Shown: positions 1-64,000 of the stretch, piece by piece
Layout: each line of letters starts with the position of its first letter
Numbering within the stretch: the first letter of the stretch is position 1
NCBI GenBank assembly: GCA_026398875.1
Contig: JAPLSB010000019.1
Span: forward strand, 434,001 to 498,000
From: Gammaproteobacteria bacterium
GTDB taxonomy: Bacteria > Pseudomonadota > Gammaproteobacteria > Nevskiales > Nevskiaceae
Length of the DNA: 64,000 nt
Direction of reading: 5' to 3'
Position numbers and translations under genes: made by a program
Notes under the pieces: model-generated
Seen by the model: the letters and a program-made list of their open reading frames with translations, nothing else
Databases searched by the model: none
Told to the model about the DNA's origin: nothing

Positions 1-1
1 C

Positions 2-748
2 ATCGACATCAAATGTCGCCAGGCCGGCCTGAAGCCGGCTTGCGCAGTGATCGTCGCGACGGTGCGGGCGATCAAGTTCCATGGCGGTGTCGCGATGCCG
101 GACATGGGCCGCGAAAACGTCGAAGCCGTGCGCGCTGGGCTGGCCAACCTGCAGAAGCACGTCAGCAATGTCCGCGAGGTCTATGGCCTGCCGTGCGTGG
201 TGTCGATCAACCATTTCACGGCCGATACGGCGGCTGAACTGGCGGTGATCCGCGACGCCTGTGCAGCGATGGGCGTGGCCTGTGTCGAAGCCCGACACTG
301 GGCCGACGGTGCAGCGGGCGCCGAAGCGCTGGCGCAGACCGTCGTCGCGCTGTGCGAAGCCAATGCCGCACCGGGTGCCACGCCGGTTTATGTCGATGAG
401 CTGCCGCTGCTGGCCAAGATCGAAGCGGTGGCGACGCGCGTCTACGGGGCGTCCGGTGTCAGTGCCGACACCAAGGTCAAAAAGCAGCTGAAGGAATGGG
501 CCGACGCCGGCTACGGCCACTTCCCGGTCTGCATTGCCAAGACCCAGTACTCGTTCTCGACCGACCCGAGTCTGAAAGGCGCACCCAGCGGCCATGTGCT
601 GCCGGTGCGCGAGGTGCGGCTATCGGCCGGAGCCGGCTTCATCGTCGCCGTCTGCGGCGAGATCATGACCATGCCGGGCCTGCCGGCGCGACCGGCAGCG
701 GAACTGATCGATGTCGATGCCGACGGCAATATCAGCGGGCTGTTCTAA
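2..748 (+). CDS. fhs: Formate-tetrahydrofolate ligase, C-terminal part (cut by window edge)
   Basis: The open frame enters from the left edge and ends at TAA 746-748. It encodes the last ~248 residues of 10-formyltetrahydrofolate synthetase, which joins formate to tetrahydrofolate using ATP in cytosolic one-carbon metabolism. Family-typical stretches are visible: an N-terminal IDIKCRQAGLKPACAV segment, VRAIKFHGG, the YGLPCVVSINHF block, AKTQYSFS, and the conserved C-terminus with the GFIVAVCGEIMTMPGLP block. The full protein is usually about 555 residues, so more than half lies outside the window. No frameshift is seen. Identification rests on motif recognition and is strong. Confidence 0.95.
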   Translation: MDIKCRQAGLKPACAVIVATVRAIKFHGGVAMPDMGRENVEAVRAGLANLQKHVSNVREVYGLPCVVSINHFTADTAAELAVIRDACAAMGVACVEARHWADGAAGAEALAQTVVALCEANAAPGATPVYVDELPLLAKIEAVATRVYGASGVSADTKVKKQLKEWADAGYGHFPVCIAKTQYSFSTDPSLKGAPSGHVLPVREVRLSAGAGFIVAVCGEIMTMPGLPARPAAELIDVDADGNISGLF

Positions 749-784
749 CCGTCACCCGCTCGCCTGTGGATCGGCTGGCGCGGA

Positions 785-867
785 CTGGATACCGGCTTTC
801 GCCGGTATGACTGTGGAAGATGGTCGCGTCCCTGTTCAGCCGTCATCCGGGCGAAAGCCGGAATCCA
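785..867. repeat. Intergenic inverted repeat (REP-like)
   Basis: Two arms of about 27 bases, 785-811 (core ccggctttcgccgg) and 841-867 (core cgggcgaaagccgg), are imperfect reverse complements around a ~29-base spacer. They sit between the convergent fhs and DUF2058 genes. This resembles the dispersed extragenic 'GGATTCCGGCTTTCGCCGGAATGAC' family common in proteobacterial genomes; it could also fold as a bidirectional transcription barrier. Confidence 0.6.
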
Positions 868-907
868 GCGCCATCAGCGCGAACGCTTCAGGCCGTCAAG
901 GCTGCGA

Positions 908-1468
908 TCACCAGATCAGATCGTCCGGCACCTTGTAGTCCTTGTAAGGATCGTTTTCGTCGACCTTGTCGGACTCGCGGTTGATCGTGGCCACAGCATT
1001 CGGATCGCGCTCGCGAATCTTGTCGCCAACCGCAGCCGGCACCAGAAAGTAACGGCCTTCGCAGCGAGCAATCGCCAGCCGGCCGTCGATGATCTGCGTG
1101 CGCAGTTCCGGCGTTACCGGGATGCGGCGGATGTTGTTCTTGCGGTCAGTGAAGTTGTAGAGCATTTCGCTCGCCACCGGCGGCAGCTTGTTGGCTTCGA
1201 CCAGCTGCTTGATCTCGGCGTACTTCGCCTTCAGCGCCTGCTTTTCCTTGGCCTTTTCCATCAGCTCGCGATCCTTCGCGGCCTTGGCCTGACGCGCCGC
1301 TTCGGCGGCCTTCAGCGCTTCGGCATTCGGCGCCTGAGCGGTCACCGGCTTGCCATGATTGTGCTGGCCGCGCGGCTTGTCCTTGCCGGTGGCGGCCTGC
1401 GCCTTCTCGGCCTGCTTCTTGGTGATCAGACCGGCCTGCAGCAGCTGGTCGCGCAGCGAAAGACTCAT
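908..1468 (-). CDS. DUF2058 family protein (YaiL-like)
   Basis: A 186-residue protein that starts MSLSLRDQLLQAGL, the usual N-terminus of the DUF2058 family (E. coli YaiL and relatives, sometimes labelled nucleoprotein/polynucleotide-associated). The frame stays open farther upstream, but that extension runs into an intergenic repeat and is not family-like, so ATG 1468 is preferred. Residues ~15-95 are charged and Lys/Ala/Glu-rich, probably helical or coiled coil. The C-terminal half (EMLYNFTDRKNNIRRIPV... GRLAIARCEGRYFLVP) is the conserved core. The molecular role is unknown; a nucleic-acid-associated function is only suggested by composition. It converges on fhs. Confidence 0.85.
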   Translation of the reverse strand: MSLSLRDQLLQAGLITKKQAEKAQAATGKDKPRGQHNHGKPVTAQAPNAEALKAAEAARQAKAAKDRELMEKAKEKQALKAKYAEIKQLVEANKLPPVASEMLYNFTDRKNNIRRIPVTPELRTQIIDGRLAIARCEGRYFLVPAAVGDKIRERDPNAVATINRESDKVDENDPYKDYKVPDDLIW

Positions 1469-1955
1469 GTCGTTGACTCGTGGAGCGTGGGAGCGGCGAC
1501 AAAAGCTTATCTCACGCGGAGAACGCGGAGGACGCAGAGAAAACTCGACAAGAAAAATCCTAGGCACAAAGGCACGAAGGTGAAAACCAAGGACACGAAG
1601 GGAGGCGACGCAAGGCTTTTCCTTTGTGCCCTTGCTGTTGCTGTTCTTCGTGCCGTTGTGCCCCGGAGCTTTTGGGGCTTGTCGATGACTAGCGCTTCGT
1701 GGGTGCGGCGACAAAAGCTTGTCTCACGCGGCGAACGCGGAGGACGTAGAGAAAAGCGACAAGAAAATCCGGAGCACAAAGGCACGAAGGTGAGAAGCAA
1801 GGACACGAAGGAAATCAGGAGAAGCTTTTCCTCTGTGTCCTTGCCTTGGCTGTCCTTCGTGCCTTTGTGCCCCGGAGCTTTGAGCTTTTCTCGCTTCCAG
1901 CTTTTCTCGCTTTCAGCTTTCCTCAGCGTTCTCCGCGTGAGCGATCGCTTTTCGG
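1469..1955. repeat. Tandem 212-bp palindromic repeat units
   Basis: This gene-free stretch of about 500 bases contains two direct copies of a ~212-base unit, 1469-1680 and 1681-~1892, that align from gtcg(t/a)tgact onward. Each copy holds the block ggcgacaaaagctt..tctcacgcgg and opposed arms: cacaaaggcacgaagg (near 1565 and 1777) against a 3' reverse complement such as ccttcgtgcctttgtg (near 1855). A partial third arm ends with agcgttctccgcgtgag. Each unit could form a long hairpin. Reading frames through it are repeat artefacts. A related element lies at about 3541-3712. Confidence 0.75.
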
Positions 1956-1967
1956 GCGCGTGCCCGC

Positions 1968-3488
1968 TCAGACCATCCGGTAATCGCGTTCGCGGAAGTT
2001 CGCCATCTGCCTGGCGAACTGGGTGGCGAAGCCCGGGAACATCGTCGAGTTGAAGCCGTCGGCCGACAGGTACCAGCTCTTGCAGCCGGAGTTCCAGTTG
2101 GTCTTCGCCAGCCGCTTCTGGATGTCGACGTTGAACGCCTTCTGCGCATCGGCACGGACGTCGATGTACTTGAGATTGGCCGCGGCCCGCTTGCCGATCG
2201 AGCGGACGATGTAGGCGATCTGCGATTCCATGTAGACCAATGCGGAATTGTGGCCGGGGCCGGAGTTCGGTCCGAACGTGAAATACAGGTTCGGGTAGCC
2301 GGACACCTGCACGCTCTTGTAGGCCTGCGCCCCGCCCGCCCATTCGGCGTTCAGGTCGCGACCGCCAAGGCCGTGCACCGGGAACGGGGTGCCGTTCTTC
2401 GATACCTCGAAGCCGGTCGCGAAGACGATGCAGTCGACCTGATGCTCGATGCCTTCGACACTGCGGATGCCCTTCTCCGAAAGATTGGCGATCGGCCAGG
2501 AAATCAGTTCGCAGTTCGGCTTCTGCAGCGCCGGGTAGTAATCATTGGTCATCAGCACACGCTTGCAGCCGATCTTGAAGTCCGGCGTCAGCTGGCGGCG
2601 CAGCCAGGCGTCCTTGACCTGCGCTTCGCGAAAGCGGTTGCCGAGCATTTCCAGCGCTCGGGTCATCGGCGTGTTCCAGATCATGCCGAGCGCCATTGAC
2701 TCGTGGATCCAGTACATCGCTTCGCGGACCGCGGTCTGCGAGACCGGCAGCTTCGCGAACAGCGTCTTGGCCCACTCCGGCGACTGGAAGTCCAGACGCG
2801 GCAGCACCCAGCCCGGTGTGCGCTGGAACACCTTGACCTTGTCGGCCACCTTGACCAGTTCCGGAATGATCTGCACGGCCGACGCGCCCGTGCCGATCAC
2901 GGCCACTCGCTTGCCAGTGAAGTCATACGAATGATCCCAGCGAGCGCTGTGGATCTTCTTGCCGGTGAAGCTTTCGATGCCGCGAATGTTCGGGAAGCCG
3001 GCGTTCGACAACGGCCCCTGCGCCATCACCACCGAGCGCGCCTTGATTGGCTCGCGGCCGGTCAAGGTGACGGTCCACACGCCTTCGCCGCCATCGAAAT
3101 CCAGCGCTTCGACGTTGTGCTCGAAGCGGATCAGCGGCAGCAGATCGTGATCGCGTGCCAGCCCCTTGATGTAGCCGAGGATTTCTCGGCTGCCCGAGTA
3201 GCCACGCGACCACGCCGGATTCTGGGCGAACGAGAACGAATACAGGTTCGACGGAATGTCGCAGGCCGCGCCCGGGTACTGGTTGTCGCGCCAGGTGCCG
3301 CCGACCTCGGTGCCGCGCTCGACGATCGCGATGTCGGTGATGCCAGCCTTTCGCAGCTGAATCGCGCTGCCGAGACCGGCGAAGCCGGCACCGACGATCA
3401 CGACCTCGACCACCTTCACTGCAGATGGATCAGCCGCCTTGCGGGAACGGCGGCCGGCGTCGGGGGCTTTGTCGAGGTACTGGGTCAT
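1968..3488 (-). CDS. Flavin-containing monooxygenase, Baeyer-Villiger type
   Basis: A 506-residue FAD/NADPH-dependent monooxygenase. Residues 33-40 (GAGFAGLG) form the FAD Rossmann motif, residues 174-185 match the Baeyer-Villiger fingerprint FxGxxxHxxxWD, and GTGASAVQ at ~199 is the NADPH-binding Rossmann motif. Length is normal for bacterial enzymes that insert oxygen next to a ketone in cyclic ketones, steroids or long-chain ketones; the substrate cannot be read from sequence. It is the last gene of a leftward group with a diiron protein, an SDR and a PF10118 hydrolase, but a 247-base gap with a palindromic repeat separates it from them, and repeat DNA lies on both sides. It may therefore be transcribed separately. 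Confidence 0.9.
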   Translation of the reverse strand: MTQYLDKAPDAGRRSRKAADPSAVKVVEVVIVGAGFAGLGSAIQLRKAGITDIAIVERGTEVGGTWRDNQYPGAACDIPSNLYSFSFAQNPAWSRGYSGSREILGYIKGLARDHDLLPLIRFEHNVEALDFDGGEGVWTVTLTGREPIKARSVVMAQGPLSNAGFPNIRGIESFTGKKIHSARWDHSYDFTGKRVAVIGTGASAVQIIPELVKVADKVKVFQRTPGWVLPRLDFQSPEWAKTLFAKLPVSQTAVREAMYWIHESMALGMIWNTPMTRALEMLGNRFREAQVKDAWLRRQLTPDFKIGCKRVLMTNDYYPALQKPNCELISWPIANLSEKGIRSVEGIEHQVDCIVFATGFEVSKNGTPFPVHGLGGRDLNAEWAGGAQAYKSVQVSGYPNLYFTFGPNSGPGHNSALVYMESQIAYIVRSIGKRAAANLKYIDVRADAQKAFNVDIQKRLAKTNWNSGCKSWYLSADGFNSTMFPGFATQFARQMANFRERDYRMV

Positions 3489-3540
3489 GGCGATTTCCTG
3501 CGGGTACGGGTGACGTGAGTCGAAAGAAGCGGGATCAAAA

Positions 3541-3712
3541 GTTCAACGCAAAGGCGCGAAGAGAAAAGAAAGGACGCAAAGAAAGAAAATCGTGAAGAAC
3601 GAGGCGAAGCTGAAATTGCCGCTCTCGGGGTTTCTTTGTTGATTGCCTTTCTTTTACTTTGCGTCCTCATGTTTGCCGTTCTTTGCGCCTTTGCGTTTAA
3701 CGGTTGAAGTTG
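3541..3712. repeat. Long imperfect inverted repeat upstream of the monooxygenase
   Basis: Opposed arms are visible: aacgcaaaggcgcgaag (3545-3561) against ctttgcgcctttgcgttt (about 3681-3698), and aggacgcaaag (~3571) against ctttgcgtcct (3657-3667). The element could fold into a ~170-base hairpin. Its architecture parallels the units at 1469-1955 (an 'aaaggc-cgaag' arm followed by a 'gga-acgcaaag/acacgaag' arm), although the sequence family differs. No coding sequence is supported inside it. Confidence 0.7.
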
Positions 3713-3735
3713 CCTTGAAGCAGGCGTGCGCGAAA

Positions 3736-4674
3736 TCAGGCCGCCGTCTTCCAGGTCAGGCCCTTGACCCAGGTCGGCGTCGCCTTCAGCAAACGGCGCG
3801 GATAGAAATCGGTCAGCCGCACCAGCGCATCGACCGGCACGTGGTAGAACGACTTGCGGTCGACGACCATCGCCGACTGGTGGCTGATGATCTGGAACCA
3901 GGGATTGCGCCGGCCCTGCTCGGTGCGGCCGCCGATGCGCTTGTACTTGTTCATCGCCTCGTACAGGCGCTCTTCCTTGAGGCCGAGCTTCACCAGGTTG
4001 TCGCGCATGCGGTTCAGCAGCGGCAGATAGGCGGCGATGCCGATGATCAGCTTCGGGTTCAGCAAGTTGCCGGCCGCCTTGACCAGAAGCTGGTGCAGCT
4101 TGCCGTGGCCCATCACCTCGAGCATGTGGAAGCCGACGCCGAGATGGCGCGCCTCGTCCTCGTTGATCTTCTCGAACGCGGCGTGGCAGACCGGGTCCTG
4201 CACCGTGTCGAGCAGGAACTTGCACAGCGCCCCGTCCAGCGCGATCTCCAGGCTCGGGATCACCGAGCCGAGCACTTCGATCGGCATCTCGTCGCTGTAG
4301 GTGTCGAGCCAGTCGATGACCAGCCGCAGGTTGATGTTCGGCTCCGGCAGGATCGGGTTGTCGGCATCGCCTTCGAGCATGCCCCAGCGCTTCATCAGCG
4401 CCATCTCGACATTGGCGTGGCGCTGCTCTTCAGCGTGGAAGTAGCGATAGATCTCGGCCAGCGTGTCGTCCGGCGCCTTCTTGGCCATCGCGGCAAACGC
4501 GCGCGCGCCGACGTGCTCGATCCACATCAGGTCAGCCATGAACACCTTGAGCTTGGCGTACAGCTCCGGATCGCCGGTGACCAGCTCGGCACCCGGCGCA
4601 TCCCAGTCGATGTCGGCCAGCGCCCACTGGGTGTTCTTGATCTTGGCCAGCATCTTCGCGGTATCGAGTTGCAT
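3736..4674 (-). CDS. Ferritin-like diiron-carboxylate protein
   Basis: A 312-residue soluble, mostly helical protein. Four helix segments carry metal-ligand-like motifs: WIEHVGARAF, HAEEQRHAN (ExxxH), SLEIALDGAL and NEDEARHLG (ExxRH). This is the pattern of ferritin-like non-haem diiron proteins (hydroxylases, desaturases, oxidases). No close functional family is recognised, so the substrate is unknown. Its C-terminal third (NPWFQIISHQSAMVVDRKSFYHVP) is not part of the four-helix core. It lies 39 bases downstream of the SDR gene and is probably co-transcribed with it; an oxygenase role in lipid or hydrocarbon metabolism is inferred from the company it keeps. Confidence 0.8.
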   Translation of the reverse strand: MQLDTAKMLAKIKNTQWALADIDWDAPGAELVTGDPELYAKLKVFMADLMWIEHVGARAFAAMAKKAPDDTLAEIYRYFHAEEQRHANVEMALMKRWGMLEGDADNPILPEPNINLRLVIDWLDTYSDEMPIEVLGSVIPSLEIALDGALCKFLLDTVQDPVCHAAFEKINEDEARHLGVGFHMLEVMGHGKLHQLLVKAAGNLLNPKLIIGIAAYLPLLNRMRDNLVKLGLKEERLYEAMNKYKRIGGRTEQGRRNPWFQIISHQSAMVVDRKSFYHVPVDALVRLTDFYPRRLLKATPTWVKGLTWKTAA

Positions 4675-4713
4675 CGGAGACTCCTCCAGTTGTTATGAGA
4701 ATGAATTCGGGGA

Positions 4714-5541
4714 TCAGGCTTTCGCCGTCATCAAGCGGTTGAGCACGCCGGCGCCGCGGGCGTACAGGCCCGGCGCCAGGCGCTTCATGCGCCAGATCGC
4801 GCGCGCTTCGAGCTGCGGCAGCACGTACAGCTGATTGCGATCGAGCGCGTCGAGCGTCTGCTTGGCGACACCGTCGGCTTCGATACCGGTCCAGCGCATG
4901 ACCTTCTCGGCGAAGCCGGAAGTGCCGGCGTCGATCCGGCCGTCCTTGACGATGTTCGTCTTGACGAATGTCGGACACAGGGCCGTGATGTGGATGCCGC
5001 TGCCTTGCAGCTCGGCTGCCATCGTTTCGCTGAGCGCAAGCACGGCGGCCTTCGACACGTTGTATGGGCCCATCATTGGCGCGGCGGCGAAGCTCGCCGT
5101 GGAGCCGACATTGATGATTCCGCCCCGCCCTGCAGCGCGAAGCCTGGGCGCGAAAACATGGCAGCCGTGAATCACGCCCCAGAGGTTGACGCCAAGCACC
5201 CAGTTCCAGTCTTCCATCGACGTGGCACCGACCGGCTTGCCACCGGCGCCGACACCGGCGTTGTTGATGACCACGGACGCCGGCCCGTTGAACCAGGCCT
5301 CGGCCTGCGCCGCCAGTGCTTCGACTTCCTCGACCTTCGAGACATCGCAGCGCAGCGCCGTGCCCGTCGATCCGAAGCTTTCGATCAGCTTCACGGTCTC
5401 GTTCGCTGCCGCGGCATTGATGTCGGCGCAAACCACACGACTGCCGCGGCGTGCGAGTTCCAGCGCGAACGCGCGGCCAATGCCGCTGCCGGCACCGGTA
5501 ACGACGGCAGTGGCTTCGCGAGTGATCTTGTGTCGGACCAT
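4714..5541 (-). CDS. SDR family NAD(P)-dependent oxidoreductase
   Basis: A 275-residue classical short-chain dehydrogenase/reductase. The cofactor motif TGAGSGIG is at residues 15-22, NNAG at 93-96, and the catalytic Ser147, Tyr160 and Lys164 (YNVSK) are in place. Asp40 after beta-2 (CADIN) favours NAD(H). A C-terminal extension of ~60 residues past the catalytic core is typical of SDRs that act on hydrophobic alcohols or ketones. It follows the PF10118 gene after 120 bases and precedes the diiron gene, so it probably supplies the alcohol/ketone oxidation step in the same pathway as the monooxygenase. Substrate is not determinable. Confidence 0.92.
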   Translation of the reverse strand: MVRHKITREATAVVTGAGSGIGRAFALELARRGSRVVCADINAAAANETVKLIESFGSTGTALRCDVSKVEEVEALAAQAEAWFNGPASVVINNAGVGAGGKPVGATSMEDWNWVLGVNLWGVIHGCHVFAPRLRAAGRGGIINVGSTASFAAAPMMGPYNVSKAAVLALSETMAAELQGSGIHITALCPTFVKTNIVKDGRIDAGTSGFAEKVMRWTGIEADGVAKQTLDALDRNQLYVLPQLEARAIWRMKRLAPGLYARGAGVLNRLMTAKA

Positions 5542-5661
5542 GGGCTGCTCGAAGGGGTTGATTGCGGACGCAGAACTCCCGTCGGGCTGTCAGGCAGCCC
5601 GCTTGGGAGATCAGCAGAGGGAGCCGGCCGCCGGGCCGTTCGAAGCTCGGCGGCCAGCGGC

Positions 5662-6558
5662 TTACGCGGCCTTCAGGTAAGCCGCTCGCGGCGTTCGGAA
5701 GGCTTCGGTGAAGGCTTCGACTTCGGCCAGGTAGTGGCTGTTGTCGTCATCCCACGGATGGAAATCCGGGCGGAAGTAGTCGAACCAAGGACGCACCATC
5801 TTGCGCAGGAAGCCGACCTCGCCGAACGCCAGGCGATAGAACGACGACCAGCCCTTGCGATCGGTCAACTTGCCTTCCTGACGCACGAAATTGAGGAAGT
5901 GCGGCGCCACCATCGCCCAGAAGATCGACGTCGCCAGCACCAGGCCGAACGCGCGCACGGTATAGGCCAGCGGGCCCTTGCCCTGCGTCGCTTCCCAGAC
6001 GTCGTAGGCCACGCCCTTGTGCTCGGTTTCCTCGAGCGCGTGCCAGCGCCACAGCGACGCGTAGCCGCGCTCCGCGTTCTCGCTGACCCGTGGCTCCTTC
6101 AGCAGCCCGTCGGCCATGATCGCGGTGATGTGTTCAAGCGCAATCGTCGCCGACAGACGCATCGCCGGCGGCGTGTTGCCCTGCATCCAGTCGAGCAGCG
6201 CCTTGACCCGCTTTTCGAACACCGCCGCCGACGGCAGGCGCTTGATGACGCGATCGTTGTATTCGTCGTGCTCGCGGCCGTGCATCGCTTCCTGACCGAT
6301 GAATGCGGTGGCAGCCTTCTTCAGATCGGGATCGGTGATCTGGTCGCGGTAGTGGCGGACGGCGTCGATGAAGAAGCGCTCGCCAACCGGAATCACCAGC
6401 GACATGGTGTTCATCAGATGCGTGAACTGCACGCCGCCATCGCCAATCCAGTCATGCGCGCGTTCGGCAGGCAGCGGGAACTGCGCGTCGCGGCGAACCG
6501 GCATCACGGACTTCGACTTGGCGTTGCGGGCGGGCTTCTGGCTGTGGGTGGTGCTCAT
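5662..6558 (-). CDS. Metal-dependent hydrolase, PF10118 family
   Basis: A 298-residue protein starting MSTTHSQKPARN. The start at 6558 is chosen because an AGGAG Shine-Dalgarno lies just upstream; a longer in-frame start would overlap the operator. Residues resemble the PF10118 'predicted metal-dependent hydrolase' family: GERFFIDAVRHY, IGQEAMHGREHDEYN, ALEHITAIMADGLL and ALEETEHKGVAYDVW. The repeated Glu/His pairs suggest a ferritin-like dimetal centre, although enzymatic activity is not established for the family. It heads the leftward group and is divergent from a TetR regulator with a perfect palindrome between them, so repression by that regulator is likely. Confidence 0.85.
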   Translation of the reverse strand: MSTTHSQKPARNAKSKSVMPVRRDAQFPLPAERAHDWIGDGGVQFTHLMNTMSLVIPVGERFFIDAVRHYRDQITDPDLKKAATAFIGQEAMHGREHDEYNDRVIKRLPSAAVFEKRVKALLDWMQGNTPPAMRLSATIALEHITAIMADGLLKEPRVSENAERGYASLWRWHALEETEHKGVAYDVWEATQGKGPLAYTVRAFGLVLATSIFWAMVAPHFLNFVRQEGKLTDRKGWSSFYRLAFGEVGFLRKMVRPWFDYFRPDFHPWDDDNSHYLAEVEAFTEAFRTPRAAYLKAA

Positions 6559-6610
6559 CTTCTGTCTCCTGTGGAACCCCGAAAAAGGCAGGCCTTCATC
6601 GGGTATACAA

Positions 6611-6633
6611 TCGTCTACCTGCACAGTAGACGA
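6611..6633. promoter_or_regulatory. TetR-type operator palindrome
   Basis: A perfect inverted repeat tcgtctac-N7-gtagacga lies midway between the divergent PF10118 gene and the TetR gene. Related half-sites (gtagac at ~6636, cgtctgtg at ~6656) follow it. Position and symmetry fit an operator that controls both directions. Confidence 0.7.
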
Positions 6634-6697
6634 CTGTAGACAACGACGTCAACATCGTCTGTGACATTATTTGATGGCAATAATATAAACCCCTGAT

Positions 6698-7426
6698 ATG
6701 GCGAAAACTTCAGACGGTCGCGGCAACAAGGACAAGCCCGTCGAGCGTTCGACGAACGGCCGTCAGAAGCTGATGGAAGCGGCACTGGAACTGGCTGCGA
6801 CCACCCGCAGCCTGGCGTCGCTCGGCCTGCGGGAAGTGGCCCGGCATGCCGGTCTGAACCCGAACACGTTCTATCGCCACTTCAAGGATTTCGATGACCT
6901 GGGCGTGGCGATGCTCGACGAGCTGGGTACCGAGCTCCGTGCGGGGCTGCGTGAAGCGCGGATGCGGCCAGCGAAGAAGGGCTTCCGGCTGTCCGACTTC
7001 TCGAACCCGGCCGAGGGCCTCGCACAGGCACAGGCACTGGCTCGCGAATCGGTCGGCCTGGTGCTCGATTTCGTGATGGATCACCGCGAGGCCTATACCG
7101 TCGGCATCCGCGAACTGCATGGCACCAGCGCGGTGATGCGCCAGGCGATGCAGGGATTGCTCGATGGCATCGCCACCGACATGACCGAAGACCTGCTCGG
7201 TGTTCTGATGCTGCCGGCGGTCTCGCACGAGGAGTTGACCGCCGTGGCGCGCGTGATCGTGCGCCAGATGGTGTTTTTCTCGATGGATTATCTGGAGCAG
7301 CCGTCTCGGCACGCCGAAATCAAGCGCGAGGCCGAGCGCTTCATCCTGCTGCTGTTCTGGGGTGCGATCGCGGCCCGCGCTCCGGATCTGCTGTCGCAGG
7401 CCAACCTCAAGTTTCCGAAGGTCTGA
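6698..7426 (+). CDS. TetR/AcrR transcriptional regulator, FabR-like
   Basis: A 242-residue repressor. The N-terminal helix-turn-helix LGLREVARHAGLNPNTFYRHFKDFDDLG (about residues 45-75) is close to FabR, the regulator of unsaturated fatty acid synthesis, and the C-terminal ligand domain is also of that general type. It is divergent from the PF10118-SDR-diiron-monooxygenase group and probably represses that group and itself through the palindrome at 6611-6633, with an acyl chain or hydrophobic substrate as a plausible effector. The homology call comes from motif resemblance only; true FabR orthology is doubtful because no fab gene is adjacent. Confidence 0.85.
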   Translation: MAKTSDGRGNKDKPVERSTNGRQKLMEAALELAATTRSLASLGLREVARHAGLNPNTFYRHFKDFDDLGVAMLDELGTELRAGLREARMRPAKKGFRLSDFSNPAEGLAQAQALARESVGLVLDFVMDHREAYTVGIRELHGTSAVMRQAMQGLLDGIATDMTEDLLGVLMLPAVSHEELTAVARVIVRQMVFFSMDYLEQPSRHAEIKREAERFILLLFWGAIAARAPDLLSQANLKFPKV

Positions 7427-7465
7427 CGCGTCGTCGCCAGCGTCGATCGGAACGCCAGCCAGCGA

Positions 7466-7666
7466 TCAGGCGGAAACTCGCCGCTCCACTGCATCGGCAC
7501 GCTTCACCGCATCGACGAAATCGTTGGGCCGCACGACGATCGGGTGGTTACAGCCGTCGCAGGCCAATTCGTCGTGCTCTTTCAACCAGCCGAGCAACGC
7601 TGCCTTGATCTGGCCGCAATGCTCGCAACGCAGCCCTATCAGTTGGCTGTCGGTCTTCGTCTTCAT
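7466..7666 (-). CDS. Small zinc-ribbon protein
   Basis: A 66-residue protein starting MKTKTDSQ. Two knuckles, CEHCG and CDGCN about 23 residues apart, form a probable four-cysteine zinc ribbon. No enzymatic domain is present. The frame could begin 21 codons earlier, but ATG 7666 gives the natural start before the first knuckle. It stands alone, convergent with the TetR gene. Function is unknown; small zinc ribbons often bind nucleic acid or proteins. Confidence 0.65.
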   Translation of the reverse strand: MKTKTDSQLIGLRCEHCGQIKAALLGWLKEHDELACDGCNHPIVVRPNDFVDAVKRADAVERRVSA

Positions 7667-7854
7667 CGTGAGGGGCCGGCGGGAATGACGTTCGCAAGCG
7701 TAACCAGTCAAGCGAATCGGGTCAGCCACCAGCCATCAGATGACAGATTGATGACAGCTTGCGAACGCGGGCCCTGCCCCTGTCCGCATAGCCGTTCCTG
7801 ACTTCACCGCGTTCAGCGCGACCGTCGGCCCAGGCACTCGATGCATTTCAGCGC

Positions 7855-7894
7855 AAAAAAAAGAACCCCCGTTTCCATGAGGAAACGGGGGTTC
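7855..7894 (-). terminator. Rho-independent terminator of the puf operon
   Basis: A 14-bp perfect stem (gaacccccgtttcc/ggaaacgggggttc) with a 4-base loop is followed on the minus strand by a run of eight T. It lies 50 bases past the pufC stop and closes the leftward bch-puf transcript. Confidence 0.95.
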
Positions 7895-7943
7895 AGGCCA
7901 GCTCCGACGGCAGTGCTACCGCCGGTGCTGTTGCTGCGGAGCT

Positions 7944-9101
7944 TTATCCAGGCTGTCGCTTGGACACTTGCGCGTCACTCATCGAACTGGTCACGGCCGG
8001 AGCGGCTGGCGCCGGCGCTGCTTCACCTTCCGCCGGCACTGCTTCAGCCGGCGGCGCAACTGCGGGCGGGGGAATCGGCGCCGCAAGCGCGGTCACGTAG
8101 TCCTTCAACATGCTCGCGCCGTAGAGCGGCTTGTAGGCACCTTGATGGCAGGTCGAACAGTTCAGCTTGGCCACGTCACCCAGCGCGCCCTTGCGATGAG
8201 CAGGGAACACATCGGTCAGCGGCACCATGTAGTCGTTGTTGAGCGAACGCGCCATCCGGATGCCATACCAGGCGGTCGTGCGCTGCGGCGGACTCTGCGA
8301 CCAGTCGTTGAATGCACGGCTGTTATGGCAGTACGTGCAGTTGACGCCGAGCCCCTGCGACATGTGGGTCATCAGCGAGAACGTCCACTCGGCCTGCTTG
8401 ATCGACTTGCGGTTGCCGGTCGGCAGTGCGGTCGCGCCGGTGAAGCGGATCGGCTCGGCACCAAGCAGGAACGGCGTGAACGGATCGGACGGCAGTGACG
8501 CACCGTTGATCGCTGCCGTCGAGCGGTTCTGGCCGGCACGATTGCCGAGACCGCCGGCCGCCGTGTTGTCGACATCCTTGAACCAGACGTACTCCGGGAC
8601 CGGCTTGCCGCGATGGCAGGTGTAGCAGGTGACGCCGGTCGCCTGGACATGCGGCTTCCAGTCGGCGTTGATCTTCTGCGTCATCTGCAACATCTTTCGC
8701 GCAACGACCTTGGTGTACTTCGAGTCATCCGCGAAGTTCGCACCGACATGGCAGTAGTTGCACCCTGCTTCCGCCGCTGCCGCGTCCTTCGGAACAACCC
8801 AGGCCGTGATCGCCGTCATCGTCCGGGTGAACTCGCCGATCGACAGCCCGCCGAGTACCTGCACGTTCTGGTAGATCGTGCCCGCCAGCGGACCGCCTTC
8901 GGCAGCTGCCGGCAATGCAGCCGGCACCACGTTATGGGTGGCTTGCTCGGCAAGCACGCGCGGGTTGTAGACCTGCACCATCGCCGTGCCGCGGTAACCG
9001 CTCTGCACCTCGTCGATCGGCGGTCGTTCGCAACCGGCAGTGACGAGCGTCGCCAGCACCAAGGCAGCGGCAACTTTCAAGCTGCTTGCGGTCGTTCTCA
9101 T
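7944..9101 (-). CDS. pufC: Photosynthetic reaction centre cytochrome c subunit (tetrahaem)
   Basis: A 385-residue periplasmic lipoprotein that re-reduces the photo-oxidised special pair. The lipobox LVTAGC ends at Cys24. Four CxxCH haem sites start at residues 114, 159, 255 and 315. Haem axial Met residues are expected in the helices preceding them ([16 protein letters not shown]). The C-terminal ~50 residues are a Pro/Ala-rich tail. Its start overlaps the pufM stop by four bases (ATGA), indicating translational coupling, and a strong terminator follows. Four-haem PufC is found in many purple bacteria but is missing from Rhodobacter. Confidence 0.98.
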
Positions 9102-10084
9102 GGCGCAGCTCCCGGCAGCGTGGTCGGATCAACAGTCGGAGCAGCCCAGACCTGCGGATAGGCGGCGACGATGTGGTGCTTGATGCCCCACAGGTACCAA
9201 TTGTCAACGACGGTACCCGTCAGCAGGATGCCGATGCCGCCTGTGATCGGGCACAGGATGGCGAACCACCAGGCCCAGCGATGCACCGATTCCATCGTCG
9301 CGTTGAAGCCCATCGTCCAGCGCCAGAACAGCGCAGCGCGTTCCGAGGCGGTACCACGGTCGACGATCTGCTCCAGTTCGCGCTCGCCGCCGTAACGGCT
9401 GACTGCGAGAATCGTCGCGGCATGCATGGCGAACAGCAGCGTCGCGCCGTACAGGAACGCGATCGACAGCATGTGGAACGGGTTGTAGAACAGGTTGCCG
9501 TAGCGGATCGAGAACGCAGCGGTCCAGTCCAGATGCGGGAAGATGCCGAACGGCACCGCTTCGCCCCAGCTGCCCATCAGGATCGGCCGGAAGAAGCCGA
9601 GCACCAGATACAGCCAGATCGCGGCGCCAAACGCCCAGGCAATATGCGGCCCCATGCCATGGGCTTTCGCCCGCTGATAGGTGCGCAACCACCAGAGCAG
9701 TACCGACGCGGTCAGGAAGAAGCCGGCAATCAGCCACCAGCCGCCCTGATTCAACGGCGGGAAACTCAAGCCATAGGATGGCGGCGGCGGCTCCAGCGCC
9801 AGCCAAGGCAACTGGCGCACGAACTCGATCCAGTTCCAGCCAACCGAGGCCAGCATGTTCAGGCCAATGATCTCGAAGGCGATGAAGCCAAACAGGATCG
9901 AAGTGACTCCGGTCCAGCCCAGATAGATCGGACCGATCTGCGCATCGCCGAACTTGCCGACCAGATGCTGCAGGAAACCCTTGCCTTCGCGGCCGCCGAT
10001 CGAGCCGTCGTTCGGTAGCGGCACACCCGGATAAGGGGGTGCTGTCACCTGAACGCGGGTGAAGATGTTTTGATATTCAGCCAT
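9098..10084 (-). CDS. pufM: Photosynthetic reaction centre subunit M
   Basis: A 328-residue, five-helix membrane protein that binds bacteriochlorophyll, bacteriopheophytin, quinone and the non-haem iron together with PufL. Recognisable blocks are [13 protein letters not shown] at the N-terminus, the YNPFHMLSI segment with the special-pair His, and the iron-ligand region [20 protein letters not shown]. The start at 10084 is preferred over a longer frame since it matches the family N-terminus. It lies 10 bases after pufL and overlaps pufC by ATGA. No pufX is present. Confidence 0.98.
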
Positions 10085-10094
10085 GACTGCCCCC

Positions 10095-10919
10095 TTAGCC
10101 CCAGATCGGAAGATTGAGCCACCAGCTCCACCACTCCGGCCAACCATGGGTCCAGAACGGGCCGCTGATGACGATACAGACCGCGCTCCAGAACACCGCG
10201 CTCAAGGCCAGAAACAGGCCCAGACGGTGAATGCCAAGCGCGCCGATCGAGTAGCCGATGATGTCGCGGAACAGCGTGTTTTCATGCTCTGCAGTCTTGA
10301 CCGGCTCACCCTTGCGAGGGTTCGTGGCGGACAGGATCAACGAGCCGTGCAGCGATAGCGCAAGCGTGGTGGCGAAGAAGAACGTGATCGCCAGCATGTG
10401 CGCCGGGTTGTAATGAAAATGCAGGTACTGGTAACCGGTGTTCGATACCCAGTCGAGATGACTGAGGATGCCGTACGGAAACCCGTGACCCCAGGCACCG
10501 AGCAGCACCGGCCTGACCACCACCAGCGTGAAATAGGCAAGGATCGCGAAGCCGAACGCGAACGGCACGTGGTAGCCCATGCCGAGCTTCCGGCAGATCT
10601 CCACTTCCCGCAGCGCCCATGAGACGAAGGAACCCAGTGCGCAGACCGTGATGATCTGCCACAAGCCTCCTTGCGCCAGTGGTGCGATGCCGAGTCCATA
10701 CGACAGATCCGGCGGCGCGATATTGATCTGCCAGATATTCCACGTCGGCCCGAGCGAGGCGCCGTAGATGATCAGCGCCGTGCCAAGTGCCGCGAAGAAT
10801 GCCGTAGTGACACCAAAGAAGCCGACATAGAACGGCCCCACCCAGAAGTCGAACAGATCACCCCCCAGCAGGGTTCCTCCGCGGACTCGATATTTTCTTT
10901 CAAAGCTGAGCATCGCCAT
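10095..10919 (-). CDS. pufL: Photosynthetic reaction centre subunit L
   Basis: A 274-residue, five-helix membrane protein, partner of PufM. The N-terminus ([34 protein letters not shown]) is the standard PufL signature; translation could begin at 10919 or two codons later. The [13 protein letters not shown] block holds the special-pair histidine and [18 protein letters not shown] contributes to the quinone/iron site. It follows pufA after a 112-base gap that contains a stem-loop. Expressed as part of pufBALMC. Confidence 0.98.
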
Positions 10920-10974
10920 GACGAAGACCCCCTGGTCTGTCGGCTAGATGGGTACATAAAGCACTGCTTCCGGC

Positions 10975-11011
10975 GGCGGAATCAGCTGAAGCTGTTCCAG
11001 CTTCATCCGCC
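10975..11011 (-). promoter_or_regulatory. Intercistronic stem-loop between pufA and pufL
   Basis: On either strand the sequence ggcgga..tgaagctg-ttc-cagcttca-tccgcc folds into an 8-bp inner stem (10987-10994 with 10998-11005) extended by a 6-bp outer stem (10975-10980 with 11006-11011). In Rhodobacter a hairpin at this position protects the pufBA mRNA from 3' decay and so raises LH1 over reaction-centre proteins. The same role is inferred here. Confidence 0.6.
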
Positions 11012-11031
11012 ACCGGCTGCAGGCATTGCCG

Positions 11032-11235
11032 TTACGACTGTCCTGCAGACCCCGTCGACGCCGGCATCGGCGACAACTGCGAGGTGGTCGCCGGTGCAGC
11101 CGACGCGCCGCCAAGCCAGTTGTAACGCGGCGTGCCGAGCAGGATGAAGTGAATCAGAATTGCCAGCACAAACAGGAACGTACCCAGCGCGACCAGGATG
11201 CGGCGCGGGTCGAAAAGCAGCCAGATTCTCCACAT
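11032..11235 (-). CDS. pufA: Light-harvesting 1 alpha polypeptide
   Basis: A 67-residue single-pass membrane peptide. [25 protein letters not shown] is the classic LH1-alpha N-terminus and first half of the helix; the bacteriochlorophyll-ligand His is in LIHFILL, followed by the RYNWL motif. The C-terminal ~25 residues ([19 protein letters not shown]) form a Ser/Ala/Pro periplasmic tail. A strong AGGAGG Shine-Dalgarno precedes ATG 11235. It assembles with PufB around the reaction centre. Confidence 0.97.
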
Positions 11236-11320
11236 GGTTAAGCCTCCTATAACGATTTGAACAACGGATACCCGATGATCGAGCAGGGCGCCCGCTCATC
11301 GATTCCAACCATGCGGCAAA

Positions 11321-11470
11321 TCAGCCCCAGGGCTTCCAGCTCCACACGAGGAAATGCGCAACCACCGCAATCGCCGTGAAGAGAATGAAGCTGGCAACGA
11401 ACACACCGTGAAACTCCTTCGCTTCCTTCTCCGACAATCCGGACAAGGAGCCGCTTCTTTCTTCAGCCAT
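11321..11470 (-). CDS. pufB: Light-harvesting 1 beta polypeptide
   Basis: A 49-residue peptide. It begins [20 protein letters not shown], the standard soluble LH1-beta head. The single helix starts at HGVFVASF, and [11 protein letters not shown] contains the bacteriochlorophyll-ligand His and the Trp residues characteristic of LH1-beta. The stop is TGA at 11323-11321, 85 bases before pufA. It opens the pufBALMC set 141 bases after the bchZ stop, so a puf-specific promoter may lie in that gap, although transcripts reading through from bchCXYZ are likely too. Confidence 0.97.
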
Positions 11471-11611
11471 TTCCAGAACCTCCACTCAGGCCTTGACGGC
11501 CGTTACCGCGCTACCCGCGCGGCAGGGACCCTCGAAGCGGATCACTCCACTTCGCCGATACGTGCACGACCGTTGCCGGTCGCTGCTGTGATGAAAACCG
11601 CAGGGCGCCGC

Positions 11612-13075
11612 TCATGCGGCTGCGCCTTCGGTCAGTGCACGGCGCGACGCCAGCAGTCGCACCGCTGTCACGGCGTCTTCGCCGGCACGGCGGGCGTCGG
11701 CCTCGGCGCGATCGCGCAGGCGCTTGGCCGCGCTGATCCGCACCAGTACCGGCTGCAGTTCCAGCCATTCATCGAGTTCCGCCTTGGCGTCGTCGAGCCA
11801 TGGCATTTCAGAGATCAGCCGCGATGGCGTTGCTTCGACGCGATCCATGTCCGTACCCAGCGGCAGGATGTGGAACAGCGCGTCGAACAGCGCGTTGCAG
11901 AACTCCTGGATCAGATAGGTCGCACCGGCATAGCCCATGAAGGGTGTGCCGGTATGGCGACGAATGATCGCGCCCGGGAACGAGGCCGGAATGTAGGTGG
12001 CCTTCATCATTCCACCGCCGCCGGATTCGGCGAGATACATCCGTTCGTTGTAGCTGCCGTACAGCACCAGCGGCGGCTTGTCCTTGATCAGCTGCCGAAC
12101 CGCGTCGTTGTCGGTCTTGGCACCGGCAATCCGCGAGATCGCGAAGTTGCACGGCATGCCCATCTCGTCTTCGAGAAAATTGCGAACGCCACGGGCATAG
12201 GTGTCGTTGGCGACGATGCCGAAGCTTGCGGTGCCGTAGAAGTCCTGGGTCACCGAGCGCCACAGATCCCAGATCGGCTTGATCGTGGTGTGCTTCTCGC
12301 GCTCGATGAACGGCTCCGGATCGAGCCCCAGCAGCTCGCCGAGCTTGCGCAGGAACTTGGTCGTCGAGTGCAAGCCGATCGGCGCCTGCAGATAGGGACG
12401 TTCCAGGGTCTCGCAAAGCAGTCGGCCGAACTCGCGATACATGCAGATGTTGACGTCGGCGTTGATCAGCTTCGGCACATCGGCCAGATGGCTGCCGAGC
12501 GGAAACGCCAGATTCACTTCGGCACCGATGCCTTCGACCAGCCGCCGAATCTCGGCGAGGTCGCTCGGCATGTTGAAGGTGCCGTAGCAGGGTCCGATGA
12601 TGTTGACCCGTGGCTTTTCGCCTTCCTTGCGGGGCTTGCGCTCTGGAATCTTTTTCAGCCCGTACTGCGTCCACAGCCAGTTCATCGACCGGTTGGCGCA
12701 CTGCCACTGGTCCTCATCGATGGTGCGAGGCAGGAAGCGCAGCAGGCCGGTACCTTCGGGTGTGACGCCACCGCCAATCATCTCGGCGATCGAGCCGGTG
12801 ACGACCACGGCCGGCATGTCCGGATCGAGCGCGGCATGGGCACGCTTCATCGAGCCTTCGGTGCCTTCCCGACCCAACTGCTCTTCGGCAAGGCCGGTGA
12901 CGACGATCGGCAGTTCGTGCGGCGGCAGCGCATCGGTGTAATGCAACACCGAAGTGACCGGCAGGTTCTCGCAGCCCACGGGGCCGTCGATGACCACCTG
13001 CAAGCCCTTGATCGCCGTGAATACGTAAACGGCGCCCCAGTAGCCGCCGGCGCGGTCATGATCGAGAACGAGCAT
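11612..13075 (-). CDS. bchZ: Chlorophyllide a reductase subunit Z
   Basis: A 487-residue catalytic-component subunit of chlorophyllide a reductase (BchXYZ), the nitrogenase-like enzyme that reduces ring B on the way to bacteriochlorophyll a. The N-terminus [22 protein letters not shown] and the [18 protein letters not shown] block with a conserved cluster-ligand cysteine are typical. The reading frame stays open upstream, but ATG 13075 overlaps the bchY stop by one base (TGATG), which fixes the start. Length agrees with the family (~490). Cytosolic; works with BchY and the BchX iron protein. Confidence 0.97.
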
Positions 13076-14598
13076 CAGATCGGCTCCTCGACTTTCGAGG
13101 CCTTGCGGGCCTTTTCCATCTTTTTCGCGTAAGCAGCGCGGAACTCGGGGCGCAGCTTCGGTGTGTCTTCCCAGACCCCGGCCTTGTCGCCGTGGCCGAC
13201 ACCGTCGAAGAAGGCATCCATGGCCAGGAAGCGATCGCGATTGCCGAGTGCGGCATTGATCACCGTGGCCAGCGAGCCGGCACCGGCCGGGCCCATCAGC
13301 GGGCGTGCCGAAATCAGGTTGGTGAAGTACAGCCCCGGCGTCTTGCGCTCCTTGGCGTACTGCACCACCGGTGTCGTGCCGATCGCGATGTCGGGCTTGA
13401 ATTCGTTGAATGCAGCGAGGTCCTGTTCCAGCGATGCGCGGTACTGCACGTGCACGCCCTTGGCCTGCAGCCATTCGCGGTCAGGATCACTCCACTGCGT
13501 TTGCGGGCACGCGGTGCCGACGTAGCGAAGATCGGCTCCACTTTCGACCAGCAGTCGCGCCACCAGCAATTCCGAGCCTTCATAGCCGGACATCGTGATG
13601 CGGCCCTTGATTGGCATCTTGGCGAGCGCGCCCTTGATGGCCGGCAGGAAGCGGTTCTTCGCGGCGTCGATCTGGGCCTGGGCGATATTGGTTGCCTGCC
13701 CGATCGCCTGCAGCCAGGCTTCGGTACCGTCATGGCCGACCGGTGCCGAAGCGACAACCTTGCGGCCTGCGGCATGGAATTCGCGGACGCTGGCGGTATA
13801 AAACGGATGGATCGCCGCCACCGCCGCGCAGTCCAGCGCCGAATACAGTTCGCGCCATTCGCGGGTCGGCACGACCGGACCGGCGGCAAGGCCCATCGGC
13901 TCCAGCATCATGCCGATGATCACCGGGTCGGCCGGGAACATCTCGCCGAGCAGGGTGATGGTTGGCTTCGCGCTGATGCCGCCGCGCGGTACCGCGACCG
14001 GGCCGGCTTCGGCCTCGCTGCGTGCGTACTTCAGCATCGCGCCGGCGAGCACGTCTTTCGCTTCGGCATGCGTCGGCACGCCGAAACCGGGGACATCGAT
14101 GCCGATCACGCGGACGCCATTGATCTCTTTCGGCAGGATCTGCAGCGGCACGCCGCTGGCAGTCGGCACGCAGAGATTGATGATGACGATCGCGTCGTAG
14201 CTGGCCGGATCGGCAAGCTTGAACACCGCTTCGCGGATGTCCTCGAACAGCTTGCCGGTGACCAGGGTTTCCGAGTTGAACGGCACATAGCCAACAGTGC
14301 GCCGAGCACCATAGAAATGGCTGGTGAACGTCAGGCCATAGACGCAGCAGGCCGAACCGCTGAGCACCGTAGCCGTGCGGCGCATGCGCAGGCCTACGCG
14401 CAAGCTGCCGAAGGCCGGGCACATCGACTGCGGTTGATCGTGCGGGCCTTTCGGATAGTCCTTCGCGTACTGCTCCAGCGTGATCGTCTTGCCGGCCGCC
14501 TTGGCGGCTTCGACCATCTGGTTCTTGCCCGAATGACAGCCGACGCCATCGCCGCTCAGGGCTTGCGGATTCACGATCAGCGGCGCGTCGTCGGCCAT
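13075..14598 (-). CDS. bchY: Chlorophyllide a reductase subunit Y
   Basis: A 507-residue partner of BchZ in the heterotetrameric catalytic component. Cysteine-bearing segments typical of the family are present ([53 protein letters not shown]), which bind the [4Fe-4S] cluster with BchZ. ATG 14598 is chosen since it lies 17 bases after the bchX stop; a longer frame would overlap bchX. Co-transcribed in bchCXYZ. Confidence 0.97.
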
Positions 14599-14615
14599 GG
14601 CGTGCGTGCTCGGAT

Positions 14616-15632
14616 TCAGACGTTGTCGTAGACGACTTCGAGCGAGGTCTTGACGATCTCGGTCTTGCCGCACATGTCGAATTCGGTGGCCGGCGTCAGC
14701 ACGTAGTCGCGGCCGGTCGAGTGCGCCGAGAACAGCCCCAGCAGGCCGTCCTGGCTCAGCGGCGTTGGCCGCATCGGAATGCTGGTGTGAACGTTTTCGG
14801 CGAGTTCAGCGAACATCGGGCCCCAGACCGAATCGGGCCGGCCGACGATCTCGTAGTTCGCGCTCTTGCGGCGAATGTCGTCGTTGGCCGGAATCGTTGC
14901 CAGCACCGGAATGCCGACCGCGCTTGCAAAAGCGGCCGCTTCGCCGGTGCCGTCATCGCGGTTGATGACCATGCCGGCCACGCCGACATTGCCGCCAAGC
15001 TTGCGGAAGTACTCCACTGCCGAGCAGACGTTGTTGGCAACGTACAGGCTCTGCAAATCGTTGGAGCCGACGACGATGACCTTCTGGCACATGTCGCGGG
15101 CGATCGGCAGGCCGAAGCCGCCGCAAACCACGTCGCCGAGGAAATCGAGCAGCACGTAGTCGAAACCCCACTCGTGGAAGCCGAGCTTCTCGAGCGTTTC
15201 GAAGCCATGGATGATGCCGCGCCCGCCGCAACCGCGGCCGACTTCCGGACCACCGAGCTCCATCGCGAAGACGCCATCGCGCTTGAAGCAGACATCGCCG
15301 ATCTTCACTTCTTCACCGGCCAGCTTCTTCTTCGAGCTGGTCTCGATGATCGTCGGGCAGGCCTTGCCGCCGAACAGCAGTGAGGTGGTGTCGGATTTCG
15401 GATCGCAGCCGATCAGCAGAACCTTCTTGCCCTGCTGGGCCATCATGTAGCTGAGGTTGGCCAGCGTGAAGCTCTTGCCGATGCCGCCCTTGCCGTAGAT
15501 CGCGATGATCTGCGTTTCCTTGGTCACCGGACCGGTGTGGATCGCGTCCGGCTCCTTCGCCGCTTCCGCGCGCAGGTAGTCGGTCAGCTGGCTCAATGGA
15601 ATCGCGGAAACACCGTCGTCGGGTGCGCTCAT
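14616..15632 (-). CDS. bchX: Chlorophyllide a reductase iron protein X
   Basis: A 338-residue NifH/BchL-like ATPase that passes electrons to BchYZ. The P-loop GKGGIGKS is at residues 47-54, and LIGCDPKSDTT, GRGCGGRG and DVVCGGFGLP carry switch regions and the bridging [4Fe-4S] ligands. ATG 15632 overlaps the bchC stop by four bases (ATGA). The N-terminal ~35 residues before the ATPase fold are usual for BchX and distinguish it from BchL. Confidence 0.97.
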   Translation of the reverse strand: MSAPDDGVSAIPLSQLTDYLRAEAAKEPDAIHTGPVTKETQIIAIYGKGGIGKSFTLANLSYMMAQQGKKVLLIGCDPKSDTTSLLFGGKACPTIIETSSKKKLAGEEVKIGDVCFKRDGVFAMELGGPEVGRGCGGRGIIHGFETLEKLGFHEWGFDYVLLDFLGDVVCGGFGLPIARDMCQKVIVVGSNDLQSLYVANNVCSAVEYFRKLGGNVGVAGMVINRDDGTGEAAAFASAVGIPVLATIPANDDIRRKSANYEIVGRPDSVWGPMFAELAENVHTSIPMRPTPLSQDGLLGLFSAHSTGRDYVLTPATEFDMCGKTEIVKTSLEVVYDNV

Positions 15633-16570
15633 TGCGGCGTGCTCCAGTCGAGAATCATCTTCAGGCAGGCGGAATCGCCGAAGGCCGTGCGATAGGCGCT
15701 GTCCGCGCTCGCAACCGGCTGCCGATGGGTAATGAGTCCTGCGAGCGACAGCGCGCCGGTTTCGGCGAGTTGCTGTGCTGCCAGCAGGTCTTGCGGCTGC
15801 CACTGCGCTGCAACGCGCAGGCGCGCTTCGCGCATGAAGGCCGGCGGGAATGCGAAATCGAGACGCTCGCTGTAGAACCCGGCCAGCACGATCTCGCCGC
15901 CGATCGCCAGGCGGCCGATCAGCGTGTCGAGCAGCTTCGCGTCGCCCGATACGTCACAGATCGTCTGGTAGTCGCGGCGCGGATCGCTTGACGGATCGAC
16001 GACCGGATAACCCAGCGCACCATCGGCACGGTCAGCATTGGTTTCCCAGACGGTGGGGGCAGCACCGCCGAGCGCGATGGTCATCCGCGCCAGCAGTCGA
16101 CCGAGCACGCCATGACCGACGATCAGGTCTGGCAGCTTCGCGTGCGGTGCGACCAGCGCGTGATGCGCGGTCGCGGCCAGCGCCAGAAGCGTGGCATCGG
16201 CACCGAGGTGCTGAGCGACAACCAGCGCCTTGGCACCCGGAATCACCACCGTGTTGGCTGCGCCGCCAAACAGACCGCGGACGTCACCGAAACACTTTGC
16301 ACCCGGCACGAAAACCAGGTCACCCACCGTCGCGCCGGAGTGGTTGCCGGCTTCGCGAATCCGGCCGACCGATTCGTAGCCGGGCACCAGCGGGTAACCC
16401 ATGCCCGGGAACATCGGCATCTTGCCGGTCCACAGCAGGCGTTCGGTACCGGTGGAAATGCCGCTCCAGCAAATATCGACCACCACATCGTCCGCGCAGG
16501 GCTCGGAGAGCGTCAGGCGCGTCAGCGCGAGGCGTTCCGGCTGCTCGAAGACGACTGCGATGGTGTCGAT
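15629..16570 (-). CDS. bchC: Bacteriochlorophyllide a dehydrogenase, apparent ATC start
   Basis: A zinc-free MDR-type dehydrogenase that oxidises the 3-hydroxyethyl group of bacteriochlorophyllide. The first conventional start in frame is GTG 16486, inside the conserved DDVVVDICWSGISTGTERLLW segment. Upstream, the same frame encodes a family-typical N-terminus (DTIAVVFEQPERLALTRL) with no ATG, GTG or TTG before the stop codon at about 16636-16638. An ATC codon at 16570-16568 sits 7 bases after GGAGG and gives 313 residues, matching the usual ~314. Either ATC is used, as ATT is for E. coli infC, or the base is wrong or mutated. ATGA overlap with bchX follows. Confidence 0.9.
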   Translation of the reverse strand: MDTIAVVFEQPERLALTRLTLSEPCADDVVVDICWSGISTGTERLLWTGKMPMFPGMGYPLVPGYESVGRIREAGNHSGATVGDLVFVPGAKCFGDVRGLFGGAANTVVIPGAKALVVAQHLGADATLLALAATAHHALVAPHAKLPDLIVGHGVLGRLLARMTIALGGAAPTVWETNADRADGALGYPVVDPSSDPRRDYQTICDVSGDAKLLDTLIGRLAIGGEIVLAGFYSERLDFAFPPAFMREARLRVAAQWQPQDLLAAQQLAETGALSLAGLITHRQPVASADSAYRTAFGDSACLKMILDWSTPQ

Positions 16571-16631
16571 GCCCGTTCCTCCGGTGCGCTCAGCGATTGT
16601 TCGGGTCCGTTGATCGGACTTCTGTTGCTGG

Positions 16632-16675
16632 TGTTAGTTTAGTCTGACATTCCGAACTGTCAATCTGAATTGACG
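16632..16675. promoter_or_regulatory. Tandem PpsR/CrtJ-type sites upstream of bchC
   Basis: Site 1, 16632-16649, is TGT-N12-ACA (tgttagtttagtctgaca). Site 2, 16658-16675, is tgtcaatctgaattgacg, one base short of the same pattern. An 8-base gap separates them, the spacing known for cooperative CrtJ binding at the Rhodobacter bchC promoter. They lie in the crtF-bchC gap, so a bchC promoter repressed by PpsR/CrtJ under oxygen is inferred. Confidence 0.65.
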
Positions 16676-16676
16676 A

Positions 16677-17861
16677 TTAATTTCCACTTCCGGTCGAACG
16701 ACCTGACAGTCGGTGTGTCGCGACATCGGCGACGACCACGGAGGTCTGCATCGGCATTGCCGTAGGAATCAGGCGCGGCTCGGAAAAGCCGGCTGCGACG
16801 AGCATTTCGGCAATCCGCGCCGGGGTTCTTGGCCGACCGCGCCCCATCGCCAGCAGATAGAAGCCGAAGTAGGCGTCGCCGACGGCTTCGGAGCCTGGTG
16901 TCGCCGACATCGGCTCGGCGATCAGCACGCGGCCATCACTGGGCAGTGCAGCGTGGGCTGCACGCAGGACGGTCATCACCGAGTCGTCGTCGTGGTCGTG
17001 CAGCACGCGCACCAGCGTCACCAGATCCGCACCGAGCGGCAGCGGCTGATGCAGGAAGCTGCCGCCGACCGCCAGCGTCCGCGACCGCAGACCCAGCGCG
17101 GCGAAACGCGCGGTGGCCCGTTCGGCGACGGGCGGCAGGTCGAACAGGAAGCCATCGAGCTGGGGCCAGCGCGCGACGACGGCTGAGAGGAAAGTGCCCT
17201 CGCCGCCGCCAACATCGAGCACGCGGCGGTGGCGACGCATCGGATAGGCGTCGAGCACTTCGTTGGCGATCAACGTCTGCGATGCCGACATCAGCCGGCT
17301 GTAGGCGGCGACACGATCGGGTGCAAAGCCTTCGCCGCTGCGATTCGCGCAATACGGCCAGTAGCGCGCCAGTTCTCCATCGGCGCGTGCGCCATCGCGC
17401 AGCAACGCCACCGGATCGCGGAGATCGGCATAGAACAGCGCGTGGTGCTCGACAAGGGCGGCGATGCCGGCATCGCCGGCAATCGGGGCGCCGACGCTGC
17501 CGAGCCGGACACGACCATCACGGTTGCGTGCCACCAGCTTCAGCGCGATGGCGGCATCGACCAGGCGCTGCGTGCCGTCGATCGGCAGACCGATCCGCAA
17601 GCTCAGATCGGCCAACGTGGCTGGGCCCTCGGACAGCACGGCCAGCACGTTCAAGCGCACGCAGGCCAGCAGTACTTGCGAGTAGACGAAACCGGATACC
17701 AGATCGAAGACCGCCTGCGCGCGTCTCCGCGCCACCGGACGGGTCAGCGGGAAACTGGCCGCGAAACGCCGAAACTTCGGGCTGGCGATCGCGCTGTTGC
17801 AGGCCGCCTGGAAACGGTCCAGCCATGCGCCGGATTCCGGTGCGGCACCCAGGGTCGACAT
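16677..17861 (-). CDS. crtF: Demethylspheroidene/hydroxyneurosporene O-methyltransferase
   Basis: A 394-residue SAM-dependent methyltransferase that methylates the 1-hydroxyl group of carotenoids in the spheroidene/spirilloxanthin branch. The N-terminal winged-helix dimerisation region (VYSQVLLACVRLNVLAVLSEGPATLADL) is followed by the SAM motif VLDVGGGEGTFL (about residues 224-235) and the HDHDDD segment around the catalytic His. Size matches R. capsulatus CrtF (393). ATG 17861 lies 23 bases after the crtE stop, and the frame position between crtE and bchC confirms the assignment. Confidence 0.96.
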   Translation of the reverse strand: MSTLGAAPESGAWLDRFQAACNSAIASPKFRRFAASFPLTRPVARRRAQAVFDLVSGFVYSQVLLACVRLNVLAVLSEGPATLADLSLRIGLPIDGTQRLVDAAIALKLVARNRDGRVRLGSVGAPIAGDAGIAALVEHHALFYADLRDPVALLRDGARADGELARYWPYCANRSGEGFAPDRVAAYSRLMSASQTLIANEVLDAYPMRRHRRVLDVGGGEGTFLSAVVARWPQLDGFLFDLPPVAERATARFAALGLRSRTLAVGGSFLHQPLPLGADLVTLVRVLHDHDDDSVMTVLRAAHAALPSDGRVLIAEPMSATPGSEAVGDAYFGFYLLAMGRGRPRTPARIAEMLVAAGFSEPRLIPTAMPMQTSVVVADVATHRLSGRSTGSGN

Positions 17862-17884
17862 CGCGGCGGGTCGGCGGTCGTCGT

Positions 17885-18754
17885 TCAGGCGGCGCGGCGC
17901 AATTCGACGGGCAGCAGGTTCTGCATTTCCAGTCGCATCGCCGCGCGCAGCGCAGACGCGCCTATGCAATCCGGTATCGCATCCATGGCGCTGTCGACCA
18001 GCGTTTGCAGCCGCGCCAGCGCACCGGACATCCCCAGTTCCCGCGCTGCGTTCGGCCGGCCGAGCGTGGCGTCCTGTCCGGTCGGCTTGCCGATCTTCTC
18101 GGCATTGCCGGCGACATCGAGAATGTCATCGGCCACCTGGAACGCTTCGCCAAGCCGCTCGCCGAGCGCTCGCCACTGGCTGGGATCGGCAAAACCTGCG
18201 GCTGCCGCGCCCGCCATCGTTGCCCCTGCGAACAGGGCGCCAGTCTTCTGTTGCTGGTAGTCGGACAGCACCGCCAGCGGTTCGCATTCCCAGGCCTGGC
18301 CGGCGACGATTCCGGTCGGTGCGCTGATCGCGCGCGCGATGATCGGTGTCAGCGCCACCAGCCGCTGCGGGTTGTGGGTCAGCGCGGTCGCCAGATGCTG
18401 GAACGCCAGCACGATCAGGCCGTCGCCGGACAGCACGGCCAGCCGCTCGCCGTAGGCGCGGTGGACCGAAGCCTTGCCGCGCCGGGTTTCGGCATTGTCG
18501 AAGCACGGCAGGTCGTCGTGAACCAGTGACGCGCAATGCAGCAATTCGATGGCCACCGATGCGGCATCGGTGGCCGCCGGGTCATCGTCGCCATTGGCCA
18601 TCGCCACGGCCAGGCACAGTCGCGGCCGGATTCGCGCGCCGCCCGGGAACACGGCGTAACGCAGGGCTGCGGCGAGCTTCGGCGGACAGCCGCCGGCATC
18701 GATGCTGGCGAGTGCGGACATCAGGGCCTGCTCGATTCGCGTCACGTTTGCCAT
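17885..18754 (-). CDS. crtE: Geranylgeranyl diphosphate synthase
   Basis: A 289-residue trans-prenyltransferase producing C20 diphosphate for carotenoids and the bacteriochlorophyll tail. The first Asp-rich motif is HDDLPCFDN (about residues 79-87, DDxxxxD type) and the second is DDILD (about 208-212). FPGGARIRP supplies the substrate-binding Arg residues. It is the first gene of the leftward crtEF-bchCXYZ-puf set, divergent from crtD with PpsR-type palindromes between them. Confidence 0.96.
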   Translation of the reverse strand: MANVTRIEQALMSALASIDAGGCPPKLAAALRYAVFPGGARIRPRLCLAVAMANGDDDPAATDAASVAIELLHCASLVHDDLPCFDNAETRRGKASVHRAYGERLAVLSGDGLIVLAFQHLATALTHNPQRLVALTPIIARAISAPTGIVAGQAWECEPLAVLSDYQQQKTGALFAGATMAGAAAAGFADPSQWRALGERLGEAFQVADDILDVAGNAEKIGKPTGQDATLGRPNAARELGMSGALARLQTLVDSAMDAIPDCIGASALRAAMRLEMQNLLPVELRRAA

Positions 18755-18819
18755 GTCGCTGTCCCTCGTCGGAGCCGCTGCGCTGGAAGACTCGACCGCT
18801 ATCGAACGAGCCGAAAGTA

Positions 18820-18862
18820 TGTAAATCTGTATTTACATATTTTGTGTCACTCACAATAGACA
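18820..18862. promoter_or_regulatory. Tandem PpsR/CrtJ-type sites, crtE/crtD divergent promoter
   Basis: Site 1, 18820-18837, is a perfect palindrome tgtaaat-ctgt-atttaca. Site 2, 18845-18862, reads TGTC-N10-GACA. The gap is 7 bases. Both fit TGT-N12-ACA and lie between the crtE and crtD starts, so one repressor pair can control both directions. Confidence 0.75.
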
Positions 18863-18916
18863 CAGATCAGGGTCGCGTCAACGCGACCGCGCAATGACCG
18901 AATTCAGGAGAAGCCG

Positions 18917-20485
18917 GTGCAGCAAGCGCGACGGGTGCTGATCATCGGAGCCGGTGCCGGCGGTCTTTCGGCAGCGCTCGATCTGGCCGCCCAGGGGCTC
19001 GATGTGACGGTGCTCGAACGTGCCGCAACGCCGGGTGGCAAGGTCCGTCAGGTCGCGATCGGCGATCTGCGGCTCGACGCCGGACCCACCGTGCTGACCA
19101 TGCGCTGGGTGTTCGAATCACTGTTTGCCGATGCGGGCCTCGACTTCGCATCGGCGCTGGCCCTGGATCGCGCCGAAGTGCTGGCCCGCCATGCCTGGGA
19201 CGGCGAACGGCATCTGGATCTGCATGGCGAACTCGCCCGGTCCGCCGACGCGATTGCCGCCTTTGCCGGCCCGGACGAGGGCCGGCGCTTCCTCGAATTC
19301 AGCGCCCGCGCGAAAGCGATCTACAACACCCTTGAAGGGCCGTTCATCCGCAGCCATTGCGACAGTCCGCTGGCGCTGACGCGCGCGGTGGGTCTGCACC
19401 GCTTCGGCGATCTCTGGCGGATCACCCCGTTCGCATCGCTGTGGCGAGCGCTGGGCAGCCACTTCCGGGATCCGCGCCTGCGGCAGTTGTTCGGTCGCTA
19501 TGCGACGTACTGCGGCTCGTCGCCGTTCGCAGCACCCGCCACGCTGATGCTGGTCGCGCATGTCGAGCAGGACGGCGTCTGGCGCGTTCGCGGCGGCATG
19601 CACCGTCTGGCCGTGGCGATGGCCAGCGCTGCCGAGCAACGCGGCGCGCGCTTTCGTTACGACTGCGAAGTCGCCGAGATCCTGACCGACGGGCAGCGCA
19701 CCACCGGCGTCCGTCTGGCTACCGGCGAGGAGCTTCAGGCCGATGCCGTGATCGTCAACGCCGATCCGGCTGCGGTCGCCTCGGGACTGTTCGGCGCGGC
19801 AGCCCAGCAAGCGACTCGCATGGTGACGCCGGCGCGGCGCTCGTTGTCGGCGGTCACCTGGAATCTGGTGGCACGCAGCAGCGGCTTTCCGCTGTCCCGC
19901 CACAACGTGTTCTTCTCGAGCGATTACCGCGCCGAGTTCCGCGACATCTTCCAGCACCGGCGGCTGCCGCAGGCGCCGACTGTCTACGTCTGCGCGCAAG
20001 ACCGCGATGACGAAAGCGGCGCCGTTCCGCGTCTTGGCGAACGCCTGCTGTGTCTGGTCAATGCGCCACCCGATGGCGATCGATACCCCTTGTCTGCAGA
20101 GAGTGTGACGACATGCGAATCCGCGACTTTCGCGCTGCTGGCGCGCTGTGGCCTGCAACTGAAGCGCAGTCCGGAACAGACCGTGCTGACCACACCGACG
20201 GGGTTTCACGGCCTGTTTCCGGGGACCGGTGGAGCGCTGTACGGCCCGGCCTCGCACGGCTGGATGGCGTCGTTTCAGCGCCCGGGAGCCCGCAGTCGAA
20301 TTCCGGGGCTGTATCTGGCGGGTGGGAGCACGCATCCGGGGCCGGGCGTGCCGATGGCGGCCTTGTCGGGCCGTCTGGCGGCCGCCAGCCTGCTGACGGA
20401 CCTCGGTTCGACGCGCCGGTCGTACCCGGCGGCTATCGCTGGTGGTACGTCGATGCCCTCAGTGACGACGGCCAGCACGGGCTGA
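18917..20485 (+). CDS. crtD: Carotenoid 3,4-desaturase (methoxyneurosporene dehydrogenase)
   Basis: A 522-residue FAD-dependent desaturase of the CrtI family. The Rossmann motif is IIGAGAGGLSAA (about residues 9-20), the second family motif is LDAGPTVLTM, and the C-terminal FAD segment reads GLYLAGGSTHPGPGVPMAALSGRLAA. The GTG start has AGGAG 6 bases upstream. Divergent position from crtE and overlap with crtC identify it as CrtD, not CrtI, which lies at 22629-24167. About 35 residues after the conserved C-terminus (STRRSYPAAIAGG...) are produced by reading through DNA that also encodes the start of CrtC in another frame. Confidence 0.93.
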   Translation: MQQARRVLIIGAGAGGLSAALDLAAQGLDVTVLERAATPGGKVRQVAIGDLRLDAGPTVLTMRWVFESLFADAGLDFASALALDRAEVLARHAWDGERHLDLHGELARSADAIAAFAGPDEGRRFLEFSARAKAIYNTLEGPFIRSHCDSPLALTRAVGLHRFGDLWRITPFASLWRALGSHFRDPRLRQLFGRYATYCGSSPFAAPATLMLVAHVEQDGVWRVRGGMHRLAVAMASAAEQRGARFRYDCEVAEILTDGQRTTGVRLATGEELQADAVIVNADPAAVASGLFGAAAQQATRMVTPARRSLSAVTWNLVARSSGFPLSRHNVFFSSDYRAEFRDIFQHRRLPQAPTVYVCAQDRDDESGAVPRLGERLLCLVNAPPDGDRYPLSAESVTTCESATFALLARCGLQLKRSPEQTVLTTPTGFHGLFPGTGGALYGPASHGWMASFQRPGARSRIPGLYLAGGSTHPGPGVPMAALSGRLAAASLLTDLGSTRRSYPAAIAGGTSMPSVTTASTG

Positions 20486-21315
20486 CGCTGATCGCCTTCA
20501 TCGGCAGCGTCTTCTCGCCGTACTACAAGCGCGCGCGGCAGCGGAACACCGCGACGGAACCGCTCGACCACAGCGCCATCAACATCGCGCTGTACGGCCG
20601 TTCCGGGCATCGCTGGGCGATGACCGAACGCCGACGCGGCAGCGTGGTTCGCGATGTCGACAGCCTGGTGATCGGCAACAGCGAACTGGACTGGAACCGC
20701 GATGGCCTGACCATCTCGCTCGACGAAACCACGGTGCCGTGGCCCTCGTCGATCCGTGGCTGTCTGCGGCTGCACCCGCAGGCGCTGGCACAGCATGTCG
20801 AAACCCTGGCGCCAGGCCACAGCTGGCGACCGATCGCGGCCAGCGGGCGCATCGAGGTGCTGCTGGAATCACCCAGGCTGCGCTGGTCCGGCAACGCCTA
20901 TTTCGACAGCAATGCAGGCGACTCGCCGATCGAGGGTGCCATGCGTCGCTGGCACTGGTCGCGCAGCCCGTTGCGCGACGGCGGCGCAGCGCTGCTTTAT
21001 GACCTTGATCGCCGTGATGGCAGCCGTCATGCGCTGGGGCTGCGCTTCGATCGGCACGGTCAGGCGGAGCCGTTCGAAGCGCCCGCAGTGACCGCGTTGC
21101 CACGCAGCGGCTGGCGGGTCGATCGGCAGTCACGCGGCGATGCCGCGATCATCGAAACACTTGAAGACACACCGTTCTATGCCCGCTCGACGCTCGCGGC
21201 GACGCTGTGCGGCGAAGCGACTCGAGGCGTCCACGAGAGCCTCGATCTGGACCGCTTCAACAGCACGATCGTGCAGTGGATGCTGCCTTTTCGAATGCCG
21301 CGCGCACGGCGCTGA
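20401..21315 (+). CDS. crtC: Carotenoid 1,2-hydratase; start codon unresolved
   Basis: Conserved CrtC coding sequence runs from here to TGA 21313-21315: PRFDAPVVPGGYRWWY, then VDALSDDG, IAFIGSVFSPYY, DHSAINIALYG, RWAMTERRR. The enzyme adds water to the psi end of acyclic carotenoids. The listed start is the beginning of recognisable homology, not a start codon. In this frame no ATG, GTG or TTG exists between ATG 20113 and ATG 20620. Using 20113 would add ~96 non-homologous residues and overlap crtD by 373 bases; using 20620 would delete the conserved N-terminus. The frame is -1 relative to crtD, so a frameshift, an alternative initiator or a sequence error is possible. Confidence 0.88.
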   Translation, partial: PRFDAPVVPGGYRWWYVDALSDDGQHGLTLIAFIGSVFSPYYKRARQRNTATEPLDHSAINIALYGRSGHRWAMTERRRGSVVRDVDSLVIGNSELDWNRDGLTISLDETTVPWPSSIRGCLRLHPQALAQHVETLAPGHSWRPIAASGRIEVLLESPRLRWSGNAYFDSNAGDSPIEGAMRRWHWSRSPLRDGGAALLYDLDRRDGSRHALGLRFDRHGQAEPFEAPAVTALPRSGWRVDRQSRGDAAIIETLEDTPFYARSTLAATLCGEATRGVHESLDLDRFNSTIVQWMLPFRMPRARR

Positions 21316-21353
21316 TTCGCCTCGGCAGCACGGCCGTCATCGGCCGATCCGAA

Positions 21354-21497
21354 TCAGCGCGCGTCTTTCTCGCGCTGCTCGCGCTCCCGGTCACGGCGCT
21401 GCGTGCGGCGCAGCGACCACAGTTCCCAGACCAGCAGCGCAAGCACCAGGCCGAACGCAAGACCCAGATCGAGCACCGCGAACCAGTCGATCTTCAC
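21354..21497 (-). CDS. 47-residue single-pass membrane protein coupled to crtB
   Basis: GTG 21497 overlaps the crtB stop in a GTGA junction, the standard arrangement for coupled translation. The peptide begins MKIDWFAVLDLG, has one hydrophobic helix (AFGLVLALLVWELW, about residues 13-26) and ends in a strongly basic/acidic cytoplasmic tail (SLRRTQRRDREREQREKDAR). No family is recognised. Position suggests a membrane tether or small subunit acting with phytoene synthase/desaturase, but that is inference. A much longer upstream frame exists but lies inside crtB. Confidence 0.65.
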   Translation of the reverse strand: MKIDWFAVLDLGLAFGLVLALLVWELWSLRRTQRRDREREQREKDAR

Positions 21498-22642
21498 GCG
21501 CCGCCGATCGCCGCTGTATCCGGTGACGCCAGGCTGCCCGCCGCCGATTCGATCCACGGCGGACGCCGCTGGCGGCGACGCGCCTGCGCCTCGCGCTCTT
21601 CGCGCTCGAGCCGCTCGAACAGATCGAGCACCCAGACCGCACGCGCCCGGAAACGCCACCATGGCAGCGCCGGATCAACGACCGCATCGGCTTCGATGAC
21701 GGGCGGCGCAGCAGCAATCACGGCATCGATCAGGAATCGGCATTCGGCCAGCGCTGCTGCGGCGGCACCGGCGTTCGGGTCCGGCTCGCGGGTATAGGCC
21801 TGGATCAGCAAGGCCAGCTTGCGCCCGGCCGGCACGATGGCCCGCTGGCTGACCGAATCACCGCCGCGGCGACGCAGTTCATGACCGATCTCGGCATACA
21901 GCAGCCGTGCTGCCGTGATGCCTGGGCGGCATCCGACCGGTAACCGGGCGATGCCGGAATCAACCTGCCCGTACAGCCGATCGGCCTCGGCAAGCAGGCG
22001 CTCGATGACCTGGTGCAGTCGCGTGTCGAAGCTCGGTGCAGCCAGCCAGAGATCGGGCTCGATACCCGCTTCACGCAGCCAAGCACGCGGCAGGTACAGC
22101 CGCCCATTGCGGGCGTCTTCACCGACATCACGAGCGATGTTGGTCAGCTGCATCGCGACACCCAGATCGCAGGCGCGGGCAATGGCATCGGGGTCGCGAA
22201 CGCCCATCAGCAGCGCCATCATCGCGCCGACCGTGCCGGCGACACGCGCGGCGTAGGCCTGCACGTCAGCCAGCGTTTCGTGGACCCGGTCGCTTGAATC
22301 CCAGGCAAAGCCTTCGATCAGCGCATCGAGCAGCGTGCGCGGCAAGCCGTGGCCACGCACCACGTGGGCCAGCGCCCGGTCAGCCGGAATCGCCAGCGGC
22401 GTGCCGGCGTAGATGAGATCGAGCCGGTCGCGCAGCTTTGCGACCGCCTGCAGGCCACCGCCATCGACATCGACGGCATCGTCGGCCAGCCGGCAGAACG
22501 CGTAGAGCGCGCAGGCCGGATCACGGATCGCCGACGGCAGCAGCAGCGACGCGATGTAGAACGATTTGGAGCCGGCGCGCAGCAGGCGTCGGCAGACCGC
22601 GAGATCGGCAGCTGGCGTCGTCACCGGCTCAATGGCCGGCAT
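21494..22642 (-). CDS. crtB: 15-cis-phytoene synthase
   Basis: A 382-residue squalene/phytoene synthase family enzyme that condenses two geranylgeranyl diphosphates. The first Asp-rich motif is in FCRLADDAVDVD (about residues 50-61) and the second is NIARDVGEDARNGRLYLP (about 170-187). ATG 22642 overlaps the crtI stop by 14 bases; a longer frame upstream only reads crtI DNA. A ~75-residue C-terminal extension past the synthase core is rich in Ala, Arg and Glu and may be membrane-peripheral. Its stop is coupled to the small ORF that follows. Confidence 0.96.
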   Translation of the reverse strand: MPAIEPVTTPAADLAVCRRLLRAGSKSFYIASLLLPSAIRDPACALYAFCRLADDAVDVDGGGLQAVAKLRDRLDLIYAGTPLAIPADRALAHVVRGHGLPRTLLDALIEGFAWDSSDRVHETLADVQAYAARVAGTVGAMMALLMGVRDPDAIARACDLGVAMQLTNIARDVGEDARNGRLYLPRAWLREAGIEPDLWLAAPSFDTRLHQVIERLLAEADRLYGQVDSGIARLPVGCRPGITAARLLYAEIGHELRRRGGDSVSQRAIVPAGRKLALLIQAYTREPDPNAGAAAAALAECRFLIDAVIAAAPPVIEADAVVDPALPWWRFRARAVWVLDLFERLEREEREAQARRRQRRPPWIESAAGSLASPDTAAIGGA

Positions 22643-24167
22643 CGGCGAACACCTGCACGTTCGGCACCACGGTATCGAGCACGCGTGCCGACGACAGCAC
22701 GCCAGGCAAGCCAGCGCCCGGATGCGTGCCGGCACCGACCAGGAACAGGTTCTCGAAGTCCTCGCTGCGGTTGTGCTGCCGGAACCAGGCGCTCTGCATC
22801 AGGATCGGTTCCAGGCTGAACGCGGCGCCGTTGACCGAATTCAGCCGGTCCTGGAAGTCCTGCGGCGTCAGCATCCGCTGGGTGACGATCTCGTGTTCGA
22901 GGCCCGGCAGCAACGTGGCCGACAGCAGCTTTTCGATCGAACGGCGGTAGCGCTCTGCTTCGGCGGCCCAGTTGGTGCCGCTGCCGAGATGCGGAACCGG
23001 CGACAGCACGTAGAAGCTGTCGCATCCGGCCGGCGCCAGCGACGGATCAGTGGCTGTCGGCCGGTGCAGATACAGGCTGAAGTCATCTGCGAGCACCTTG
23101 CGGTCGAAGATGTCCTCGAGCAATTCCTTGTAGCGCGGCCCGAGCATGATCGTGTGGTGCTCCACGTCCGGGTATTGCCGACGGGTACCGAAGTACCAGA
23201 CGAACAAACCCATCGAGTAACGCGCCCGATCGAGCTTGGCGCCGTTCCAGCGCTGCTTGGCGCCGTTCGGAATCAGATGCCGGTAGGTCCAGGCCGCATC
23301 GGCGTTCGATACCACGATGTCGGCAGCGATCGTTTCGCCGTTGACCAGTCGAACACCGACAGCCTTGCGGGCATCGAGCACGATCTCGGCCACTTCGCTG
23401 TTGCAACGCAGGACATTGCCCTGCCCTTCGATCAGGTCGACGAGGCCAGTGACCAGCTTGCCGGTGCCCCCCATCGCGAAATGCACGCCCCATTTGCGCT
23501 CCAGATGCGCGATCAGGCAGTACACCGAAGTCGTGGTGAACGGATTGCCGCCGACCAGCAACGGATGAAAGCTCAGCACCGTCCGCAGGCGTTCGTCGCG
23601 GACGTACTGCGACACCAGCCCGTGCACCGTGCGGTAGCTGGCCAGCTTCATCAGGTCCGGCACCACCTTGACCATGTCCATGATCGAGTCGAATGGCACA
23701 TGGCCCAGTTGCTCGAAGCCGACCTTGAAGATTTCCTCGCTGGCTTTCATGTACCGGTCGTAGCCGGCGACATCATCCGGCGAGAATTTCGCCACTTCGC
23801 GGCGCATCGCCTCGGCATCGCCGGTGTAGTCGAAGACTTCGCCATCGGCGAAGCGGATCCGGTAGAACGGCGATACCGGCCGCAGATCGATGTCATCGGC
23901 CATCGTCCTGCCGCACAGCGACCACAGTTCCTCGAACAGGAACGGCGCGGTCACGATGGTCGGGCCGGCATCGAACGTGAAGCCGTCCTGACGATAGACG
24001 TAGGCTCGACCGCCAGGCGCGTCGAGCTTTTCCAGGACCGTTACCCGGTAGCCGCGTGCGCCCAGTCGGACCGCTGCGGCAAGACCGCCAAAACCGCTGC
24101 CGATGACGACCGCATGGGGTCGGGAATCACGGACGGCGGACCACTCGAAGCGATGGGGTGCGTTCAT
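22629..24167 (-). CDS. crtI: Phytoene desaturase
   Basis: A 512-residue FAD-dependent desaturase that converts phytoene to neurosporene or lycopene. The Rossmann motif VVIGSGFGGLAAAVRLGARGYRVTVLE starts at about residue 20; FTFDAGPTIVTAPFLFEELW follows; the C-terminal signature FLVGAGTHPGAGLPGVLSSARV is present. It leads the leftward crtIB pair, with a TGT-N12-ACA palindrome just upstream of its ATG. How many desaturation steps it carries out cannot be read from sequence, though the presence of crtC, crtD and crtF implies acyclic end products. Confidence 0.96.
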   Translation of the reverse strand: MNAPHRFEWSAVRDSRPHAVVIGSGFGGLAAAVRLGARGYRVTVLEKLDAPGGRAYVYRQDGFTFDAGPTIVTAPFLFEELWSLCGRTMADDIDLRPVSPFYRIRFADGEVFDYTGDAEAMRREVAKFSPDDVAGYDRYMKASEEIFKVGFEQLGHVPFDSIMDMVKVVPDLMKLASYRTVHGLVSQYVRDERLRTVLSFHPLLVGGNPFTTTSVYCLIAHLERKWGVHFAMGGTGKLVTGLVDLIEGQGNVLRCNSEVAEIVLDARKAVGVRLVNGETIAADIVVSNADAAWTYRHLIPNGAKQRWNGAKLDRARYSMGLFVWYFGTRRQYPDVEHHTIMLGPRYKELLEDIFDRKVLADDFSLYLHRPTATDPSLAPAGCDSFYVLSPVPHLGSGTNWAAEAERYRRSIEKLLSATLLPGLEHEIVTQRMLTPQDFQDRLNSVNGAAFSLEPILMQSAWFRQHNRSEDFENLFLVGAGTHPGAGLPGVLSSARVLDTVVPNVQVFADAGH

Positions 24168-24183
24168 GGGTTGACAGTATCAA

Positions 24184-24201
24184 TGTCAACAACAACTGAC
24201 A
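24184..24201. promoter_or_regulatory. PpsR/CrtJ-type site upstream of crtI
   Basis: TGTCA-N8-TGACA, an 18-base TGT-N12-ACA palindrome, lies 17 bases upstream of the crtI start. A second overlapping symmetry, ttgacagtatcaatgtcaa (24171-24189), partly covers it. No second TGT-N12-ACA copy is seen nearby. Confidence 0.6.
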
Positions 24202-24275
24202 ATCACTGGCATGGCCGTCGTGCCGGCCGGCAACCGCGTCAGCGGGGCGACATGGCTTGTACGACGCGGAGGTGA

Positions 24276-24659
<384 letters not shown>

Positions 24660-24688
24660 TCGGCCACCCGGCTTCAACAGCAGGCATG

Positions 24689-24724
24689 AAAAAGGCGGAA
24701 GGTCTTGCGACCTTCCGCCTTTTT
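24689..24724. terminator. Bidirectional terminator after glnB
   Basis: A 12-bp stem aggcggaaggtc/gaccttccgcct with loop ttgc is flanked by an A-run on the left and a T-run on the right, so it works in both directions. It lies between glnB and the convergent VOC gene. Confidence 0.92.
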
Positions 24725-24770
24725 CTTGTTGCGGCGACTCGTCGAGGACGAGTCGCCGCGACGTCCCCGA

Positions 24771-25160
24771 TCAGGCCGGGGCGAAGCAGTAGCAGCAGAT
24801 CTTGTTGCCGTCCGGATCGCGGACATAGGCGGCATATGCCGTCGGCGTGAACGAACGCGGGCCCGGTGCGCCTTCGTCCTTGCCGCCGTGCGCAAGCGCG
24901 ACTTCATGGAACTTGTGTACCGCTGCGCGCGATGGCGCGGCGAAGCTGATCGTGCCGCCGTTGGCGTAGGTTGCCGGCAGGCCGTTGCCCGGCTTGGTGA
25001 TCATGAACAGGTCCGAGTCGGCAGCGCCGGTGCTCCAGAGCGATGCGGCGTCGAAGTTCATAACCCGCTTCAGGCCCATCGTGTCGAGCACGGCGTCATA
25101 GAACTTGCGGCCACGTTCGACATCGTTGGTACCAACAACCACATGCGTGAAAATACCCAT
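24771..25160 (-). CDS. VOC superfamily (glyoxalase/dioxygenase fold) protein
   Basis: A 129-residue single vicinal-oxygen-chelate domain. It begins MGIFTHVVVGTNDVERGRKFYDAVLDTMGL and ends with the typical AAYVRDPDGNKICCYCF strand, where VRDPDGN marks the family. One domain means it should work as a dimer with metal at the interface. The substrate is unknown; similar proteins are annotated as glyoxalase or bleomycin-resistance like. It is followed by the glnB terminator, and ATG 25160 has a nearby GGAG. The ~196 bases upstream hold no supported gene. Confidence 0.88.
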   Translation of the reverse strand: MGIFTHVVVGTNDVERGRKFYDAVLDTMGLKRVMNFDAASLWSTGAADSDLFMITKPGNGLPATYANGGTISFAAPSRAAVHKFHEVALAHGGKDEGAPGPRSFTPTAYAAYVRDPDGNKICCYCFAPA

Positions 25161-25356
25161 GACGAAATCTCCTCAGATTGGGTTTCTTGTAGATGACTGG
25201 CAGCGGTGGCGCAGCGCCATCGGAACCGCTGCCTGCACGCACTGTGGAGCACTCCGGTACCTCGCACAAGATGTGCGGATACGCGCCATCAAGCCAAGGC
25301 GGCACGGCCACTTATGACACAGCGAATGCCGTCTGCCGGCGTATGCCCACGGCTGC

Positions 25357-26196
25357 TCAGGCCAGCATTGGCGTGTTGATCGGCGCCGTCGATCCTTCCT
25401 CGTCAGTCCACACTCGGAACAGCTCGAGCGTGTGCAGGCCGTAGGTCGTGGTGATCGCGACATCGGCGGCATCGCGACCGCGCGCGATCAGGATGCGACC
25501 GATGCGCGGCTGGTTGTTGCGCGGATCGAAGGCGTGCCAGGCGCCGCCCAGGAACACTTCCATCGACCCGGCGAAATCCATCGGCGCATCGACCTTAGGC
25601 ACGCCGATATCGCCGAGGTAAGCGGTGCAGTAGCGCGCCGGAATGTTCAGGCAGCGACAGAAGGCGATCGCCAGATGCGCGTAATCGCGACACACACCTC
25701 GCCCTTCGATATATGCCTCGAAAGCGGTCTTGGTCGGCCGCGCGAACTCGTAGCCAAAGCGGATGTGGCGATGGACGAAATCGCAAACCGCCTGCACGCG
25801 ACGCCAGCCGAGCGGCGTCTGGCCGAACAGCTTCCACGCGACATCGGTCAGCAGATCGGTTTCGCAATAGCGACTGCCGAGCAGATAGACCAGCGTCTCC
25901 TCCGGCAATGATTCGACCGGGTGCTGAACGGCGTCGAGCAGCACCGGCTCGGGCAAGCCGTGATCGCGAATCAGGCCATCGGCAAACAGCCGGACCCGAC
26001 CCGCCGGCGCCTTGATGCGACTGCACCAGTTGCCGAAGCCGTCGCGGTACATCGTGATCGGTACCGGGGGGTCGATGTACAGCTGGTCCGGGCGAACCAG
26101 ATCGGAAGCACGCGAATAGTGCGCGTGCAGATTGAGGATCATCGGTGTCGGCTGCGGACATCGATAAACGATTTCGTAGCCAAAGCGGATCAGCAT
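25357..26196 (-). CDS. Transglutaminase-like cysteine protease-fold protein
   Basis: A 279-residue cytosolic protein. The N-terminal part resembles bacterial transglutaminase-N beta domains (MLIRFGYEIVYRCPQPTPMILNL). The catalytic triad of the transglutaminase-like fold is present: Cys169 (GRGVCRDYAHLAIAF), His221 and Asp224 (AWHAFDPRNN). Proteins of this type are probably peptidases or amidases; the substrate is unknown. ATG 26196 is used because the upstream extension lacks family resemblance. It follows the amidohydrolase gene by 52 bases in the same direction, so the two may be co-expressed. Confidence 0.88.
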   Translation of the reverse strand: MLIRFGYEIVYRCPQPTPMILNLHAHYSRASDLVRPDQLYIDPPVPITMYRDGFGNWCSRIKAPAGRVRLFADGLIRDHGLPEPVLLDAVQHPVESLPEETLVYLLGSRYCETDLLTDVAWKLFGQTPLGWRRVQAVCDFVHRHIRFGYEFARPTKTAFEAYIEGRGVCRDYAHLAIAFCRCLNIPARYCTAYLGDIGVPKVDAPMDFAGSMEVFLGGAWHAFDPRNNQPRIGRILIARGRDAADVAITTTYGLHTLELFRVWTDEEGSTAPINTPMLA

Positions 26197-26248
26197 GGAA
26201 TCATCCGGCGAGTGGGTGGACCACGGTCCGGAAGGTCCGGTGCCGGAG

Positions 26249-27043
26249 CTATAGCGATGCCAGCAGCGGAGGCAGCAAGCGTGCCAGCCGTACCGCCCAT
26301 TGCTGCTGACCGGCACTGTCGGCGATCAGATCCTGACGAATCTCCAGTTCGACGTGTGGCAGGCCGCGCCGTTCGCCGTGCTCGGGGATCGTCCAGTCGG
26401 TCTGATCGGACAGATCGTAGGGCTCGTTGTAACCGACCACGAGATCGCCATCGGTCTCCAGTGCTCGGCCGAGCGCCGTGGCGAGGCGCGGGTCGCGGTT
26501 GTACAGCACGCCGACCTGCCAGGGCCTGCGGCGTCCGTCCCGGATCGGCGTGAAGCTGTGAATCGCAACCAGCGCGCTCGGCGTGCCCCGGCGAGCGCGG
26601 TCATCCAGCAGCGCGGCAATGGCCGCGTGATACGGCTCGAAGATGTCGCGTGCACGCCGTGCAGCGTCGGTCGAATTTACCGATGCATTGCCGGGAATCA
26701 CCGTGCCGTCACTGACAGTGACGATCGACTGATCGCTGTGCAGCGGCCGGTTGCAGTCGATCACCAGACGCGAGTAGCGCTGCATCAGCAGCGCGGCATC
26801 GAGCAGGGCCGACAGCCGCAAGGCCACTTCGGCGGCACCGAGGTCCCACGCGATATGACGGCGCAACTCGGGCGCCGACAAGCCGAGGTCGGCAAGCTGC
26901 CGTGGCACCGCGCAACTGGCGTGGTCGACGAGCAGCACGTAGGGCGATGTGCCGGACGCACGCAAGACCCAGACGGGCGATGACTTGTCGGCGGCCAGCA
27001 GAGAGGGTGAAGACTGCGAGTCGGAATGTGCCGAGAGCGCCAT
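26249..27043 (-). CDS. N-formylglutamate amidohydrolase family protein
   Basis: A 264-residue zinc amidohydrolase-like protein. Family blocks are LLVDHASCAVPRQLADLGL, HIAWDLGAAEVA, SRLVIDCNRP, AIHSFTPIRDGRRRPW and LPHVELEIRQDLI. No other histidine-degradation genes are near, so hydrolysis of N-formylglutamate is not assured; many stand-alone members have unknown acyl-amino-acid substrates. It is the first of a two-gene unit with the transglutaminase-like gene. Confidence 0.88.
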   Translation of the reverse strand: MALSAHSDSQSSPSLLAADKSSPVWVLRASGTSPYVLLVDHASCAVPRQLADLGLSAPELRRHIAWDLGAAEVALRLSALLDAALLMQRYSRLVIDCNRPLHSDQSIVTVSDGTVIPGNASVNSTDAARRARDIFEPYHAAIAALLDDRARRGTPSALVAIHSFTPIRDGRRRPWQVGVLYNRDPRLATALGRALETDGDLVVGYNEPYDLSDQTDWTIPEHGERRGLPHVELEIRQDLIADSAGQQQWAVRLARLLPPLLASL

Positions 27044-27094
27044 GATGTCGGGTCTCGGACTTCAATGAAGCCGCCGGGTGGCGGACTTCGTAAA

Positions 27095-27171
27095 TGGTCG
27101 GGGCGACAGGATTCGAACCTACGACCTCTTGCTCCCGAAGCAAGCGCTCTACCAAGCTGAGCTACGCCCCG
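27095..27171 (-). tRNA. tRNA-Pro (anticodon CGG)
   Basis: A 77-base cloverleaf including encoded CCA. The acceptor stem pairs CGGGGCG with CGCCCCG, the anticodon stem pairs CTTGC with GCAAG around loop TTCGGGA, giving anticodon CGG, and the T-loop is GTTCGAATC. The sequence closely matches bacterial proline tRNAs. It lies alone between the amidohydrolase and ispB genes. Confidence 0.96.
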
Positions 27172-27195
27172 CAAACTGCGGATTTGTTGCTGAAT

Positions 27196-28260
27196 CTAGC
27201 TGTCTCGCCGAAGGCAGAAAGCAACCAGTTCCATGAGCGCCTGTTTGTGCGGAGTTTCGGGCAAACCCTGCAACGCTGCGGTCGCCGAGACGCTGTACTG
27301 CCCGGCGAGGGCGCGACTATACGGGATCGCTCCAGTCGCTTCAACCGTTTCCAGCACATCATTGATACGGTCAACGCGACCATTGGAAATGGCATCACGA
27401 ATCAGCGCGCGCTGCGCTTCCGTGCCCTTCTGCATCGCGTACAGCAGTGGCAGCGTCGGCTTGCCTTCGGCGAGATCGGTGCCCAGATTCTTGCCGCTGA
27501 CTTCGGGGTCGGCGGTGTAATCGAGCAGGTCGTCGATCAGCTGATAGGTCATGCCGAAGTCATGCCCGAACTGGCCGTAAATGGCCTGCTGCTCCGGCGG
27601 CAGATCGGCGGCAATGGCGCCGAGCGTGGCCGCCGCACGGAACAGCTGTGCGGTCTTCAGCTCGATCACGCGCAGGTAGCGCGCTTCGGTGATGTCCGGG
27701 TCGTTGCAGTTCATCAACTGCAGCACTTCACCTTCGGCAATCGCGTTGGTGGTGTCGGCCATCGTCTGCATCACCGCCATCCGCTCGCTTTCGACCATCA
27801 GCTGGAAGCTGCGCGAGTACAGGAAGTCGCCCGACAGCACCGCACCGGCGTTGCCCCAGACGGCGTTGGCGGTCTTGCGGCCGCGGCGGCGATCGGAATG
27901 GTCGACGACATCGTCGTGCAGCAGCGTCGCCGTGTGGATGAACTCGATCACCACCGCCAGCAGGTTCGGCAGTTCGCCCCGGGCACCGAGCGCGCGTGCC
28001 ACCAGCAGCAGCAGCGCCGGACGCAGGCGCTTGCCACCGGCCGCGATGATGTAGCCACCGATCTCGTTGATCAGCGGCACTTCGGACGCGAGACGCCGGC
28101 GAATCAAGGCATCGACGGCACGCATGTCCTCGTCGACTGGTGCCAGCAGCGCCGCCAGTTCAGCGGAGCGTCCCTTGCCCGGCGTCAGCTTGGGGGCGGC
28201 GGCGGCCACGGCGGCGAGGTTGCCGGCGGAAAACACGGAATCCACGGAATTGATGGTCAA
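27196..28260 (-). CDS. ispB: Octaprenyl (polyprenyl) diphosphate synthase
   Basis: A 354-residue all-trans polyprenyl synthase that makes the ubiquinone side chain. Asp-rich motifs are LLHDDVVD (DDxxD type) and LIDDLLDY, with GGKRLRP for substrate phosphate binding and GKNLGTDLAEGKPTLPLLYA near the C-terminal part. The DDxxD-type first motif and length separate it from CrtE, which is upstream in the photosynthesis cluster. The N-terminal ~35 residues are Ala-rich and not conserved, so the start may be farther downstream. Confidence 0.93.
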   Translation of the reverse strand: MTINSVDSVFSAGNLAAVAAAAPKLTPGKGRSAELAALLAPVDEDMRAVDALIRRRLASEVPLINEIGGYIIAAGGKRLRPALLLLVARALGARGELPNLLAVVIEFIHTATLLHDDVVDHSDRRRGRKTANAVWGNAGAVLSGDFLYSRSFQLMVESERMAVMQTMADTTNAIAEGEVLQLMNCNDPDITEARYLRVIELKTAQLFRAAATLGAIAADLPPEQQAIYGQFGHDFGMTYQLIDDLLDYTADPEVSGKNLGTDLAEGKPTLPLLYAMQKGTEAQRALIRDAISNGRVDRINDVLETVEATGAIPYSRALAGQYSVSATAALQGLPETPHKQALMELVAFCLRRDS

Positions 28261-28369
28261 GGAGATGGCAATCTGGAAGCGGTGCGCCGGCGTGAAGCCG
28301 GCTGACCGGAGCCGCGCAAGGACGATGCCGGATTCTATCAGCCTGAAAACGGCACCACCGGTACCGCGC

Positions 28370-29605
28370 TCAGACGCCGGCTTCCGCCACCAGATCCTTC
28401 ATCGGCACGGCCTCGTCGGCCAGGCGCGCCGGTGCCAGCGCCACACGCGCGGCCACCAGCTTCTTCATCAGGCCGAAGTCGCGCAACTGGCTGACCGCGT
28501 CGGCAGCGATGACCTTGCCCTGCTTCAGATAGAACGCCGAAAACGAGCGATTGGCAGTGGATCCGCGCACCACCAGCTGGTCGTAGCCGCTGGACAGGCC
28601 GCACATCTGCAGCTTCAGCTCGTACTGGTCCGACCAGAACCACGGCAGCTCGTCGTAGGCCTTGGGCTGGCCCATGATCGCGCGGGCCGCGTGACGCGCC
28701 TGCTCCATCGCATTCGGCACCGACTCCAGCCGCACGCGGCCACCGAGCATCGCGCTCGGGCGATTGGCGCAGTCGCCGGCCGACCAGATGTCCGGGTCCG
28801 AGGTCTGGCCGTACTCGTCGACGACGATGCCGTTGTCGACAGCAAGTCCTGCAGCAGCGGCCAGCTCGCAGTTCGGAATCAGCCCGATGCCGACGATCAC
28901 GGCATCGGCATCGATGGTGCTGCCGTCGACGAGACGCACGCCGCTGACCGCGCCATCACCGACCAGCGCGGCGATCTGCACGCCGAGCTTGATGTCGACA
29001 CCTTCCTCTCGGTGCACGCGCGTGTAGAACTCGGAAATCTCGGGTGCGGTGACGCGCGCGAGCACGCGCGGTGCCGATTCCAGCACGGTGACCTTCAGGC
29101 CCTTCTTGACCGCGACCGCCGCGATCTCCAGCCCGATGTAACCGCCGCCGATGATGACCAGGCTGCGGCCTTCGACCAGCTGCTCACGGATCGCGGCGGC
29201 ATCGGCCACCGACCGCAGCGACAGCACGTTGCCCAGATCGGCACCGGGAATCGGCAGCGGGCGGGCCCGGCCGCCCGTGGTCAGCGCCAGCTTCGTGTAC
29301 GCGACGACCTGACCATCGGACAGCGTGACGGTCTTCGCGGCGCGATCGATCGCGGTGGCCGATACGCCACCGAGGAACTCGATGTTGTTCTTTTCGTGCA
29401 CAGCGGCCGAGCGGATCGGCAGCTGGTCCGAGGTGATGGCGCCGGTCAGGTAGCCCTTCGACAGCGGCGGGCGCTTGTACGGCAGTTCCGCCTCGTCGCC
29501 CACCATCAGCACGCGCCCTGCGAAACCCAGGGTGCGCAATTCGGCTGCGAACTCGCTGCCGGCCTGGCCGGCGCCGACGATCACCACGGTCGAATCGGCA
29601 GTCAT
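28370..29605 (-). CDS. FAD-dependent ferredoxin reductase (putidaredoxin reductase type)
   Basis: A 411-residue two-dinucleotide flavoprotein. VVIVGAGQAGSEFAAELR near residue 8 binds FAD, LVIIGGGYIGLEIAAVA (about 145-160) binds NAD(P)H, and DIWSAGDCANRP is the C-terminal FAD motif. LPYKRPPLSKGYL is typical of reductases that feed P450s and Rieske oxygenases through a ferredoxin or rubredoxin. No electron carrier is adjacent; the rubredoxin at 58.8 kb is a candidate partner only by inference. Confidence 0.9.
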   Translation of the reverse strand: MTADSTVVIVGAGQAGSEFAAELRTLGFAGRVLMVGDEAELPYKRPPLSKGYLTGAITSDQLPIRSAAVHEKNNIEFLGGVSATAIDRAAKTVTLSDGQVVAYTKLALTTGGRARPLPIPGADLGNVLSLRSVADAAAIREQLVEGRSLVIIGGGYIGLEIAAVAVKKGLKVTVLESAPRVLARVTAPEISEFYTRVHREEGVDIKLGVQIAALVGDGAVSGVRLVDGSTIDADAVIVGIGLIPNCELAAAAGLAVDNGIVVDEYGQTSDPDIWSAGDCANRPSAMLGGRVRLESVPNAMEQARHAARAIMGQPKAYDELPWFWSDQYELKLQMCGLSSGYDQLVVRGSTANRSFSAFYLKQGKVIAADAVSQLRDFGLMKKLVAARVALAPARLADEAVPMKDLVAEAGV

Positions 29606-29751
29606 CGGGCAGCTCCGAACGGGCTGCGGGCGGAAGCGGCTGCGTCTGATTTCATCGGGCGATCACGGTCGTTGGAGGCGGCGCGCATGGTAGCAACCCG
29701 ATCGAGCTGGCGCCCCGTCCGATCAGGCGAGGACGCCAGCCCGGCCACGCA

Positions 29752-32247
29752 TCAGAACTGGTAGCGCAGGAAGAAGCCGATGTTGTCGCGGTCGCGAATC
29801 AGGTTGTTCGCACCGCCGCGCGTGTACATGTTGTAGGTGATGGTCAGCGAGGTCGACTTCTCGTAGCGGATCTCGAACAGCGAGTTCAGCTGGATGCGGC
29901 CCTCGACGAAATTGGCACCCGGCCCCGGCGAGTTGTTGTAGACGTCGTGCTGGAAGATGAACAGCGGCTGGATCGAGATGCCCGGCAGCACCGACTCGTA
30001 GCTGATGCGGCCGACCACGCGGTAACCGCCGGCCAGCGAGTGCGCGAACTGGTTGCGCGACGCCTGGAACGGATTGAAGCGCAGGCCGTCGCCGCCGATC
30101 GAGCAGCTCGGGTTGGTCGAGCAGGCCAGACGCGAGCCATCGGCACCCGAGCCATCGGCGCCAGCCGAAGCATGGGTGTACGCCGCGCCCGGACCTTCGA
30201 TCTGCAGCTGATCGAACTTCGGCAGGTTCAGCACATGGGTGGCAGCCACTTCGTAGAGCAGGATGACCTGATCTGCGCCGATCCAGTTTTCGGTACCCGA
30301 CAGCACGCGGGTTGCGCCGAACACGTAGTTCAGCACCTTGCCCGGGATCCAGCCCTGGATATACGAGTTCGGCGCGTTCTCGCCGATCTGGATGCCGCGA
30401 TACGGCGTGATGAAGTTCGGGAACGAGCGCGCCGAACCTGGCACCGAACCGACGACGAGGCTCAAGTTGTCCGGATACGGGTTGTTGCCGTCGGCATCGA
30501 CGAAATTGTTGCTGCCGTACAGGCTGTACTGGTTGCCGCCATCTTCGGTGAAGGCAACGGTGTTCGTCGTGCCGAAGCAGCCGATGGCCTCATCGTGGCA
30601 GCGGCTCAGCGACGGACCGAAGGCTGCGAACGCAAGGTCGACGATCGCCACCTGCAGCGGCAGGTTCGGCCGATACGAGACTTCGCCCTGATAGCTGTAG
30701 TCACCATAGGTGGTGTTGAAGCTGAACCCGATCAGCTTGCGATTCTCCGGATACTCCAGCTGGATGCGCGCGGTATCGAAACCGACGGCATCGGAGATCT
30801 GCATGCCGGGGCGCGGCAGCAGCAGGTTCGCGAACGCGCCGAGGTCACCGCCGATATCGACCGCAGCACCCGGGCTCGCCGTCAGCAGCTGCACGGTGTC
30901 GAGCCCCAGCGAGGTCTGACCCGCCAGCCCCTGCAGCGCAATCGGCAGGTTCGGGCAGGACTGCAGGAATTCGGTGGTATTGCGCGCATCGATGCCAACC
31001 GCCGAGCCTTCCCGACGTGCGCAGCTGGCGTTGGTCGCGTAGGTGCTGACGTACGGCAGCATCGAGTGGTAGTTCATGAAGTAGGCACTGAGCTCGGTGC
31101 CGTTGTTCAGCCACTCGGCGTAGTAGCTCAGCTTGAAGCCGTACTGCCCCTGATCCGATGCCTTGTTGTCGGGCAGGCGCGGGATCGTAAGGCTGGTCGG
31201 CGTGACCGCGGTCAACGGGTTGTCGAGGACGCCGCCGGCCTGCTGGTCGAAGTCATCGGCTGCCGAACCGAAGCTGGCATTGACGAAGTTGCGCAGGTTG
31301 GTGGTGCCGAGGTCGACGAAGCTGTTGAACGTGCCCGGCGTCGGCACTTCGACGACCCGCGACTCGAACTGGTAATAGCCCTCGATCGACACGCCTTCGA
31401 CGATGTTGGTCGACAGCCGCAGCATGTTGACCGGCACGTACAGATCTTCCAGTAGGCCGTTGCCGCTGCGGAAGAACGCGTTGGCGTTGATCGGCTGCGC
31501 CTGGTTGATCGAGTTCAGGATCGCCACCGTCGACTCGCCCCACTGCACGGTCTGACGACCGACGCGGAACTGCAGGTCGCGCTCGCCCGGCAGCGCGACC
31601 GAACCGAAGAAATTGGTATCGAGGAACTGGTAACGAAGGCCGATCTGCTTGCCTTCGTCCTCGTTGCGCGCCTCGCTGAACGCCTGGCCGGGGCCAAACA
31701 CCTGCGGGAAGTAGCGGTTCGACGGGCTGCTGCGCACCGGGCCGGAAATGCCGACCGATGCCGCGTTTTCCGCCGTGATCCGATTCCGGTAACGCGCCTT
31801 GCCGTGATACAGCGCCGGGTCGTAGATCGCGCGACCGCGGTAGAAGAATCCGAAGTCGCCAGACTCGATCTTCAGATCGTGGGTCCAGACGATCGGGCTC
31901 TGGGTCACGTCACCCTGATTGAAGTTCAGGTTGCCGTCATCGAAGTTCATCGACGCAGCACCGGGCGAGCGCCGCAGCTGCTGCGCCGGGTAGATCTGCT
32001 CGCGGTTCAGGCCCTGGCACAGCTGGTACACGCCGGTGCAGACATTAGGGTTGATGTTCGACTTGCCGATCAGCCGCGCGTCCTGCGGCTCGATGCGAAA
32101 TGCCACGCCGGCCACCAGCGTCTGATTCAGAACCGCGCTGAAGTCCTGATCGATGAAGTTGAAATCGAACTCGGTGGCCATTGCCGCAATCGGCGACAGG
32201 CTGCCGGTGAACACGACGGCATAGGCCGCTCGCTTGGCTGCACGCAT
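29752..32247 (-). CDS. DUF1302 family outer-membrane protein
   Basis: An 831-residue protein with a signal peptide (MRAAKRAAYAVVFTGSLSPIAAMA, cleavage about residue 24) and a pattern of alternating beta strands ending in aromatic F at the C-terminus (FFLRYQF), as in outer-membrane barrels. It matches DUF1302, commonly found with DUF1329 proteins in Pseudomonas and Nevskiales near hydrophobic-substrate catabolism. Transport of lipids or steroids is suggested for the family but not proven. No DUF1329 gene lies next to it. GGGAGA precedes ATG 32247. Confidence 0.85.
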   Translation of the reverse strand: MRAAKRAAYAVVFTGSLSPIAAMATEFDFNFIDQDFSAVLNQTLVAGVAFRIEPQDARLIGKSNINPNVCTGVYQLCQGLNREQIYPAQQLRRSPGAASMNFDDGNLNFNQGDVTQSPIVWTHDLKIESGDFGFFYRGRAIYDPALYHGKARYRNRITAENAASVGISGPVRSSPSNRYFPQVFGPGQAFSEARNEDEGKQIGLRYQFLDTNFFGSVALPGERDLQFRVGRQTVQWGESTVAILNSINQAQPINANAFFRSGNGLLEDLYVPVNMLRLSTNIVEGVSIEGYYQFESRVVEVPTPGTFNSFVDLGTTNLRNFVNASFGSAADDFDQQAGGVLDNPLTAVTPTSLTIPRLPDNKASDQGQYGFKLSYYAEWLNNGTELSAYFMNYHSMLPYVSTYATNASCARREGSAVGIDARNTTEFLQSCPNLPIALQGLAGQTSLGLDTVQLLTASPGAAVDIGGDLGAFANLLLPRPGMQISDAVGFDTARIQLEYPENRKLIGFSFNTTYGDYSYQGEVSYRPNLPLQVAIVDLAFAAFGPSLSRCHDEAIGCFGTTNTVAFTEDGGNQYSLYGSNNFVDADGNNPYPDNLSLVVGSVPGSARSFPNFITPYRGIQIGENAPNSYIQGWIPGKVLNYVFGATRVLSGTENWIGADQVILLYEVAATHVLNLPKFDQLQIEGPGAAYTHASAGADGSGADGSRLACSTNPSCSIGGDGLRFNPFQASRNQFAHSLAGGYRVVGRISYESVLPGISIQPLFIFQHDVYNNSPGPGANFVEGRIQLNSLFEIRYEKSTSLTITYNMYTRGGANNLIRDRDNIGFFLRYQF

Positions 32248-32550
32248 TGCATTTCTCCCTTGATGACGTCGTCAATCGCACGCTTCGGTCCGGTTCCGGC
32301 TCATTGACGCGCTGGGCGTCTCGGCCGGCACTCGATGCCGTTCCCACTCCAAGCCGCCGTTGGGGCGACCGCGCATCCTGTCTCGGCAGGATTGCTGAAC
32401 GGTCGGAGAATAAACACCCGTGTCTGAATTTGCAGCGCCGCGCTGCCCAGCGCTCGCACGTCGGTATGCCGCTATCGGGGGATTTTCGTTACCAACCTGA
32501 CGAGGACGTCCGAAAACATCTCCCCAAGCAATATGCGGCTGTCCAGTAAT

Positions 32551-32579
32551 TTGACACGCGTATAACGGTTTACTAGATT
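32551..32579 (+). promoter_or_regulatory. Sigma-70-type promoter of the efflux operon regulator
   Basis: TTGACA (32551-32556), a 17-base spacer, then TAGATT (32574-32579). Expected transcription start falls about at 32586, which is also the ATG of the TetR gene, and no Shine-Dalgarno is visible, so a leaderless mRNA is possible. The remainder of the 338-base gap from 32248 holds only a near-palindrome (ttgatgacgtcgtcaa, ~32260-32275) that could be an operator for the DUF1302 gene. Confidence 0.6.
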
Positions 32580-32585
32580 TGCGCC

Positions 32586-33224
32586 ATGGAGCCGACCGAA
32601 TCCCGCCGTCATGAAGAAAAGGAGCGCCGCCGCGAGGACATCCTCGACGCGGCCGAATCCGTGTTCTCGGCGAAGGGCTTCGATGACGCCAAGATGGACG
32701 ACATCGCGCGCGCCGCCCGCGTGTCACGAGCACTGCTGTACATCTACTTCAAGGACAAGCGGGAACTGCAGTTCGCACTGTGCCTGCGCGGCCTCGACCT
32801 GCTGCGGCAGCGCTTCTCCGAAGCGCGCAGCCGGCATCTGCGGGGGGTCGACCAGATTCGCGCGATCGGCCGCGCCTATGTCGGCTTCGCACAGGAATTC
32901 CCGGTCTATTTCAATGCGCTGGCCCGTTCGGAAGCCCAGCACACCGAACTGGAGAATGCCGACAGCATCTGCCACCGGATGATGATGGCCGGCCAGCTTG
33001 TCCACGCCGAATCGATCGCGGCACTGATGACGGGCCAGAAGGACGGCACCATTCGCCGCGATCTCGGCAACCCGCTGCAGGTGGCGATGACGCTATGGGG
33101 CTTCACTCACGGCGTCGTCCAGCTGGCGATCACCAAAGGCGAGATCTTTGCCCACGAGGGCGTCCCGCCAACCACCTTCCTGAACGACGCCATCGACATG
33201 GCGACGCGCTCGATCGCGAGCTGA
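32586..33224 (+). CDS. TetR/AcrR transcriptional regulator of the RND operon
   Basis: A 212-residue repressor. The N-terminal helix-turn-helix (ILDAAESVFSAKGFDDAKMDDIARAARVSRALLYIYFKDK) covers about residues 18-57; the C-terminal domain is divergent and would bind the inducer. It is followed after 20 bases by tolC, mfp and RND genes, so it probably regulates its own operon, with the efflux substrate as effector. ATG 32586 is the first in frame after the promoter. Confidence 0.9.
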   Translation: MEPTESRRHEEKERRREDILDAAESVFSAKGFDDAKMDDIARAARVSRALLYIYFKDKRELQFALCLRGLDLLRQRFSEARSRHLRGVDQIRAIGRAYVGFAQEFPVYFNALARSEAQHTELENADSICHRMMMAGQLVHAESIAALMTGQKDGTIRRDLGNPLQVAMTLWGFTHGVVQLAITKGEIFAHEGVPPTTFLNDAIDMATRSIAS

Positions 33225-33244
33225 TTTTTCGCCCGGAGACTGAC

Positions 33245-34711
33245 ATGTGTCTAACTAATGGACATAAATCCAAAATTTCCCTGCCGGTTCGAACACGACG
33301 CACCGGCATCAGCGCCGCCGGCCGCGTGCAGCGGCTGCTGCTGGTGCTGGGGCTGTCACTGACGGTAACTGCGCATTCCGATGCCGCGAATGACGCCGAT
33401 CCCCTCGCCACCTACCTGTCCGACGCGCTGGCCAGCAACGCCCTGCTGAAGGCGCAGGACTTCGCGGTCGAAGCTGCCGCACAGGGGCTTGGCGCCGCGC
33501 GTGCGCAGCGCGCGCCGCAGCTGGCGCTGACCGCCCGCTACACGGTGGCCGACGGCGGCCGCGTGATCCGCATCCCGACCGGCGATCTGGTCAACCCGAT
33601 CTACCAGACGCTCAATCAGCTCACTGCCGGCAGCGGCAATCCGACCCAGTTCCCGCAGATCGGCAACAACGACATCAACTTGCTGCGCCGGACCGAGCAG
33701 GACACCCGCCTGACCTTGAGCGCGCCGATCTACGCGCCGCAGATCGCCGAGCAGATCCGCATCCGCGCTGCGGAGTTCGACGGTTCGGTCGCCACCCGCG
33801 AGGCCTTTGCCCGCACGCTGGTCCGCGACGTCAAGACTGCCTACTTCCAGCTGGCCCAGATCCAGGCCGGCATCCGCATCCTCGACGCCAGCCAGATCAC
33901 GCTGGCCGAGAACCGCCGCGTCGCCGAAGCGCTGGTCGCCGCCGGCAAGGCCACGCGCGATCGCGTGCTGCGCGCCGAAGCGGAGTTCCTCGCGATCGAG
34001 CAGCGCCTGCATGCAGCCCGCAATGACGAACGCGCCGCCCGCCGCTACCTGAACCTGCTGCGCAACCGCGACGAAGCCGCAGCCGTCACGGTCGCCGATG
34101 GCGCGCTGTTCGCAACGCCCGACGACCGCGGCAGCCAGGCCACGCGGCCGGAACTGCGCGGACTCGATTCGCGAATCGATGCGGCCGACCACGCGACGAA
34201 GCTGGCCGGATCGAGCCTGCTGCCGACGCTGTCGCTGGTGGCCGACAGCGGCATCCAGGGCACCGGCTACAAGATCGATCGCGACGCCGATGTGTCCACC
34301 GCCTCGCTGGTGCTGAACTGGACCCTGTTCGACTTCGGCGCGCGCCGCGCCGCCGAATCGCAAGCCCGCGCGCAGACCCAGCAATTGCGGGCGACGCGCG
34401 ACGAGGTTCGCCGCCAGCTTGATCTGGCGCGCCTGTCGGCCGACGACAACGCGCTGACTGCCGAACGTTCGCTGCTGACGGCAGAAGCGCGGATCGCCGC
34501 TGCCGAAGAAGGCTTCCGGATTGCCGAGCGCAAGCGCGACGCCGGCCAGCTCAGCCAGATCGAATTCCTCGATGCCGAACGCGCGCAGACCGAAGCCCGG
34601 CTTGGCCTCGCGATCGCCCGCAGCGATTTGCAGAGCGCGCGCGCCGAACAGGAATACACCCGCGCTGCCTACCCCTTGCCCGCCACCCTCGTTTCGAGTG
34701 CCACGCCATGA
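33245..34711 (+). CDS. TolC-family outer-membrane efflux protein
   Basis: A 488-residue outer-membrane channel subunit. A long N-terminal region (MCLTNGHKSKISLPVRTRRTG) precedes a signal-peptide-like segment (LLLVLGLSLTVTAHSDA), so the true start may be later. Long amphipathic helices with heptad-like Ala/Glu/Arg patterns and repeated features (two copies of the TolC half, e.g. RVLRAEAEFLAIEQRL and LDAERAQTEARLG) follow. A longer in-frame reading from 32780 lies inside tetR and is rejected. ATGA overlap joins it to the adaptor gene. Confidence 0.9.
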   Translation: MCLTNGHKSKISLPVRTRRTGISAAGRVQRLLLVLGLSLTVTAHSDAANDADPLATYLSDALASNALLKAQDFAVEAAAQGLGAARAQRAPQLALTARYTVADGGRVIRIPTGDLVNPIYQTLNQLTAGSGNPTQFPQIGNNDINLLRRTEQDTRLTLSAPIYAPQIAEQIRIRAAEFDGSVATREAFARTLVRDVKTAYFQLAQIQAGIRILDASQITLAENRRVAEALVAAGKATRDRVLRAEAEFLAIEQRLHAARNDERAARRYLNLLRNRDEAAAVTVADGALFATPDDRGSQATRPELRGLDSRIDAADHATKLAGSSLLPTLSLVADSGIQGTGYKIDRDADVSTASLVLNWTLFDFGARRAAESQARAQTQQLRATRDEVRRQLDLARLSADDNALTAERSLLTAEARIAAAEEGFRIAERKRDAGQLSQIEFLDAERAQTEARLGLAIARSDLQSARAEQEYTRAAYPLPATLVSSATP

Positions 34712-35778
34712 CCGCTCGCCTCCCGCTGCTGATATCCGTTTCCGCCGCGCTGCTGGCTGGCTGCGGCGCCGACAACAAGATCGATGAAGCCGCCACTGCG
34801 GCACCGCTGCGCGCCGTTCGCGTCGCCGCCGTCAGGAACGGCCCGGCCGAACCGCCGGTGCAGGCCAGCGGTCTGGCATCGAGCCGCGATGAAGCGAAGC
34901 TCGCATTCAAGGTCGGCGGCGTGATTGCCGCGATCGAGGTCCGCGAAGGCGACGAAGTGCGCGCCGGCCAGCGGCTGGCGCGGATCGAGGCGGCCGAGAT
35001 CGATGCATCGGTCGCGCAGGCCCGCGCAGCACTGGCCAAGGCCAGCCGTGACCTGGCCCGTGGCAAGAAATTGTTCGCCGACGATGTCGTGACCCGCGAA
35101 CAGCTCGATGACCTCGGCACGGCGGAAACCGTTGCCCGCGCGCAGCTCGATGCCGCGAGCTTCAACCGCCGCTATGCCGAAATCACCGCGCCGGCCGATG
35201 GCCGCGTGCTGTCACGGCTTGCCGAACCGCGCGAGCTGGTGCAGCCCGGCGCGCCGGTGCTGGTGGTGTCGGCGAGCGGCAGCGGCACGGTGCTCGAGGT
35301 CGGGCTGGCCGATCGCGATGCGCTGCGCGTCAAGGTCGGCGACAGCGCCGAAGTCCGTTTCGATGCCCTGCCCGATCGCGTATTCCCGGCCAAGGTGCAG
35401 GAACTCGCGCGCGCCAGCGATCCACGTACCGGCACCTGGCGCTGCGAACTGGCGGTTGACACCGCCAGCGCCGAACTGCCGGCGTTCAGCGGCCTGATCG
35501 GCCGTGCGCGGATCGTGCCGGCCACCAGCCTGTCAACGCGCCGCAGCTATCTGCCGATCGAGGCCCTGGTCGAGGGTGATCAGGCGAAAGCACGGCTGTA
35601 CCTGTTCGATCCGAAGACCGGCACGGTGAAGAGTGCCGAGCACCGCGTCGCCTTTGTCAGCGGCACCGAGGTCGCCCTTGGCGATGTCCTGCCCGACGGC
35701 ACGCAAGTGGTCACCGATGGCGCGGCGTATCTGCGCGATGGCGAAACCGTGCGGGTGGTGACGGAGACCGCGCCATGA
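34708..35778 (+). CDS. RND efflux periplasmic adaptor (membrane fusion lipoprotein)
   Basis: A 356-residue HlyD/AcrA-type adaptor. The lipobox LLAGC ends near residue 19, so it should be anchored in the inner membrane. The lipoyl half-motifs are KVGGVIAAIEVREGDEVRAGQRLARIE and ITAPADGRVLSRLAEPRELVQPGAPVL, around a short coiled hairpin (AQARAALAKASRDLARGKKLF). It links the TolC channel to the RND pump encoded by the overlapping downstream gene (ATGA at 35775-35778). Confidence 0.93.
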   Translation: MTARLPLLISVSAALLAGCGADNKIDEAATAAPLRAVRVAAVRNGPAEPPVQASGLASSRDEAKLAFKVGGVIAAIEVREGDEVRAGQRLARIEAAEIDASVAQARAALAKASRDLARGKKLFADDVVTREQLDDLGTAETVARAQLDAASFNRRYAEITAPADGRVLSRLAEPRELVQPGAPVLVVSASGSGTVLEVGLADRDALRVKVGDSAEVRFDALPDRVFPAKVQELARASDPRTGTWRCELAVDTASAELPAFSGLIGRARIVPATSLSTRRSYLPIEALVEGDQAKARLYLFDPKTGTVKSAEHRVAFVSGTEVALGDVLPDGTQVVTDGAAYLRDGETVRVVTETAP

Positions 35779-38700
35779 GCCTGCCGGAATTTTCCGTCCG
35801 CAACTTCCCGTTCACGCTGGTGATGTTCGGGCTGCTGGCTGCCCTCGGCATCAGCAGTCTGAACAGCATTCCGCGCACCGAAGATCCGTATTTCCCGATC
35901 TCGGCGTTCAACGTCATCGCGATCTATCCGGGTGCCGATCCGATCGAGATCGAACGGCAGATCGCCGAGCCGATCGAGGACGCGATCAACGAGATCGATG
36001 ACGTCAAGCACATCTTCACGCAGGCCGATGACTCGCTGGCGCTGGTGCAGGTCGAGTTCCTGACCGAGGTCGACGTCGAAAAGAAGTACGACGAACTGTC
36101 GCGCGAGATCGCGGCACTGCGGCCGACGCTGCCGGCCGGCGTGACCCGGCTGGAGGTCAAGAAGATCAACCCGGGGCTGGTCAACATCGTGCAGGTGGCA
36201 CTGGTCTCGGACAGCGCGAGTTACGGCCGGCTCGCCGATCTGGCCGAGGATCTCGAGGACCGTCTGGAAACCATCGCCGCGGTCCGCGAAGCCAAGACCT
36301 GGGCCTATCCGAAGCGCGAACTGCGAGTGGCGCTGGACTTCCACCGTCTGGCCGAGCTGAAGCTGAAGGCCTCCGACGTGCTGGCGGCCGTGACCGGCGA
36401 GAACACCAACATTCCGGGCGGCCCTATCGATGTCGACAGCCGCCGCTTCAACCTGCAGACCTCCGGCAGCTATGAATCGCTGGACGCGGTACGCAACACG
36501 GTGATCGGCGGCAGCCTTGGAAGGCTGGTCACCGTCGGCGATGTCGCCACGGTCGACTGGGACTACGAATCGCTGGAATACAGCGCGCGCTACAACGGCA
36601 AGCGCGCGATCTGGATCACTGCGAACCAGAAGGACGCGCAGAACATCTTCACGACACAGAAGGCCATCGAAGCAGTGATTGCCGACTTCGCGAAGACCCT
36701 GCCGGCCGACGTGACGCTGGAGCGCGCCTTCGATCAATCGAAGAATGTCGACCGCCGCCTGTCGCGGCTGACCTTGGATTTCGCGCTGGCCATCGCGCTG
36801 GTCGCGATCACGCTGCTGCCGCTCGGCCTGCGCGCGGCCGGCGTGGTGATGATCTCGATTCCGCTGTCGCTGGCAACCGGCGTGGCCGCACTGCATTTCG
36901 CCGGCTTCTCGATCAACCAGCTGTCGATCGCCGGCTTCGTCGTGGCGCTTGGCCTGCTGGTTGACGATTCGATCGTGGTCACCGAGAACATCGCCCGCTT
37001 CCTGCGCATGGGCCATTCGCGGATCGATGCCGCGATCCTGGCGACGAAGCAGATCTCGCTGGCGGTGCTCGGCTGCACGGCCACATTGTTGTTCGCGTTC
37101 CTGCCGCTGCTGATGCTGCCGGAGAACGCCGGCAAGTTCATACGCTCGCTGCCGGTGGCGGTGGTGTTCACGGTCACCGCTTCGCTGTTCGTCAGTCTGA
37201 CGATCATCCCGTTCCTGGCATCGCGGATGCTGCCGCGCGAGCAGCATGAGGAGGGCAACGCCTTCCTGCGGGCAACGCTGAAGCTGATTCGCGGCGTCTA
37301 CGCGCCGCTGCTGCATCGCGCGCTGGCTCGGCCGGCCGCCACCGCCACGGGCGCTGGCCTGCTGTTCGTGGCCAGCCTCGCGCTGGTGCCGGCGATCGGC
37401 TTCTCGCTGTTCCCGAAGGCCGGCACGCCACAGTTCCTGGTGCAGATCACGCTACCGGTCGGCGCCAGCCTTGCCGCCAGCGATGCGGTGCTGAAACAGG
37501 TGGAAAGCGCACTGGCGGCGGAGCCCGATGTCGCCAAGTCGATGGCCAACGTCGGCCGCGGCAATCCGCAGATCTACTACAACATTTTCCAGAAGGAACT
37601 GGCCGCCAACTACGCCGAAGTGTTCGTTGAACTGGAGCGCTACGACGAGCGCCGCACGACCGCTGTCTACGATCGGCTGCGCGCGAAGTTCGCGCAGATT
37701 CCCGGCGCCGAGATCGTCCTCAAGGAATTCGAGAACGGCCCGCCGATCGCCGCCCCGATCGCGATCCGCGTCGTCGGTCCGGACCTCGATCAACTACGCA
37801 AGCTGGCCAGTGATGTCGAAGCGATCATCAACGGCGTGCCCGGCACGCGTGACGTGATCAATCCGCTGCGCCGCTCACGGCTCGATCTGGAACTGGCGGT
37901 CGACCCGAAACGCGCCGGCCTGCTCGGCGTGCAGCCGGTGGAACTGGACCAGACCTTGCGGCTGGCCGTGGCTGGCTTGCCGGCCGGTGATTTCCGGACG
38001 GCCGATGGCGACAACTCCCCGGTGGTGCTGCGCGCGCCGATGCAGGCGCGCGCGTCGCTGGCCACGCTCGATGGCCTGCATGTCGGCACCGTCAACGGCA
38101 CCCAGGTACCGCTGGCACAGCTCGCCGAACTGAAGCTGGTGGAATCACCGGCCGGCATCGAGCGCTATGACCGCGCCCGTTCGGTGACCGTGACCGCCTA
38201 CACCCGCACCGGCTACAACACCGACGCACTGACCCGTGCTGTGACCGATCAGCTGAAGACTTACGACTGGCCAGCCGGCTACCGCTTCGACATCGCCGGC
38301 GAAGCCGAAAGCCGCGCCGAAAGCTTCGCCGGCTTCGGGGCCGCGATCATGATCACCACGTTCGGCATCCTCGCGGTGCTGGTACTGGAGTTCGGCAGCT
38401 TCAAGTCGACCTTGATCGTGGCCACCGTCATTCCGCTCGGCGTCATGGGCGGCCTGCTGGCGCTGTTCTTCAGCGGCTATTCGATGAGCTTCTCGGCGAT
38501 CATCGGCTTCATCGCGCTGATCGGCATCGAGATCAAGAACTCGATCCTGCTGGTCGATTTCACCAACCAGCTGCGTCGCGACGGCACCGAGCTGAACCGT
38601 GCGATTGAACAGGCCGGCGAAGTGCGCTTCCTGCCGATCCTGCTGACTTCGCTGACTGCCATCGGCGGCCTGCTGCCGCTGGCGTTTCAAGGCTCCGGGC

Positions 38701-38858
38701 TGTACTCGCCGCTGGCCTGGGTGATCATCGGCGGCCTGGTATCGTCGACCCTGATCGGCCGCCTGGTGACGCCGGTGATGTACAAGCTGCTGCCGCCGGT
38801 GATCGACATCCCGCCGTCGGCGTCAGCGCTGCCAGACGATGCGCTGCCGTCCGCCTGA
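35775..38858 (+). CDS. RND efflux transporter permease (HAE type)
   Basis: A 1027-residue inner-membrane, proton-driven pump with the usual two-fold repeat: one N-terminal helix, a large periplasmic loop, six helices, then the second half. The proton-relay motif GLLVDDSIVVTENI with paired Asp in TM4 marks the hydrophobe/amphiphile exporter type rather than heavy-metal type. The second half contains GFIALIGIEIKNSILLVDFTNQLR. Last gene of tetR-tolC-mfp-rnd; it converges on the sensor gene with only 23 bases between stops. Exported substrate is unknown. Confidence 0.95.
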   Translation: MSLPEFSVRNFPFTLVMFGLLAALGISSLNSIPRTEDPYFPISAFNVIAIYPGADPIEIERQIAEPIEDAINEIDDVKHIFTQADDSLALVQVEFLTEVDVEKKYDELSREIAALRPTLPAGVTRLEVKKINPGLVNIVQVALVSDSASYGRLADLAEDLEDRLETIAAVREAKTWAYPKRELRVALDFHRLAELKLKASDVLAAVTGENTNIPGGPIDVDSRRFNLQTSGSYESLDAVRNTVIGGSLGRLVTVGDVATVDWDYESLEYSARYNGKRAIWITANQKDAQNIFTTQKAIEAVIADFAKTLPADVTLERAFDQSKNVDRRLSRLTLDFALAIALVAITLLPLGLRAAGVVMISIPLSLATGVAALHFAGFSINQLSIAGFVVALGLLVDDSIVVTENIARFLRMGHSRIDAAILATKQISLAVLGCTATLLFAFLPLLMLPENAGKFIRSLPVAVVFTVTASLFVSLTIIPFLASRMLPREQHEEGNAFLRATLKLIRGVYAPLLHRALARPAATATGAGLLFVASLALVPAIGFSLFPKAGTPQFLVQITLPVGASLAASDAVLKQVESALAAEPDVAKSMANVGRGNPQIYYNIFQKELAANYAEVFVELERYDERRTTAVYDRLRAKFAQIPGAEIVLKEFENGPPIAAPIAIRVVGPDLDQLRKLASDVEAIINGVPGTRDVINPLRRSRLDLELAVDPKRAGLLGVQPVELDQTLRLAVAGLPAGDFRTADGDNSPVVLRAPMQARASLATLDGLHVGTVNGTQVPLAQLAELKLVESPAGIERYDRARSVTVTAYTRTGYNTDALTRAVTDQLKTYDWPAGYRFDIAGEAESRAESFAGFGAAIMITTFGILAVLVLEFGSFKSTLIVATVIPLGVMGGLLALFFSGYSMSFSAIIGFIALIGIEIKNSILLVDFTNQLRRDGTELNRAIEQAGEVRFLPILLTSLTAIGGLLPLAFQGSGLYSPLAWVIIGGLVSSTLIGRLVTPVMYKLLPPVIDIPPSASALPDDALPSA

Positions 38859-38881
38859 ACGGGTAGCTCGCAGCCGATGCC

Positions 38882-39421
38882 TCAGCGGCCTTGTGGCATC
38901 GGCGGCGGGCCTCCGCCGCCGGTGCCGAGCGGCATCGGCGGCAGACCGCGGACGAAGGCCTTGCGATCCTCCGGCGACAGCACGCCCGCCAGCGCTGCGA
39001 CACGATCGCCCATCCCCGCCGACATCGTGGCTTCCGCCGTGCGCAGGCGCGCAAACGCGGCGTCGAACGCGGCGCGGTCGAACGGCTCGGCAATGAAAGC
39101 CTGATCCATCGCCTGCCGCGCTTCGCGCAGCGCGGTCAGTTGTTCCCCCAGCGCCGCATCGTCGGCCGCCCGCATCGCCATCACCTGTTCGCGGCCGGCG
39201 GCTGACAAGCCATCGCCGAACGGACCACGCGGCCCCGGCCCATGCAGCGGCGACCGCGCGCCGAAACCCATGCCGGGCGGCGGTCGCGGCGGGCCGAGCA
39301 CCACAGCGGCGCTGATACCGCCAACGAGAAACAGGTTGAGCGCCGCAGAGGCGATCAGCCAGTTGTTGCGGCGCGGCGCCGGCGGCGCGGTGTTCATCAG
39401 GGATTCGGCTCCGGAAGTCAT
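38882..39421 (-). CDS. Periplasmic sensor, CnrX/Spy-like (heavy-metal resistance family)
   Basis: A 179-residue protein: short cytoplasmic N-terminus, one TM/signal anchor (WLIASAALNLFLVGGISAAVVL, about residues 21-42), then a Pro/Gly-rich linker and an antiparallel helical domain (SAAGREQVMAMRAADDAAL...ALREARQAMDQAFI...DRAAFDAAFARLRTAEATM) as in CnrX, NccX, Spy and CpxP. A Pro/Gly C-terminal tail follows. ATGA overlap couples it to the anti-sigma gene. Expected to hold the anti-sigma factor until metal or misfolded protein is bound. No His-rich metal site is obvious. Confidence 0.75.
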   Translation of the reverse strand: MTSGAESLMNTAPPAPRRNNWLIASAALNLFLVGGISAAVVLGPPRPPPGMGFGARSPLHGPGPRGPFGDGLSAAGREQVMAMRAADDAALGEQLTALREARQAMDQAFIAEPFDRAAFDAAFARLRTAEATMSAGMGDRVAALAGVLSPEDRKAFVRGLPPMPLGTGGGGPPPMPQGR

Positions 39422-39900
39422 TGCGGTACCTGCTGCAGATCAAGAAGCAGGCGCTCGGCGAAGCCCTGCCGGTAGCGAAGGTCATCGCCGGTCATGTCGT
39501 CAGTGGCGGCGCTGGCCATCTCGTCAGTCGAAAACATGACGGTGCCGGCCGTGGCGCCGATGTTGATGCCGGCAACCAGCGCCATTGCCATCGCCGGCAG
39601 CGCGATCCGCCAGCCGCCGAGCAAGGCCAGCAATTCCTGCCAGCGCGAGGCTGGACGATCAACGGTCGCCGCCACCGCCAGCCGCACGGCGCGGCTGGCC
39701 TCGGCCGTCGCCGCGGCGGCGACATCGGCATCGAGCAGCGCGTCCAGCGCCGCGGCATTGCGCAGCAGCGCGGCCGCGGCCGCATCGGCACTGGCGAAAG
39801 CCAGCGCCGCACTCCGCTCGGCCGCAGGCCAGCGGCGCGGCTCCGCACCGTAGGCATCGATCAGTTCGGTAAAGCGTTCAAGGTGCATCGCAGGCTTCAT
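39418..39900 (-). CDS. One-pass membrane protein, probable anti-sigma factor
   Basis: A 160-residue protein starting MKPAMHLERFTELIDAYGAEPRRWPAAERSAALAF, an N-terminal pattern frequent in proteins encoded next to ECF sigma factors. A helical cytoplasmic region (about 1-95) is followed by one TM helix (IALPAMAMALVAGINIGATAGTVMF) and a short periplasmic end. ATGA overlaps tie it to the sigma gene before it and the CnrX-like gene after it. Anti-sigma function is inferred from topology and position. Confidence 0.7.
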   Translation of the reverse strand: MKPAMHLERFTELIDAYGAEPRRWPAAERSAALAFASADAAAAALLRNAAALDALLDADVAAAATAEASRAVRLAVAATVDRPASRWQELLALLGGWRIALPAMAMALVAGINIGATAGTVMFSTDEMASAATDDMTGDDLRYRQGFAERLLLDLQQVPQ

Positions 39901-40469
39901 GACAGATCTCCGATCAACGCGGCGCGCTCCGGCAGCAATGCGGCCCGCAGCGCCCGACGGCCGCGCGCGAGCAGTGATTCGAGCGCTTCGATCGAGATCT
40001 CCAGCGCGGCAGCGGCTTCGATATTGGTCATCTCCTCGAAGTGGCACAAGACCACGGCAGCACGCTGGCGCTCGGCCAGCGTGCCCAGCGCGGCACGCAC
40101 CCGAAGTGCCACCGACTGCTGCTGCAGATGGGCATCCGGCAGCGGGCTGCGATCGACGAATTCCGGGCTGTCGTCCAGCGAGGTCTCGCGTCTTGCGCGC
40201 AGGCGGTCGGTGCAGCGCGACAGCGCCACGCGATGCAGCCAGGTCGAGAATTTCGCGTTGCCGGCTTGCCAATTCACGGTCTGCCGCCAGCCGCGCAGCA
40301 GCACGTCCTGAGCAACGTCCTCGGCTTCCGCACGGCTGCCGAGCATCCGTTCGGCGACCCGGGTGATCGCGTCGATGTTGCGGTGGACGATGCGCCCGTA
40401 GGCCGCCTGATCACCATCGGCCGCGCGCCGGACATCCGCCAGATCCGGATCGTCGAGCGGCGTCGTCAT
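39897..40469 (-). CDS. ECF-type sigma-70 factor
   Basis: A 190-residue sigma factor. Region 2 is RIVHRNIDAITRVAERMLGSRAEAEDVAQDVLLRGWRQ...STWLHRVALSRCTDRLR and region 4 is LAERQRAAVVLCHFEEMTNIEAAAALEISIEALESLLARGRRALRA. The region-4 sequence lacks the longest loops of housekeeping sigmas, fitting the ECF class. MTTPLDDPDL at 40469 is chosen; ATG 40526 would add 19 residues. Fourth of six genes in a leftward operon, coupled to anti-sigma and sensor genes, so it likely activates its own operon. Confidence 0.88.
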   Translation of the reverse strand: MTTPLDDPDLADVRRAADGDQAAYGRIVHRNIDAITRVAERMLGSRAEAEDVAQDVLLRGWRQTVNWQAGNAKFSTWLHRVALSRCTDRLRARRETSLDDSPEFVDRSPLPDAHLQQQSVALRVRAALGTLAERQRAAVVLCHFEEMTNIEAAAALEISIEALESLLARGRRALRAALLPERAALIGDLS

Positions 40470-40542
40470 GTCCGCCGATGCCGACAGCGGCAGCAGATTG
40501 CCAGGACTGACCCGTTCGGAAACCATGCGCTCGCCATTCCGG

Positions 40543-41148
40543 CTATCGAAGCACGAACGCTTGCAGCGCAGCGACCTCGGCGGCGACCGGCGTCCAGCGT
40601 CCGGCCCCGCCCCCGACCCCGAAACCGCGTCCGACGCCATCGCCGGCGAGCAGATGCAGTCTGGGCAGGAAGCGATGCAGGTCCTGAAACGGGCCGAGCC
40701 GGATCACCGAGGCATCGAGATCGAGCAGCGCACGCAGCGGTGCCGCCTGCCCGGCCACCAGTTCGATATCGAGGTCGGCGAACGCCAAACGCGGATCCAC
40801 CGCCAGCGCAGTACGGCCGCCTGCTGACGACGCGAACCAGACCGTCTCGTCGAACACCAGCCGCAGGCCGATATAGCGCCCGGCCGGCAGTTCGCCGCGC
40901 AGCTGCAGCTTGCGCGGCGCTGTCGCCAGCGCCACCAGATCGATCTGCACCGGCGGCACGACCGGCAAGTTGTACAGCCGGCCGCGGCCATCGATCAGCT
41001 CGACCGCCGTCGGGACCGCCAGCAACTGGCTGCCGACGAAAGCCGGGCTGCTGATCAATTCGACGTCGACTCGGGCACCGCGCTGACAGCCCGACAGCAG
41101 CAGTGTCGCCAGCAGCAGCCCGATGCCGTTCCGCCAAAGCCGGCTCAT
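40543..41148 (-). CDS. Lipoprotein with DUF4382-like domain
   Basis: A 201-residue protein with a lipobox LLLSGC ending at Cys21. The middle (PPVQIDLVALATAPRKLQLRGELPAGRYIGLRLVFDETVWF) resembles DUF4382, where a 'dLl.L..g..L..g.LpaG.Y..iRLv' pattern recurs. The C-terminal ~30 residues are Gly-rich, then hydrophobic. ATGA overlaps the stop of the Ig-like lipoprotein gene upstream. Function unknown; probably outer-membrane-anchored. Confidence 0.7.
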   Translation of the reverse strand: MSRLWRNGIGLLLATLLLSGCQRGARVDVELISSPAFVGSQLLAVPTAVELIDGRGRLYNLPVVPPVQIDLVALATAPRKLQLRGELPAGRYIGLRLVFDETVWFASSAGGRTALAVDPRLAFADLDIELVAGQAAPLRALLDLDASVIRLGPFQDLHRFLPRLHLLAGDGVGRGFGVGGGAGRWTPVAAEVAALQAFVLR

Positions 41149-42449
41149 GGCGACAGCCCGGCGTTCGGGTCGGGGCTTGCGGCGGCATAACTTCGAACGG
41201 TGACGAAATCGTCGGCGTCATCGGTGGCCGCTGCCACCGCTGCGCCAAGCGTCGTTGTCACCTCGGCATCCGGCACGGTGACGGTGCCGGCATCGTCGTT
41301 GACCCCCGGCGTGATCGATATCGTCGGGTCGTCGCTGCTCCAGGTCACATGGCGGCTGATCGGCCGAGTGACGCCATCGGCAAACAGGCCGCTGGCCTGC
41401 AGCAGCCCGGTGTCCGGGTAGCGGATGCGCAGCGTTTCCGGCGTCACGGTCACGCGCAGCAGATCGACATCGCTGATCTGCCAGCGCTTGCTGGCCACGC
41501 TCAGGCCGTGATCCGGCAGGCGCAGCGTGAAGCTGGTGGCGCTGTCGTCGCTGTCGACAGCCAGCACGAACAGATGCTCGCTGCCACGGGTCACCGCCAG
41601 CCGATCGTCGTCGACATCGTCGATCTCGATCTGGCGAGCGAGGTTCTGCGCCACGCTGCCCGGCGTCGCGAAGCGCGCCTGCACCGTCACTGCTTCGCTG
41701 TAACCGACCGGCAGCCGCAATTCGCTGCCCTGCTCGTAATCGACATCGAGTGCCGTCGGCGTCGAGACCCGCAGCGGCAGGCTGACTTCACGGCCGCAAC
41801 CGGGAATCCGTGCGATCAGCGTCGCCGTTGCGCCGCTGTTGGCGCTGTTGGCGCTGTTGGCGCTGACCATGCCGGTGCTGATGCCGACCGAGGCGATCGC
41901 CGTCTGCGAATCGAAGCGCCAGACCGCACCGGTGGTCACGTCAAGCTCCTCGCTTTGCGCCGTTGGCCGCAGCAGCAGCTGGAACGGCTGATCAAGCTCG
42001 GCGACCAGATCGGTCAGCTGCGGCGCGATCCGCAAGCTGTCCAGCGCGACGACCTCGACACTGGCGCTGGCGCTGTACTCGGAGAACGTGGCGGTCAACT
42101 GCGCCTGCCCCGGCTTCAGACCGATCACGGCACCCGCCGCGACGACGACCCCATCCGGTCCCGGCGTGATGCCATCGGACACGTACAGCGTGTCCGGCGC
42201 CGACGAGGTCCAGCGCACCCGGCCGGAGAAATCGCCGTTGTTGGTGCCATCACCGTCGAATACCAGCACGGCGGAGACCTGGCTAGCGACACATTCCGGC
42301 ACCGTGAAGCTGCCGGTCGCACCTGCGCCGTACGCCAGATACAGACCGGTCGGGCCAGTGCCGCTGCCGACGCCGAGATCGGCGCCGCCGCCACAGGCCG
42401 CCAGCAGGCCCGCCACAGCGCAGGCGGCCACGGAGGGAAACCTCGGCAT
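41145..42449 (-). CDS. Lipoprotein with bacterial Ig-like domains
   Basis: A 434-residue surface lipoprotein. ATG 42449 is followed by MPRFPSVAACAVAGLLAACGGG, a signal peptide with lipobox LLAAC; a longer frame upstream lies in the NHL gene and is rejected. The rest is Thr/Ser/Val-rich beta sequence with BIG-type repeats, for example RVRWTSSAPDTLYVSDG, AVWRFDSQTAIASVG and HVTWSSDDPTISITPG, each ending in an 'xWxS.d..i..v' strand. A run of three 9-base repeats codes ANSANSANS at about residue 200. Adhesion or structural role is likely. Confidence 0.78.
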   Translation of the reverse strand: MPRFPSVAACAVAGLLAACGGGADLGVGSGTGPTGLYLAYGAGATGSFTVPECVASQVSAVLVFDGDGTNNGDFSGRVRWTSSAPDTLYVSDGITPGPDGVVVAAGAVIGLKPGQAQLTATFSEYSASASVEVVALDSLRIAPQLTDLVAELDQPFQLLLRPTAQSEELDVTTGAVWRFDSQTAIASVGISTGMVSANSANSANSGATATLIARIPGCGREVSLPLRVSTPTALDVDYEQGSELRLPVGYSEAVTVQARFATPGSVAQNLARQIEIDDVDDDRLAVTRGSEHLFVLAVDSDDSATSFTLRLPDHGLSVASKRWQISDVDLLRVTVTPETLRIRYPDTGLLQASGLFADGVTRPISRHVTWSSDDPTISITPGVNDDAGTVTVPDAEVTTTLGAAVAAATDDADDFVTVRSYAAASPDPNAGLSP

Positions 42450-42456
42450 GGTCCGA

Positions 42457-43647
42457 TCAGCCCGGGAAGGCGAGCACGCGGTGGTTGCTGCGATCGACCA
42501 CGTAAAGCACGTTGGCGAACACGCTGACCCCGGTCGGCGACGACAGCGTGCGCGCGCTTGGCGTGTCGTCGGTGTCGCCGTCCTGATCGTCGTCGTTCGG
42601 CAGCCGGGCGCTGTAGCTGTCGCGATCCTGGCCGTAGATGTCGACGGCCAGCGCGTTGTTGGCGATCGGGAAGGCATCGAACTCCAGCACGCGGTTGTTG
42701 CCCGAATCGGCAATCCAGATCCGGGTGCCGTCGGATGCCACGCCGAACGGCGTACGCAACGCGCCCTGCCCGACGCCTGCCGTGACGCGCGAGAAATCGC
42801 TTTGGCCGATCACGAAGCTGGCATCGGCCCCGCTGCTGCGCGGCAGCTGCGACCAGACCATCACCCGGTGGTTGCCGGTATCGGCGACCAGCAGACGGAA
42901 GCCGTCGCTCCAGACGCCAGCCGGCGAATTCAGGCCGTCTTCCTCGTCATTGGCGGTCGCGGTGGTGAAGTCCTGCTGGCCCAGCACGACATCGGCCGGC
43001 GTGCCGTTGGCCGTCGGCACGGTGTTCCAGATCAGCACCCGGTTGTTGTCCTGATCGGAGACGATCAGCTTGTTGTTGGCAATCGTCGCAGCGATCGGAA
43101 AGCTCAGCTGGTCGGCGGCCGTGCCGGGGTCGTCGGTTTGCAGATCGGCCTGGCCGATCACCACGTCGGGCGCCGTGTTGCCGACCGGAAGGCGGTTCCA
43201 GATCAGCACCCGATTGTTGCCGGCGTCGGCAACCACCAGCCGGCCATCGGCAATCGCGACACTGGCCGGCAAGGCCATCCGCGTCGGGCCGGTGCCCGGC
43301 GTGTTCGCAGTTGCCGAGTCCTGGCCGAGCACGAACAGCGCGGGCGTCGTGGCGCTCGGGATCTCGGCATAGCCGAGCACGCGATGGTTGCCGTAGTCGG
43401 CGATGAAGAAGTGGGTACCGTCGGTGGCGATCGAACCCAGCGGCTGGGCGACGCCGAGCGCCGACACCGCGCCGCCGCGATTGGCGCTGCCCGAGGTGAA
43501 ATCGGCCTGGCCGACAACGCGGGTCGCGCTGATCAGTTCGACATCGTCATCGCTGCTGCCGCCACCGCCGCAGGCGCCGAGCAAGCTGGCGGTCAGCACC
43601 ACGGGGAGCACCAGCAGACGACGAAGCAGCGGCAGCGAGACGGGCAT
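42457..43647 (-). CDS. NHL-repeat beta-propeller lipoprotein
   Basis: A 396-residue exported lipoprotein (lipobox SLLGAC at about residue 21-26, then GGGGSSDDD linker). At least six NHL-type blades are visible by the recurrent ADxGNxRVLxW/F ending: IADYGNHRVLGY, VADAGNNRVLIW, SDQDNNRVLIW, VADTGNHRVMVW, IADSGNNRVLEF and VDRSNHRVLAF, each followed by 'VxGQxDF'. It should form a single propeller for protein or carbohydrate binding at the cell surface. It starts the six-gene lipoprotein-sigma operon, 7 bases before the Ig-like gene. Confidence 0.85.
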   Translation of the reverse strand: MPVSLPLLRRLLVLPVVLTASLLGACGGGGSSDDDVELISATRVVGQADFTSGSANRGGAVSALGVAQPLGSIATDGTHFFIADYGNHRVLGYAEIPSATTPALFVLGQDSATANTPGTGPTRMALPASVAIADGRLVVADAGNNRVLIWNRLPVGNTAPDVVIGQADLQTDDPGTAADQLSFPIAATIANNKLIVSDQDNNRVLIWNTVPTANGTPADVVLGQQDFTTATANDEEDGLNSPAGVWSDGFRLLVADTGNHRVMVWSQLPRSSGADASFVIGQSDFSRVTAGVGQGALRTPFGVASDGTRIWIADSGNNRVLEFDAFPIANNALAVDIYGQDRDSYSARLPNDDDQDGDTDDTPSARTLSSPTGVSVFANVLYVVDRSNHRVLAFPG

Positions 43648-43790
43648 GAGGCGAGGCTTCCATTGAATGAGGACGAGGGCGCAGCGCTCGATACGAGCGC
43701 CGCCGTCACTTCAACGGTGCGGGACGATGATTCCGTCGCTGCCGAAGATGATTTTCAGGAACCTGCTGCAGCGGCCCGGCCCAGCGTCGC

Positions 43791-44615
43791 TCAGGACAGC
43801 GGCGGCAGGCCGCGCACCCGCCGCCAGATCGCCTGGCCGGCGCGGTCGTAGGCGCGCACCGTTTCGAAGAACGCATGACGCGCTTCGACGTCGACCATCG
43901 GCGTCGGCAGCAGCGGATCGAACACCACCTGCCGGATCGCCTTGCGGCCCATCAGCAGTGACTCGCGGGCGGCAACGTCCGGCTCCAGCCTTGCGGCCCG
44001 CTGCAGCCAGGCCTGCAGCTCTCGGCGCAGCGTGCGGTAAGCCGCGTTCAGTGCCGCGCCATCCCAGAGTGCCGCGATTCGCGCGCTGCGCGCGGCATCG
44101 AACTGGCCCGCGACAAATACGGCGGCATCCGCCTCCAGACCCAGCTTGACCAGCCGCGCACGCACGGCATCGACGTTGTCCTCGATGTTGTCGGGTCGCA
44201 CTTCCAGCCCCGGATCGAGTTCCCGGAAGCCGAGCAGTTCCAGCGCCCGTGCGCGTTGCTTGTTGCGCTTGCGATCGGTGCGCCCGAGCGGCCCGCTGTG
44301 CACTACCAGCAAGCCGCCTGTCCACGGCCGCGTGCGGCTTTCGATGCGCCGCCAGCCGGCCACGTCACCGGCCAGCTCGTGCGCGGCGCCGCTCAGGCGG
44401 TAGACGCCGCGATCGACCGCTTCGATCAGCCCTTCGCTCGACAGCCGCATCAGCGCAATGCGGACATTGTTTTCGCGGATGCCGAGCAGTGCGGCGCCGC
44501 TGATGGCCTCGCGGGCGGACAGTGGTTCGCCTTCGATGGCCAGCAGAAGGTCGAGGATCAGGGTCTTGGCGGTCAGCATGCGGGGCAGGTCAATTGGCTT
44601 GCGTCGAGCAATCAT
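43791..44615 (-). CDS. PaaX-like transcriptional regulator
   Basis: A winged-helix regulator (274 residues from MIARRKPIDL). The N-terminal domain LILDLLLAIEGEPLSAREAISGAALLGIRENNVRIALMRLSSEGLIEAVDRGVYRLS corresponds to PaaX, the phenylacetyl-CoA repressor; the C-terminal domain is divergent. Starts at 44639, 44615 or 44579 are possible; a palindrome (cattaccgataatg, 44613-44626) in the 40-60 bases before the divergent crotonase gene covers the 44615 codon and may be the operator. No paa genes are present, so the effector may be another acyl-CoA. Confidence 0.72.
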   Translation of the reverse strand: MIARRKPIDLPRMLTAKTLILDLLLAIEGEPLSAREAISGAALLGIRENNVRIALMRLSSEGLIEAVDRGVYRLSGAAHELAGDVAGWRRIESRTRPWTGGLLVVHSGPLGRTDRKRNKQRARALELLGFRELDPGLEVRPDNIEDNVDAVRARLVKLGLEADAAVFVAGQFDAARSARIAALWDGAALNAAYRTLRRELQAWLQRAARLEPDVAARESLLMGRKAIRQVVFDPLLPTPMVDVEARHAFFETVRAYDRAGQAIWRRVRGLPPLS

Positions 44616-44656
44616 TACCGATAATGTCTGTTCATGCACGAACTAGTAATGAATCC

Positions 44657-45460
44657 ATGAACCCGCTGGTCCTGATCGATCGCGCACCGCCGCTGGTGAC
44701 CATCACCATCAACCGGCCGGCGGTCCGCAACTGCGTCGACCGGCCGACTGCCCACGCGCTGGTGGCGGCGTTCGAAGCCTTCGACCGCGATCCCGAACTG
44801 CGCGTCGCGATCCTCACCGGCGCCGATGGCGCGTTCTGCGCCGGTGCCGATCTGAAGGCGGTCAGCAGCGGCGATCCGGCGCGGATCAATCATGTCGGCG
44901 CCGACGGCAGCGGCCCGCTCGGGCCGTCGCGGATGCGGCTGTCGAAACCGGTGATCGCAGCCGTCGCCGGCCCTGCGGTTGCTGGCGGGCTGGAGCTGGC
45001 GCTGTGGTGCGATCTGCGCATTGCCGACGACACGGCGGTATTCGGCGTGTTCTGCCGGCGCTGGGGCGTGCCGCTGATCGACGGCGGCACGGTGCGGCTG
45101 CCGCGCCTGATCGGCCAGTCGCGAGCGCTGGACATGATCCTGACCGGCCGCGCCGTCGGCGCCGATGAAGCCTTCGCGATCGGGCTGGCCAATCGTCGCG
45201 TGCCGGCCGGTCAGGCGCTGACGGCCGCGACCGCACTGGCGCTGGAACTGAGCGCCTTCCCGCAGGCCTGCCTGCGCAGCGATCGCCAGAGCGCACTCGA
45301 CCAGTGGGCGCTGCCGGAAGCAGAAGCGATCGCCCATGAATTCGCGCTCGGTCACCAGACCATCCTCACCGGCGAGACCCATGCCGGTGCCACCCGTTTT
45401 GCCGATGGCCTGGGTCGCCACGGCCAGTTCAGCAATACCGGCCCGGAGGCCACGAAATGA
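44657..45460 (+). CDS. Enoyl-CoA hydratase/isomerase family (crotonase)
   Basis: A 267-residue crotonase-fold enzyme. The oxyanion-hole segments are GADGAFCAGADLKAV (about 55-69) and AAVAGPAVAGGLELALWCDLRIA (about 98-120). FGVFCRRWGVPLIDGGTVRLPRLIG follows; where E. coli FadB-type hydratases have catalytic Glu residues, this protein has Gly/Pro-Leu-Ile-Asp, so hydratase activity is not certain. Divergent from the PaaX-like gene; its stop overlaps the fatty acid desaturase by ATGA. The reaction is probably in acyl-CoA metabolism linked to that desaturase. Confidence 0.88.
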   Translation: MNPLVLIDRAPPLVTITINRPAVRNCVDRPTAHALVAAFEAFDRDPELRVAILTGADGAFCAGADLKAVSSGDPARINHVGADGSGPLGPSRMRLSKPVIAAVAGPAVAGGLELALWCDLRIADDTAVFGVFCRRWGVPLIDGGTVRLPRLIGQSRALDMILTGRAVGADEAFAIGLANRRVPAGQALTAATALALELSAFPQACLRSDRQSALDQWALPEAEAIAHEFALGHQTILTGETHAGATRFADGLGRHGQFSNTGPEATK

Positions 45461-46416
45461 AGTCGTACACGCTTGATCCCGCACTGCGCGAGCAGCTGAA
45501 AGTGCGCTCCAACGCACGTGGCGCACTGTCGCTGGCCAAGGACTACGGCCTGATGGTCGCCGCCTTCGCGCTGCCGATCGCCTGGCCGCACCCGCTGGCC
45601 TGGCTGATCGCGATCCTGATGCTGTGCGGCGTCCACGTTGGCCTTGCGATCCTGACGCACGAAGCGGCGCACAAGTCGCTGTTCGCGAACAGCAAGATCA
45701 ACGACTGGGTCGGCCAGTACCTGTGCGCGCTGCCGAACTTCAACCACATGCCGATGTACCGCGCCTACCACATGGCCCACCACCGGCTGGCCGGCACCAA
45801 GGACGATCCGGACCGGATCATGGTCGATCGCTATCCGGTGACCCGAGCCCAGCTGCGCCGCAAGCTGCTGCGCGACCTGTCCGGGCAATCGGGCGTGAAG
45901 TTCCTGATCGGCATCGTCGCGATGACGGCCGGCTACTGGAAGTTCCAGCAAAACGGGGTTGTCGAAAAGCTCGCCTACGACCGGCGGCAGCGCTTCAGTG
46001 ACTACGCCCTTCGTTTCGTCGTCAACGGCGGCGCGATATCAATTGCCTGGCAATTCGCGATCTGGGGCGTACTGCAGGCACTGGGTCACGGCGAGCTGTA
46101 CCTGCTGTGGGCGCTGGCCTTCCTGATCCCGTTCCCGCTGACCATGCGCATCCGCGTGCTGGCCGATCACGGCGCGATCCACGATCCGGATTCCACCGAC
46201 CCGTTGCTGCACGCGCGCAGCACGTCAGCCAACTGGATCGAGAAGCTGCTGTTCGCGCCGCATCACGAGCACTACCACCTCGAACATCACCTGATGCCGT
46301 CGTGCCCGCACTGGAACCTGCCGAAGCTGCATGCCGTGCTGGTGCGTGACGGCGTGATTCCGCCGGCCAATCAGGCCAGCGGCATGATCGACGTGCTGCG
46401 CCGCGTGACTCGCTGA
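45457..46416 (+). CDS. Membrane fatty acid desaturase
   Basis: A 319-residue diiron membrane desaturase. The three His boxes are HEAAH (68-72), HMAHH (105-109) and HLEHH (274-278), the last with the QxxHH-like variant. Three or four hydrophobic segments surround them. It could introduce a double bond into acyl-lipids or hydroxylate a hydrophobic substrate. Translation is coupled to the crotonase gene (ATGA). The DNA that follows is the edge of the restriction island. Confidence 0.9.
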   Translation: MKSYTLDPALREQLKVRSNARGALSLAKDYGLMVAAFALPIAWPHPLAWLIAILMLCGVHVGLAILTHEAAHKSLFANSKINDWVGQYLCALPNFNHMPMYRAYHMAHHRLAGTKDDPDRIMVDRYPVTRAQLRRKLLRDLSGQSGVKFLIGIVAMTAGYWKFQQNGVVEKLAYDRRQRFSDYALRFVVNGGAISIAWQFAIWGVLQALGHGELYLLWALAFLIPFPLTMRIRVLADHGAIHDPDSTDPLLHARSTSANWIEKLLFAPHHEHYHLEHHLMPSCPHWNLPKLHAVLVRDGVIPPANQASGMIDVLRRVTR

Positions 46417-46430
46417 CCGGAGGTAGACGC

Positions 46431-46507
46431 AAACAGGGGATCAGGATTTACTTATTGGGGTATTTCATAAACAATTGCCCCGTTTAATCAAATCCATTCC
46501 CCTGTTT
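46431..46507. repeat. Inverted repeat before the fic gene
   Basis: Perfect 10-base arms aaacagggga (46431-46440) and tcccctgttt (46498-46507) flank 57 AT-rich bases just upstream of fic (ATG 46518). They could be an operator for autoregulation or a boundary of the inserted island. The enclosed DNA likely holds the fic promoter, but no convincing -35/-10 pair is picked. Confidence 0.55.
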
Positions 46508-46517
46508 CGACCTCGAT

Positions 46518-47606
46518 ATGCATTCCTTGCAGCCCGGATTTCTGGCGGGTCTGGCCGGCTTCAATGGCGAGCAGCTGAAGCAGATTCGCGCGCTCGGTGA
46601 TGCCCGCGGCCGACAAGCACTGTGGTTTCAGCAGATCCCGGAAACCCTGCGCGGACTGCGTGACACAGCAGTCATCCAGTCCGCAGAGTCTTCGAACCGC
46701 ATGGAAGGCGTGGTCGTGAGAGCGGACCGCCTGGAGCCGCTGATCCTGCAACAGGAAGATCCGCGCAACCGCTCCGAGCAGGAAGTGGCCGGCTACCGCG
46801 ATGCGCTTCAACTGATCCACGAAGCCGCGCGGGACATGCCGGCAACCCCAAATGTGCTGCTGCAACTGCATGGCTACCTGTACCGGTATCAGGCCGATCG
46901 TGGCGGTCATTGGAAAAGCGCACCGAACGACATCATCGAAACCCGTAGCGATGGCCGTCAGCGGGTGAGATTCCGGCCGACACCGCCGCATCTGGTCGAC
47001 AGCCAGATGCACGCGCTCTTCGATGCCTATCGCCTCGCCGCCGATCAGCAATACGAACCCCTGCTGCTGATTCCCCTCACCGTGCTCGATTTCCTTTGCA
47101 TACACCCGTTCCGAGACGGTAACGGACGCATCGGCCGTTTACTTACCTTGCTGCTGCTGTACCGGCATGGCTACGAAATCGGCCGCTACATCAGCCTGGA
47201 ACGGGTGATCGAACAGTCGAAGGAAACCTATTACGAGACGCTTGAAGCCAGCTCGCAGGGCTGGCACGAGGGCGCGCACAACGTCATGCCCTGGCTCAAC
47301 TACTTCTGGGGGATGTTGCTGCGCGCACACCGGGAATTCGAGGAACGGGTGAACGCAGCACGCCCGGTCGGATACGGCGGCAAGTCGGAACAGATCCGTG
47401 CAGCGGTGCTCAAACGTCAGCAGCCGTTCGCACTGTCCGAGATAGAAGCCGAATGCGTCGGCGTCAGCCGCGATCTGGTGCGCCATGTCATGCGGCAGAT
47501 GAAAAGCGAAAACCTGATCAAGCCCACCGGTACCGGCCGCAGCGCCAAATGGCTGCGCATCGAGCCTCCATCGACCGCCAACAAAACTGACCCCGCTCAT
47601 GAATGA
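46518..47606 (+). CDS. Fic family protein (AMP-transferase, class II) with C-terminal winged helix
   Basis: A 362-residue protein. An N-terminal inhibitory helix carries the SxxxE(G/N) motif at residues 59-64 (SNRMEG), the class II arrangement. The Fic active site HPFRDGNGRIGR is at residues 196-207 and complete, so adenylylation is plausible. The C-terminal ~70 residues (ALSEIEAECVGVSRDLVRHVMRQMKSENLI) form a winged helix-turn-helix. The last 8 bases overlap the type III methyltransferase gene, so it is in the RM operon. It may regulate the restriction enzyme or act as a separate toxin. Confidence 0.88.
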   Translation: MHSLQPGFLAGLAGFNGEQLKQIRALGDARGRQALWFQQIPETLRGLRDTAVIQSAESSNRMEGVVVRADRLEPLILQQEDPRNRSEQEVAGYRDALQLIHEAARDMPATPNVLLQLHGYLYRYQADRGGHWKSAPNDIIETRSDGRQRVRFRPTPPHLVDSQMHALFDAYRLAADQQYEPLLLIPLTVLDFLCIHPFRDGNGRIGRLLTLLLLYRHGYEIGRYISLERVIEQSKETYYETLEASSQGWHEGAHNVMPWLNYFWGMLLRAHREFEERVNAARPVGYGGKSEQIRAAVLKRQQPFALSEIEAECVGVSRDLVRHVMRQMKSENLIKPTGTGRSAKWLRIEPPSTANKTDPAHE

Positions 47607-49665
47607 CGAAAGCCGCGATCCGGCACTGGACAGCATCGGTCAAAGCCCGAACCCCGCTGACACGCTGCGTCACGAACTGTTGCGACTGGTGCCATCCGCC
47701 TTCAGCGAAGGCCGCCTTGATGTCGCTGCGCTCAAGCGTGCACTGGGGGAGCATTCGGCCATCGAGACCGGCGAGCGTTACCGGCTCGAATGGGCCGGCA
47801 AGACCAACGCCTACAAGGTGCTGCAAACCCCGACCACCGCCACGCTACGGCCACAGCGCGAACTGTCGGTGAACTTTGACAGCGCCGAGCATGTGTTCAT
47901 TGAAGGCGAGAATCTGGAAGTGTTGAAGGTCTTGCAGAAGTCCTACTTCGGCAAGGTCAAGCTGATCTACATCGACCCGCCATACAACACCGGCAGCGAT
48001 TCCTTCATCTACCCGGATCGCTTCCAAGAAAGCAAGGAAGACTACCTGCGCCGGATCAACGATCTGGACGATGACGGCAGCCTGATGCGTGAAGGCGCGT
48101 TCCGCAAGAACAGCAAGGAGAACGGGCACTATCACTCCAATTGGTTGAGCATGATGCTACCGCGGCTCTATATCGCGAGAAACATGCTCGATGAGGCTGG
48201 GGTGATTCTGGTTTCGATTGACGATCACGAGATCGCTAACCTGAAGCTGCTGATGGATGAAGTTTTCGGTCCCGAAAACTTCATTGCGCAACTGGTGTGG
48301 GAAAAGGGGCGAAAGAACGATGCCCGGCTGTTTTCCGCCGGTCATGAGTACATCCTGGTCTACGCTAAGAACATGACCACGTTGAAAGAAAAGAAAGTCG
48401 TCTGGCGAGAGCCGAAACCTGGAGCCAAGGAAATCATCGAGAAGTGGCGCTCGCTGCGGGAAATCCACGGTGCCGATAACTACGAAGCGCAGCAGGACGC
48501 TTTACGCGATTGGTACAAGTCACTACCCGAGAGCAATCCGTCAAAGAAGCTTTCGAGACACAAATGGATCGACAAGTGGGGGCCATGGCGCGACCGCGAC
48601 ATCTCGTGGCCAGGTGGAGGCGGGCCACGCTACGACGTGATCCACCCGATCACAAAAAAGCCGTGCAAGGTACCGGAACGAGGATGGATCTATTCGTCTT
48701 CAGAAGAAATGCAGAAGAAAATCGACTTAGGACTGGTTGAATTCCGAGCCGATCACACGGATGTCCCCTTCAGTAAGGCGCATCTGTTGCCGGTTCCGGA
48801 AGAACTCACTTACGACGACGAAGCCGAACTCGACGAGGAGAGCGACGATGACGATCAAATTGGCTTACAAGTGCTCGGCAGCGTCATCTACAAGCAATCC
48901 CAAGTGTCGGTGAAGTACCTTCGCAACTTGATGGACGGCAAGCTGTTCAACAATCCGAAAGACCATGAAGTACTCGGACGATTGATCAAGTACTGCTTGG
49001 GTGACGATGAAAATGCAATCGTCGTGGACTTTTTTGCCGGTTCCGCGAGCACTGTTGAAGCCGTCATGAGGCTCAATTACAGCGAGGGCGGACGACGACG
49101 CTGCATCGCGGTGCAGCTACCCGAGCCCTGCGATGAGAAGGCGGCGGCGTTCAAGGCAGGCTACGCGACCATTTCGCAATTGAGCCGCGAGCGTATCCGG
49201 CGCGTCATTGATGTTCTGCAAGCTGAATCCGATCTTCTGGCCCCGGCGCCACCAACATTGGGCATCAAGGCATTCAGCCTCGCCCCCTCCAACTTCAAGC
49301 AATGGCGCGGCGACGGCATCGAAACCGCCGAAGAACTGGCGAAGCAGATCGCGCTGTTCGCCGACACCCAAAAGCCCGGGGCGCAGACCGAGGCCATCCT
49401 GTACGAACTGTTGTTGCGCCATGGCCAGGAACTGACCGCGCCGATCGAGACGCTGGATATCGAAGGACAACGAGTGTTCGCAATCGACGCGCGCCGCATG
49501 TTGTTTGTACTGGAGCGCTTCACCGAAGCGATGACACAGGCGCTGCTGGGCTTCAAGCCGCGCGAAATCGTGGCACTGGAATCGGTGTTTGCCGGCGATG
49601 ATCCGTTACGCACCAATTTCGCCTTGCATTGCCGCGACGCAAAAGTGCGTCTGAGCTGCCTATGA
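47599..49665 (+). CDS. Type III restriction-modification methyltransferase (Mod)
   Basis: A 688-residue beta-class adenine-N6 methyltransferase that recognises the target for the type III complex. The catalytic motif IV is DPPYN at residues 126-130 and the SAM motif is DFFAGSAST (about 476-484), in the order typical of the class. The target-recognition region between them (about residues 200-430) is visibly less GC-rich than neighbouring DNA, consistent with horizontal exchange. The C-terminal ~150 residues bind Res. The fic gene overlaps its start; res follows after 13 bases. Confidence 0.95.
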   Translation: MNDESRDPALDSIGQSPNPADTLRHELLRLVPSAFSEGRLDVAALKRALGEHSAIETGERYRLEWAGKTNAYKVLQTPTTATLRPQRELSVNFDSAEHVFIEGENLEVLKVLQKSYFGKVKLIYIDPPYNTGSDSFIYPDRFQESKEDYLRRINDLDDDGSLMREGAFRKNSKENGHYHSNWLSMMLPRLYIARNMLDEAGVILVSIDDHEIANLKLLMDEVFGPENFIAQLVWEKGRKNDARLFSAGHEYILVYAKNMTTLKEKKVVWREPKPGAKEIIEKWRSLREIHGADNYEAQQDALRDWYKSLPESNPSKKLSRHKWIDKWGPWRDRDISWPGGGGPRYDVIHPITKKPCKVPERGWIYSSSEEMQKKIDLGLVEFRADHTDVPFSKAHLLPVPEELTYDDEAELDEESDDDDQIGLQVLGSVIYKQSQVSVKYLRNLMDGKLFNNPKDHEVLGRLIKYCLGDDENAIVVDFFAGSASTVEAVMRLNYSEGGRRRCIAVQLPEPCDEKAAAFKAGYATISQLSRERIRRVIDVLQAESDLLAPAPPTLGIKAFSLAPSNFKQWRGDGIETAEELAKQIALFADTQKPGAQTEAILYELLLRHGQELTAPIETLDIEGQRVFAIDARRMLFVLERFTEAMTQALLGFKPREIVALESVFAGDDPLRTNFALHCRDAKVRLSCL

Positions 49666-49678
49666 AGCGGACCGCTCG

Positions 49679-52414
49679 ATGAAACTGCAATTCGATGCCG
49701 ACCAGCGCTTCCAGCTTGATGCCATCCAGGCTGCGGTCGATCTGTTCATTGGCCAGCCCCAGGGCAGCGAGTTCGTCGCCTCGCCGTATGAAACCCGCGC
49801 CACCAGCCTGGAGCTCAATGAAACCGGCATCGCCAACCGGCGGGTGATTGCCAACGAGCAATGGCTGGCCAACCTGCGCACGGTTCAGGCCCGCAACGGT
49901 TTGCCACTGTCGGAGCGCTTGCTGGCGCTGCAAGACGACAAGGGGGAGGACATCGGCGGCTTTCCGAACTTTTCGGTGGAGATGGAAACCGGGACCGGAA
50001 AGACCTACGTCTATCTGCGCACGATTCACGAATTGCACCGGGCCTATGGCTTCCGGAAGTTCGTGATCGTGGTGCCATCCGTGGCAATCCGTGAAGGCGT
50101 GATGAAAAGTGTGGAGATCACCCGCGAGCATCTTCGGGCGCTGTACGACTGCCCGCGCGTTGAATGCTCGCTGTACGACGCTGCCAGGGTGACGCAACTG
50201 CGCAATTTCGCGCTGTCCGACGCGCTGCAGATTCTAGTCATCAACATCGATGCCTTTGCCAAGGATTCGGACGAATCCGGCGGCACGCGGCGCAAGGGCA
50301 ATGTCATCAATCAGGTGCGGGAAACCGGCGTCCGGCCGATCCAGTTCATTCAGAATTGCCGGCCGATCGTCATCCTCGACGAGCCGCAGAACCTGGAAAC
50401 CGACAACCGCAAGCAGGCCATCGCCCGCCTGAACCCGCTATGTACCTTGCGCTATTCGGCCACCCATCGCGAGGCCTACAACCTGATCTACAAGCTCGAT
50501 CCGGTGCGCGCCTACGAGCTGGGCCTGGTCAAGCAGATCAGTGTCGATTCGGTGCTGGATGAGACCACGCGTAACCAGGCCTACATCGATGTTGAAGGCT
50601 TTTCCAGCAGCAGCCGTTCGATCTCGGCAAAGGCCAGCATCTGGGTGAATCAGGCCGGTGGGCCGAAGAAGAAACGGGTGACGCTGAAGAACGGCAGTGA
50701 TCTGTTCGTGCTTTCCAACCAGCGCGAGATCTACCGCGACTGTTACATCGTCAATGAGATCGACGCTGCGGAAGGGGTGGTGCGCTTCGCCAACGACGTG
50801 ACGGCGCGAATCGGCATCGCCCACGGTGCACTGACCGAGCGGGTGCTCCGCCTGCAGATCGAAGCCACGATCAAGCGGCATTTTGAAAAGGCGCGAAAGC
50901 TGGAGCCGATGGGCATCAAGGTACTGTCCGTGTTCTTCATTGATCGGGTGTCGAGTTACCGCGTCTATCACCCCGATGGCTCGGTGACGCTGGGGCCATT
51001 CGGCCGCTGGTTCGAGGACATCTACGCGCAGTACCGTGGAAAGGAGGACTTCGAAGGCCTGTATGACTTCGATGCCGAATCGGTGCACAACGGCTATTTC
51101 TCGAAGGACAAGCGTTCGATTTCGCCATTCGGCGAATCAAGTGCCCGTACCGGTGCCGAAGCGGAAACGCAGGCCTTCGAACTGATCATGCGTGACAAGG
51201 AACGGCTGCTGGACCCGGCCGAGCCCCTACGCTTCATCTTCAGCCATTCTGCGCTGCGGGAAGGCTGGGACAACCCGAATGTGTTCCAGATCTGCACGCT
51301 GGCGGAGAGCAGTTCCGAGATCAAGAAGCGTCAGGAAATTGGTCGTGGATTGCGGCTGTGCGTGGATTCGGACGGCAAGCGGGTCTTCGATCGGGCCATC
51401 AATCGGCTGACAGTGATTGCCAACGAGTCCTACGAGGACTTCGCTCAGCAGTTGCAGGCCGAGATGACTGAAGCGGGTGTGGCGTTCAGGAAAGAGATGG
51501 TTCGCAACGAGCGCGATACGGTGAAACTGGCGCTGCGCAAGGGCTATCAGGCTGACGAGCGCTTTCTTGCGTTGTGGGAACGAATCAAGACAAGAACCCG
51601 GTATCGCGTGCAGTACGACGTCAACGCGCTGGTTCGCGATGCCGCGCAAACGCTACGAGAGCAGATGCCGAAGCTCGCGGCACCGAAGCTGGTGTTGACG
51701 CGCGCCGAGTTGAGCATTGCCGAACCTGGCGTGACCGCAACACAGACCAGCTACCGAACCATCGATGTTGACCTGCGTTACTTCATGCCCGATCTTCTGG
51801 CAGATGTGCAGGCACTGACCGGACTGGCGCGCGCAACCATTGCCCGCATCCTTGCCGACAGCGGTCGCCTGCAGGATGCGATCAACAATCCGCAAGCGTT
51901 CGTCGAGCAGGCGGCGGACCTGATCAATGCCTGCAAGCGGGAACTGCTGGTGCAGGGCGTGTCGTATCGACAAATCGGTGGGCTGACCTACGATTGCCGT
52001 CGCTTCGAGGCCGCTGATCTGAGCACTGAGTTTGCATCCAATGTTCACGTCGTCCAGAAACTGGGCAAAACTCTGTTTTCCCATATCGTCATCGATTCGA
52101 ACTCCGCCCCGGAACGACAGTTCGCGGCCGATTGCGAAGCCAATGACGACGTCCTGTTCTACTTGAAGCTTCCGCGCTGGTTCACGATCGAAACGCCAGT
52201 CGGTCCTTACAATCCAGACTGGGCGCTGATGTACCAGAACGACGATCAGCTCTATTTCGTGGCCGAAACCAAGAGCGCAAAGAATGGACGAGTCGATATT
52301 GATCTACTTCGGCCGCTCGAACGGCTGAAGATCAAGTGCGGCGAGAAGCACTTTCGTGAATTTACGGAAGTGAGGTTCAAATCCGTGGGTTCACTGACCG
52401 AACTGCTGAAATGA
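49679..52414 (+). CDS. Type III restriction enzyme, Res subunit
   Basis: A 911-residue ATP-dependent endonuclease. Walker A is METGTGKT (about residues 102-109), the Walker B box is ILDEPQNLE with Asp234, and further helicase motifs include SATHREAYNL and GLRLCVD-type QEIGRGLRL. The C-terminal PD-ExK nuclease is PDW (Pro846-Asp847) with ETK (Glu863, Lys865). With Mod it cleaves DNA ~25-27 bases from unmethylated sites. All catalytic motifs are intact. The short hairpin tcagctgcggagctga follows the stop without a clear T-run. Confidence 0.95.
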   Translation: MKLQFDADQRFQLDAIQAAVDLFIGQPQGSEFVASPYETRATSLELNETGIANRRVIANEQWLANLRTVQARNGLPLSERLLALQDDKGEDIGGFPNFSVEMETGTGKTYVYLRTIHELHRAYGFRKFVIVVPSVAIREGVMKSVEITREHLRALYDCPRVECSLYDAARVTQLRNFALSDALQILVINIDAFAKDSDESGGTRRKGNVINQVRETGVRPIQFIQNCRPIVILDEPQNLETDNRKQAIARLNPLCTLRYSATHREAYNLIYKLDPVRAYELGLVKQISVDSVLDETTRNQAYIDVEGFSSSSRSISAKASIWVNQAGGPKKKRVTLKNGSDLFVLSNQREIYRDCYIVNEIDAAEGVVRFANDVTARIGIAHGALTERVLRLQIEATIKRHFEKARKLEPMGIKVLSVFFIDRVSSYRVYHPDGSVTLGPFGRWFEDIYAQYRGKEDFEGLYDFDAESVHNGYFSKDKRSISPFGESSARTGAEAETQAFELIMRDKERLLDPAEPLRFIFSHSALREGWDNPNVFQICTLAESSSEIKKRQEIGRGLRLCVDSDGKRVFDRAINRLTVIANESYEDFAQQLQAEMTEAGVAFRKEMVRNERDTVKLALRKGYQADERFLALWERIKTRTRYRVQYDVNALVRDAAQTLREQMPKLAAPKLVLTRAELSIAEPGVTATQTSYRTIDVDLRYFMPDLLADVQALTGLARATIARILADSGRLQDAINNPQAFVEQAADLINACKRELLVQGVSYRQIGGLTYDCRRFEAADLSTEFASNVHVVQKLGKTLFSHIVIDSNSAPERQFAADCEANDDVLFYLKLPRWFTIETPVGPYNPDWALMYQNDDQLYFVAETKSAKNGRVDIDLLRPLERLKIKCGEKHFREFTEVRFKSVGSLTELLK

Positions 52415-52464
52415 CGCAATCAGCTGCGGAGCTGACAATGAGTCGGCCACTCCGGCTCGTCGCT

Positions 52465-53310
52465 TCAGACCGCCGCGATCGTGGTCCGGTGCAGCAGCCG
52501 GTGGTGGCCGGCATAACCGCCAGTGGCGGCATGCAGCAGCGAGCGGTTGTCCCAGATCACCAGCATCTGCGGCTGCCAGCGATGGCGGTACTGGAACTCC
52601 GGGCGTGACTGCCACTGGTACAGCTCGAACAGCAGCGGCAGCGCTTCGGCGTCGTCCATGCCATCGATGCCGATGATGTAACCGAAGCAGCCGAAGATGC
52701 CTTCGCGACCGGTTTCCGGGTGCCGGCGGATCAGCGGATGGCGCTGCACCGCTTCGGCATCCTTCGACGGCTTGATCACCATCGACCGGCCCTGACGGTC
52801 CCGCTCGCCATACAGGCCGTCGGGGGCATAGGCCTTCTTCGCCGAATGCAGCGCGATGCGGCCTTCGAGGCGCTGGCGCAACCGGTCCGGCATCGCCTCG
52901 AGTGCTGCGTGCTGGTTGGCGAACAAGGTGTCGCCGCCGACCGGCGGAATGACCATGCCGTAAAGACAGGTGCCGGCCGGTGGCCGCGGCTGGAAGCTCC
53001 AGTCGCTGTGCCAGGTCTCGGCGAACAACGACGAGCGCTCATCGGCGCGGCGTTCGACGGCGATGATGTGGCGGCGACCGGGAATCGGCGCGATGAACGG
53101 GTCTTCGCCGAAGCCGCCGAAGGCCTGCGTGATCCGCTCCAGATCGTCGTCGCCGAGATGCTGATCTGGAAAGGCCAGCACGTGGTGCTGCAGCCAGGCC
53201 GCGCGCAGTGCAGCGATCGTCTCGGAAGCCAGTGGCTGCGACAGATCGACGCCGCTGACCGAGGCGCCGCAGGCTTGTCCGGAACCGCTGATATGAAGTC
53301 GGGTGCTCAT
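52465..53310 (-). CDS. TauD/TfdA family Fe(II)/2-oxoglutarate dioxygenase
   Basis: A 281-residue non-haem iron enzyme. The HxD pair of the facial triad is His101-Ser-Asp103 (ETWHSDWSF) and the distal histidine is His274 in LLHRTTI; an Arg for 2-oxoglutarate lies one residue later. Substrates in the family include taurine, alkyl sulfates and aryloxyalkanoates and cannot be told apart here. ATG 53310 is used; the frame is open for 42 codons farther, without family resemblance. It is alone, and divergent from the M36 protease gene after a 282-base gap with nothing recognisable. Confidence 0.92.
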   Translation of the reverse strand: MSTRLHISGSGQACGASVSGVDLSQPLASETIAALRAAWLQHHVLAFPDQHLGDDDLERITQAFGGFGEDPFIAPIPGRRHIIAVERRADERSSLFAETWHSDWSFQPRPPAGTCLYGMVIPPVGGDTLFANQHAALEAMPDRLRQRLEGRIALHSAKKAYAPDGLYGERDRQGRSMVIKPSKDAEAVQRHPLIRRHPETGREGIFGCFGYIIGIDGMDDAEALPLLFELYQWQSRPEFQYRHRWQPQMLVIWDNRSLLHAATGGYAGHHRLLHRTTIAAV

Positions 53311-53592
53311 GCCGGCAGTCTGCAGCAGACCTTGCCCGGCTGTCTGCCGCTCGGTATCGGCCCGAGCGATCAGCCACCGGATCGTGCAGCGAAGGCCCGA
53401 CCCTGCCCTTCGGAATCGTTTCGAATCGCCCGACATGGGCTATCTCTCCCAGCGGCGGTGACGCGCTGTCGGCGGCAGTTCTGTGAACAGTCGGTTACAT
53501 TTCCTGACGGAAGCCTCAGATGTCGGTTGAAGGCCTGCAAATGGCCTCATTCGTGCTGGGGCGATGACCGTCCAACGACCGGAGACTCACGG

Positions 53593-56283
53593 ATGATGCG
53601 ATTGATCGTGGCTGCAGCGGGCGCCCTTGCGGCTGCAGGTGCTGCTTTTGCGGAACCGCTGGCGCCGCCGCCAGCCAACTACGACGCGTCGTTCGCCGCG
53701 CCGAATGGCCCGCCGGCAGCCGACCTGCTGAGTCGTACCGCCGCGATTGCGCAAGCCGCACCCCGACGGGCCGGCCTCGCCTCGACGGTCGATGCCACGC
53801 TCGGCGCTGCGACCTTCCTGTGGGCCGACGCGCGGGCGCCGATCGCCAGCTTTGCAGCACTTGCCGCTGAAGCGCGAACCATCGCTCGCGCTCGCGAGTA
53901 CGCCAGCCGACAGGCCGCGCTGCTCGGCGTCAGTCGGGCGACGCTGGATGCCGCCGAAGCGCGTGTCGTCCATGCCATTGCCGGCGGTGCGAGCATTGTT
54001 CGCCTGCAGCAGTCGGTCAGTGGCATCGAGGTCTTCAATCGCCAGTTCAATGTGCTGATCGGCAGCAACGGCGAGCACATCGCCACGTCCGGCTACTTCG
54101 CGACCGCAGCCACGCCTCGCTCGGCACAGCGGCTCGGTGCGGCACAGGCCGTGGCCGCCGCCATCGCCGATGCCGGCGGCAGCGTGCTGGCGGCAGCGTT
54201 GCGGCCGTCGCGCACGGCCGGGCGTTACACCAGTTTCGGCAAGCTCGCGACCGGTGACTTGAACCTCAGCCGCGATCCGCGTGCCAAGCAGGTGCTGTTC
54301 CCGCTCGCTGATCGCCTGGTCGCCGGCTGGTATGTCGAAGTCGTCGGCAACGGCAGCGATGGTTCGACCCGCGCCTATGGCACGGTGATTTCGGCGGAGT
54401 CCGGCGCGGTGCTGTTCCGCAAGAACCTGGTCGAGCAGGCGGTGCACAGCTACCGCGTGTTCGCCGATTCCGATGGCATCCACCAGCCGTTCGACGCGCC
54501 GCTCGGCAACGGCCTGGCGCCATTCCCCGGGTCGGCGCCGAATGTCGTGCAGCCTCGGGTCAGCGCGGTGGCCAATCTGGTCACGCTGGACGCTGGCCCG
54601 GTCTCGACCGGCGATCCGTGGCTGCCCGCCGGCGCCACCACCACCGCCGGCAACAATACCGACGCCTATCTCGACAACGGACTGCTGTTCGGTGCGCCGC
54701 TCAGCGCGGCTGCAACCGATGGCTACCAGCCGCGCAGCAACGACGTGCGCGCCAGGCTGACCGGCCCGGCGACCTTCGATCATCCGATCACCGCCGATGC
54801 CAATCCCGCCAACAACACGCCGCGCCAGGCGGCGATCGTCAACCTGTTCTTTCTGAACAACTGGCTGCACGACATCTTTTACGACCGTGGCCTCAACGAG
54901 GCGGCCGGCAACGCGCAGGCCAGCAACTACGGCCGTGGTGGTGAAGAGGGCGATGTCCTGCTGGCCGAAGGCCAGGACGCCTCCGGCCGCAACAACGCGA
55001 ACATGCTGACGCCGGCTGATGGTTCCAGCCCGCGCATGCAGATGTACCTGTTCGATGGCGCGATCAAGGGCACGGTCAGAGTGACCGCGCCGACCGTCCG
55101 GCCGAAGCTCGTGTTCAGCACGGCGAGCTTCGGGCCGCAGGTGTTCGATGTCACGGCACCGATCGCGCTGGCCAACGAGCGCGGCGGCATTTCCAGCAGC
55201 GACGGCTGCGCCGCCGGCCAGCCGCTGCCGGTGACCGGCACCACGCTGCCGGCCGCGCCGGACCGCAACCTGCGCGGCAAGATCGCGCTGATCGATCGCG
55301 GCAACTGCGCGTTCACGACCAAGGCGCGGTTTGCTGCAACGAGTGGTGCGATCGGCCTGATCGTGATCAACAACGAGCCGCTCGCCGACCCGATCCCGAT
55401 GGGCAATGCCGATGTCCCGCAGCTGCCGATCAACCTGCCGCTGCCGCTGACCACCGATGGCCAGTACCGCCTGCCGGCCGTGATGATCCGGCAGGACGCC
55501 GGCAACAACCTGAAGGCACAACTGGCGCGCGGCAGCGCGCTGCAGATGCGCATCAACCGCCTGCCGTCGATCGACTATGACGGCACGCTCGACAACCAGA
55601 TCATCGTCCACGAGTTCTTCCACTACGTGTCGAACCGCCTGGTCGGCGATGCCAGCGGCTTGTCGAACAACCAGGGCCGCAGCATGGGCGAAGGCTGGAG
55701 CGACTTCGCGGCGCTGATGCTGACGGCACGGCCGGAGGATCTGGCAGTGCCGGGCAATGCCGCTTACGGCGGCGCCTATCCGCTCGCCTACTACTCGACG
55801 CCAAGCTTCAATGCCGCGTACCAGTACTTCGGCATCCGGCGCCAGCCGTTCTCGCGCAGCTTCGCGTTCAACTCGCTGACCTTCAAGCACATCCAGGACG
55901 GCACGCCGTTGCCGACCACTGCACCGACGGCCTACGGCCAGGACGGCGCGACGAATTCGGAGGTGCACAACACCGGCGAGATCTGGGCCAACATGCTCTG
56001 GGAAGGCTATTCGACGATGCTGGCCAGCGGCCGCTACAGCTTCGCGGACAGCCGCGCCCGGATGATGGATTACGTGATCGCCGGCCTGAAGATGACGCCG
56101 AATGCGCCGACCATTCTCGAAGCGCGTGACGCCGTACTGGCTGCGGCACTGGCGCGTTCGCAGGCCGACTACCTCGACCTGATTCGCGGCTTTGCCCGTC
56201 GCGGTGCCGGCATCGGCGCGGCTGGCCCGGGCCGCAATTCGACTGACCACGTCGGCGTCGTCGAAAGCTACTCCGCGCCGTAA
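53593..56283 (+). CDS. M36 family (fungalysin-like) secreted metallopeptidase
   Basis: An 896-residue secreted zinc protease. The signal peptide MMRLIVAAAGALAAAGAAFA is cut near residue 20. A fungalysin propeptide-like region follows, then the catalytic HEFFH (673-677) with a downstream Glu near residue 700 (GEGWSDF), as in M36. A PA-domain segment (GKIALIDRGNCAFTTKARFAATSGAIGLIVIN) lies within residues about 555-600, between two parts of the catalytic domain. A long upstream frame in the intergenic DNA is not used because the signal peptide fixes the start. A strong terminator follows. Confidence 0.92.
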   Translation: MMRLIVAAAGALAAAGAAFAEPLAPPPANYDASFAAPNGPPAADLLSRTAAIAQAAPRRAGLASTVDATLGAATFLWADARAPIASFAALAAEARTIARAREYASRQAALLGVSRATLDAAEARVVHAIAGGASIVRLQQSVSGIEVFNRQFNVLIGSNGEHIATSGYFATAATPRSAQRLGAAQAVAAAIADAGGSVLAAALRPSRTAGRYTSFGKLATGDLNLSRDPRAKQVLFPLADRLVAGWYVEVVGNGSDGSTRAYGTVISAESGAVLFRKNLVEQAVHSYRVFADSDGIHQPFDAPLGNGLAPFPGSAPNVVQPRVSAVANLVTLDAGPVSTGDPWLPAGATTTAGNNTDAYLDNGLLFGAPLSAAATDGYQPRSNDVRARLTGPATFDHPITADANPANNTPRQAAIVNLFFLNNWLHDIFYDRGLNEAAGNAQASNYGRGGEEGDVLLAEGQDASGRNNANMLTPADGSSPRMQMYLFDGAIKGTVRVTAPTVRPKLVFSTASFGPQVFDVTAPIALANERGGISSSDGCAAGQPLPVTGTTLPAAPDRNLRGKIALIDRGNCAFTTKARFAATSGAIGLIVINNEPLADPIPMGNADVPQLPINLPLPLTTDGQYRLPAVMIRQDAGNNLKAQLARGSALQMRINRLPSIDYDGTLDNQIIVHEFFHYVSNRLVGDASGLSNNQGRSMGEGWSDFAALMLTARPEDLAVPGNAAYGGAYPLAYYSTPSFNAAYQYFGIRRQPFSRSFAFNSLTFKHIQDGTPLPTTAPTAYGQDGATNSEVHNTGEIWANMLWEGYSTMLASGRYSFADSRARMMDYVIAGLKMTPNAPTILEARDAVLAAALARSQADYLDLIRGFARRGAGIGAAGPGRNSTDHVGVVESYSAP

Positions 56284-56301
56284 GCGCTCGCAGCAACTTC
56301 C

Positions 56302-56344
56302 GGCCCCGCCGGCTCCGTTCACACGGAACCGGCGGGGCCTTTTC
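56302..56344 (+). terminator. Terminator after the M36 protease gene
   Basis: A GC-rich stem (ggccccgccgg..tccg with cgga.ccggcggggcc) with a short loop is followed by TTTT at 56341-56344. It lies between the protease stop and the convergent GlxA-type gene. Confidence 0.9.
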
Positions 56345-56361
56345 ATTGCTGGAACCTGGTT

Positions 56362-57336
56362 TCAGCCGCCTTTGAAACTGCGCCGCCACTGCGACGGCGA
56401 CACCCCGAAGCTGCGCTGGAAATGCGCGCGCAGCGACGACGGCGCGCCAAGCCCGACCTGCTGAGCAATGCGCTCGATCGGCTGGTCGGTGGTTTCCAGC
56501 AGGCGCTGGCTGTATGCCAGCCGCTCGGCCAGCAGCCAGTCGCCGACGGTGGCACCGGTCTGCAGACGGAACTGCCGCGTGAATGTGCGGCGGCTCATCA
56601 ATGCGCGGGCGGCCAGGGCATCGAGCGTGTGCGCCTCGTCGAGATGGCTGCGCAGCCAGTCGATGACTTCGCCGAGCCGCGAACTGCGCATCGACACCGG
56701 CAGCGGCTGATCGATGAACTGGGCCTGGCCGCCCTGCCGATGCGGCGGCACCACCAGCCGCCGCGCAACGGCATTGGCCTGCTCGACACCGTAGCCCTGA
56801 CGCAGCAGGTGCAGGCAGCAATCGATGCCGGCCGCGGTACCGGCCGAGGTGACGATCTGCCCCTCGTCGACATACAGCACGTTGGCATCGAGCTGCACCG
56901 ACGGATAACGCATCGCGAAGTCCTGCGCGTAGCCCCAATGGGTGGTGGCCCGGCGACCGTCGAGCAGGCCGGCCTCGGCCAGCACGCAGGCGCCGAGGCA
57001 CAGGCCGACGATCCTGGCGCCGCGCCGTGCTGCCGTGCGCAGCGCTTCGAGCAAGGCCGGCGGCGCGGCTTCGGCCGGATCGCGCCAGCTCGGTACGATG
57101 ATCATGTCGGCGGCCGCCAGCGCTTCCAGCCCATGGCGGATCTCGACACGGAATCCGGCGGTGGTCATCAGACTGCCGGGGGTGACTGCACAGACGCGGA
57201 GGTCAAATGCCGGCAGACCCGGATGCCGATCGCCAAACACCACGCAAGGCACGGCCAGATGGAACGGGCTGATCTGGTCGAAGACAACGACAGCGACCAC
57301 CACTGAGGCAACGGGCTCGGGCATCGACATGGGCAA
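56362..57336 (-). CDS. GlxA family transcriptional regulator (DJ-1/PfpI + AraC domains)
   Basis: A 324-residue protein. The N-terminal class I glutamine amidotransferase-like domain (VVVFDQISPFHLAVPCVVF...ARIVGLCLGACVLAEAGLLDGRRATTHW, with the nucleophile-elbow Cys in GLCLGAC) is followed by an AraC helix-turn-helix pair (TLDALAARALMSRRTFTRQFRLQTGATVGDWLLAERLAYSQRLLE...IERIAQQVGLGAPSSLRAHFQRSFGVSPSQWRR). Starts at 57336, 57330 or 57324 are all possible. Members activate amine, betaine or arginine catabolism; the target here is unknown. Divergent from the HD-domain gene. Confidence 0.93.
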   Translation of the reverse strand: MPMSMPEPVASVVVAVVVFDQISPFHLAVPCVVFGDRHPGLPAFDLRVCAVTPGSLMTTAGFRVEIRHGLEALAAADMIIVPSWRDPAEAAPPALLEALRTAARRGARIVGLCLGACVLAEAGLLDGRRATTHWGYAQDFAMRYPSVQLDANVLYVDEGQIVTSAGTAAGIDCCLHLLRQGYGVEQANAVARRLVVPPHRQGGQAQFIDQPLPVSMRSSRLGEVIDWLRSHLDEAHTLDALAARALMSRRTFTRQFRLQTGATVGDWLLAERLAYSQRLLETTDQPIERIAQQVGLGAPSSLRAHFQRSFGVSPSQWRRSFKGG

Positions 57337-57447
57337 GCGGACGGGCGGAATCGGAGTTGGCCCGATCTTGGCGATGTTTGTCCATCAGGCCACTTCGATG
57401 ACCGCCGATTTCGATGGACCATAGCCGCTCAGCCACTGGAACCGGAC

Positions 57448-57990
57448 ATGACCCAGATTGCCCCGATTGCCCTGCTCGACACGCTGCTGGACACCTGGAA
57501 GCCGCAGATCGGCGACGCGTTTGCCGGCTATCGCAACCACTGTCAGCGCATGGCCGCGCTGACGCTGGCACTGCTGCCGGCTGCCTCCGACGACGACCGC
57601 AAGAAGATTGCCATCGCCGCCTGTTTCCATGATCTCGGGATCTGGTCGGACGGCACTATCGACTACCTGCCGCCGTCGTCGCGGCGGGCGCGCGACTACC
57701 TTGCGTCACAGGGCCTGCAGGCCTGGACCACCGAAGTCGAGCTGATGATCGACGATCACCACAAGCTGCGCCGTTTCAAGGACCCGGCGTATCCGCTGGT
57801 CGAAGCGTTCCGCAAGGCGGATCTGGTCGATGTGTCGCTGGGCCTGATCAAGTTCGGTGTGTCCGGCGATACGGTACGGGCGCTGAAGACGGCCTACCCG
57901 AACGAAGGCTTCCACAAGACGCTGATGGGTCTTGCCGGCAGCTGGTTCAAGCGCCATCCGCTAAGCCCGCCGCCGTTCATGAAGTGGTGA
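57448..57990 (+). CDS. HD-domain protein (putative phosphohydrolase)
   Basis: A 180-residue metal-dependent HD-fold protein. Ligands are His32 (YRNHCQR), His-Asp pair in ACFHDLGIWSDG (about 59-61) and Asp near residue 128 (RKADLVDVSLG), with a further HH at DDHHKLRR. Substrate class (nucleotide or phospho-metabolite) is unknown. It is monocistronic. Confidence 0.85.
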   Translation: MTQIAPIALLDTLLDTWKPQIGDAFAGYRNHCQRMAALTLALLPAASDDDRKKIAIAACFHDLGIWSDGTIDYLPPSSRRARDYLASQGLQAWTTEVELMIDDHHKLRRFKDPAYPLVEAFRKADLVDVSLGLIKFGVSGDTVRALKTAYPNEGFHKTLMGLAGSWFKRHPLSPPPFMKW

Positions 57991-58008
57991 GGTCAGCTAC
58001 GCGACGGT

Positions 58009-58791
58009 TCAGCCCGGCTTGCGCGTGCGCTTCGACAGGAATGCGGTAACCGCCTTGATGAAGCCCGGATCGCGGCCGAGCCGGGTCTGACCCTCGGCTT
58101 CCCGCGCCAGTTGCGTGGGCAGATCGGCATCCAGCGCAGCGTCGAGCGCGGCACGGGTCTCGGTCAATGCAGCGGGCGATTTCGCTGCCAGCCGTACGGC
58201 CAGCGCCTGCGCGGTCGAGGCCAGCGCCTCGTCATCGACCACCTGCCAGATCAGCCCCCACTGCGCGGCCGTGGTCGCATCCAGTGCATCGCCAAGCAAG
58301 GCCATGCCGCGTGCCCGCGCTCTCCCGACCAGACGCGGCAACTGCCACGTGGCACCCATGTCCGGCATCAGGCCGATATCGATGAACAAATAGCGGAACG
58401 ACGCCGAGCGCGCCGCGATCACCAGATCCCCGGCCAGCGCCAGCGCTGCGCCACCGCCGGCCGCGATGCCGTTGACGGCGATGACGACCGGAATCGGCAA
58501 GCTGCGCAGACGTTCGATCAGCACGTTGTAGTGGCTACGCATGGCCGCTCCGAGGTCGATGTCCTCAGGCCGGGTATCGGCCAGGCTGCCGGCGCCAAGG
58601 TCGGCACCGGAGCTGAATGCCCGGCCGCTGCCGGTCAGCACCAGTGCCCGAGCGCAGTCGGCGATGGCGCGATCAAGCCCGGACAACAGCGCATCGATCG
58701 TCGCCAGATCGAGGCTGTTCAGCGTGTCGGCGCGGTTCAGCGTCAGCGTCGCAACGTCTGAATCGAGGTGATAGAGCAGCATGTCGGTCAT
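58009..58791 (-). CDS. Enoyl-CoA hydratase/isomerase family (crotonase)
   Basis: A 260-residue crotonase. LTGSGRAFSSGADLGAG (about 63-79) and AVNGIAAGGGAALALAGDLVIAARSASF form the oxyanion hole; FIDIGLMPDMGATWQLPRLVG is like PaaG and DpgB members, lacking the hydratase Glu pair, so isomerase activity is more likely. ATG 58791 is the family N-terminus. It is the third gene after P450 and rubredoxin, 31 bases after the rubredoxin stop, so it probably processes an acyl-CoA in the same catabolic route. Confidence 0.9.
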   Translation of the reverse strand: MTDMLLYHLDSDVATLTLNRADTLNSLDLATIDALLSGLDRAIADCARALVLTGSGRAFSSGADLGAGSLADTRPEDIDLGAAMRSHYNVLIERLRSLPIPVVIAVNGIAAGGGAALALAGDLVIAARSASFRYLFIDIGLMPDMGATWQLPRLVGRARARGMALLGDALDATTAAQWGLIWQVVDDEALASTAQALAVRLAAKSPAALTETRAALDAALDADLPTQLAREAEGQTRLGRDPGFIKAVTAFLSKRTRKPG

Positions 58792-58822
58792 CGCGGTCGA
58801 ACGGTTCAATGCCACGGAAAGG

Positions 58823-59002
58823 TCAATCTTCGAGCAGCACGTATTCCGATTTCGGCGCGCCGCAGGCCATGCACAGCCAATCGTCGCGCACATCCTCCCA
58901 GCGCGTGCCGGGTGCGATATCGAACTCCGGCACGCCGAGTTCCTCGTCGTAGATCTCGCCGCACAGCACGCACTGGTACTTCCGCCAGGGCTGGGTATTC
59001 AT
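58823..59002 (-). CDS. Rubredoxin
   Basis: A 59-residue iron-sulfur-free Fe(Cys)4 electron carrier, starting MNTQPWRKYQ. The two knuckles are CVLCG (11-15) and CMACG (44-48), with the family segments EIYDEELGVPEFDIAPGTRWEDVRDDW and AP. All four cysteines are present. It follows the P450 stop by 25 bases and precedes a crotonase, so it is a candidate electron donor or partner for that P450, although class I P450s normally use 2Fe-2S ferredoxins. It is short and easily missed. Confidence 0.94.
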   Translation of the reverse strand: MNTQPWRKYQCVLCGEIYDEELGVPEFDIAPGTRWEDVRDDWLCMACGAPKSEYVLLED

Positions 59003-59027
59003 GCAGGGTTCTCCTCGCGTGGGCGCG

Positions 59028-60320
59028 TCAGGCCAGCGTGTAGTTGATCGGGACGTACTTCGGCCCGCATACGAATTCGGACTCCGCGAACTTGCCCGGT
59101 GCCGCCATCTGCACCGATGCCAGCCGCGGCAGCAGCTCTTCCCAGAGGATCTTCATCTCCAGCCGCGCCAGATGCTGGCCAAGGCAGATGTGCGGACCGT
59201 AGCCGAAGCCGACGTGCCGATTCGGGCTGCGCTCCGGATCAAACCGGAACGGGTCCGGGAAAGCCTCTTCATCGCGGTTGCCAGAGATGTACGACAGGTA
59301 CAGCAGATCGCCCTTCCTGATCTGCTGACCGCGCAGCACGTAGTCCTCGGTGGCCGAGCGCACGAACTGCTGTACCGGGCTGGTCCAGCGGATGGTTTCC
59401 TCGACGAAGCCGGGAATCAGGCTCGGGTTGTCCTTGACCTTGCGGAAAATCTCCGGGTTCTCGGCCAGCGTCCACATGCCCATCGCAGTGGTCGCCGACG
59501 TGGTGTCGTGACCGGCGGTCGAAGCGATGACCAGGTACGAAATCATGTTCCGCTCGTTCATCGGGCAGCCGCCGATCTTGCCGTTGGCGATCACCGACGT
59601 CAGGTCGTTGACCGGGCATTGCTGCCGGTCGCGGATCATCGATTCGTAGTAATTCTTGAACTCGCTGTAGACGATGTCCCAGGTCTTGATGATCTCCTGC
59701 GGGTCGGTGATGTTCGCGCCCGGCCGGCACAGATCGGGATCGGCGTAGGTGAACAGCCAGTGCGTCAGGTCAAGCATCTTGGCGTGGTCTTCTTTCGGCA
59801 CGCCGATCAGCGTCAGTACCACCTCCGCCGGGTAGCGGAACGCCAGCTCGGTGGCGAAATCGGCACCCTGCCCCTTGGCCAGGAATGCGTCGATGTAGCG
59901 CCGCGCCGTCTCGCGGATCTGCGGCTCGAGCTTGGCGACCGCCTGCGGATAGAAGTGCGGCTGGGTCACGGCGCGATGCTCGGCGTGCTCCGGATCGTCC
60001 ATGTGCACCAGCGTCTTGAAGATCGTCGGCAGGCCGCCGGTATAGCTGCGCATCAGCTGCTCGGCCAGCTGCGAAGCCAGCGTCTTCGAGCGGTCGGCGC
60101 TGTGGAACAGGTGGTCCTGTCGGGAAATCTCGCGGATGTCGTCGTACTTGGTGACGATCCAGTGCGGGTCGTAGCCGGGGACTTCGGCAATCGCCAACGG
60201 ATAGTCCTTGCGCAGCCGCGCGAAGATGCCATCGATCACTTCCCGCTTGCCGATCCCGAAGGTGGCCGGGTTGAACGCAGGGGCAATCAGATCCACCGGG
60301 ATGGTCGGTGCAGTCGACAT
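59028..60320 (-). CDS. Cytochrome P450
   Basis: A 430-residue soluble bacterial P450. The I-helix oxygen-binding motif is AGHDTT, the K-helix is EETIRW (ExxR), and the haem loop FGYGPHICLG contains the axial Cys379. Residues around FVRSATEDYVLRGQQI and RDEEAFPDPFRFDPERSPNRHVGFG fit CYP families acting on steroids, terpenes or fatty acids; the exact CYP family is not assigned. ATG 60320 is preceded by GGAGGAGAG. Operon: P450-rubredoxin-crotonase, divergent from a MerR regulator. Confidence 0.95.
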   Translation of the reverse strand: MSTAPTIPVDLIAPAFNPATFGIGKREVIDGIFARLRKDYPLAIAEVPGYDPHWIVTKYDDIREISRQDHLFHSADRSKTLASQLAEQLMRSYTGGLPTIFKTLVHMDDPEHAEHRAVTQPHFYPQAVAKLEPQIRETARRYIDAFLAKGQGADFATELAFRYPAEVVLTLIGVPKEDHAKMLDLTHWLFTYADPDLCRPGANITDPQEIIKTWDIVYSEFKNYYESMIRDRQQCPVNDLTSVIANGKIGGCPMNERNMISYLVIASTAGHDTTSATTAMGMWTLAENPEIFRKVKDNPSLIPGFVEETIRWTSPVQQFVRSATEDYVLRGQQIRKGDLLYLSYISGNRDEEAFPDPFRFDPERSPNRHVGFGYGPHICLGQHLARLEMKILWEELLPRLASVQMAAPGKFAESEFVCGPKYVPINYTLA

Positions 60321-60442
60321 GGTTCTCTCCTCCATGCTGGAACAAGGCGCAAAGCGCGCCGGGGCACGGTGCGCGGCGCTTCTGGCGAGCGCCGTCGATG
60401 ACCGTGAAATGAACTTAGCGCGCGAATCGACGACACGCAATT

Positions 60443-60461
60443 TGCGTATCATTTATACGCA
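60443..60461. promoter_or_regulatory. MerR/P450 divergent operator palindrome
   Basis: Inverted repeat tgcgtat-N5-atacgca in the 170-base gap between the MerR gene (ATG 60491) and the P450 gene (start 60320). Position between divergent genes suggests the MerR protein binds here. Confidence 0.6.
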
Positions 60462-60490
60462 TTCTTGCCCTGACGCGACCTTGCCCAGCC

Positions 60491-61180
60491 ATGAAGATGC
60501 GCGAGCTCGAACGCCGCACCGGCGTCAACCGCGAAACCATTCGCGTCTACCTGCGCCACGGCCTGCTGCCGGAGCCGCAGCGCCCGAAGGCGAACGTCGC
60601 CGACTACGACGAGCAGCACGTGCGCGGCATCTTCACGATTCGGCAGCTGCAGAAGGACAAGCGCCTGCCGCTGCGCCGCATCAAGCAGGCCGTTGATGGC
60701 GACGCCAGCGCGATGCCGGCCGATGCCAGCCAGTTCTCGCAGCTCGACAACCTGATCGCCGCACGCGTCGGCATCGACGATGCACTGCTGCCGATCGCGG
60801 CGATCGCAGCAAGGCATCCGAAAGCGGCCGACGACGCGCGACGCCTGGAGAAGATCGGCGCGATCAAGCGCATCCGGCGCCGTGACGGCTATTTTCTAAG
60901 CCGTATCGATGCCCAGCTGGTCAGCCTCTGGGGCGAAATGCGCAGCGCCGGCTTCACCGAGGCTTGGGGCTTCACGCCCGATGTCTGCAAGCTGCATGTC
61001 GATGCGGCGCAGGCACTGGCGCACGAGGAACTGAAGATCTTCCTTGCCCACACGACCGGCCAGCAGCCCGACGATCCGGCTGCCGACATGGCGCAGGCGG
61101 CACTGACCCACCTGCTGAGCTTTTTCGGCCTGATCCGGATCAAGACCGTGCTCAGCGACTTGCGGCAGCGCGGCCGTTGA
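60491..61180 (+). CDS. MerR family transcriptional regulator
   Basis: A 229-residue protein with an N-terminal MerR helix-turn-helix (MKMRELERRTGVNRETIRVYLRHGLLPEPQR, residues 1-31) and wing ADYDEQHVRGIFTIRQLQKDKRLPLRRIKQAV. The C-terminal ~140 residues are helical and unrelated to metal-binding MerR domains; there is no conserved Cys set for metals. It probably controls the divergent P450 operon in response to a hydrophobic ligand. Confidence 0.85.
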   Translation: MKMRELERRTGVNRETIRVYLRHGLLPEPQRPKANVADYDEQHVRGIFTIRQLQKDKRLPLRRIKQAVDGDASAMPADASQFSQLDNLIAARVGIDDALLPIAAIAARHPKAADDARRLEKIGAIKRIRRRDGYFLSRIDAQLVSLWGEMRSAGFTEAWGFTPDVCKLHVDAAQALAHEELKIFLAHTTGQQPDDPAADMAQAALTHLLSFFGLIRIKTVLSDLRQRGR

Positions 61181-61207
61181 GCAACGCCGTCCGCCCCGTC
61201 AGCAGCC

Positions 61208-62260
61208 TCAGCGCCCGTCGATCAACGGTGCCAGCAGCGCCGGATCAGGCAGGCTCAGGCCGAGCTGCCGTGCCACGCTGTCGAGCTTGGCGCGCGCCTC
61301 CGGATCGAGATGCGCAAGCAGCAGGATCACCGGCCGGATATCCGCCAGCCGGAACACGGCGCGAATGATGTCGGCAAGGATCGCGTTGTCCTGAATGACC
61401 GGCAGGTTGATGACCCGCTTCTGCAGCGCCGGCGTCATCCGCGCGACGATCGGCAGCAGCACGTCCCAGCGGCCGATCGCCTGCGTGTTGCGAACGATGT
61501 TGTTCAGCGCCGCTTCCGGCAGCTCGCCGGTAATCGTGGCCAGCTTCTGCTGAAGCGCGCCGTCGATGCCGGAAATCAGCGCCAGCGCTTCCGCCCAAAG
61601 CTCGGATGATCCCGTCGCGGCATGAAGGACGACGTCGCTGAGCCGCTGCGGCGGGATCCGCTCGACGATGTCGCCGAGCCGCTCGGTGCTTTCGGCGAAG
61701 AACGCGATGTGCAACAGCTTGGCGTCGTCGCTGATCGCGTCGACCACCGGCCGGATCGCATCGAGCGCGATCAGATCGATGAAGCGACCCATCGTCACGT
61801 ACTCGCCGCGCTTGGCCAGCTCGCGCGCGATGGCGACGATCAGGTGCTTCGGAAAGCCGGCGATCAGTGCCTCGGCGGAGCGCGGATCCAGTTCGATGCA
61901 GGCATCGACGAGGAACGGCAGCTTGAGCTTTTCGGCGATCTCGATCGCGCGCGCGGCCGGCACCAGTCCGCAGACCCGCGCACAGATCAGCGGACCGATC
62001 ACCTTTTCGATGATCAGCACCAGGATCGGGATCGGCAGCAGGCGGCTGGCGGTCGCCATGTTGTGGAAACGCTTGCGGTCGGCGTCGAACATCGCCGCCG
62101 TCGCCTGTTCCCGCAGCGCGCGAATCAGCGGTGCATCGAGCTTGCCGAGCCAGGCCAGAGACGCATCGTCAACCCGGCACAGCCGTGCCAGCTTGATGAT
62201 CTCCGCTCGCTGCGCCAGCGACAGGCCGGTCAACTCCGCTGTTGTCCCGACAGTTGCCAT
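61208..62260 (-). CDS. Conserved hypothetical protein next to MMPL transporter
   Basis: A 350-residue protein not recognised as a known family. It is mostly alpha-helical, with a run of similar helical segments (for example PFLVDACIELDPRSAEALIAGFPKHLIVAIARELAKRGEYVTMGRFIDLI), suggesting an armadillo/HEAT-like solenoid. One hydrophobic stretch (RLLPIPILVLIIEKVIGPLICARVCGLVP, about 72-100) could be membrane-associated. It lies 3 bases after the 79-residue gene and reads in the MMPL direction, so it probably helps that transporter or shares its substrate. Confidence 0.6.
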   Translation of the reverse strand: MATVGTTAELTGLSLAQRAEIIKLARLCRVDDASLAWLGKLDAPLIRALREQATAAMFDADRKRFHNMATASRLLPIPILVLIIEKVIGPLICARVCGLVPAARAIEIAEKLKLPFLVDACIELDPRSAEALIAGFPKHLIVAIARELAKRGEYVTMGRFIDLIALDAIRPVVDAISDDAKLLHIAFFAESTERLGDIVERIPPQRLSDVVLHAATGSSELWAEALALISGIDGALQQKLATITGELPEAALNNIVRNTQAIGRWDVLLPIVARMTPALQKRVINLPVIQDNAILADIIRAVFRLADIRPVILLLAHLDPEARAKLDSVARQLGLSLPDPALLAPLIDGR

Positions 62261-62263
62261 CGT

Positions 62264-62503
62264 TCAGAGATCGAGGATCTTGCGAACCGCGCCGCGCAGC
62301 AGCAGCGGGATATGACTCAGCGATTCGGTCAGCGCTGCATCGACCTGCGCTTTCTGCCGCTGCTTGGCCGCCGTCATCAGTGCCGCCAGCCGAGCCAGCT
62401 CGGCCGGCTCGAGCACATCGAGGCCGGCCGGCGGCGTGCGGTCCAGTGCCGACCGCAGCGCCGCCAGCGAGGCTTCCCGACTACCGCCGGCGGCGCTCGA
62501 CAT
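62264..62503 (-). CDS. Small conserved hypothetical protein in the MMPL operon
   Basis: A 79-residue helical protein (MSSAAGGSREASLAALRSALDRTPPAG, then LEPAELARLAALMTAAKQRQKAQVDAALTESLSHIPLLLRGAVRKIL). No motif is recognised. Its start overlaps the MMPL stop by one base (TGATG), and the 350-residue gene follows 3 bases later, so translation is coupled. Confidence 0.65.
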   Translation of the reverse strand: MSSAAGGSREASLAALRSALDRTPPAGLDVLEPAELARLAALMTAAKQRQKAQVDAALTESLSHIPLLLRGAVRKILDL

Positions 62504-64000
62504 CAGTGCGCCGTCTTCGCCGGCGCGAGGTTTTTCGGCATCGTCTCAGGCGCCTGGCCCGGCTTCGGCGGAAACAGGAACGCGGCGATCGCCGGCAGGC
62601 CAAGCACGGCGCCGAACATGTTCGCGGTGAACATGAACAGCAGCAGCAGGCCCATGTCGATCTGGAACTGCAGCTGCGACAGCAGCCAGGTCGACACCGA
62701 GGCCGCCAGCGTCACGCCGGTGAAGATCACCGCCTTGCCGGTGCCGCGCAGCGTCTCGAAGTACGCCACGCGCAGGCTCTTGCCTTCCTTCAGGCCAGAG
62801 GCCAGCACGCCGTAGACATAGATGCCGTAGTCGACGCCGATGCCGACCGCCAGCGCCAGCACCGGAAGCGTGGCGACCTTCATGCCGATGTCCAGCGCCG
62901 CCATCACCGCGTAGCCCATCTCAGACACCAGCGCCAGCGGCAGGATGATGCAGACGATCGCCTTCCACTCGCGGAAGCACATCCACAGCAGGATCAGGAT
63001 GACGACATAGACCAGCAGCACGACGCGGCCTTCCTGCTCGTGCACCACTTCGTTGGTCGCCGCCATCACGCCGACGTTGCCGGTGGCCAGCGCGAAGTTG
63101 ACCGGGCATTCCAGGTTCATGCCCTGATAGCTGGCCTGCAAATCAGCCTGGCGCTTCTTCGCCGCTTCCAGCTTCTCCGGATCGGCAGCGGCACCCTCGC
63201 CGAGCTTGAACACTTCAAGGTTCGTCGCCTTCAGCTTCTGGAAGGTGTCGTACTTCGTCGCGCAGTATTCCGGCTTGGTGTCCGGCGCTTTGGCGTAGAA
63301 GTCCCTGGCGTTCTCGTCGTTGAACTTCTTCACTTCCTCGACGATGTGGCTGATCGTTTCGGCCTTGTGATCCTTGGTGAACAGATAGATCGCCAGCGCG
63401 TCGCAATCATCGTTCAGCAGCCCGGTGGAGGTCGGCACCAGCGCGGTGGCCTGCGCCAGCGCGAACTGGTTGCGCGGCAGCACCAGCGCATTCAGTCGGC
63501 CTTCGGACAGACCCTGGTAGACAAGCTTGGCAAAGGTCAGCAACGACAGGGTCGACTGCACGCCGTCGGTGTTTTCCATCTTCCACGCGAAGCGATCGGC
63601 CTGATCCATCAGCTGGTAGCTGACGCAGCCGTTCGGGCGGGTTTCGGCGATCACCTTGAAGATGTCGACGGCGATCTGGAAGTTGTCGGTGATCGCGTTG
63701 AAATCCTGGTTGAAGCGCGAGTCCGGACGCAGCTCCGGCACGCCCTTCAGCGCGTCGCCGACCTTCAGGTCTGCCTTGCCCCACAGCGCCCAGCCCAGCA
63801 TCGCGCCGCTGGCCGCCAGCACCATCGTCGCCACGGCCGGCTTGGTGACGCCAGACAGCCACCACCAGATCGGATCGAGCTTGGCGTCCTTCTTGGTCTG
63901 CCGCGCAATGAAGGCATCGACATCCTTGAGCTTCACCATCGTCAGCCAGATCGGCACGAACATCTTGTTGGCGACGATGATCGCCAGGCCGCCGAGCACG
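62503..64000 (-). CDS. MMPL/RND family transporter, C-terminal part (cut by window edge)
   Basis: The reading frame continues past the right edge; the last ~499 residues are present. Membrane segments include PAVATMVLAASGAMLGWALW, a periplasmic domain with paired Cys residues, then VVLLVYVVILILLWM, IVCIILPLALVSEMGYAVMAALDIG and VGIGVDYGIYVYGVLA, the last being a TM4-like motif (GxDYxx) of MMPL proteins that carries the proton-relay Asp. Such pumps move lipids, hopanoids or related hydrophobic molecules. ATG-coupled small gene follows. Confidence 0.9.
   Translation of the reverse strand, partial: VLGGLAIIVANKMFVPIWLTMVKLKDVDAFIARQTKKDAKLDPIWWWLSGVTKPAVATMVLAASGAMLGWALWGKADLKVGDALKGVPELRPDSRFNQDFNAITDNFQIAVDIFKVIAETRPNGCVSYQLMDQADRFAWKMENTDGVQSTLSLLTFAKLVYQGLSEGRLNALVLPRNQFALAQATALVPTSTGLLNDDCDALAIYLFTKDHKAETISHIVEEVKKFNDENARDFYAKAPDTKPEYCATKYDTFQKLKATNLEVFKLGEGAAADPEKLEAAKKRQADLQASYQGMNLECPVNFALATGNVGVMAATNEVVHEQEGRVVLLVYVVILILLWMCFREWKAIVCIILPLALVSEMGYAVMAALDIGMKVATLPVLALAVGIGVDYGIYVYGVLASGLKEGKSLRVAYFETLRGTGKAVIFTGVTLAASVSTWLLSQLQFQIDMGLLLLFMFTANMFGAVLGLPAIAAFLFPPKPGQAPETMPKNLAPAKTAH

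Follow-up and report, generated by a model that had tools for sequence, protein, structure and literature searches.

Three lipoprotein genes in one predicted transcription unit with an ECF sigma factor, a putative anti-sigma factor and a CnrX-fold sensor

The DNA analysed here (the window, a stretch of 64,000 nucleotides) comes from a bacterium that is a relative of Nevskia. Within positions 38882-43647 it holds six open reading frames, all on the minus strand and running from 43647 to 38882, in the order NHL propeller, Big_2 protein, DUF4382-like lipoprotein, ECF sigma factor, anti-sigma factor and sensor of the CnrX/CpxP fold. Together with the promoter-like element upstream, the features are:

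43710..43738, minus strand: predicted ECF promoter, CGACGGAATC-N12-CGTTGAA, conserved and near-unique in the genome
42457..43647, minus strand: NHL-repeat beta-propeller lipoprotein, 396 aa (Pfam NHL, 1.7e-27)
41145..42449, minus strand: Big_2 (Ig-like) lipoprotein, 434 aa (Pfam Big_2, 6.7e-05)
40543..41148, minus strand: DUF4382-like lipoprotein, 201 aa (Pfam DUF4382, 0.0011, below the cut-off, and synteny)
39897..40526, minus strand: ECF sigma factor, 209 aa (Sigma70_r2 and Sigma70_r4_2, both over the cut-off)
39418..39900, minus strand: putative anti-sigma factor, 160 aa (position, and the same cassette in other Pseudomonadota)
38882..39421, minus strand: membrane-anchored periplasmic sensor of the Metal_resist family (PF13801, 4.3e-23)

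An earlier, sequence-only reading of this DNA had claimed a six-gene operon with ATGA or near-ATGA junctions throughout, and the operon is present as described, tight and on one strand. All five junctions are indeed tight, but the ATGA overlap applies to only three of them (Big_2/DUF4382-like, sigma/anti-sigma and anti-sigma/sensor) and thus not throughout: the NHL and Big_2 genes are separated by 7 nt, and the DUF4382-like and sigma genes by 16 nt if the sigma gene starts at the ATG at 40526. A sigma start at 40469 is also possible and would give a protein of 190 aa; genes in our scripts were called by a simple finder based on codon usage, whose start codons may be some residues off. Scans found neither a sigma-70-type promoter nor a minus-strand terminator-like site within the operon, and so no such pair between the lipoprotein genes and the sigma trio, where their presence had been named as counter-evidence.

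Read from the translations, all three lipoproteins have a signal peptide and a lipobox cysteine, and none has Asp at position +2. By the sorting rule, lipoproteins without Asp at +2 go to the outer membrane, and the three are probably sent there; the surface, binding and adhesion roles proposed for them earlier are plausible at most. The NHL protein, with the lipobox LGAC-G and its Cys at residue 26, has 13 orthologues of 55-90% identity in which the lipobox Cys is nearly invariant. The same holds for the lipobox Cys (LAAC-G) of the Big_2 protein in an alignment of 14 sequences, which also has two invariant cysteines outside the lipobox, C53 and C218. The Big_2 match of the window protein is just above the cut-off (23.2 bits vs 22.8), and the orthologue in L064 has no Big_2 match. 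The DUF4382-like protein (lipobox LSGC-Q) is, at 201 aa, shorter than the forms of other genera (about 290 aa); two relatives, L047 and L064, exceed the DUF4382 cut-off, and a third, L062, has no DUF4382 match.

The sigma factor is of the PRK05602 type (NCBIfam NF004113, 221.5 bits vs a cut-off of 208). The product of 39418..39900 would be its anti-sigma factor, because of its position and because the same cassette occurs in other Pseudomonadota. It has an N-terminal helical part with the motif AYGAxxRRWPxAER (six sequences aligned) and one likely membrane helix near 97-117; Pfam matched neither the window protein nor any of three orthologues, the window protein gave no meaningful NCBIfam match, and its structure model is of low confidence (mean pLDDT 54). 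Among 398 genomes of the phylum, 40 (one of them the window's own) have relatives of the anti-sigma factor. In other Pseudomonadota, a sigma gene lies beside the anti-sigma gene in 29 of 29 fetched loci and a sensor match, in some cases weak, in 28, where the three genes stand in the same order as here. None of these 29 cassettes has an NHL, Big_2 or DUF4382 match within about 1.5 kb. Sigma relatives also occur on plasmids, at an identity of at most 47.6%; of two such regions, the Azospirillum one carries the sigma gene and a hypothetical gene with no sensor named, and the Burkholderia one carries no annotation.

Within the family, the intact six-gene order was found in 7 of 58 genomes, and in decayed form in an eighth. 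Because the same order recurs in these seven genomes and in three genomic settings, the linkage of the lipoprotein genes to the sigma trio is, judged by gene order, not chance; synteny thus holds in relatives, and a state in which the two are unlinked in all of them was not found.

A two-part, promoter-like element precedes the operon. Its predicted -35 part lies at 43738-43729 and its -10 part at 43716-43710, 62 nt upstream of the NHL start codon, and across loci it takes the form CGACGGAATC-N12/13-CGTTGAA. When one representative is compared with another across the three lineages, both boxes are identical, against an agreement of only 13-22 of 60 bases in the upstream region. Searching whole genomes with the pattern CGACGGAWTC-N10-14-CGTTGA, we found exactly one match in each of the eight operon genomes (the decayed one included), and in every case it preceded the NHL gene; as a control, the reversed pattern matched once in all 58 genomes. 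All 8 operon loci score 16-17 of 17 for the element, compared with 9-11 before the NHL gene in all 15 loci that carry two-component genes instead, from which it is absent (shuffles average about 10), and in three Stagnimonas-type loci that have NHL-Big_2 without two-component genes. In two Stagnimonas-type genomes searched there is no close sigma factor, the best-scoring matches being 32-33% identical. The exclusion of the sigma factor from two-component-type genomes is incomplete, since one of them (G043) has a remote sigma factor (42%) together with weak matches to the anti-sigma factor and the sensor. The element was first spotted by eye in the same loci in which it was then tested; the eight loci represent three lineages, the two Oceanococcus genomes described below are closely related, and the independent events are therefore few. 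When up to 3 mismatches are allowed, the eight genomes contain 81 matches (7 of them the operon sites) and the reversed control gives 42, so that weaker additional targets of the sigma factor are possible. The 4 matches with 2 mismatches all lie inside predicted ORFs, one of them (L207) facing a gene whose start is 268 nt away. Upstream of the sigma genes of the 29 outside cassettes there is no convincing element, the scores being 8-13 of 17 among the matches listed, without a control. The sites scoring 13 there include L225, of the same class.

In two genomes of the Oceanococcus group, L069 (identical by coordinates to G482 and G067) and the congeneric G066, the sigma trio and NHL-Big_2 lie on different contigs. 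A variant of the element precedes both and, at 0-1 mismatch, occurs nowhere else in the genome: searching with the NHL form, the next best site is the one before the sigma gene (1 mismatch), and the rest all have 3 mismatches. This pattern was derived from the genus's own NHL site, and its sole test is the match before the sigma gene. The earlier proposal of a self-regulated system gains in part from these data: a possible self-regulation by the sigma factor draws support from the conserved element, which marks the operon and, where the halves are unlinked in Oceanococcus, each of the two. The distribution of the element thus speaks for a dedicated sigma factor, predicted to act mainly on the lipoprotein genes and on its own operon.

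We consider it likely that the locus is a single transcription unit with a dedicated ECF promoter, in which sigma released through the sensor raises the lipoproteins and its own trio. The six genes would be transcribed together from the promoter at 43738-43710. The anti-sigma factor would keep the ECF sigma factor at the inner membrane until the membrane-anchored sensor, whose ligand is probably not a metal bound in the CnrX way, passes on a periplasmic signal and sigma is released. Free sigma would then transcribe mainly this one promoter, and the three lipoproteins would rise together with sigma, anti-sigma and sensor, in a loop that amplifies and then shuts itself off. In this scheme the gene order and the element with its distribution are read directly from sequence, from which we infer the binding of sigma to the element, the release mechanism, the direction of signalling and the localisation of the lipoproteins, as well as their role as output and not as antenna.

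We regard the converse as doubtful: the lipoproteins would form an antenna in the outer membrane and thus be the input, their state being sensed by the periplasmic protein (in relatives, by a histidine kinase), as NlpE serves Cpx and RcsF serves Rcs. The place of the lipoprotein genes in the operon would then be feedback, which is compatible with the promoter evidence. In its favour, orthologous lipoproteins in the same order are found in RR-HK-NHL-Big_2(-DUF4382) loci of Hydrocarboniphaga, Solimonas, Sinimarinibacterium and Fontimonas, for which we found no name and in which OmpR-type two-component genes replace the ECF trio, so that the lipoprotein set stays constant while the adjoining module switches; the sensor fold is, moreover, probably related to CpxP. 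The response regulators of these loci form two separate clades in a tree that left out L073 and L083 (missed by the gene finder), and two-component genes may therefore have been recruited twice. Best matches had suggested one orthologous two-component system in Hydrocarboniphaga and Solimonas, which the response-regulator tree does not support. In the NHL tree the ECF loci are not one clade (2 changes, with 46% of bootstrap trees having 1), whereas in the Big_2 tree they are (99/96), and we draw the direction of regulator exchange from neither. A rather improbable extension would make NHL-Big_2-DUF4382 a portable antenna of the envelope in the Nevskiales, set on at least two, perhaps three, unrelated modules (one or two OmpR-type two-component kinds and the ECF trio with its metal-blind CpxP/CnrX-related sensor), the window being a Cpx-like lipoprotein-to-sensor pathway on an ECF sigma factor. 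Against the antenna reading, contact between lipoproteins and sensor is a conjecture; the sigma-anti-sensor cassette occurs elsewhere in Pseudomonadota without nearby lipoproteins and probably works without them; and one Stagnimonas lineage retains NHL-Big_2 with neither module beside it.

The sensor had been called CnrX-like, a description that suits its fold but not its metal ligands, which the window protein lacks. In the AlphaFold model the core has a pLDDT of about 75-94, and an N-terminal helix spans residues 16-41 at low confidence. In Foldseek, CnrX entries and one NccX take ranks 1-15, at a probability of 0.99-1.00 and with TM (target) values of 0.64-0.70 (CnrX) and 0.53 (NccX), but with weak E-values of 0.06-0.49 and none at 0.001; Spy and CpxP rank below CnrX at E about 1, and a sensor profile search matched Spy at 0.0013. 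The metal site of CnrX comprises histidines besides Met123. Residues 70-160 of the window sensor contain no His and no Cys, its sole His is a non-conserved linker residue, and no core His or Cys is conserved across seven aligned sensors, which makes metal sensing of the CnrX type unlikely. The only invariant Met of the aligned sensors sits in the C-terminal tail; Met123 belongs to the CnrX metal site (PMC7689651).

It is accordingly very unlikely that the locus responds to metals in the manner of CnrYXH and serves the RND pump encoded convergently at 35775-38858, even though the sensor has the fold and belongs to the Metal_resist family, the signalling chain has three parts, an RND pump adjoins and CnrYXH controls such a pump (PMC7689651). 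The sensors of L042-L044 do have two or three core His, and the HxxH in their first core helix may be a metal site in these members of the clade; it is absent from the forms of the window, L040, L041 and L064/L036. The pump, however, is nearer to multidrug permeases than to CusA/CzcA (539 vs 359 bits, both below cut-offs), its operon has no match to the pattern upstream, and in L042, L044 and L046 the six-gene operon does not adjoin the pump. With ligands not conserved, neighbourhood moved and element missing, we rejected both metal sensing and service to this pump as unlikely. CnrYXH of Cupriavidus metallidurans (ECF CnrH, anti-sigma CnrY, sensor CnrX) is likewise a three-part chain with an ECF sigma factor (PMC7689651, PMC4598750), and its sensor shares fold and membrane anchoring with ours; the systems differ in the metal ligands, in gene order (sigma-anti-sensor here; that of cnr is taken from its name) and in the target, predicted here to be a lipoprotein set instead of an RND pump.

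The autoregulated ECF operon SigAb-AabA-AabB of Acinetobacter resembles what is predicted for the window in that two genes of the anti-sigma type lie downstream and very few genes are direct targets, but it is copper-responsive, its direct targets are sigAb, relA and SabS, and the accessible part of the source names no lipoprotein genes in it (PMC12153292). Our searches of open-access papers, mostly as listings, turned up no named system of the present make-up, in line with the sequence-only reading. That sigma and lipoproteins are mere hitch-hiking neighbours is very improbable: a conserved intergenic element does not by itself identify its reader and could serve another regulator, and the spacing suits an ECF promoter only when CGACGG, in place of the common ECF -35 GGAAC, is taken as the -35, but the unit is intact in three genomic settings, and element and sigma co-occur in Oceanococcus despite the unlinked genes.

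Systems of ECF sigma factor, anti-sigma factor and sensor are already known; the interesting part is the exchange of regulators around a lipoprotein set that is kept. The sensor adds a case in which the family label 'heavy-metal resistance' probably misleads, and the operon offers a concrete promoter candidate in an ECF system whose regulon is predicted to be very small. Nevskia and Oceanococcus form a natural cis/trans comparison, and orthologous lipoproteins that stand beside an ECF trio or two-component genes, depending on the genus, may reveal how signalling modules swap: relatives would appear to run the same lipoproteins from another kind of switch, or from one far off in the genome.

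The six genes of the operon are tightly packed in the window (434001-498000 of contig 21, from a 24-contig genome of 4.15 Mb), with successive intergenic distances of 7, -4, 16, -4 and -4 nt, in the following 5' to 3' order:

43647 to 38882, minus strand: NHL propeller lipoprotein, Big_2 lipoprotein, DUF4382-like lipoprotein, ECF sigma factor, anti-sigma factor, Metal_resist-family sensor

The first three proteins each begin with a signal peptide and a lipobox (LGAC, LAAC and LSGC, respectively) without Asp at +2, and because the Lol rule sends lipoproteins lacking this Asp to the outer membrane, their sequences point to that destination. The DUF4382-like protein (window 40543-41148, and in loci L040-L044) has 170-201 residues in this genus vs about 290 in most other genera seen; longer forms (L047, L064) show a weak, below-cut-off carboxypeptidase-regulatory-like match after the DUF4382 part, a second domain apparently lost from the Nevskia forms.

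To establish gene order, we fetched and gene-called regions after protein searches of the 58 family genomes, in which the DUF4382-like protein had matches in 23 (E 0.001) and the sensor in 9. The complete six-gene order is found in 7 of the 58: the window's own (G000), five of the same genus (G013, G019, G025, G018, G011) and one of another genus (G054, locus L064). An eighth copy (G022:C65, locus L046) is decayed while its promoter element is intact: a single ORF has an NHL-like beginning and a Big_2 end, no DUF4382 gene is called, most of the sigma factor is missing and a stop splits the sensor, which may reflect a fault in the MAG assembly. The ninth sensor match (G002) is a different locus, its sigma factor 35% identical. 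The operon lies between an RND pump and a PaaX-like gene (G000, G013, G019), past the desaturase-like gene of an RND-PaaX-hydratase-desaturase block (G025, G011, G022, and G018, whose contig holds only the desaturase end), or at an unrelated place (G054); with three settings, it therefore moves as one unit. The block itself, whose enoyl-CoA hydratase-like and desaturase-like labels were assigned by eye, is conserved in the window's genus (L040, L041, L042, L044, L046; window 34708-38858 and 43791-46416), with the sigma operon at two different places around it.

The regulatory half of the operon is more widespread. The anti-sigma profile matched 40 of 398 genomes of the phylum, including the window's own; two of the other 39 belong to the same class. 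In the loci fetched for 29 of these 39, a sigma factor lies beside the anti-sigma gene in every case and a sensor match (16-55 bits) in 28, and thus the trio is a common unit. None of the 29 has a lipoprotein match within about 1.5 kb, and among the genomes and loci searched the pairing with these lipoproteins was found only in this taxonomic order.

The sensor, called CnrX-like in the sequence-only reading, has an N-terminal hydrophobic helix, a proline-rich linker and a helical hairpin modelled at pLDDT of about 75-94 (mean of the whole protein, 65). Foldseek places CnrX structures first, with one NccX within the top 15 (probability 0.99-1.00; TM by target 0.64-0.70 for CnrX; E weak at 0.06-0.49, none at 0.001), followed by Spy, CpxP and, far lower, ZraP; in the sequence-profile search, whose listed matches do not include CnrX, the nearest is Spy (0.0013). 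The core of the window sensor contains no His or Cys, and none is invariant across seven aligned sequences. In a sister lineage (L042:6336-6911, L043:5235-5789, L044:8952-9524) the first core helix of the sensor contains an HxxH, which is absent from the window's sensor; the two lineages may therefore have different ligands. The matched domain has no His in 9 of the 28 outside sensors and three or more in 8; other members of this family may therefore sense metals.

The lipoproteins also occur beside other signalling genes. Among the best 80 of 238 loci from an NHL-alignment search, gene-called in turn, NHL-Big_2 adjoin genes for an OmpR-type response regulator and a histidine kinase in 15, from Hydrocarboniphaga, Solimonas, Sinimarinibacterium, Fontimonas and one Nevskiales MAG (in L073 and L083 the kinase alone was called), with the DUF4382 gene downstream in Hydrocarboniphaga and divergent in the other genera. 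In the same set, neither module adjoins the pair in L068, L070 and L075 (Stagnimonas-type) or L069 (Oceanococcus), and L081, which is distant, is doubtful (Big_2 match of 125 bits). Six two-component regions fetched later comprise three records identical to L074, L076 and L080 and three new ones (L279, L280 and L281, the last with the kinase alone called). The Big_2 tree unites the six linked ECF-type loci in a single clade (99/96) among the two-component types, a grouping on which the NHL tree is undecided. The response regulators from Hydrocarboniphaga and those from the Solimonas group make up two clades that stay apart, and recruitment of the two-component genes may therefore have happened twice. 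Three Solimonas loci (L052, L053, L054) have a second DUF4382 gene directly before another response regulator-kinase pair; DUF4382 lipoproteins therefore have two-component neighbours in more than one setting.

Upstream of the NHL gene in ECF-type loci we read by inspection CGACGGAATC-N12/13-CGTTGAA, with one base different in G019 (L060). Taking CGACGG as -35 and CGTTGA as -10, the predicted promoter measures 22-23 nt start to start, as in ECF promoters. The pattern CGACGGAWTC-N10-14-CGTTGA gave 17 matches in 17 of the 58 genomes vs 1 for the reversed control: one in each of the eight operon genomes, just before the NHL gene, and nine elsewhere, of which eight were inspected (seven inside predicted ORFs; L175 in no called gene and without a called gene start downstream). 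Within 260 nt upstream of NHL the best score is 16-17 of 17 positions in all eight ECF-type loci, 9-11 in all 15 two-component-type loci, and 10, 14, 9 and 11 in the four loci with neither module; shuffles average about 10. Both boxes are identical in the window, L044 and L064, among which 13-22 of 60 bases upstream and 12-17 of 40 downstream agree.

Allowing up to 3 mismatches with a 12-nt spacer, the eight operon genomes yield 81 matches vs 42 for the reversed control. All seven with 0-1 mismatch lie at the operon (the G018 element has a 13-nt spacer and is hence missed); the four matches with two mismatches lie inside predicted ORFs, although one of these matches (L207) faces a gene at a distance of 268 nt, and there may be further, weaker targets. 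An inverted repeat at window 43714-43663, in the same place in L060-L064, L044 and L046, has one arm that starts within the -10 box and a second one immediately ahead of the NHL start; a large part of the first arm would thus be upstream of the expected transcription start site. Seven of 8 loci have stems of 8-11 bp with matching arms, longer than in shuffles (no more than 4 of 300 reach that length); the 5-bp stem in the window is not (54 of 300).

The score of 14 belongs to Oceanococcus L069, where the distance to the NHL gene is nearly that of ECF-type loci. This genome encodes, on another contig than NHL, a sigma factor 49% identical to the window's, followed by weak matches to the anti-sigma factor (30 bits) and to the sensor (53 bits) and by a lipoprotein gene; no DUF4382 gene is called at either place. 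That lipoprotein, dioxygenase-like by our reading of its sequence, is a different one, encoded 3' of the sensor on the same strand in the Oceanococcus group (L255:8894-9616, L275:3975-4697). When the L069 genome was searched with its own NHL-upstream form, one further match at 1 mismatch appeared, just before the sigma gene, the rest having 3 mismatches. In G066, of the same genus and with long contigs, the same two places matched and no other did below 3 mismatches, while in G043, G006, G047 and G051 (two-component or unlinked) the best matches had 2-3 mismatches and none lay at the NHL gene. Because these two Oceanococcus genomes are closely related, their separation of the genes counts as one independent event; as judged from these sequences, it connects the regulator with a target to which it is not linked.

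The distribution of the sigma factor was surveyed in 85 genomes of the order (E 1e-25). The 11 matches are the seven intact-operon genomes, G066 and G067 of the Oceanococcus group (49-50% identity) and, more weakly, G043 (42%) and G031 (37%), with none in the Hydrocarboniphaga (g4) and Solimonas (g10) groups. G043 is of the two-component type; one genome of that kind therefore has a remote trio, in which the anti-sigma and sensor matches are weak.

We found no description of this six-gene make-up in the open-access literature. Its anatomy, its conservation and the co-occurrence of element, sigma factor and target are direct observations, from which we infer the remaining steps of the mechanism; the best reading is that the operon would constitute an autoregulated ECF switch dedicated to its lipoprotein set.
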